From: a virus
Reading direction: 5' to 3' (one strand)
Virus record (IMG/VR): IMGVR_UViG_3300028837_000519
Location: 1-23,362 of that record
Length of the DNA: 23,362 nt
The notes beneath the pieces were generated by a model. That model had not been told where the DNA came from. It did not search any database and saw nothing but the letters and a program-made list of their open reading frames with translations. Both the position numbers and the translations under genes were made by a program. This document shows positions 1 through 23,362 of this stretch, in pieces (position 1 is the stretch's first letter; the number at the start of each line of letters is the position of its first letter).

Positions 1-1404
1 AACACCGGCTTGAATAGCTAATCCCAAAGCTCCAGCTATCTTCTCTGTGTCGATAAATTGATCAGGAGTAAGAGCCCTTTTTTCAAGCATTCTTTCGGCA
101 GTGTCCATGAATTCATTAACAGCCTCTGCTCCCAATTTGGACCACTCAATTTCCTCTATTGCGGTGAGTACCCTACTAATAATACCTGGACCACGTTTCA
201 AAGTATTCCAAAAATCATCGGCTTTCACTGCGGCCTCATCAGCTCTATCGCGGGCTTCAGCAAGATAATCTGCTAAATCTTCCGTTGACACTCCCATAGC
301 TACTATTCCACTTGCCGCATCTGCAGTGGCTTCCAGTAGCAATCGGGATTCGGCACGTAAATCCCCGTATCCCGCCTCTAATTCCATAACGCTTCGAAGT
401 GTGCGGAATTGCTCTGTATCCATTATCCGATAACCTTCTCCCATCATATCGAAGGCTTCTATAACATTTGGAAAAGTATCCATCAGTTCTTCGTGAGTGT
501 AAATGTATTTACCCTGTGCCTTGGCAGCCGCAGTCATCTGCTTAACCAAATCCTCATAGGATCCACCGGACCTAGCAATATCCTTGGCGATTTTCTTCTC
601 TTGAGCAGATAGCTCTTTGCCTACTTTTAGAAGCTTATTGATCTCCTCGGCAGTCTCATATATCAGGCTAACCGCTTCGGTCAGCACTGGCAGGAATATG
701 TTACCTATCATCAGGCTGATCTCTTCAAACTGCCGATCAAGCGATAACATCGTTTTACCGGCGGTCCCCATTGCTGCCTCGTAAACGCCTTCAATGGCCA
801 CGCCCGCTCGTTTCACTTCATTTAATCTGGATTGCATAATCTCTTGTTGGCTTAATTGTTCCGTGGTTTTCCCAAGTTTATCGGCCAGCTTCTTCTGAGC
901 TTCACCGAATAGCAATTCCAGGCCCATACTCCGACCCATCAGAACATTGCCGGTTTGTAGGACCGTCACTAATCGTTTGAATGCTTCACTTGAATTGATA
1001 TTTGCAATTACAGCATTGTTTTGGGCTATCCGGGCCAGATCCGCACCATGAGCAAGATCAATCTGGGCTTGCATCATCTGAGCCATAGATTGTAGGGTGT
1101 TCTTGGTTGTGATCCCTTGGCTCTTGATGGATTCTTCGTATTCGTCTAGTTGTTTCTGTGTATAGTTTGATGATTCCCCAAGTTTAGTAACGACGACACC
1201 TAGCGTTTCGACTCTTGCCGCCAACATGGTAGATTTAACTATTAAAGCACCAGCCGCCAGAGCAGCACCCGCAAGTGCCCCAGCAAAAACTTTATCAAAC
1301 TTTTTGGCACGCTTCTCGGCGGCGGTTAATTTCTTCTCATATTGCGCACTATCAACGCCGAGCATGACAATTAGCTTTTTAATGGTGCCACTGACTGCCA
1401 TCAT
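1..1404 (-). CDS. Tail tape measure protein (N-terminal part, runs off the left edge)
   Basis: The minus frame opens at ATGATG (1404/1401) and stays open for 468 codons to base 1 with no stop, so the gene is truncated by the window edge. The tape measure protein sets siphovirus tail length and lines the tube. Residues 1-35 are charged and helical. Residues about 39-57 form an Ala/Gly-rich hydrophobic segment typical of tape measure N-termini. Long helical stretches follow, including QKKLADKLGKTTEQL and a conserved-looking block ending near IGNIFLPVL. It follows the G and G-T chaperone genes directly, the canonical position. Its first ATG overlaps the T-frame stop (ATGA). AAGGA upstream is better spaced for the second ATG at 1401. 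Family assignment rests on position, composition and these motifs. Confidence 0.9.
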   Translation of the reverse strand, partial: MMAVSGTIKKLIVMLGVDSAQYEKKLTAAEKRAKKFDKVFAGALAGAALAAGALIVKSTMLAARVETLGVVVTKLGESSNYTQKQLDEYEESIKSQGITTKNTLQSMAQMMQAQIDLAHGADLARIAQNNAVIANINSSEAFKRLVTVLQTGNVLMGRSMGLELLFGEAQKKLADKLGKTTEQLSQQEIMQSRLNEVKRAGVAIEGVYEAAMGTAGKTMLSLDRQFEEISLMIGNIFLPVLTEAVSLIYETAEEINKLLKVGKELSAQEKKIAKDIARSGGSYEDLVKQMTAAAKAQGKYIYTHEELMDTFPNVIEAFDMMGEGYRIMDTEQFRTLRSVMELEAGYGDLRAESRLLLEATADAASGIVAMGVSTEDLADYLAEARDRADEAAVKADDFWNTLKRGPGIISRVLTAIEEIEWSKLGAEAVNEFMDTAERMLEKRALTPDQFIDTEKIAGALGLAIQAGV

Positions 1405-1721
1405 TCGTCCTTTTCGCGCAAATCCTTACCGCCCATACCAATAGTCATCATATGAGCGATTTGTAAAGCCTCTTCCGCTGTCTGCACTTTCTTCTTTTTC
1501 GGCATAAAGTCGCTTATTTCGTAAGCCTTCTTCCCCTTTTTCCGATGAATATTTGCCATTGTAGCTGCGACAATCGCATGGCCTACATAGTTGGCTTCAC
1601 TTCCAAAAGGTTCGAGTTGCGAGAAAGCCATCCACTCGGCAATCTCACGACTGGACATGCGATCAAGCAACTCGGCAACTGTCGTTCCTAGATGTCCTGC
1701 GAGTCGGAAGCAGAAGCGTCG
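1401..1721 (-). CDS. Tail assembly chaperone T-domain, made as a G-T fusion by -1 frameshift
   Basis: This frame has no good start of its own: the first candidates are TTG at 1670 and ATG at 1658, neither with a clear SD. It stays open upstream into the 3' end of the G gene, where the extension (FRLAGHLG then ELLDRMSSREIAEW) continues the typical T-domain sequence. The motif EWMAFSQLEPFG followed by NIHRKKGKKAYEISDFMP matches the DUF4035/GpT-like family. After slippage at CCCTTTC (1721-1727) the T part adds 106 residues, giving a fusion of about 247 residues when started at the G ATG at 2143. The fusion is thought to coat the tape measure protein and recruit tail-tube subunits. The stop overlaps the tape measure start. 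Recoding is inferred, but the frame, motif and slippery site agree. Confidence 0.85.
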   Translation of the reverse strand, partial: RRFCFRLAGHLGTTVAELLDRMSSREIAEWMAFSQLEPFGSEANYVGHAIVAATMANIHRKKGKKAYEISDFMPKKKKVQTAEEALQIAHMMTIGMGGKDLREKDE

Positions 1722-2143
1722 AAAGGGCTTTCTTCAAGCCCCTCCGCCAGCTCTTCAATGTCTTCATCCGTTATGCCTGATAATCTCTGAGCGACGACGA
1801 ATACCCGTTGCAGTGCTGCGGCACTTTTCTTTGTGAGTACCTTGACATCTTTCTCAGAGAAGAGCCGCTTACCATCTGCATCGCAGATCGTCATGCTGCA
1901 TAACTTGGCACGGAGATCCGACAAATTGATCGGTCTTGGCCTTCTGATCTTCCCCCTCTTAGGCTCACCTACACGCAAAGGAAACATATCGGCTTCGTAT
2001 TTATCACGCTCTGAGCCGGTCATCCCCTTTACATACACTTCCCCGCCCCATTCAGGGACCGACACCAATTCAATCTGAATGTCGGACACGCCCAGAATAT
2101 CCTTTGCAGTCAACACGCCTTTATTCTTGCCGAATATAGACAT
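1688..2143 (-). CDS. Tail assembly chaperone G
   Basis: The product is 151 residues. The core VPEWGGEVYVKGMTG followed by SERDKYEAD resembles the phage tail assembly chaperone (Phage_TAC) families that follow the major tail protein gene. The C-terminal third is acidic (ITDEDIEELAEGLEE), as in other G proteins. The start is ATGATG. AGGAG lies 4 nt before the first ATG and 7 nt before the second, so 2143 is chosen (2146 is possible). It ends at TAG after a tail of ten residues that is bypassed when the ribosome shifts at CCCTTTC. Its place between the tail-tube and tape measure genes supports the call. Confidence 0.85.
   Translation of the reverse strand: MSIFGKNKGVLTAKDILGVSDIQIELVSVPEWGGEVYVKGMTGSERDKYEADMFPLRVGEPKRGKIRRPRPINLSDLRAKLCSMTICDADGKRLFSEKDVKVLTKKSAAALQRVFVVAQRLSGITDEDIEELAEGLEESPFDASASDSQDI
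1721..1727 (-). promoter_or_regulatory. -1 ribosomal frameshift slippery site CCCTTTC
   Basis: On the minus strand the G-frame codons read AGC CCT TTC GAC. The heptamer C CCT TTC fits the X XXY YYZ rule, so both tRNAs can re-pair with CCC and TTT in the -1 frame. The -1 frame is closed by a TGA a few codons upstream and is open from there through the T domain, so the shift window is narrow and this is the only good heptamer in it. Only a weak CTGC/GCAG stem is visible downstream. Confidence 0.8.
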
Positions 2144-2173
2144 CATCTTTCTCCTGGATTATTATTCGACTGC

Positions 2174-2581
2174 TTATGCCAACGTGGGCTCTCCAGAAAT
2201 CTTAAATCTAGCGGTTGCGGTTAATGCGCCTTCTATGGCCCCAGTTGGCTCAAATCCAACAACGAGAGCATTGAAACTCCACTCTGTAGCGTCTGGGAAG
2301 ATTAACTTGTACGCTACTTCTGCTCTCGAAACTAAATCATGAAGAATACCCCCAGCAGCATACTTATGGGTAGCGTCTGCCGGATCGTAGACAAGATCAA
2401 GCGAGACTTCACCCGAACGTAAGATCGTACCGACGACCTCTTCCCAATAGTTAGCTGTGTCATGAGTGGTCACATCTACGGTGTCTAGGGACAAGCTAGG
2501 ACCGGAAATATTCGTGACGCCTGCGATCTCCGTCGTTACCCTCTGGAGAGCTATTCCAAACGCTGCATATTTACTACTCAT
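2174..2581 (-). CDS. Major tail (tube) protein paralogue, short form
   Basis: This 135-residue protein begins MSSKYAAFGIALQ and shares nearly all its sequence with the upstream 256-residue gene: the block GVTNISGP, the block SLDTVDVTTHD, WEE, then ILRSGEVSLDLVYDPAD, and the C-terminal GFEPTGAIEGALTATAR. Size, fold-like composition and place between the tail terminator and chaperone genes indicate a lambda gpV/SPP1 gp17.1-like tube protein. The SD GGAGGT is well placed before ATG at 2581. It lacks the inserted domain of its neighbour. It may be the bulk tube subunit with the longer form as a minor decorated subunit, or the reverse; the sequence does not decide. Confidence 0.8.
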   Translation of the reverse strand: MSSKYAAFGIALQRVTTEIAGVTNISGPSLSLDTVDVTTHDTANYWEEVVGTILRSGEVSLDLVYDPADATHKYAAGGILHDLVSRAEVAYKLIFPDATEWSFNALVVGFEPTGAIEGALTATARFKISGEPTLA

Positions 2582-2610
2582 TGGTTTACCTCCGTGTTTC
2601 TAGGTTAGTT

Positions 2611-3381
2611 CTATTCTAAGACTGGTGCTTCTGCGATTTTCAATCTTGCAGTAGCGGTCAGCGCGCCTTCAATGGCACCCGTTGGTTCGAATCCGTTGAC
2701 GTATCCGAAAAATGTCCAATTGTAGGTGCTGCGAAAAACCAGATTAAAATGGGTCAATATTCGTCCTTCCAACCTGGATAATAGGCCAGCTCCCGCGGTT
2801 GCATCTTGCGTGTCGTCCGCCGGATCATATACAAGGTCTAGGCTGACTTCACCGCTTCGGATAATAGCCGCAACCTGTTCTTCCCAGGCGGCTGACTGAT
2901 CGTGCGTAGTCACATCCACAGTATCAACGCTAAGACCTGGACCACTGATATTTGTAACGCCAGCCGTCTCCACGAGATCAACGCCTGCAGTAGTGTCAGT
3001 CGAGGTAGCATCATCAGTGAGGCCAGCACAAGTGTCATCTGCATAAGCGATATTGAAAGTTCCATCATTGGCCTCACCCTCCAACAGCCTGAATATTATG
3101 TTTGGCCCCGACACTTTAATGGTCATGTGGTCAGTGACATCAGATATACCATTCAGGTGTGCCGCTATCTTGGTCGCCACATCATCTGCGGTATCATCTT
3201 CCAGCAAAGCTACACTCTTGGCCACACCAGAACCAGTCATCCCAGCATGGGTGACAGTTACATCCGCGTCGCCGCTTGACGTGATCAGATTGGTGGGGTC
3301 ATCTATTACAATGGTGACTGTTTCAACCTGTGCAGTGCCCATTTGAAGTGCTATTCCAAATGCTGCATATTTGCTGCTCAT
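2611..3381 (-). CDS. Major tail (tube) protein paralogue with inserted domain, long form
   Basis: The product is 256 residues. It shares residues 1-13 and about 138-256 with the downstream 135-residue paralogue. Residues about 14-137 are an extra domain with the pattern ADVTVTHAGMTGSG, DTADDVATKIAAHL, IKVSGPNIIFRLLEG and STDTTAGV. From memory, this Thr/Ala-rich beta domain recurs in many phage structural proteins. It is placed so that the tube core is interrupted near its N-terminus. The SD GAGGAG, which overlaps the upstream stop region, precedes ATG at 3381. The shared core and tail-module position support a tube protein; which paralogue dominates in virions is unknown. Confidence 0.8.
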   Translation of the reverse strand: MSSKYAAFGIALQMGTAQVETVTIVIDDPTNLITSSGDADVTVTHAGMTGSGVAKSVALLEDDTADDVATKIAAHLNGISDVTDHMTIKVSGPNIIFRLLEGEANDGTFNIAYADDTCAGLTDDATSTDTTAGVDLVETAGVTNISGPGLSVDTVDVTTHDQSAAWEEQVAAIIRSGEVSLDLVYDPADDTQDATAGAGLLSRLEGRILTHFNLVFRSTYNWTFFGYVNGFEPTGAIEGALTATARLKIAEAPVLE

Positions 3382-3384
3382 ATT

Positions 3385-3807
3385 TCACTCCTCTTCATGC
3401 CAGATAAAATAGTCGCTCCGGCTACGGTATATTTTAGTTTCCGGATCGAACTCTGGGGTTTCGCCATCCACCAATGCTGTCCGGATAGTTATATTGTTCG
3501 GTGCAGTGCCGATCTCGCCAGTTTTGCCGTTCAGATAAGCCCGTACTTGATCAGTAATAGCCTTAGCCGCCTTTTGGGTACTGGCCCAGGCATCGAATTG
3601 AAAACGAGGATGTGCCAGGTCTCCCGTTGCCCCAGATGATTGATGGGTTAGGATCCGCGGAGTAGAGATCCGCTGATAAGTCAAACATGGTAAGGTTGCC
3701 CCTTGCGGGATCCGCATGGGATAAGTTCGAGTGCCGATCAAAGCCGTTAGATTTGGGCAACTGGCACCTGTTAGATAGCTAAGTAATCCTTCCTCCAGCA
3801 TGGTCAT
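3385..3807 (-). CDS. Tail terminator / tail completion protein (DUF3168-like)
   Basis: The 140-residue product has the layout of the DUF3168/gp17-like tail completion family: an N-terminal helix (LEEGLLSYLTG), then IPQGATLPCLTYQRIS, then RFQFDAWASTQKAAKAI, then a C-terminal strand pair ending near YRSRSDYFIWHEEE. These proteins cap the tail tube and join it to the head. It starts at ATG 3807, overlapping by ATGA the stop of a 55-codon gene upstream. A second ATG two codons later is an alternative start. Directly downstream is the first tube gene, the expected neighbour. Confidence 0.8.
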   Translation of the reverse strand: MTMLEEGLLSYLTGASCPNLTALIGTRTYPMRIPQGATLPCLTYQRISTPRILTHQSSGATGDLAHPRFQFDAWASTQKAAKAITDQVRAYLNGKTGEIGTAPNNITIRTALVDGETPEFDPETKIYRSRSDYFIWHEEE

Positions 3808-3971
3808 ACCAAGGTTCCCCGGGGGAAGCTACGCATTAGATCACCCCATACTCGATATAGCATTCGACGGGGCATATTATGTACATGCAGGATGTCTTTT
3901 GCTTGCTTCAACGTAAGCAATCTACGCAACCTACGTGGATAATATCGCCTGATCATTTGTGTCTCTTTCAT
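3804..3971 (-). CDS. Small basic protein of 55 aa, unrecognised
   Basis: This short frame fills what would otherwise be a 190-base gap between the gp10-like gene and the tail terminator gene. It starts at ATG 3971, preceded by GAGGTG at 8-nt spacing, and ends in TGA overlapping the next ATG (ATGA). The product begins MKETQMIRRYYPRRL and is rich in Arg and Leu, so it is strongly basic and probably helical. A TAATG/ATGA chain and a 9-codon mini-frame (3968-3997) link it to the gene upstream. It could be a connector accessory protein. No family is recognised; the case for a real gene is the RBS, the overlap and the absence of other content. Confidence 0.6.
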   Translation of the reverse strand: MKETQMIRRYYPRRLRRLLTLKQAKDILHVHNMPRRMLYRVWGDLMRSFPRGTLV

Positions 3972-3996
3972 GCTATTGTCACCTCAAGTACGGTCA

Positions 3997-4452
3997 TTAC
4001 CCTACCTTATCAAGCTGGCGGCGGACTTCTGTCTCAACTGCTTTTACGATCTTGTCTTCGTTTTCATCAATGGCCGGACGAAGATATGGACGAGCCGGGA
4101 TATGGACCGCGTTCGCAAAGATACGCTCCCCTGTATCTGAGATCCAACTAAGCATCTTAGCGACTACAGGCACGATAATCCCGCCGAACTCATGAATAGC
4201 TGCGTACAACACGCTAGGGCCAACATTCACCTCTGCTCTGGTTTTTGTGCTTTTTGCCTCTGTAGTTTCAATGGAACCTACCAAGGCACCGGTTTGGACT
4301 TCTAACCCAGGTCGTCCAGACGAGGCATTAACCTTCGCCGCACCCTCAACTACAAAACCTCCTGCTTTGGCTGCTTCCATGAGTATTGCGCCCGTAAGAT
4401 GCGCTTTATCGAAATTATCCTTGACACAAACTACGGTCACTGTTGGTTTCAT
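3997..4452 (-). CDS. HK97 gp10-like tail completion / head-tail joining protein
   Basis: The 151-residue product has the hallmark layout of the HK97-gp10-like family. An N-terminal helix (LTGAILMEAAKAGGFVVEG) precedes the TGALVGSIET region, then VLYAAIHEFGG, then IPARPYLRPAIDENEDKI and a C-terminal helix. The family acts at the head-tail junction or as tail completion protein. Its start overlaps the stop of the head closure gene (TAATG), which suggests translational coupling; its own SD is weak. Order (closure, gp10-like, tail terminator, tail tube) is standard for siphoviruses. Confidence 0.85.
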   Translation of the reverse strand: MKPTVTVVCVKDNFDKAHLTGAILMEAAKAGGFVVEGAAKVNASSGRPGLEVQTGALVGSIETTEAKSTKTRAEVNVGPSVLYAAIHEFGGIIVPVVAKMLSWISDTGERIFANAVHIPARPYLRPAIDENEDKIVKAVETEVRRQLDKVG

Positions 4453-4832
4453 TATGTCTCAACTCTCTTCAGCAATAGCCTGACACCAGACGGGCCTCTT
4501 TGAATTGGACCAACGATCTCATAAACCAAAGCCGTATCCAAGGTTTCGCCAAAGCGTTTAGTAATCTTTATCCGGTCTTTGGCGTTGGGCGCAGATGTGA
4601 TCGGTAGACGAATCACAGCATCCCACTCCAGAACGGTCATATCTATCCCATGCCGTTCAGCTCCTGAACGCATGTCTAAGCCACAAACAAGCGCCGCACT
4701 GTCGGCCGGCCACGTTTGTACCAATTCGCCAAAAGTATCTGCCGTCTCAACAAACGCTTGAGTGACACACTCGTCCATGAGATGATTCTGTTGCGTCGTT
4801 CTCATGTTTGTTAAATCAGACGATGAGAACAT
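4452..4832 (-). CDS. Head closure / head-tail joining protein
   Basis: The 126-residue product lies between the connector-side genes and the gp10-like gene, where SPP1 gp16/HK97 gp7-type head closure proteins are encoded. Sequence signs are modest: a beta-rich C-terminal half with DAVIRLPIT, DRIKITKRFGE and YEIVGPIQRGPSGVRLLL, which resembles the small barrel of head-tail joining proteins, where a DRI(K/V)ITxRFGE-type stretch is common. SD GGAG lies before ATG 4832, which overlaps the upstream stop (TAATG). The function is inferred mainly from gene order and fold-like pattern. Confidence 0.7.
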   Translation of the reverse strand: MFSSSDLTNMRTTQQNHLMDECVTQAFVETADTFGELVQTWPADSAALVCGLDMRSGAERHGIDMTVLEWDAVIRLPITSAPNAKDRIKITKRFGETLDTALVYEIVGPIQRGPSGVRLLLKRVET

Positions 4833-5194
4833 TATTTCTCCAGCAGATCAGCGATACCTTTCTTCGAGTGAACATCAAACGGGATTTTAATTCCCCGTTC
4901 TTTGGCCAATGCCCGCAGTTCTTTCGTGCTCATTTCAGATAAGGGTTTGGCAACCCCCGCTACAGGAACATGAATAGCTTCCTCAGCCGCCACTTCAACT
5001 CCAGCGATCTCCATCTTCTCGCTCTGACTTTCAACTACGTCTGCCAACGATGGTTCTGGAGGAGGTACAACTGGCGGTTTATATCCTTTAGCCAACACGT
5101 AACCAGCGCGCTTCAAAAGTCTGAGCATTAGTGCATCTGATTCGGCAATCTCTTTCACCGCCTTGGTTTCAGGATGAACAAGTTTTATCGTCAT
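4832..5194 (-). CDS. Small head-region protein with C-terminal SAP/HeH-like motif
   Basis: The frame is open further upstream, but the ATG at 5194 has a good SD (GAGGAATAGGAAA) lying over the stop of the gene before, so a 120-residue product beginning MTIKLVHPETKAV is preferred. Residues about 1-40 form a compact region ending LLKRAGYVLAKGY. A Pro-rich and acidic linker follows (about 41-85). The last 35 residues, MSTKELRALAKERGI then HSKKGIADLLEK, match the SAP/HeH helix-extension-helix pattern, a small fold that often contacts nucleic acid. It sits between the connector and head closure genes. A role at the DNA exit side of the capsid is possible but inferred. Confidence 0.7.
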   Translation of the reverse strand: MTIKLVHPETKAVKEIAESDALMLRLLKRAGYVLAKGYKPPVVPPPEPSLADVVESQSEKMEIAGVEVAAEEAIHVPVAGVAKPLSEMSTKELRALAKERGIKIPFDVHSKKGIADLLEK

Positions 5195-5198
5195 TTTC

Positions 5199-5606
5199 CT
5201 ATTCCTCGCTAGAAATCGTTCTTGGCTCAACAAATAACTTGATTGTCTTTGCTGATCTGCGGCTTTGGTGGTGTCTGGCTTTAGCCATGTATTGCAAGTA
5301 TTTTTGACTGCGAGAGTAGGAGCCGCCATCTGCCTTGAAATCAAATTCATCAGCTAAGACGGCGACTTTTTCTTCCCAGATGTCCGCGGCGGCAGCGTGT
5401 AGGTCATAAGTTGGAATCCACTCGTCACGCTCTGATATTGTTGGAGGTGTAGTAGTGAAGTCCGTTTCGAGTGGATTCGTTCCGAGAGCATCCATTAGAG
5501 GATACGCTTCGATATAATCATCTAGCGTATCGTCGTCATAGGTAACAATGTTAGGTTCGTCAACCATACGGCGAAGACGATCTCTCATAGCTTCAGTTGC
5601 AGCCAT
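5199..5606 (-). CDS. Head-tail connector (adaptor) protein
   Basis: The 135-residue product is rich in helices: MRDRLRRMVDEPNI, DDTLDDYIEAYPLMD, DLHAAAADIWEEKVAVLADEFDF, then ADGGSYSRSQKYLQYMAKA. The block with AAADIWEEKA followed by GGSYSRSQ is common in phage adaptor proteins of the SPP1 gp15/HK97 gp6 type, which bind below the portal ring. An SD (AGGAGTGA) precedes ATG 5606. Gene order (capsid genes, this gene, closure protein) agrees. Exact family membership is not verified. Confidence 0.75.
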   Translation of the reverse strand: MAATEAMRDRLRRMVDEPNIVTYDDDTLDDYIEAYPLMDALGTNPLETDFTTTPPTISERDEWIPTYDLHAAAADIWEEKVAVLADEFDFKADGGSYSRSQKYLQYMAKARHHQSRRSAKTIKLFVEPRTISSEE

Positions 5607-5615
5607 TGGTCACTC

Positions 5616-6023
5616 CTATTCAGGAAGTGTTCGTAGATACTCCACAAACAGTGTGCCAGTGAATCCGACCAATGTTGCCGAAGCAGTGAAGGTCAGATAC
5701 TTGGCTGCGGTCCAAACTGCGGGAACCAACTCGGTTTTCGCTCCAGCTTCAGCGAAGCACTGGATACACTTCCCTTCAGTGACCCCATTCATGTCATCGC
5801 CATCGAGAACATCTGTAGCTTGGACACCTGTGGCGGCAACACCAATATCGAGCTCCGATGAGCCTGTGGATTCGGTTTTCGCTAAGATATGCGCTCGGCA
5901 GATGTGCAGATCACAGCCTTCGGGGTTTAGAATCTGTCCTTGCCCGGCGGCAGCCGTTGAGGCAACACCAGTGATGTCAATTGCCAATCGACCAGAGCCG
6001 ATTGAACTTATTGCTACTGTCAT
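5616..6023 (-). CDS. Putative capsid decoration / structural protein, 135 aa
   Basis: The open frame begins further upstream, but the ATG at 6023 has AAGGAG seven bases before it, giving a 135-residue protein starting MTVAISSIGSGRLAI. It is rich in Ala, Thr and Gly and looks all-beta, with STAAAGQGQILNPEG, LDIGVAATGVQATDV and a C-terminal VGFTGTLFVEYLRTL. Similar compact beta proteins are encoded next to the capsid gene in many uncultured siphoviruses and are taken as head decoration proteins. No catalytic motif is visible. The role is inferred from location and composition. Confidence 0.6.
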   Translation of the reverse strand: MTVAISSIGSGRLAIDITGVASTAAAGQGQILNPEGCDLHICRAHILAKTESTGSSELDIGVAATGVQATDVLDGDDMNGVTEGKCIQCFAEAGAKTELVPAVWTAAKYLTFTASATLVGFTGTLFVEYLRTLPE

Positions 6024-6083
6024 GGTAATACTCCTTGGCATAGCTCGCGCCATGCCTTACTATTTGTCTAGTTCGAATCCAGC

Positions 6084-7037
6084 TTAACCTTCGGCAACTG
6101 TTGCCATCAACAGACCGGAAACCGTTCCGCCCACTTCAGCTTGAAGTACATAGGTCAACGGGTCAGCTACTGCCGTGCATCCGGCAATGCTGTTGCCATG
6201 TCCGCGCATGAGAATTTGATGATGCACTGCACAGTTATCATCAATCGCCACTGCCAGAACCCCGCCAGCCTCACCAGAACCATTGAGATTCCAGAATAAG
6301 GTGTTCTCAAAGGAAAGGGAGAAACCCTCATTTTCAATATCAACATCGATATAGACTAGAGTGTGAGTTGTAACAGATGACCAGGAAAGAAGTTCACAAT
6401 CAATGAACTTGTTCCGCTGATTGTCTCCCGCTCCCTCATAAACCCACAGACTATGAGATGCAGCGGCGCGTACTGAGGTTGTCTGGCCGATGGTAACTCG
6501 CTTAAACGTGTTCTCCCCACCCGACAACTTTAGTGAATGTGCATGAGCGGTAGTAGAAAATGGAACCATGAAAAACACATTCTCGAAGTAATTTCGGATG
6601 CCGGTAATGACACCTACACCTATAGCTCCGGTGGCGTATTCGTTGCCGAATTGCATGTTCTTCACGATACAACCATTGCCCTCAAAGGTTATGCATGTCG
6701 CGAGAGTGGTAGCAGCTGCTGCAACTAAGCGACAACGATTACCTAAACCAGGAAGCTCCGACCCCACACCGATCAGATGGGTGTAGTCTTTATCCCATAC
6801 GATTGCTTCAGTCGGGTTGTCAGCAGCGGCACGTGCTAGGAACAGCACAACATCGTGGCGATCTGCTACACACTTATCCTCAGCAGCAAGAACCGTCTTC
6901 ATTGGGTGAAGCCAGTTCGTCCCAGAATAGGAATCATCCCCGTTCGCAGGATCGACAATGTACGCCTGCGAGTTGTAGCTACGAGGAATGCCCATGCCTG
7001 CGACATACTCGTTTAGATTTCTTGGATATAAACCCAT
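6084..7037 (-). CDS. Right-handed beta-helix capsid-associated protein
   Basis: The 317-residue product has the N-terminal pattern YIVDPANGDDSYSGTNW followed by DKCVADRHDVVLFLA and DYTHLIGVG, then stacked short strands (CIVKNMQFGN, NTFKRVTIG, NKFIDCELL) typical of a right-handed parallel beta-helix. Proteins with this PANGDDSxSG start are common directly after the major capsid gene in environmental phages and are probably head fibres or decoration proteins. SD AGGAGGT lies before ATG 7037. It could bind carbohydrate on a surface or be a degenerate depolymerase; no active-site residues can be identified. Its place inside the head module favours a capsid location. Confidence 0.75.
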   Translation of the reverse strand: MGLYPRNLNEYVAGMGIPRSYNSQAYIVDPANGDDSYSGTNWLHPMKTVLAAEDKCVADRHDVVLFLARAAADNPTEAIVWDKDYTHLIGVGSELPGLGNRCRLVAAAATTLATCITFEGNGCIVKNMQFGNEYATGAIGVGVITGIRNYFENVFFMVPFSTTAHAHSLKLSGGENTFKRVTIGQTTSVRAAASHSLWVYEGAGDNQRNKFIDCELLSWSSVTTHTLVYIDVDIENEGFSLSFENTLFWNLNGSGEAGGVLAVAIDDNCAVHHQILMRGHGNSIAGCTAVADPLTYVLQAEVGGTVSGLLMATVAEG

Positions 7038-7085
7038 GTCATACCTCCTATAGGTTTACTTTCATTATTCAGACAACTGACCTCC

Positions 7086-8039
7086 TTATGGGATCAGTGC
7101 TGCGAATGGATACCGATTAGCCTCGGTTTCCTCTAAGCGGTTGATCGGATTCGGGAGCTGCCAGCCAATGCGCATAACGCAACGGAGGGCTACCATGTCC
7201 TGTTGTGGCAGGTTGTAAACGATTGCCCCGGTAGCATCCTGGATCACGGCTTCGGTCAGGAGCTTATAGGTGATGTCCTGACGAACCGAGTAGACCAACT
7301 GACTCCAATCACCAAGGATCATGTGGGCCTGGGCGACATCCCAACAACCATTCCGTGGGAAGTACATCGGCTCACCATCCAGCATATATGGAGATGCGTC
7401 CTGCATGGAACGTGAGAAGATCAAGTTTCCATCAGCGTCACGTAATCCACGCAATTGAGCGCGCATACTCAGATCGGCCACTGCGCCAGAATGTGCAAAG
7501 CCATCTTCCTCCACGAAGGAAATAACTCCACCCACATCGCAGATGTCCGTATAGATGTCGGCACCAGCACCCAATGTCACTGTATGAGCTGCATCGGATA
7601 CCGCTGCACAACCCGCTAGAATATCAGTCGGCCAAGTGGCAGGAGCATTGGTTCCAAAGAGAACCGCAGCATCGAAAACACGACCAAATTCAGCGACGAT
7701 TTGGGGTTTAATTTGTGCCCAAATGTCGTAATCAACGTCATCGAGAACGGTTTGTGGAATTGGAGCAATGACAGCGATCTCTTCGGCGTTGATGTATTTG
7801 TTCGCCCAATTGATCTCAGTGGTTTGTTTCAGACCCTTATCTGTCGGATTCACGAAATAACCAGTTGGGAACAATGAGAGAACGGGCATACGATACTGAG
7901 CACGAGACATATTAGCCAGTCTTTTTCCAAGGCGCATAACAACGGATTCCTCCGTTATACCTTGGACGATTTCCCGCTGTACTTCTTCGGGAATCAGTGC
8001 CGCAGCGTCATCTCTTGAAATGTAATCTGTGTAACCCAT
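7086..8039 (-). CDS. Major capsid protein (HK97 fold)
   Basis: The 317-residue product follows the scaffold gene and fits the phage_capsid family. It opens with ISRDDAAALIPEEVQREIV, then the ESVVMRLGKRL and MPVLSLFPTGYFV strands, the spine-helix-like stretch DYDIWAQIKPQIVAEFGRVFDAAVLFG and the P-domain and A-domain strands, and ends with LRCVMRIGWQLPNP followed by FAALIP. It builds the icosahedral shell. No prohead protease gene is visible nearby and the N-terminus is short, so maturation probably uses the separate scaffold. SD GAGGTG lies before ATG 8039. Confidence 0.92.
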   Translation of the reverse strand: MGYTDYISRDDAAALIPEEVQREIVQGITEESVVMRLGKRLANMSRAQYRMPVLSLFPTGYFVNPTDKGLKQTTEINWANKYINAEEIAVIAPIPQTVLDDVDYDIWAQIKPQIVAEFGRVFDAAVLFGTNAPATWPTDILAGCAAVSDAAHTVTLGAGADIYTDICDVGGVISFVEEDGFAHSGAVADLSMRAQLRGLRDADGNLIFSRSMQDASPYMLDGEPMYFPRNGCWDVAQAHMILGDWSQLVYSVRQDITYKLLTEAVIQDATGAIVYNLPQQDMVALRCVMRIGWQLPNPINRLEETEANRYPFAALIP

Positions 8040-8058
8040 GACGACACCTCATAATTTT

Positions 8059-8655
8059 TTATGTTTGCCTCCCAGCCGAGCGACGAATATACTCATTCAT
8101 ACTAGCCGGTTGACCTAGATCATCCCCAGCTCCTGCCCCAGCACCGCCGGGGGGTTTGCGGGGCGATTTGACGAACAATTCGGGAAAGTCTTTTTTCATC
8201 TTCTCGAAATCGACATTCCCTCGCTTGTCGAACAAGTCCTCAGTTATGGCCACATGGTAGGCCAGCTTGAGATTAGAAATGCCAGCCTCATGTGCATCTT
8301 CATAAAAGTCCGCCTTGGTATTCCCTACCGCCACGGCATCTGCCAGCTTCAGGACTTCTTTCTGCGCTTCGCTGCCTTCTTCTAACTTTTTAGCAACATC
8401 GCGCAGATCCTTCTCTGCCTCTCCACGAGCATCCCGCTCGGTCTTAAGGGCAGTCCTAAGACCACTTTCGCGTTCAACGATAAGGGCTTGAACTTCCTTC
8501 GGCAAAGTCTTGTGCCAAGCGTCCCAGTCCAATGCTTCTGGCTGAGTTTTACCCTTATCTTTGGAAAGATCCCCTTCCCCGTCCCCGTCTTTGTCGTCGC
8601 CTCCCGCGCCGCCATCTTTATCGAGGACAATCATGCGTTCAAACAAGTTATTCAT
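8059..8655 (-). CDS. Capsid scaffolding protein
   Basis: The product is 198 residues from ATG 8655 (SD GAGGGAG 5 nt upstream; ATG 8658 and 8673 are less well placed). It is very acidic at the N-terminus (a GGDDKDGDGEGD run) and has a central coiled coil (about residues 60-115, with ERDARGEAEKDLRDVAKKL). It continues with NLKLAYHVAITEDLF and ends with a Gly/Ala linker and the basic tail NEYIRRSAGRQT. This layout, just before the capsid gene, is typical of scaffolding proteins whose C-terminus contacts capsid subunits. Its leader holds two hairpins with a shared loop, which may control its translation. Confidence 0.85.
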   Translation of the reverse strand: MNNLFERMIVLDKDGGAGGDDKDGDGEGDLSKDKGKTQPEALDWDAWHKTLPKEVQALIVERESGLRTALKTERDARGEAEKDLRDVAKKLEEGSEAQKEVLKLADAVAVGNTKADFYEDAHEAGISNLKLAYHVAITEDLFDKRGNVDFEKMKKDFPELFVKSPRKPPGGAGAGAGDDLGQPASMNEYIRRSAGRQT

Positions 8656-8666
8656 CATATCTCCCT

Positions 8667-8704
8667 CTGGCATCCCGCCAGAACTAGCATCCCGCTAATT
8701 AGTT
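8667..8704 (-). promoter_or_regulatory. Twin hairpins with identical GGGAT loops abutting the scaffold RBS
   Basis: On the minus strand two small hairpins lie in tandem: TAGC-GGGAT-GCTA (8697-8685, with possible outer AAC/GTT pairing) and CTGGC-GGGAT-GCCAG (8681-8667). Stem sequences differ but pairing and the five-base loop are the same. The second stem ends at the first base of the GAGGGAG Shine-Dalgarno site. This is the layout expected of a translational operator; the binding partner is unknown. Confidence 0.5.
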
Positions 8705-8717
8705 CGAGAGTCCTACT

Positions 8718-8753
8718 TAAACAACAAAACCGGCCACCTAAAAGATGACCGGT
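8718..8753 (-). terminator. Intrinsic terminator in the scaffold/capsid leader
   Basis: On the minus strand a 10-bp stem ACCGGTCATC / GGTGGCCGGT (with G-U pairs) with loop TTTTA is followed by TTTTGTTGTTT. It lies about 160 nt downstream of the promoter at 8920-8948 and before the scaffold gene, so transcripts from that promoter should stop here unless antitermination or readthrough occurs. Confidence 0.75.
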
Positions 8754-8913
8754 CGCAACTTCGGTATTTCAGCCCGCAAGCTGGGAGCGCTATGCTCCTA
8801 GTTTTTTAGAAGCCCCTGTCCAGGTCGCTCACGGAGGCTTTCCGCATCTAAGTACGGCTGTTCACTCTTTCGGTTATACGTCCGGCGTGCCCTCGATGCA
8901 GGGGCTTCTATCC
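8754..8913 (-). ncRNA. Structured leader RNA, copy 2 (with insertion)
   Basis: This is the stretch between the estimated start site (about 8913) and the terminator stem. It holds hairpin 1 GGAGC-ATAGC-GCTCC (8784-8798), hairpin 2 CAGCT-TGCG-GGCTG (8770-8783) and a linker ending TTGCG. The same parts in the same order occur upstream of terS with compensatory base changes in both stems. Unlike that copy, it carries about 109 extra bases (8804-8912). The RNA may be a short stable transcript or an antitermination/attenuation leader; the sequence does not tell which. Confidence 0.6.
8804..8912 (-). repeat. 109-bp structured insertion bounded by a 12-bp perfect inverted repeat
   Basis: Relative to the copy upstream of terS, extra sequence starts after CCTAGTT (plus strand) and ends before CGATGACAGTCTA. 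Its ends are TAGAAGCCCCTG and CAGGGGCTTCTA (8807-8818 and 8899-8910), perfectly complementary. Inside there are further complementary pieces such as GCATC/GATGC and CGGA/TCCG, so the RNA could fold as a closed multibranch domain. I do not recognise a known riboswitch or ribozyme. It could be a small ncRNA domain or a MITE-like insertion. Confidence 0.55.
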
Positions 8914-8919
8914 GATGAC

Positions 8920-8948
8920 AGTCTACATGCTACAGATGCACTTGTCAA
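8920..8948 (-). promoter_or_regulatory. Sigma70-type promoter, copy 2
   Basis: On the minus strand TTGACA (8948-8943), a 17-nt spacer and TAGACT (8925-8920). The same -35, spacer length and -10 occur in the copy upstream of terS, along with conserved bases upstream (GACATTCC) and downstream (GTCA). It lies just after the stop of the gp7-like gene and would drive the scaffold, capsid and tail genes. Confidence 0.8.
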
Positions 8949-8964
8949 GGAATGTCATTTGGCA

Positions 8965-9990
8965 TTACTGCAAATCCGCAAGATTAGTTATTCCTATCGA
9001 CGGGCCCCAGATCGGATGTACGCTCCTTTGTACCAAGTCCTGTAAACCTATTGTTCCTTGCTCATATAGAGCAAACTTTCCAGGTCCCATCATCTGTTTC
9101 TGTAGACTGGGATCCTGTCTAGCAAACCAAGTGCCCGCCAGTTCTCTCTCCGGTGGAGCCACGCCAGAAACATGCGGGATCATAGTGCATCGATCGTTTG
9201 GATGGACTTCCATCAACTCGCTTGTGTGATAAATCGTTCCGTCCAATGCAATGCAAGCCATACAAGTATTTGGCAACCTGGCTGCCAAGCGTTCGTATTC
9301 TGGTACTGCTCCACTTGCCTCATACTGTTGTCTGGAAGCTTCCCTATAAACTCTCAGTTGCTCAGTACGAGCAATAGTGGTAATTCGATTCAATCCTTCA
9401 GCCATTCCGTCCATCATGTGCCTAGCAGTCTCCCCGGGTGGATAGCCCAATGCAACGCCTTCGATCAGAGCATTTGTCATTCGCTCGGCAGAAGCGGGAT
9501 ATGCTTCTTGTAATAGATCGCCAAGCGGACCACCTGGCCCAGCCATTCTCACCATATTTTCAACTGCCAAAACCGGAAGGCGATTGAACTCAATCCCAAT
9601 TCCCATGCCAGCTTCGAAATAAGATAGTTGGATTGCGTTTACTGAGTGTTCGACACCTAACCTTCCCAATAATTCCTGTCGAACAGCAATCTCGTTTATT
9701 GCCCATTCGTTATAAATGCCCATTTCTGCGTTCAACTGAACCAACAATTTTTGATACCTGTCCATTTTCAACAATCGATTGACACCAACCACCTCTCCTG
9801 AAGCCCGCATTTCGCTTATTTCTCTGGCTAACAAACTGATTTGTGCCTCAAGTGTATTCTCCAGTTGATGCCAATGCTCGGCCATTACTATCATGGTCTC
9901 GGCATCTTGAGCGATCAATAATTGCTTGTGTTCCCGAAGACGCCGTACAACCACGCTGGTGTCTGGGGCAGGCGGTAAGGGAAGGGCCAT
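8965..9990 (-). CDS. Head morphogenesis protein (SPP1 gp7 / Mu gpF family)
   Basis: The 341-residue product has an alpha-helical N-terminal two thirds and the family's signature at the C-terminal side: ARTEQLRVYREASRQQY (about 207-223), CMACIALDG (CxxC at 243-246) and HPNDRCTMIP (263-272), which probably form a metal-binding Mu F-like domain. SPP1 gp7 is a minor head protein that binds the portal and influences DNA ejection. The gene normally follows the portal gene directly; here seven genes lie between. SD GGAGAGG precedes ATG 9990. The next promoter and leader start right after its stop. Confidence 0.92.
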   Translation of the reverse strand: MALPLPPAPDTSVVVRRLREHKQLLIAQDAETMIVMAEHWHQLENTLEAQISLLAREISEMRASGEVVGVNRLLKMDRYQKLLVQLNAEMGIYNEWAINEIAVRQELLGRLGVEHSVNAIQLSYFEAGMGIGIEFNRLPVLAVENMVRMAGPGGPLGDLLQEAYPASAERMTNALIEGVALGYPPGETARHMMDGMAEGLNRITTIARTEQLRVYREASRQQYEASGAVPEYERLAARLPNTCMACIALDGTIYHTSELMEVHPNDRCTMIPHVSGVAPPERELAGTWFARQDPSLQKQMMGPGKFALYEQGTIGLQDLVQRSVHPIWGPSIGITNLADLQ

Positions 9991-9992
9991 TA

Positions 9993-10298
9993 CTATACCT
10001 CTCCAATGATATAGCCCCAGCCCTCAAAAACATTGCCAAGATGTATCCACATAACCTCAAGACGATATTTCATTCCTGCTTCGAGATCCTTTACAACTGA
10101 TGTCGTAATCACATCGCCCACTGCCGAAGGCGCGCCATCCAGCTTAGTGTCTGAAACATCTGTGCCATCTTTGTCTTTCAATACATTGGTCGCATCGCTG
10201 GTATAGCCTTCCCATTCACTCGTATCGACCTCGTAGGCCAATTCTTCGTCTTCTCCCTGAAATACAGGGCTATTCGTGAATTCCCTTTTACTGCTCAT
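9993..10298 (-). CDS. Small structural protein of the adhesin cassette, 101 aa
   Basis: The product begins MSSKREFTNSPVFQGEDEEL and is acidic and beta-rich, with YTSDATNVLKDKDGTDV and a C-terminal LEAGMKYRLEVMWIHLG. The pattern resembles small beta-sandwich domains in which a property of a compound is measured against chain attributes, as in phage accessory fibre proteins, but no family is certain. Its ATG overlaps the stop of the repeat protein gene (ATGA) and has the SD GGAGG, so the two are probably coupled and may act together. It is followed after two bases by the gp7-like gene. Confidence 0.65.
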   Translation of the reverse strand: MSSKREFTNSPVFQGEDEELAYEVDTSEWEGYTSDATNVLKDKDGTDVSDTKLDGAPSAVGDVITTSVVKDLEAGMKYRLEVMWIHLGNVFEGWGYIIGEV

Positions 10299-12724
10299 CT
10301 GTCCTCCAAGACTAGGGCTAACGATCTAGAAGCCATAATCAATTCCACTGATCGCTTATCTAGTATGAATTCAACTATGCCCGTGATTTTGATTGTGCCA
10401 ATTATGGGTGCATATCCAGCAAGCGTCAGGTCTGCAAGCGGAATTGTAAGATCAACATTCGCCGTTGCTAATATTTCGGGGGCATATCCGAGCAGATCCA
10501 GACTTGCAACCGGGATTGTAATACTCATCGGGGTTGCTATATTTGGAACATATCCTGTGAGTGTCAGTGCGCCAGAAGGAATGGTTATTTCTACCGGAGC
10601 CCCAATAGTCGGCAGATAGCCTGTCAATGTTAGAGAAGCTACAGGAACTTCAATCTCAACTGGGGCAGTAACGCCCGGAACGTAGCCAGTCAGCGTGAGC
10701 GACGCAACCGGAACAATCACTCCCTCGCCAATGATGACCGCATAACCCGTTAGAGATAATGAGGCTACCGGGATCACATAGGCAACGGAGACATCTGGAG
10801 CGTATCCTGTCAGGGTGAGAGAGACAACTGGAACCGTGATTCCTGTGTCGATTATTGGGACATATCCCGCCAAAGTGAGTGATGCAACGGGAACAATTAT
10901 CCCAGTGTCGATGGCGGGAGCATAACCCGTAAGCACGAGTGAAGCCACGGGAACGATAACGCCTTCATCTATGGATGGAGCATATCCCGTCAAAGTCAAT
11001 GACGCTACAGGAACCGTCATTCCTTGTGGATTGGCAACGTCTGGAACATATCCGGTTAATGTGAGTGAAGCAACGGGAATGGTAATCCCAGTATCAACAA
11101 TCGGGGCATAGCCTGTCAAAGATAATGATGCTATGGGGACAGTGATGCCAGTATCTACGATTGGCGCATAAGCCGCCAGAGTAAGTGAGGCAACAGGAAC
11201 AGGGACACCCCTACCCGGGACGGGCACATATCCTGTCAGGATCAATGATGCGACAGGGACTTCAATGTTGATATGTCCTACCGCTACGACTGTGGGAGCA
11301 TAACCTGTTAGAGTCAGCGATGCCGTGGGGACTTCTATATCAATATCAATTGCAGCTATGACCGTAGGAGCATATCCCGTCAGTGTTAGCGATGCAACAG
11401 GCACACCAATTCCGACACATCCCACGCTTGGCACATAGCCTGTAAGAGTTAATGAAGCGGTAGGAACTTCGATCTCTACCAGCTCACCAGCAACAATAAT
11501 CGGAACATAACCGCTGAGAGTTAGCGAGGCGACGGGAACGACGATACCCGTGTCAATTATAGGAACGTAACCCGCGAGTGAAAGCGAGGCAACCGGAACA
11601 GGGACTCCTCTACCTGGGACAGGCACATAACCGGTAAGCGCAAGCGACGCGACGGGAACCACAATTCCCGTATCAATTACAGAAGCGTAACCAGTTAATG
11701 TTAGAGAGGCAACAGGTACGACAATGCCAGTATCGACAACGGATGCGTAACCCGTTAGCGTTAGCGACGCGACAGGAACAGGAACACCAACGCCGACGAT
11801 AGGTACATAACCCGTAAGTGCGAGCGATGCGGCAGGAACTATCGTTCCCTGTGGATTATCAATGTCTGGAATATAGCCCGTCAAAGTAAGCGATGCGACA
11901 GGAACAACTATTCCAGTGTCGATAATTGAGGCATATCCCGTCAGGGTGAGGGATGCAACCGGGACCACAATGCCCGTGTCAACGATGGGCGCATAACCAG
12001 CCAGAGTAAGCGAAGCGACTGGTACAGGAACGCCCCTGCCGGGTAATGGCACATAGCCAGTCAACGTCAACGAAGCAACTGGCACCACTATTCCTGTATC
12101 AACGATGGAGGCATATCCAGTCAGAGTCAACGAGGCAACCGGGACTGTCATTCCCTGGGGGTTATCAATTTCCGGTGCGTATCCAGTTAGTGTTAGCGAT
12201 GCAACTGGAATGGGGACACCTACTTCAATAAGAGGTGCATATCCAGTTAGTGTTAGCGACGCAACCGGGACAGGAACACCTACCTCGATAAGAGGCACGT
12301 AGCCAGTCAAAGTAAGTGATGCAACTGGAACTGTCATGCCTTGCGGGTTGTCGATTTCTGGCACGTAACCCGCAAGCGTCAAGGAAGCTACAGGAACCAC
12401 AATCCCGCTGTCAACAATTGGGACATATCCTGTTAGGGCGAGAGATACAACGGGAACCGGAACGCCTCTGCCGGGAACGGGTACATAGCCCGTCAGAGTT
12501 AATGAAGCGACGGGGACTACTATACCGGTGTCAATAGGCGGGGCATATCCGGTTAAGGTAAGCGATGCAACGGGAATGGTCATTCCTTGTGGATTAGTAA
12601 TACCCGGAACGTAACCCGTTAGCGTTAGAGAAGCTACTGGAATCTCAATATCAATGTTATCTGCAACTGCGACTAGGTTATAGTCCGGCTCATCGAAAAA
12701 GAGATACCAAGACTTCGCGCCCAT
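10295..12724 (-). CDS. 809-aa tandem-repeat protein (VPVASLTLTGYxP repeats)
   Basis: After a short N-terminus (MGAKSWYLFFDEPDYNL) the protein consists of about 36 copies of a 19-24 residue unit with core VPVASLTLTGYAP and a variable linker. It ends in a non-repeat tail of about 30 residues with hydrophobic strands (VEFILDKRSVELIM). Each unit looks like two short beta strands, so a stacked beta solenoid or long fibre is plausible. Linkers fall in a few classes (DTGIV, PGRGV, NPQGMT, EVGV). Codons differ strongly between units while residues are conserved. No Cys-rich, catalytic or membrane features are visible. It lies in the surface-protein cassette and its stop overlaps the next gene. Adhesion or fibre function is inferred. 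Confidence 0.85.
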   Translation of the reverse strand: MGAKSWYLFFDEPDYNLVAVADNIDIEIPVASLTLTGYVPGITNPQGMTIPVASLTLTGYAPPIDTGIVVPVASLTLTGYVPVPGRGVPVPVVSLALTGYVPIVDSGIVVPVASLTLAGYVPEIDNPQGMTVPVASLTLTGYVPLIEVGVPVPVASLTLTGYAPLIEVGVPIPVASLTLTGYAPEIDNPQGMTVPVASLTLTGYASIVDTGIVVPVASLTLTGYVPLPGRGVPVPVASLTLAGYAPIVDTGIVVPVASLTLTGYASIIDTGIVVPVASLTLTGYIPDIDNPQGTIVPAASLALTGYVPIVGVGVPVPVASLTLTGYASVVDTGIVVPVASLTLTGYASVIDTGIVVPVASLALTGYVPVPGRGVPVPVASLSLAGYVPIIDTGIVVPVASLTLSGYVPIIVAGELVEIEVPTASLTLTGYVPSVGCVGIGVPVASLTLTGYAPTVIAAIDIDIEVPTASLTLTGYAPTVVAVGHINIEVPVASLILTGYVPVPGRGVPVPVASLTLAAYAPIVDTGITVPIASLSLTGYAPIVDTGITIPVASLTLTGYVPDVANPQGMTVPVASLTLTGYAPSIDEGVIVPVASLVLTGYAPAIDTGIIVPVASLTLAGYVPIIDTGITVPVVSLTLTGYAPDVSVAYVIPVASLSLTGYAVIIGEGVIVPVASLTLTGYVPGVTAPVEIEVPVASLTLTGYLPTIGAPVEITIPSGALTLTGYVPNIATPMSITIPVASLDLLGYAPEILATANVDLTIPLADLTLAGYAPIIGTIKITGIVEFILDKRSVELIMASRSLALVLEDR
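10400..12640 (-). repeat. About 36 degenerate tandem repeats, period near 60 bp
   Basis: Within the repeat-protein gene the plus strand shows a recurring pattern close to gcatatccngtnannntnannga(a/g)gcnacnggnac about every 60 bases. Copies differ mainly at third codon positions, with linkers from about 6 to 11 codons. The period jumps with the linker type. It is coding, not a CRISPR array. Confidence 0.9.
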
Positions 12725-12728
12725 TTGT

Positions 12729-13850
12729 CTAGCTGTCCCGTCCTACTGGTTGGAACCAAGTGCGAGTTGCTCCACCGATCGTTGCCTGCGTCTTGGCGAT
12801 ATAACCAGCTCCATTCACAACTCGGTCTGTTCCTTCCTCATATTTGTAAAGACCGAGCGAAGCAATTTCTGTTTGGTCGTCAGATGCAATAAGATCAGAT
12901 CCATCCGAGATTTTGACTACCTGAATTGTCGGAGAAGTTATGCCACTCGTAATTGGTTCACCATTTTCGAACCATACCGTGATATACCAATCTTTTGATC
13001 CGGTGTCGTCATCAATCAAAACCGTCTTGGATTGATAGACATCCATCGTTGCATCAAGAGAGCCATTGTCTAGTTGACCCGTAGACTGGTTGAGAATTTC
13101 GACAAACAGCTCTAGTGTATCGGCTGCGGTTCCATCGCCTGAAATCTTGACTACATCGGCGTCCACCTCGGCAGTCACACTTCCGACCGCGCCCGTTACT
13201 GATCCAACTGAACCGGACAGATCGCCCGTAATATCCATTGTCTGATTGGGTAAGTCGATAGCCGTCAAGTGGTCCCCGTCACCTCCGGCTTCATTCAAGT
13301 GGTCGCCGTCACCGCCAGCCTCAGTCAGATGGTCGCCGTCTCCCCCAGCTTCCGTTAGGCCCACGCCCGCTGCTCCAATTTCATCCGTATCTGCTAAGAT
13401 TTCTACAGTCTCGGCTTTCAAGGCGATGATGTCCGCAGCGATGTCAGCGCCAGCGGCATTTGTGATAACAGCCGCCTGGATCAACTTCGCCAAAGCTAAA
13501 GTACCCCCTGCTCTCTCAATAGAAAACGCCCCAACCCACGCTGTTATCGTACCCCCGTCAACTGTTGTGCCTTCTATAAGAACGGCATACTCAGAGCCAG
13601 TTGTGTAGTCAGCGTGGGCGCTAGTATCTATCGTGATAAGATGCGCGCCTGTACGAGAATCAAAGTCAATAACTACTGTCGCACCGTCTGTTGCTATTTC
13701 ATCAGTGCTGCCATCCTTATGCACTTTAATATCAGCATCAGCTAAATCAGTAATTGTCACAGATGCACTAGGGTCGTCAGAGGAAAACGTATTGAACGGA
13801 ATATTTACCGTGTCGTCCTCTGCAAAATCACCGTAATATGGTACGCTCAT
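12729..13850 (-). CDS. Fibre-like structural protein with short tandem repeats
   Basis: The 373-residue product has an N-terminal beta domain (about 1-115, ending WVGAFSIERAGG) that resembles carbohydrate-binding or BppU-like fibre N-termini. A helical, Ala-rich stretch follows (ALAKLIQAAVITNAAGADI and on), then three 10-residue repeats of HLTEAGGDGD type (30-bp units, 13267-13356). The linker LPNQTMDITGDLSGSVGSV, repeated as VTGAVGSVTA, is a pattern common in phage fibre proteins. The last about 100 residues form another beta domain. The Gly-rich repeats look like a flexible or trimeric shaft. SD GGAGG precedes ATG 13850, which overlaps the previous stop (TAATG). It probably forms part of an appendage with its neighbours. 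Confidence 0.75.
   Translation of the reverse strand: MSVPYYGDFAEDDTVNIPFNTFSSDDPSASVTITDLADADIKVHKDGSTDEIATDGATVVIDFDSRTGAHLITIDTSAHADYTTGSEYAVLIEGTTVDGGTITAWVGAFSIERAGGTLALAKLIQAAVITNAAGADIAADIIALKAETVEILADTDEIGAAGVGLTEAGGDGDHLTEAGGDGDHLNEAGGDGDHLTAIDLPNQTMDITGDLSGSVGSVTGAVGSVTAEVDADVVKISGDGTAADTLELFVEILNQSTGQLDNGSLDATMDVYQSKTVLIDDDTGSKDWYITVWFENGEPITSGITSPTIQVVKISDGSDLIASDDQTEIASLGLYKYEEGTDRVVNGAGYIAKTQATIGGATRTWFQPVGRDS
13267..13356 (-). repeat. Three tandem 30-bp repeats
   Basis: Three adjacent 30-base units (13267-13296, 13297-13326, 13327-13356) encode HLTEAGGDGD-type decapeptides in the fibre-like gene. They differ at a few, mostly third-position, bases. Slippage within them could change shaft length. 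Confidence 0.85.
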
Positions 13851-14614
13851 TAAATTGGTCCTCCCAATGGCCCGACCAATGGGCCGTAAAGTACACTCGT
13901 TGGAGCCGCTACTGCGCCGCCCGTCAAACCGCTGGCAATAATTTCTTCTATCTCAGCTTCTGCTAAGGCGCGATTTAATACAGCCAATTCATCAATTCGT
14001 CCTTCCATGTGAACTCCACCACCCGCATGAGCCCCAATGCAAAAATAACTGTTCTCAGCGGTCTTCATAGTGTGGTCAAAAGCAAGGCCCTCACCGTTGT
14101 CTATGTCACCATCTAAATAAAGATAAATCTTGTTTGCTGTTCCATTTAACACCATTGCGACATGATGCCAAGTCGAACCGTCTTCGGAAAGCGCAGTGTT
14201 CGCTGCGCCTTCAACGTGTCCTCCCCCGCCATCGCTGTAATAAAGTCTGCACCAGAGCTTGCCGTCTCCATTTGCTTCCCACCGCCATATATTTGTACCA
14301 ATATAATGGGAGCAAATTGTCCTTGACGCATGATCGTCCATTTGAACCCACGCTACAATCGAAAAACTATCGGATGCTTCTATCCCAGGAAAATCAGCCG
14401 TTAAAGATGCGTCAGCCGCATATATATTGTCTGAATTGGCCGCGACAAAATCAGCGCTCTGTATTCCTTCCTTGTAATTCACGGTGTCTTTATCAGGAAG
14501 ATTCCCGCCATCATCAACATGGTTGTCTCCAGTACCGGATTTAGTAAGCCCTGGATCGTCCTCAAACATATAGTAAGCAACCATGTTTGCATCACTGGTG
14601 TAATCTGTTGCCAC
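13850..14614 (-). CDS. LamG / concanavalin A-like lectin-fold protein
   Basis: The 254-residue product fits the LamG (Laminin_G_3) fold: YYMFEDDPG near residue 14, a strand FSIVAWVQMDDH (84-95), WHHVAMVLNG (149-158), IYLYLDGDIDNG (163-174) and the closing motif GRIDELAVLNRAL (205-217), followed by EIEEIIASGL. A Pro/Gly/Leu-rich tail of about 20 residues ends the protein. Such domains bind sugars or proteins and occur in phage adhesins. It starts at GTG 14614 right after the beta-helix stop, with GAGGAG as SD. It probably forms an adhesion complex with its neighbours; virion location is inferred. Confidence 0.9.
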   Translation of the reverse strand: MATDYTSDANMVAYYMFEDDPGLTKSGTGDNHVDDGGNLPDKDTVNYKEGIQSADFVAANSDNIYAADASLTADFPGIEASDSFSIVAWVQMDDHASRTICSHYIGTNIWRWEANGDGKLWCRLYYSDGGGGHVEGAANTALSEDGSTWHHVAMVLNGTANKIYLYLDGDIDNGEGLAFDHTMKTAENSYFCIGAHAGGGVHMEGRIDELAVLNRALAEAEIEEIIASGLTGGAVAAPTSVLYGPLVGPLGGPI

Positions 14615-16495
14615 TTATAGTCTCCTCGGTCCACCTTTGAGCGTTTCACATGCGCCCATATCCGGTGCCGTACCTCGACCAACGGGAATCTTGTTGAAGT
14701 CTAAGGTCAGGCTCACGTCTTTACCTACATTGATACAGGGAGAGCCTGATTCAAGCGTAAAATCGCCATTGGCCGCATCCATGATAAGCGGGTCGCCCGT
14801 GATGTTGTCGGCAGCCACATCGCCATTGCTGACACCTGATTCAAATTCCGCAACGGTGCAAGCCGATCCGCGGTAATGAACAATGTCAGTTTCTCCCGAT
14901 TTGTAAAGACAGTTATTTTCAAAGGTGTTATTATTCACATCAGCATGATCATCTATGCGAAGAGCGATATTGGGGAAGGCCTCTGAGGCTCTACCACAGT
15001 TAACCAAAATATTATTTCGTATAATGTTGTTCTCTATATCTCCCTCCGAGAATTCTTCAAGCCTAATACCTTCTGAATCAATATCCATGAATAAATTGTT
15101 ATAGATCATATTGCCATCGCAAACCACACTTGGATTATCTACTGATTCCAAAGATAAACCTTGACCAACTTCGCCACCATTAACAGTGGGCGAATCTGTG
15201 ATGTTGTAGAAAACATTGTAGTAAATCTTGTTACCGTTCCCGCCGACCTGACTTCTAACGGTAAGATCGTGGCAATAATTCCTATAAAATTCGTTGCCTA
15301 CACATTTACCATCCTCACCAGCACAGCCAAATGCACGGGCATACTTCATGTTGGGTGCTGAAATTTCATTATCATGGAACTTGTTATAACTGATCGTATT
15401 CGCAGTTGTTCCGATGCCAAAGGCACTATGTCCCCAATTGCTGAAATCATTGTCATAAACATCCCAATAATTGGCACCATATTGAAGCCTTATACCATCG
15501 CCGGGGCCTGGAAACGGGGAACTATAGCCAGAGTAATCAAGATTGTATCCGCTTTCAAAAGTGCAGTCGTATATAGTGACATAATCATTCTGATTTTCCC
15601 CGACCCCATACATCATAATGCCGAAGAAACCGTCTCGCCCAATAAGGCAATTCTTTAGGATGAGATTATTGATCCCGTCCAAATAGATGCCGTTTTCACC
15701 ACCCCTAATATCCAAACCATCAAGGGTTATATAGTTTATGCTCTCATTAAAAAGCACCGTGTATTGAGTACCAGAGGTTATTTCTGTGGCTTCTATAGTG
15801 CTGTAAAACGACGCCGGATTCTCCGTGGCATATACATACAAACGATCCGTGTCGTCATCCCAATACCATCGCTTTGTCGAGGTTATATCGGACTTACTCG
15901 ATTCCGCCCTGAGATACTCGGTCGAATCTAGCCATATTCTTAGGGGATCAAATGCCGAAGAGATATACCACACATTGCTTCCGTCTTCGGTCCAGTTCTC
16001 AGCAGTACCCGAACCAGAGACTATTCCTCTTGTAGTAAAGATGGGCGAATCCCCGCTCTCGGGTTCATAGAGAATCGGACTACCCTCCGACCCCGCTGAT
16101 GGAAGAATCAATCTTCCAAAATTTCCTCCGTCGTCACAACATTTAATAACATCGCCTGCGGCGAAAGTATCCCCACTGTGTGCAGCAATATCCATACATT
16201 TACTTGCGTCATTCCCGGGACCATCCGCACCCGTCTTGCTTTCTAATTCCCCATCCGCACGCATGTAATACGTGCCTGGACTTGCTCCAAAAATGGGGCG
16301 ATAATACTTAATGCCATGACCGGGGACAAAGATAGACTTTATCTTTTTATCAGGATGGAACTTCCTGTAATAGTCCCGACCCTTGCCATCAAAGATATAC
16401 CGAGGCCTGTCGTCAGAAACCCGAAGACCTTGGTATATCTTATTCAACCGAAGTTGCTCTTGAACTTCAGCCCATTGCCGCAATTGGGGCAGCAT
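14615..16495 (-). CDS. Right-handed parallel beta-helix protein (tailspike- or depolymerase-like)
   Basis: The product is 626 residues from ATG 16495 (AAGGGG six bases upstream; ATG 16498 and TTG 16501 are also in frame). Residues 1-60 may be an attachment region rich in charged helices. From about 110 to 600 there are many short beta-helix rungs (NYITLDGLDIRGGENGIYL, NLILKNCLIG, NMIYNNLF, NNIIRNNILVNC, NNTFENNCLY). The C-terminus has GDFTLESGSPCINVG and APDMGACE, a cap usual in secreted and phage pectate lyase-like beta-helix proteins. Such proteins bind or cut polysaccharides; catalytic residues cannot be assigned. It may help the phage bind or degrade the host surface. Confidence 0.88.
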   Translation of the reverse strand: MLPQLRQWAEVQEQLRLNKIYQGLRVSDDRPRYIFDGKGRDYYRKFHPDKKIKSIFVPGHGIKYYRPIFGASPGTYYMRADGELESKTGADGPGNDASKCMDIAAHSGDTFAAGDVIKCCDDGGNFGRLILPSAGSEGSPILYEPESGDSPIFTTRGIVSGSGTAENWTEDGSNVWYISSAFDPLRIWLDSTEYLRAESSKSDITSTKRWYWDDDTDRLYVYATENPASFYSTIEATEITSGTQYTVLFNESINYITLDGLDIRGGENGIYLDGINNLILKNCLIGRDGFFGIMMYGVGENQNDYVTIYDCTFESGYNLDYSGYSSPFPGPGDGIRLQYGANYWDVYDNDFSNWGHSAFGIGTTANTISYNKFHDNEISAPNMKYARAFGCAGEDGKCVGNEFYRNYCHDLTVRSQVGGNGNKIYYNVFYNITDSPTVNGGEVGQGLSLESVDNPSVVCDGNMIYNNLFMDIDSEGIRLEEFSEGDIENNIIRNNILVNCGRASEAFPNIALRIDDHADVNNNTFENNCLYKSGETDIVHYRGSACTVAEFESGVSNGDVAADNITGDPLIMDAANGDFTLESGSPCINVGKDVSLTLDFNKIPVGRGTAPDMGACETLKGGPRRL

Positions 16496-16506
16496 CATCA
16501 ACCCCT

Positions 16507-16959
16507 TTACGTTGCTACGGTAAATATTCCACTCGCGTGCGGTGTGACAGTTAGCGTATTGCCATCGGTCACAGTCACATCGGCAGGCGCGTTGTCAAGC
16601 AACGAATAGCAGACGGGTGGATCTGCCGTTGGCGCAGCCACAGTATCATCATAGATCATGGCAAAGCGACAGACAATCGACCCTCCCGATGCGGTCCAAA
16701 CTGGCGCATCAGAATCAAACATTGTGCTTCCCGCGTCTCTGGTCCATACCACGCTGGACATAGCCTGACCACCCGTTGTATAACCATTTGCCTGTGCATG
16801 TTCGTTATCAAAGCTCGCATAGGCGTCTAGGGTCAGCGTTGCACAGTTTGATGTGGACAGAAACAACGCCATCTTAAAAGAGTCCTCGTCCATATCACAT
16901 GTGCCGTCTCCGATGTATTCCGTGAATATGTTGTAGAAATCCCAAGCATTTGCAGTCAT
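16507..16959 (-). CDS. Small phage structural protein, 150 aa
   Basis: The product has the pattern of a recurring phage protein family: an N-terminal ANAWDFYNIFTEYIGDG, then SFKMALFLST, then NGYTTGGQAMSSVVWTRD, FDSDAPVWTASGG and RFAMIYDD, ending in a strand near HASGIFTVAT. From memory this family is found near portal and fibre genes of many siphoviruses, and its function is not known. ATG 16959 overlaps the stop of the zinc-ribbon gene (TGATG) and has AAGGGA upstream. It looks all-beta and may be an attachment base for the fibre cassette that follows, but this is inferred. Confidence 0.75.
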   Translation of the reverse strand: MTANAWDFYNIFTEYIGDGTCDMDEDSFKMALFLSTSNCATLTLDAYASFDNEHAQANGYTTGGQAMSSVVWTRDAGSTMFDSDAPVWTASGGSIVCRFAMIYDDTVAAPTADPPVCYSLLDNAPADVTVTDGNTLTVTPHASGIFTVAT

Positions 16960-17210
16960 CAAAATCCCTTCCTCGCGAGTACCTTTCTGGCCTCGCTTTC
17001 GACTAATTCTTTCCGGTTCCGGTTTGCAGCTAAAAGATCGATCTCAGACACCATAAAGGTATATCCGCACGTCTGACAGCTATACCCTTTTGATGCTAGT
17101 ACCTTAAAGGAAAACACTAGAAAATTGTTATAACACTTAGGACATCTGAAGCCAGACAGATTATGGATCCGCTTCTTTTCGGGTGATTTAACGTTACTCT
17201 GCATCAGCAT
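16959..17210 (-). CDS. Zinc-ribbon protein, 83 aa
   Basis: Cysteines at 23, 26, 45 and 48 (RCPKCYNNF and YSCQTCGYTF) form a two-knuckle zinc ribbon, followed by a helical charged tail (ANRNRKELVESEARKVL). The start ATG at 17210 lies within the portal gene's last codons (17-nt overlap), a sign of translational coupling. Role unknown; it may bind nucleic acid or a portal-associated protein. Confidence 0.75.
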   Translation of the reverse strand: MLMQSNVKSPEKKRIHNLSGFRCPKCYNNFLVFSFKVLASKGYSCQTCGYTFMVSEIDLLAANRNRKELVESEARKVLARKGF

Positions 17211-18708
17211 TTTCTTTCCCTTTACCCTTGCGTATTTCGTCTAACAACGCCAGCACAGGCGATGCTTCGCCCTCTGATTTCTTGTCTGCTTCCATCTGCT
17301 TAATCCAGGCATCGTCCTTGCCCTCATTCCGAAGTAGCGTATTCAATGGAATACCAGCTCTCTTGCCGCTCTCTCGGATCTCCGCCTGGGTCTTGGGTTG
17401 GATGGTTTCAGGATCAGCAAAATTCACAACGATGTCCCGCTTTTCTATTTCAATTCCTCGGATCTTCAGCATGAAACGAGCGGCGTCTTTCCATACTGGC
17501 TTAAATTGAGCAATATGTTCCTGACAGCGCTTGACTAGTGGTGCCTCCATAGCAATGAGAGCTTCGCCACTTGGAGTTCCACCCTGACCATAAAGATAGT
17601 GCTTCGGGGTTCGGCTGATAATAGCGATGGCCGATGCCAGACTGTCAATAGCATCAACGTAATTTTTGAGTTCGGTAGCCTCAAACTGTCCTACCGATGA
17701 TTGTTGGCCTGTTCCATCTCCGGCGGGGACTTCCCACATTTCGTTAGGGGCATTCTTTAGGCTGCTTGTGTCTGCATTGCTGATTATCCATCGTTGCTTG
17801 AACGCACCATATTCTGCTGCAACCATCATGTCCGTGACCAGTTTGTTAATACCATTCTGTAGAGGAATCGCATTGGTTAGATCGCTTTTGATCTGGCGCC
17901 GCTCAAGTCGGTAATGAAAGAATGGGACTTCGCCATACGGGTTTTCTGGCCTAGTGCCAGCAATGTCCTCGTCTAGCTTTTCAAGGGCTCCTTCAAGTGC
18001 TGGATTCATAGGAATACGTGCTGACAATTTCGGTCGTAAATTTATGGGCGGGAACCTCCCCGTTGTAGGGTTGAAAGGTCTAAACGCCCGATAATCATGG
18101 ATCTGCATATTCGGTTTCTCTGTTCGGTAATATTCCAGCCTGTCAGGATAATAGAGCGTAAGGCGCACGAAATTCGCAGAGTCTACCCACCATTTCGCTC
18201 CAAATCGTTTCTTGTTAGGATTGCCAGGTTCATAAAATAAATGGCATAATCGAGGATCATTGTAGAAGACCTGGAGCTCGTCTTTCTCCTCATCATTAGT
18301 TTCTGCCCAAATCATGAGGAATGATTCCCCGATGACCAGGGCCGCCTCATGAACGTCGCTGGCCTCTACCGCCAGGCCGAAATCTTCCCAGTCTAATGCC
18401 AGTTGCTTTTCTACCTTGGCATCTTTTGAAGATAGCGAGTCCAACATAATACGATCATTGGCCGAATCGATCACCACTGCACACCAATTCTCTACAAACT
18501 TAGATAGTTCCAAGTCCTTGAAAATATCATCCATCCGTCTACTGGTGTACATCAATGGCTGATCACCGTCATAGTATTTCCATAGCAGATTGTAGATAGA
18601 CAGCTTCCCGGATAAGGCTTGATAAGCACGGTCCAAATCGTTCACGGGCAACTTGGATGCTCTGGATCCCTGTATGATTTTGGTTAGAATCGCACCAGGA
18701 TTTGCCAT
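17194..18708 (-). CDS. Portal protein (SPP1 gp6-like)
   Basis: The product is 504 residues from ATG 18708; a TTG at 18723 is in frame but lacks an SD. It belongs to the Phage_prot_Gp6 portal family: LDRAYQALSGKLSIYNLLWKYYDGDQPL near the start, NWCAVVIDSANDRIML, the long wing region, then NPYGEVPFFHYRLERRQ, NGINKLVTDMMVAAEYGAFKQRWII and the crown/stem helices (PKHYLYGQGGTPSGEALIAMEAPLVK), with an acidic and Lys-rich C-terminus. The ring of 12 subunits forms the DNA entry channel. It follows TerL after two small zinc-ribbon genes, close to the usual order. Confidence 0.95.
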   Translation of the reverse strand: MANPGAILTKIIQGSRASKLPVNDLDRAYQALSGKLSIYNLLWKYYDGDQPLMYTSRRMDDIFKDLELSKFVENWCAVVIDSANDRIMLDSLSSKDAKVEKQLALDWEDFGLAVEASDVHEAALVIGESFLMIWAETNDEEKDELQVFYNDPRLCHLFYEPGNPNKKRFGAKWWVDSANFVRLTLYYPDRLEYYRTEKPNMQIHDYRAFRPFNPTTGRFPPINLRPKLSARIPMNPALEGALEKLDEDIAGTRPENPYGEVPFFHYRLERRQIKSDLTNAIPLQNGINKLVTDMMVAAEYGAFKQRWIISNADTSSLKNAPNEMWEVPAGDGTGQQSSVGQFEATELKNYVDAIDSLASAIAIISRTPKHYLYGQGGTPSGEALIAMEAPLVKRCQEHIAQFKPVWKDAARFMLKIRGIEIEKRDIVVNFADPETIQPKTQAEIRESGKRAGIPLNTLLRNEGKDDAWIKQMEADKKSEGEASPVLALLDEIRKGKGKENADAE

Positions 18709-18715
18709 TTTATCT

Positions 18716-18964
18716 CTACCCAAGAAGTTTAATTAGTTGGCCGAGCAAATCTTTTATCTCAGTTAGAAGTCCGGTGTAGTCGGGTTGGAATGGTCGGTAA
18801 TTTACCCAAACCCGACAATATGATTGATTGGGCCAACAACAATGGAAATCGTTGTAATTCACCCACGCTCCACAAATCGGACACGTATATCCTCCCTCCG
18901 GGTATGTACCAAAATGAACGTATCCAGTTTGTCCTATATCACAATTACTTATTGTTTCGTTCAT
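18716..18964 (-). CDS. Small Cys/Trp-rich zinc-binding protein, 82 aa
   Basis: Cysteines at 28, 31, 42, 43 and 50 (YTCPICGAWVNY, DFHCCWPNQ) suggest a small zinc-binding fold. The C-terminal helix LLTEIKDLLGQLIKLLG is a regular amphipathic segment, as in oligomerisation or anchoring helices. SD GGAGAGG precedes ATG 18964. It lies between TerL and the portal gene with a neighbouring zinc-ribbon gene. No family recognised. Confidence 0.7.
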   Translation of the reverse strand: MNETISNCDIGQTGYVHFGTYPEGGYTCPICGAWVNYNDFHCCWPNQSYCRVWVNYRPFQPDYTGLLTEIKDLLGQLIKLLG

Positions 18965-18995
18965 TGCCTCTCCTATCCCTGTCTATTTAAATTTT

Positions 18996-19211
18996 TCATT
19001 TTAGTTTTAGGGGCTCGACATATTGTGCATCAACAATTGATCTCTTAACGCGACTATTTGATGCTGCTTCCGATTGATTACAACTACAAGCCCAAGCCAT
19101 TACACTTTGATCGGTGCGATTGCCAATTTGCACTTGAACATAAACCATCCCCAAGCCACAAAATGGGCATGGCACAAAATATCGTTTTGTCTCATTGATC
19201 GCTCCGGCCAT
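18996..19211 (-). CDS. Small zinc-ribbon protein, 71 aa
   Basis: Cysteines at 15 and 18 (VPCPFCGLG) and at 42 and 44 (AWACSCNQSEAA) form a short zinc-ribbon-like arrangement; the second pair is CxC rather than CxxC. SD AAGGAG lies before ATG 19211, 13 bases after the TerL stop. The remaining sequence is basic and otherwise featureless. It may assist packaging, but nothing in the sequence shows this. Confidence 0.7.
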   Translation of the reverse strand: MAGAINETKRYFVPCPFCGLGMVYVQVQIGNRTDQSVMAWACSCNQSEAASNSRVKRSIVDAQYVEPLKLK

Positions 19212-19224
19212 CTTTTGTCACTCC

Positions 19225-20538
19225 TTAACCCTGCCTACTAGTCGCTTTCTTTTTGACGCCACTATCAAGATACATCACGCCATATCTCATCGCGTCCATA
19301 CCGTGATCATTTTCTTTGACTGGCACTTCTTTTGCTGGTCTACCCTCGTTTGATTTAGGCCACACATATCCCTCAATCTCTTCTAGCGTGGATGTTGGCT
19401 TTCGGCTATCTAATAATCGCCCGTCTTGCTCTACCAAAGCGCCGCGCATGAAATACAACCGTGCCTTATTGTCTCCCGCAATCAATAGACGTTTCTGTAC
19501 TGCTTGTATCCCGGGCGATATGCTCTTTTTCGCAGGCTGAGTAATAATTCCATATCGATGTAATGTGGCCCTATCCTCAGCGTCATGATCGGAAACGCTT
19601 GCTTCTATCCTTTCTCTATTTGGGTCCGGTTTTCCGTTCTCTAGATACCAGTGTTCTACTTCCTTGATCTTCTTGGCATGATCTTCAACAATTCGTTGGC
19701 TCATATAAATTTCACGATAAAGACACATCCTGCCATCATCGTCAATTGCCCACCAATGACACACAAAAGGATTGGTATATCCAAAGTCAATTGATCTAAT
19801 TCGTCTCCAGCCGATCGGTGGTTCAAAGTAATCTAATATATGAATCGCCGCATCATAATCCGCATAAACCGCTCCCTCTGCTTGTATCCATTTCCCGTCG
19901 CGAAGTCTTTTCCCCATTACACCTGTAAGACTTGCCAGTGTTTCTAAATAAGCTGGCGGGTTATGTGGGTTATCCATAGCCCCGCTGTAATAGACCTTTG
20001 CTTCACCTCCAACAATCAATCTACGATTAATCCAATGAGTAGGCGCATCCGGATTTGTTGTTAGGATGGTTTGCAGCCAAGGTGCCGCTGTTCCCCGCAT
20101 ACGTGCCAAAACTTCCTGATAATCATCTTCGGAAAATTTATTTGCTTCCTCCATCCATAAAATATCTACTCTACCTTCCTGGCCTATAGATCGGATTTGC
20201 TCCCGCTGTTCTTCATTTTTCATTCCTCCATAAGCCAAAATTGAACCATTTGAATACTCAAATCTATTTTTCGATGGGTAGTGTTTTACCTCTGGATGTC
20301 TTGCGATTACCGTTCGATCCATAAAAAGCACGGTTGAATTTGTCATGCTTTCCCGGGTTTTACGCAACATAACCGCCATCGCGCCGGGGTATCGCAGACA
20401 ATATCCATTGATTTTTTCAGCAGCTAATCTCGATTTTCCGCCTCCCGCACTTCCTGTAAATAATACGACTGGCGAAATGTCTTTCCAGGGTGCTATCTGC
20501 CACTCAAGCGGCTCGAATAGATTGATATTCTCATTCAT
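19225..20538 (-). CDS. terL: Terminase large subunit
   Basis: The 437-residue product has a Walker A GSAGGGKS (29-36), a Walker B VDILWMEE (124-131) and the coupling motif TTNPDA (160-165). The C-terminal nuclease part has the acidic sites SIDFGYTNP (D251), VSDHDAED (about 315-322) and NDHGMDAMRY (410-418). This is the ATP-driven packaging motor and headful or cos-cutting nuclease. It fits the Terminase_6/Terminase_3C-type families. ATG 20538 overlaps the TerS stop region by eight bases; a GTG at 20541 is in frame. The SD is weak, so coupling to TerS translation is likely. Confidence 0.95.
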   Translation of the reverse strand: MNENINLFEPLEWQIAPWKDISPVVLFTGSAGGGKSRLAAEKINGYCLRYPGAMAVMLRKTRESMTNSTVLFMDRTVIARHPEVKHYPSKNRFEYSNGSILAYGGMKNEEQREQIRSIGQEGRVDILWMEEANKFSEDDYQEVLARMRGTAAPWLQTILTTNPDAPTHWINRRLIVGGEAKVYYSGAMDNPHNPPAYLETLASLTGVMGKRLRDGKWIQAEGAVYADYDAAIHILDYFEPPIGWRRIRSIDFGYTNPFVCHWWAIDDDGRMCLYREIYMSQRIVEDHAKKIKEVEHWYLENGKPDPNRERIEASVSDHDAEDRATLHRYGIITQPAKKSISPGIQAVQKRLLIAGDNKARLYFMRGALVEQDGRLLDSRKPTSTLEEIEGYVWPKSNEGRPAKEVPVKENDHGMDAMRYGVMYLDSGVKKKATSRQG

Positions 20539-21019
20539 CACCGTTCTGAGGCCAATCTTCAGGACTTATAATTACATAACCCTTAATTGGGCGGTCGCCG
20601 CTAGTAACATCTAATCGCTCTTTAAAGAGCCCGTGATGCTTGCCAATCAATTCAAGCGCCTGTTGACTACTATAAAGCTCTATCTCAACACCATACTTTG
20701 TGTGCTTTATTTTCTTAATAAGCTGCCCAAATTCTGCCACTTTTTCAGTATCTATTAAAAAGGTCCTCTTGCCGGTCGGCTCAATTACATTCGTGATAGA
20801 CGCCCTGGCTTGATCCGCAAGTCTCGCGAGAACTTCGTCAGCTCCCATCGCCTTCTCTTTTATGCGTTTGGCAATTACTTCTTGAAGGTCAGGAATAGTC
20901 AACAAAAAACTGGCAGCTCGCTTTGGGTATTTATATCCAGCCCGGCGCGCTGCTTCGGCTCCATTCCAGCATTCAAGATATTCTTCTATGAAAATGCGCC
21001 GCTTATTGGTAAGCGCCAT
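20531..21019 (-). CDS. terS: Terminase small subunit
   Basis: The 162-residue product has the Terminase_2-type N-terminal HTH: NKRRIFIEEYLECWNGAEAA, then RRAGYKYPKRAASFLLTIPDL, followed by VIAKRIKEKAMGADEVLARLADQARASI. This N-terminal pattern is diagnostic of the family. The rest holds oligomerisation strands and TYPE-like residues around QALELIGKHHGLF. TerS binds the packaging site and loads the motor. Its ATG follows a promoter, hairpins and terminator leader at once, with a modest SD (TAGGA). The gene overlaps TerL. Confidence 0.93.
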   Translation of the reverse strand: MALTNKRRIFIEEYLECWNGAEAARRAGYKYPKRAASFLLTIPDLQEVIAKRIKEKAMGADEVLARLADQARASITNVIEPTGKRTFLIDTEKVAEFGQLIKKIKHTKYGVEIELYSSQQALELIGKHHGLFKERLDVTSGDRPIKGYVIISPEDWPQNGDE

Positions 21020-21035
21020 TCGAGGATCCTATTTA

Positions 21036-21067
21036 AATAACAAAACCCGATGCTTAAAAGCACCGGG
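21036..21067 (-). terminator. Intrinsic terminator in the terS leader
   Basis: On the minus strand the stem CCCGGTGC / GCATCGGG (one G-U pair) with loop TTTTAA is followed by TTTTGTTATTT. It sits between the promoter at 21125-21153 and the terS start, about 60 nt after the likely transcription start, so it would stop short transcripts unless readthrough occurs. Confidence 0.78.
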
Positions 21068-21118
21068 CGCAAGTCGGAAATTTCGGCCCGCAGGCCGGGG
21101 TCGCTCTGACCCTAGTTC
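21068..21118 (-). ncRNA. Structured leader RNA, copy 1
   Basis: This is the stretch between the estimated start site (about 21118) and the terminator stem: hairpin 1 GGGTC-AGAGC-GACCC (21098-21112), hairpin 2 CGGCC-TGCG-GGCCG (21084-21097) and a linker AAATTTCCGACTTGCG. The same order occurs in the scaffold leader with compensatory changes. The loop TGCG and linker end TTGCG are identical in both copies. The RNA would be about 80 nt including the terminator. Confidence 0.65.
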
Positions 21119-21124
21119 GTTGAC

Positions 21125-21153
21125 AGTCTATATGTTATCAGTCTGTATGTCAA
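21125..21153 (-). promoter_or_regulatory. Sigma70-type promoter, copy 1
   Basis: On the minus strand TTGACA (21153-21148), 17-nt spacer and TAGACT (21130-21125). Identical hexamers and spacer length to the promoter at 8920-8948, with shared bases GACATTCC upstream and GTCA downstream. It would drive the terminase, portal and surface-protein genes. Confidence 0.8.
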
Positions 21154-21178
21154 GGAATGTCACTACTCTCTGCGGGTT

Positions 21179-21469
21179 TTATGCTGGATGCGCAGCCCCA
21201 TTACACATCACATCTCTAAGCATGGCGTTTGCCTTGGCAGTTATTTCGCCTTGGAATTCAAGGGAACTGACTATCTCCAAGACATCCTTCAATGCCTCAT
21301 TCTCGGTTTCGAGTTGGGTGACTTCCTCCTCCAACTGTGTAAAGGCTTCTCCCCAATCAGATGCAGATTTTCCGCAGTCGATACAGCAAGGCCAAAAGAA
21401 CTCCGTTCCAACAGTGGTGATAAGAGGCCTCTTGCGTAAACGGTGTTTGTGTTCATACGACTTCTCCAT
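21179..21469 (-). CDS. Coiled-coil protein with a CxxCxxC motif, 96 aa
   Basis: The N-terminal part holds FFWPCCIDCGK, a possible metal site. It is followed by a clear coiled coil, EAFTQLEEEVTQLETENEAL, and a helical tail. Two ATGs are adjacent; AGGTG is better spaced for 21469 than 21472. It is the last gene before the terS promoter, and no terminator is seen between its stop and that promoter. The coiled coil resembles small phage accessory proteins. No function is recognised. Confidence 0.65.
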   Translation of the reverse strand: MEKSYEHKHRLRKRPLITTVGTEFFWPCCIDCGKSASDWGEAFTQLEEEVTQLETENEALKDVLEIVSSLEFQGEITAKANAMLRDVMCNGAAHPA

Positions 21470-21485
21470 CATTCACCTACCTTTT

Positions 21486-21695
21486 TTATCCTATTGCCTT
21501 TATCGCTGCTCGGAGTTCTTCGTTTTCTTGCTCAAGCTCCCTGATGCGCCTTTCCAATATTGTAACGGAATTGTGTTCTGCCTGTGACGGATAAAGGACT
21601 AAATTCTCCAATCGGTTGTCGTCCTTTGTCCCATTTATATGATGAACGACTTCCCATGCGGCTTTTTTCGGAGCCCCACAGGGCCACCCACTTAG
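21486..21695 (-). pseudogene. HNH endonuclease C-terminal remnant, no start codon
   Basis: A minus-strand frame from 21695 (just after TAG) to TAA at 21486 encodes 69 residues. It contains [18 protein letters not shown] and then YPSQAEHNS, a clear HNH/homing endonuclease pattern (HH, N, and DNR-ENL). It is followed by the helix [20 protein letters not shown]. There is no ATG/GTG/TTG before the HNH core, and the N-terminal part of a normal HNH gene is missing. The frame begins in the 26-bp repeat that codes CGAPKKAA, which also ends the upstream zinc-ribbon gene. It is a broken gene unless it is reached by a frameshift from the overlapping frame that starts at 21753. Confidence 0.75.
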
Positions 21696-21753
21696 CTAAA
21701 CAACGAGTCGCAAGATGCTCTAATATTTCAACTCCGCAATGTGGGCAGTTCAT
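21532..21753 (-). CDS. Small frame with N-terminal CPHCG, probably chimeric or frameshifted
   Basis: ATG 21753 has a strong SD (TTTGGAGG, 5-nt spacing). The first 24 residues, [19 protein letters not shown] and on to AKWVA, look like a real phage protein start: the ATRCLxxWVA pattern also occurs at the N-terminus of Phage ABA sandwich-type proteins. From the 26-bp repeat on, the frame reads sequence whose natural frame is the HNH remnant (+1), so its C-terminal part is probably nonsense. A single-base deletion in the A6 run (minus strand, GAAAAAAGC) would join the start to the HNH end and give 88 residues. It may be a deletion junction, an assembly error, or slippage. Confidence 0.4.
21657..21682 (+). 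repeat. 26-bp direct repeat, copy 1
   Basis: Perfectly identical to 21782-21807. In the HNH frame it encodes CGAPKKAA; in the frame from 21753 it encodes LWGSEKSR-like residues. Confidence 0.95.
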
Positions 21754-21766
21754 AATTACCTCCAAA

Positions 21767-22075
21767 TTAGCCATATTCTTTTGCGGCTTTTTTCGGAGCC
21801 CCACAGGCCCCGCAGTTGCCCCGTCTATCTGGTATCCATTCGGAATAACAATACATACAGTAGAATTCACTTTCGCCTTTATACGAATCTGACAGCGACA
21901 TTGTAGGAATGCCCTTGGAAATAAATTTCATCTCCACTTCTATAACACCAGTTATATTAGTAATGCCGTCGAAGGACGATATATCTATCGAGCTGCAAAA
22001 GGCATCATCAAGATCAAAGACGCGCCCATCTAATTCTATCTTTACATTAACTGATTTGCCTAGCAAGGCGTTCAT
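21767..22075 (-). CDS. Beta-domain plus zinc-ribbon protein, 102 aa
   Basis: Residues 1-60 look like a small beta domain (VNVKIELDGRVFDLDDAF, ITGVIEVEMKFISKG). Cysteines at 73, 76, 88 and 91 (FYCMYCYSEW, GNCGACGAP) form a zinc ribbon at the C-terminus. The end CGAPKKAA is encoded by one copy of the 26-bp direct repeat. SD GGAGGTGAGCT lies before ATG 22075. No family recognised; possibly an accessory regulator. Confidence 0.7.
   Translation of the reverse strand: MNALLGKSVNVKIELDGRVFDLDDAFCSSIDISSFDGITNITGVIEVEMKFISKGIPTMSLSDSYKGESEFYCMYCYSEWIPDRRGNCGACGAPKKAAKEYG
21782..21807 (+). repeat. 26-bp direct repeat, copy 2
   Basis: Perfectly identical to 21657-21682, with copy starts 125 bp apart. 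Here it encodes the C-terminal CGAPKKAA of the upstream zinc-ribbon protein. Confidence 0.95.
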
Positions 22076-22092
22076 AGCTCACCTCCATTCAA

Positions 22093-22317
22093 TTATACAA
22101 CTCCAATTCGGATCCCGCTCAGCGGTTCGCTATAAAACTTCCGCTCTGCCCCACAAATGGGACAAGTCAAAGTTGCCCGGAATATCTTGCTTTCGGTTCC
22201 ATCCACAAGCATTAGGCTAATCGCCGTTCGCCCTTCGTGCTCTATCACCTCAGAAAACACATAACCACACTTAAGGCAGTGTAGATGGTCTAGGTATGGT
22301 TCGGCTAAGTCTGTCAT
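22093..22317 (-). CDS. Zinc-ribbon protein, 74 aa
   Basis: Cysteines at 14, 17, 52 and 55 (HCLKCGYVF and TCPICGAER) give a classic two-knuckle ribbon split by 34 residues. SD GGAGGTCGA lies before ATG 22317, which overlaps the upstream stop (ATGA), so the pair is probably coupled. Nucleic-acid binding is possible but not shown. Confidence 0.75.
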   Translation of the reverse strand: MTDLAEPYLDHLHCLKCGYVFSEVIEHEGRTAISLMLVDGTESKIFRATLTCPICGAERKFYSEPLSGIRIGVV

Positions 22318-22577
22318 TCGACCTCCGAATTATCCACATATCCTATAAGGGCTAATATCAGCTTTTCTCTGATTGCCCTAAGCGCCTTGTACATATCTCC
22401 ATTTGGCGAACATTCTTGTCTTCCGGCAATGAGATTTTCAAGATAGCCAATAGAAAACGGGTATTTCCTTCCGATTTTTTCGGCAAGCAATTTGGCAACT
22501 TTCCTTTTTCGCTCAGGAGAAGCCTTAGCACCCAAAAGCTGTTTAAGCATATCTTGGGCCGAGAAATTATTTTCCAT
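22314..22577 (-). CDS. Putative HTH DNA-binding protein, 87 aa
   Basis: The protein is helical and basic at the N-terminus (SPERKRKVAKLLAEKIG). The central stretch SIGYLENLIAGRQECSPN followed by MYKALRAIREKL resembles helices 3-4 of Xre/Cro-type HTH domains, where a partner-contact G and SPxL-like turn precede a helix. The first two helices of such a domain would be residues about 22-46. It lies in the small-gene cluster and overlaps the next gene. HTH identity is a pattern judgement. Confidence 0.55.
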   Translation of the reverse strand: MENNFSAQDMLKQLLGAKASPERKRKVAKLLAEKIGRKYPFSIGYLENLIAGRQECSPNGDMYKALRAIREKLILALIGYVDNSEVE

Positions 22578-22620
22578 TGCCTTTAGGCTCCGTTAGGCAT
22601 GGTTAGACGTGTATTTGTCT

Positions 22621-22905
22621 TCATTTGTCATTGCCAATAGCTTTTATTGCGCGTAACGCGTCGCCGGGGCTATAAATAACATGCGCTTCACAGCCGCAAG
22701 CCTCCATTTGTCTTATAGTGGTTTTCTGTTTTCTGTTCAGTCGCCCTCCTGGTATCTTCACTTCAAGAACATGAAATCTGCCTCGGAAGGCAACCAATAA
22801 GTCCAGCGGCCAACCAATAAACCAAGCTTGCGCACCGATGCCTCTTAAAACTTCAAGTATCTCGGGTTGATTGGCGTCGGCTCGAGCGGCATAGCGCTGT
22901 TTCAC
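22621..22905 (-). CDS. VRR-NUC-like PD-(D/E)xK nuclease, 94 aa
   Basis: The product starts at GTG 22905 (AGAGGTG upstream, next to the previous stop). Catalytic-like residues are visible: an N-terminal Gln-Pro-Glu in ANQPEILEVLRGIG, PLDLLV (Asp at about 35) and HVLEVKIPG (Glu and Lys about residues 48-50), followed by RLNRKQKTTIRQMEACGCEAHVI. This is the layout of small VRR-NUC/Hjc-like nucleases of phages, which process branched DNA or assist replication and recombination. The size (94) is at the short end for the fold but typical for phage versions. Confidence 0.8.
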   Translation of the reverse strand: MKQRYAARADANQPEILEVLRGIGAQAWFIGWPLDLLVAFRGRFHVLEVKIPGGRLNRKQKTTIRQMEACGCEAHVIYSPGDALRAIKAIGNDK

Positions 22906-23268
22906 TCACTCACCTCTGAGGGCTTCCTTGGCTCTATGCTTTGCAGCTAACATCATTTCTTTCCACGCTCTTATCATGTGCGATGGTCCGACATTTATTC
23001 CAGCGATTGAATACAGCGCATCTTTGTACCGCTCATTCTCGGCTTTGAGTGCTTTGGCAACGGCTTGCCACGGGTACAGACGAACACCGTTCACAACAGA
23101 CGCCGCGAATAGTTCGCTTGTGATGTCGCATGGCAATTCGTCCTCATAGCAATATTTAGCATCTTCAAGCGCTATTAGTTCGGCTTCGAGTTGGGCAATA
23201 TATTCATCAACTTCACTAGCATAATAAGCCGGTCTTCCACCTGACGTAACGGTTTTTGTCAGCTTCAT
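22906..23268 (-). CDS. Coiled-coil protein, 120 aa
   Basis: ATG 23268 has GGGAGG at good spacing (an in-frame GTG at 23271 is less likely). After MKLTKTVTSGGRPAYYASEV there is a helix DEYIAQLEAELIALEDAKY of coiled-coil type, then a central region and a long C-terminal helix (RAWKEMMLAAKHRAKEAL). The stop is directly followed by the GTG of the nuclease gene. No family recognised; small coiled-coil proteins are common in early phage regions. Confidence 0.7.
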   Translation of the reverse strand: MKLTKTVTSGGRPAYYASEVDEYIAQLEAELIALEDAKYCYEDELPCDITSELFAASVVNGVRLYPWQAVAKALKAENERYKDALYSIAGINVGPSHMIRAWKEMMLAAKHRAKEALRGE

Positions 23269-23360
23269 CACTCACCTCCCAAATATTTTAGAATCAACTG
23301 TGCATATTCCTTACAAAATAGGCTGGAGTGTTTCATATCTTGAGGCCACGTTCTTATATG
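23268..23360 (-). CDS. C-terminal end of an upstream gene (partial, 30 aa)
   Basis: One minus frame enters from the right edge and is open for 30 codons to a TGA at 23270-23268 that overlaps the next ATG (TGATG). The other two frames hit stops at once or after about 16 codons. The residues include CKEYAQLILKYLGGE, a plausible helical C-terminus. Too little is seen to name it. Confidence 0.45.
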   Translation of the reverse strand, partial: HIRTWPQDMKHSSLFCKEYAQLILKYLGGE

Positions 23361-23362
23361 CG

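Follow-up and report, generated by a model that had tools for sequence, protein, structure and literature searches.

To our knowledge, RNA-encoded antiterminators have been described in few systems (put, EAR, canT and conAn), and most of what is known of antitermination at late genes comes from the lambdoid Q system. The put RNA of phage HK022 binds the zinc-binding domain of the RNA polymerase beta' subunit directly and confers antitermination without other factors. Its two stem-loops, ~70 nt in all, have long stems interrupted by bulges; it serves early genes, and its two copies, putL and putR, are situated at different distances from their promoters, putR lying ~270 nt from its start (PMC9378689). 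For the canT element of Tn916, a 452-bp fragment was tested for its action on distant terminators, and conAn of pLS20 needs the protein ConAn1 (PMC11658703, PMC8955417).

The window analysed here is the whole stretch of 23,362 nucleotides, a virus record that corresponds to an incomplete phage genome (a fragment) with its late genes on the minus strand. These include terS (20531..21019, PHROG 51), terL (19225-20541), the portal gene (17194-18723), a MuF-type head protein gene (8965-9990), a scaffold gene (~8059-8658) and the major capsid protein gene (7086..8039, PHROG 10). Two related leaders were identified, both on the minus strand. Leader B (21153-21038) is placed between terS, the first gene behind it, and a gene directly upstream (21179-21472, minus strand) that encodes a 97-aa protein; this protein has a CCxxC motif and is predicted to contain a coiled-coil-like stretch. 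Leader A (8948-8718) is placed between the MuF-type gene and the scaffold gene and thus precedes scaffold and capsid. The region between portal and scaffold also encodes an 809-aa protein (10295-12724, minus strand) with ~30 repeats of 60-66 bp periodicity, and a 628-aa beta-helix protein shares a block with it; the two possibly form an unusual insertion in the head module and may be receptor-binding or decoration proteins.

The sequence TTGACA-17-TAGACT was found at exactly two sites in the 23.4-kb window, and behind these two predicted promoters lay the window's two strongest sites resembling intrinsic terminators (12- and 10-bp stems). In leader B, the promoter (21125..21153; -35 TTGACA at 21153-21148, 17-nt spacer, -10 TAGACT at 21130-21125) is followed by hairpin 1 (21098..21112, GGGTC/AGAGC/GACCC), hairpin 2 (21084..21097, CGGCC/TGCG/GGCCG), the linker AAATTTCCGACTTGCG (21068..21083) and a predicted intrinsic terminator with a TTTTGTT tail (21038..21068, 10-bp stem, -16.1 kcal/mol). 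The corresponding elements of leader A are the promoter (8920..8948; -35 TTGACA at 8948-8943, 17-nt spacer, -10 TAGACT at 8925-8920), hairpin 1 (8784..8798, GGAGC/ATAGC/GCTCC), hairpin 2 (8770..8783, CAGCT/TGCG/GGCTG), the linker AAATACCGAAGTTGCG (8754..8769) and a predicted intrinsic terminator with the tail TTTTGTTGTTT (8718..8754, 12-bp stem, -17.2 kcal/mol). All the leader elements listed in the initial annotation were thus present on the minus strand in both copies: promoter, hairpin 1, hairpin 2 with the loop TGCG, a 16-nt linker ending in TTGCG, terminator and TTTTGTT, with the post-terminator sequence also in common. Its statement that only structure and a few unpaired bases were fixed proved too narrow, as TGACATTCC upstream of the -35 element, GTCA after the -10 element and TTTTGTTRTTTAARTAGGAYYCTCGAA after the terminator were conserved as well. 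When the window was scanned independently for this structure, both leaders were returned, along with one spurious match on the plus strand.

The block comprising hairpin 1, hairpin 2 and the linker was exactly 50 nt long and ungapped in both copies, with 13 substitutions between A and B, seven of which fell in the 20 stem positions. As had been claimed, the stems differed by compensatory changes: all ten hairpin pairs were formable in A and in B (10/10 each), and the changed pairs comprised three double compensations (GC/TA, AT/GC and AT/GC) and one wobble. When the seven stem changes were placed randomly, all pairs were kept in 1377 of 2,000,000 trials, and with their positions held fixed in 14547 of 500,000. 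A column-shuffle control gave 60/500 and has little power with two sequences. The two leaders were 73% identical over 151 nt once the insertion in A (see below) was removed, and the homology spanned the whole leader, including the non-structured parts. The latter would be expected if an ordinary late promoter and terminator region had recently been duplicated and its fold were unselected, but all ten pairs are intact in both copies despite 27% divergence (1377/2,000,000 by chance), which makes such a history very improbable. The compensatory changes therefore support selection acting on the RNA fold, as proposed earlier, with hairpin 2 of copy A as the caveat. This hairpin is the predicted minimum-energy fold in leader B; in leader A, it competes with a longer pairing of the linker and is outcompeted once the linker is included (-13.8 kcal/mol versus -17.3 kcal/mol for the alternative, with pair probabilities of ~0.01). 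Thus, hairpin 1 is secure, while hairpin 2 in A would at best form co-transcriptionally or as part of a switch. The 5' arm of the terminator was predicted to be mostly free in A and in a weak local hairpin in B, with no strong conserved upstream competitor, and attenuation via mutually exclusive hairpins is not clearly supported by these models.

The initial annotation had overlooked a 104-nt structured stem-loop present only in leader A (8807..8910, minus strand), because of which the two are not collinear. This insertion separates the promoter from hairpin 1. It is bounded by a 12-bp perfect terminal stem (TAGAAGCCCCTG/CAGGGGCTTCTA), contains inner stems and has a predicted fold more stable than shuffled sequences (z -3.3); neither a match in Rfam nor a counterpart in the relatives of the phage was detected. 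As a result, hairpin 1 lies 12 nt behind the -10 element in leader B and 121 nt behind it in leader A, whereas the spacing between hairpins and terminator is unchanged. It can be argued from this that the RNA block acts together with the terminator and not with the promoter. Since the promoter distance varies approximately tenfold at a fixed terminator distance, the RNA element, and not the promoter DNA, is likely to be the specificity determinant.

On this basis, we propose that both leaders may be cis-acting RNA gates on late transcription, operating via conditional read-through or antitermination, a reading to which we give even weight for and against. The sigma70-type promoter would fire, and the nascent RNA would fold into the two hairpins with the conserved linker. 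Around 15 nt past this block, RNA polymerase would reach the intrinsic terminator, where most transcripts would stop by default. The gate would open when the RNA block engages RNA polymerase, either directly or together with a phage or host protein, allowing read-through into terS-terL-portal from leader B and into scaffold-capsid from leader A. The promoter activity, termination, read-through and participation of any factor in this scheme are deduced from the sequence; among the genes of the window, a 23-kb fragment, no antitermination protein was recognised. With these qualifications, a new antitermination or attenuation system, as suggested initially, remains reasonable to suppose.

The leaders were compared with the described systems. 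They have in common with put two adjacent stem-loops (predicted in B and pairable in A) and the presence of two related copies in the phage, of which one closely follows its promoter and the other lies at a greater distance, comparable to the 12 and 121 nt observed here. In contrast to the long bulged stems of the ~70-nt put RNA, the two hairpins here span 29 nt and have 5-bp stems; put serves early genes with terminators far downstream, whereas these leaders precede late genes and the terminator lies ~15 nt behind. No sequence relation between put and the hairpin block was detected. By description, canT and conAn are also similar, being cis-acting leader RNAs near the start of a long mobile-element operon, which a terminator separates from its promoter. 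The likeness to lambda pR'-tR' consists in a late promoter, an intrinsic terminator shortly after it and then the late genes; in contrast to lambda, no Q-like protein was recognised here, and the second copy lies midway through the late genes. Membership in the put or the lambda Q system is not supported. Of the two parallels drawn in the initial annotation, that with lambda Q held for the order of promoter, terminator and late genes and fits poorly otherwise, because the distance between hairpins and promoter is not fixed and nothing resembling Q was recognised among the proteins of the fragment. By analogy, a put-like, RNA-encoded read-through signal appears to fit better than the lambda Q model.

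A Q-like mechanism would require a phage protein loading at the promoter DNA or at a promoter-proximal pause, with the hairpins being incidental. Some observations are in its favour. In L136, a 12/12 promoter is followed directly by a terminator and then by holin, endolysin, terS and terL, a lambda-like gene order in which promoter, terminator and lysis/packaging genes resemble pR'-tR'. Furthermore, TGACATTCCTTGACA and TAGACTGTCA are common to both promoters of the window and could hold a protein site, and the 97-aa gene with the Cys motif just upstream of leader B occupies the position of Q in lambda. However, none of the genes preceding leader B in the 23-kb fragment had a Q-family match, and the 97-aa protein had no homologue among the relatives of the phage. 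The conserved RNA block, moreover, shifts relative to the promoter and not to the terminator: as a loading element at a fixed promoter distance of the lambda Q type, it would have to act from 12 nt in one copy and from 121 nt in the other, while the conserved DNA around the -35 and -10 elements could load a protein. Overall, we consider a Q-like mechanism unlikely. It is more improbable still that the terminated transcripts of 90 to 200 nt are themselves the product, i.e., trans-acting small RNAs made from strong promoters. A strong predicted promoter, a compact folded RNA, a good terminator and two diverged copies would suit such RNAs, but copy A carries the 104-nt insertion, no seed that was both conserved and accessible was identified, and the location immediately ahead of terS and scaffold, together with the shared region of the ribosome-binding site, speaks for a role in cis.

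The search for homologues of the hairpin block was uniformly negative. No Rfam family scored above its gathering threshold, either in the window (best E-values of 0.98-3.7, and 1.4 in leader A) or in 15 relatives. Pattern scans of IMG/VR yielded 29 matches to the shared promoter, none with hairpins or a terminator behind it, no matches to hairpin 2 plus linker, four matches to the loop bases, none of them confirmed, and one match to hairpin 1, which was coding. Neither blastn against phages and plasmids nor a covariance model of the two hairpins run over 128 other loci detected a homologue. A covariance model search (R2) of 400 Chloroflexota genomes gave best matches of 31-22 bits; those inspected (L141-L144, L150) were coding-like, had no terminator nearby and were judged to be chance. 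The exact motif is thus an orphan with two copies, and its covariation rests on two sequences. Further covarying homologues, whose absence the initial annotation had named as counting against its proposal, were not found in any of these searches, so a widespread family of this motif is not supported.

The order of elements, in contrast to their sequence, recurred in related phages. TerL relatives reached 69% identity in IMG/VR, and the best one in cellular genomes was a Chloroflexota MAG (43%); a TerL relative was present in 5 of 400 Chloroflexota genomes, which makes a Chloroflexota host plausible, if unproven. Capsid relatives reached 73%, and L003 was collinear with the window for portal, MuF, scaffold (36% identity) and capsid (55%). 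A scan of 393 kb for promoter, terminator and gene in this order gave seven cases on the late strand, including the two from the window itself and some near-identical contigs, and none on the other strand. The architecture was observed before capsid or other late genes in L003, L164, L176, L185, L056, L117 and L136, with unrelated leader sequences. The first four carry it at the orthologous place, the MuF/scaffold junction: L003 has TTGATG-17-TATAGT before the scaffold gene and a leader fold with z -5.1, and L176 has a 12/12 promoter (TTGACA-17-TATAAT) there. In L056-L058, the hexamers of the window (TTGACA-17-TAGACT), two hairpins and a nested terminator precede protease-scaffold-capsid, and in the Chloroflexota prophage L117, the architecture was located before the gene preceding terL, which had no PHROG match. 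Among 17 distinct terminators situated just before scaffold genes, the window's own included, four had a promoter of at least 10/12 at most 230 nt upstream, versus a background of 1.5% in random windows of the same size. The proposal that a terminator behind the promoter controls late genes thus gains support from the same architecture at equivalent places in related phages; what these relatives share with the window is the order of promoter, leader and terminator, and not, as the initial annotation had envisaged, the leader itself. For terS, the evidence was sparse: a terminator preceded this gene in only a few of 90 relatives in the TerL set, and a relation of the leaders through terL alone appears weak. 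L072 was not counted for terS, since the gene behind its leader was an RNase E-like PHROG and not terS. Separately, the motif ACAACCGARNA or AACCGAATA was noted ahead of the scaffold-proximal terminator, at a distance of a few tens of bases, in L170 (~3370), L173 (~2230), L193 (~5270) and L219 (~5265), and is perhaps a third leader type.

A second type of leader was recognised in the relatives found via portal or capsid proteins. In L003, L164 and L179, a 20-nt motif (CCAGGAAC-N3-5-GACNCACGG) is located directly before the terminator, and a pattern scan found the same motif in L247, L253 and L258, among the matches listed. The matches listed for this variable-gap pattern were mostly chance, and only those with a terminator directly behind were kept. 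These CAGGAAC-type leaders (L003:12569-12607, L164:5267-5314, L179:2303-2353 and L247:14680-14730; on the minus strand, L253:137-182 and L258:374-421) consist of one hairpin with an ACCA-containing loop, the linker CCAGGAACN-AGACACACGG, an intrinsic terminator and, where identified, a structural gene. The hairpin precedes the motif in most members and its stem covaries; as the alignment was fitted to its model, the covariation counts lean towards that model. The leaders of this type had no match in Rfam and none in phages, and the matches of a covariance model of the family (R3) inspected in the 400 Chloroflexota genomes lacked a terminator and were rejected. Like the leaders of the window, they combine a hairpin, a conserved linker and a terminator before late genes; unlike them, they have one hairpin and show no sequence relation. 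In L003, L164 and L179, they are located at the scaffold junction. Thus, leaders with no sequence relation that are nevertheless built alike, from a hairpin, a conserved single strand and a terminator, occupy the same genomic place.

These relatives also bear on the possibility that the terminators are constitutive and partial, i.e., attenuators that adjust late mRNA levels and reduce spurious transcription with no dedicated antitermination, the two hairpins stabilising the 5' end or a short RNA. A scaffold-proximal terminator with no recognisable promoter is present in many relatives, among them named isolates such as Acutalibacter phage Fontainebleau, as would be expected of an internal terminator adjusting expression ratios, and this keeps a passive attenuator under consideration. 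The T-tracts of A and B, interrupted as TTTTGTT, are also in its favour. In contrast, the hairpin loops and the linker are conserved between the two copies beyond what 5' stability needs, and the other leader types keep a conserved linker sequence beside the terminator. We regard purely passive attenuation as possible, though rather doubtful.

A further element, separate from the leader, was found between terminator A and the ribosome-binding site of the scaffold gene. It consists of two tandem GRGAY hairpins (8667..8697, minus strand; TAGC-GGGAT-GCTA at 8697-8685 and CTGGC-GGGAT-GCCAG at 8681-8667), with another within the scaffold gene at 8439-8427. The likely scaffold start is 8658 or 8655, 8673 being disfavoured as it falls within the second hairpin. 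Hairpins of this form (stem-C-GRGAY-G-stem) were present in 1-3 copies just upstream of scaffold in ~40% of 62 capsid relatives (L151-L153, L161, L164, L170, L173, L179, L181, L184, L188, L194, L196-L198, L203, L206, L218, L219, L221, L225 and others), nearly always on the sense strand. The outer stem covaried over 38 distinct copies (32 double-sided change cells versus 11.6 in shuffled alignments; score 0.377 versus 0.112), and no Rfam match was obtained in 15 relatives. A translational operator for capsid-gene expression would be a reasonable guess.

Taken more broadly, it is a tentative possibility, one we would not yet favour, that the late operons of a group of uncultured phages, some of them from Chloroflexota, are controlled by assorted short, fast-evolving antiterminator RNAs placed between promoter and terminator at the starts of packaging and capsid modules, unrelated in sequence and interchangeable in function. 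If so, the two-hairpin leaders described here and the CAGGAAC-type and other leaders of the relatives would be members of that assortment. The two diverged, compensated leaders and the differently led relatives provide compact parts (~100-230 bp) with which it can be tested whether a late terminator can be opened by RNA alone. Our results suggest that terminators of capsid modules commonly serve as regulatory points that annotation has missed, and that the transcription of structural genes may be held at a stop until RNA polymerase is let through.
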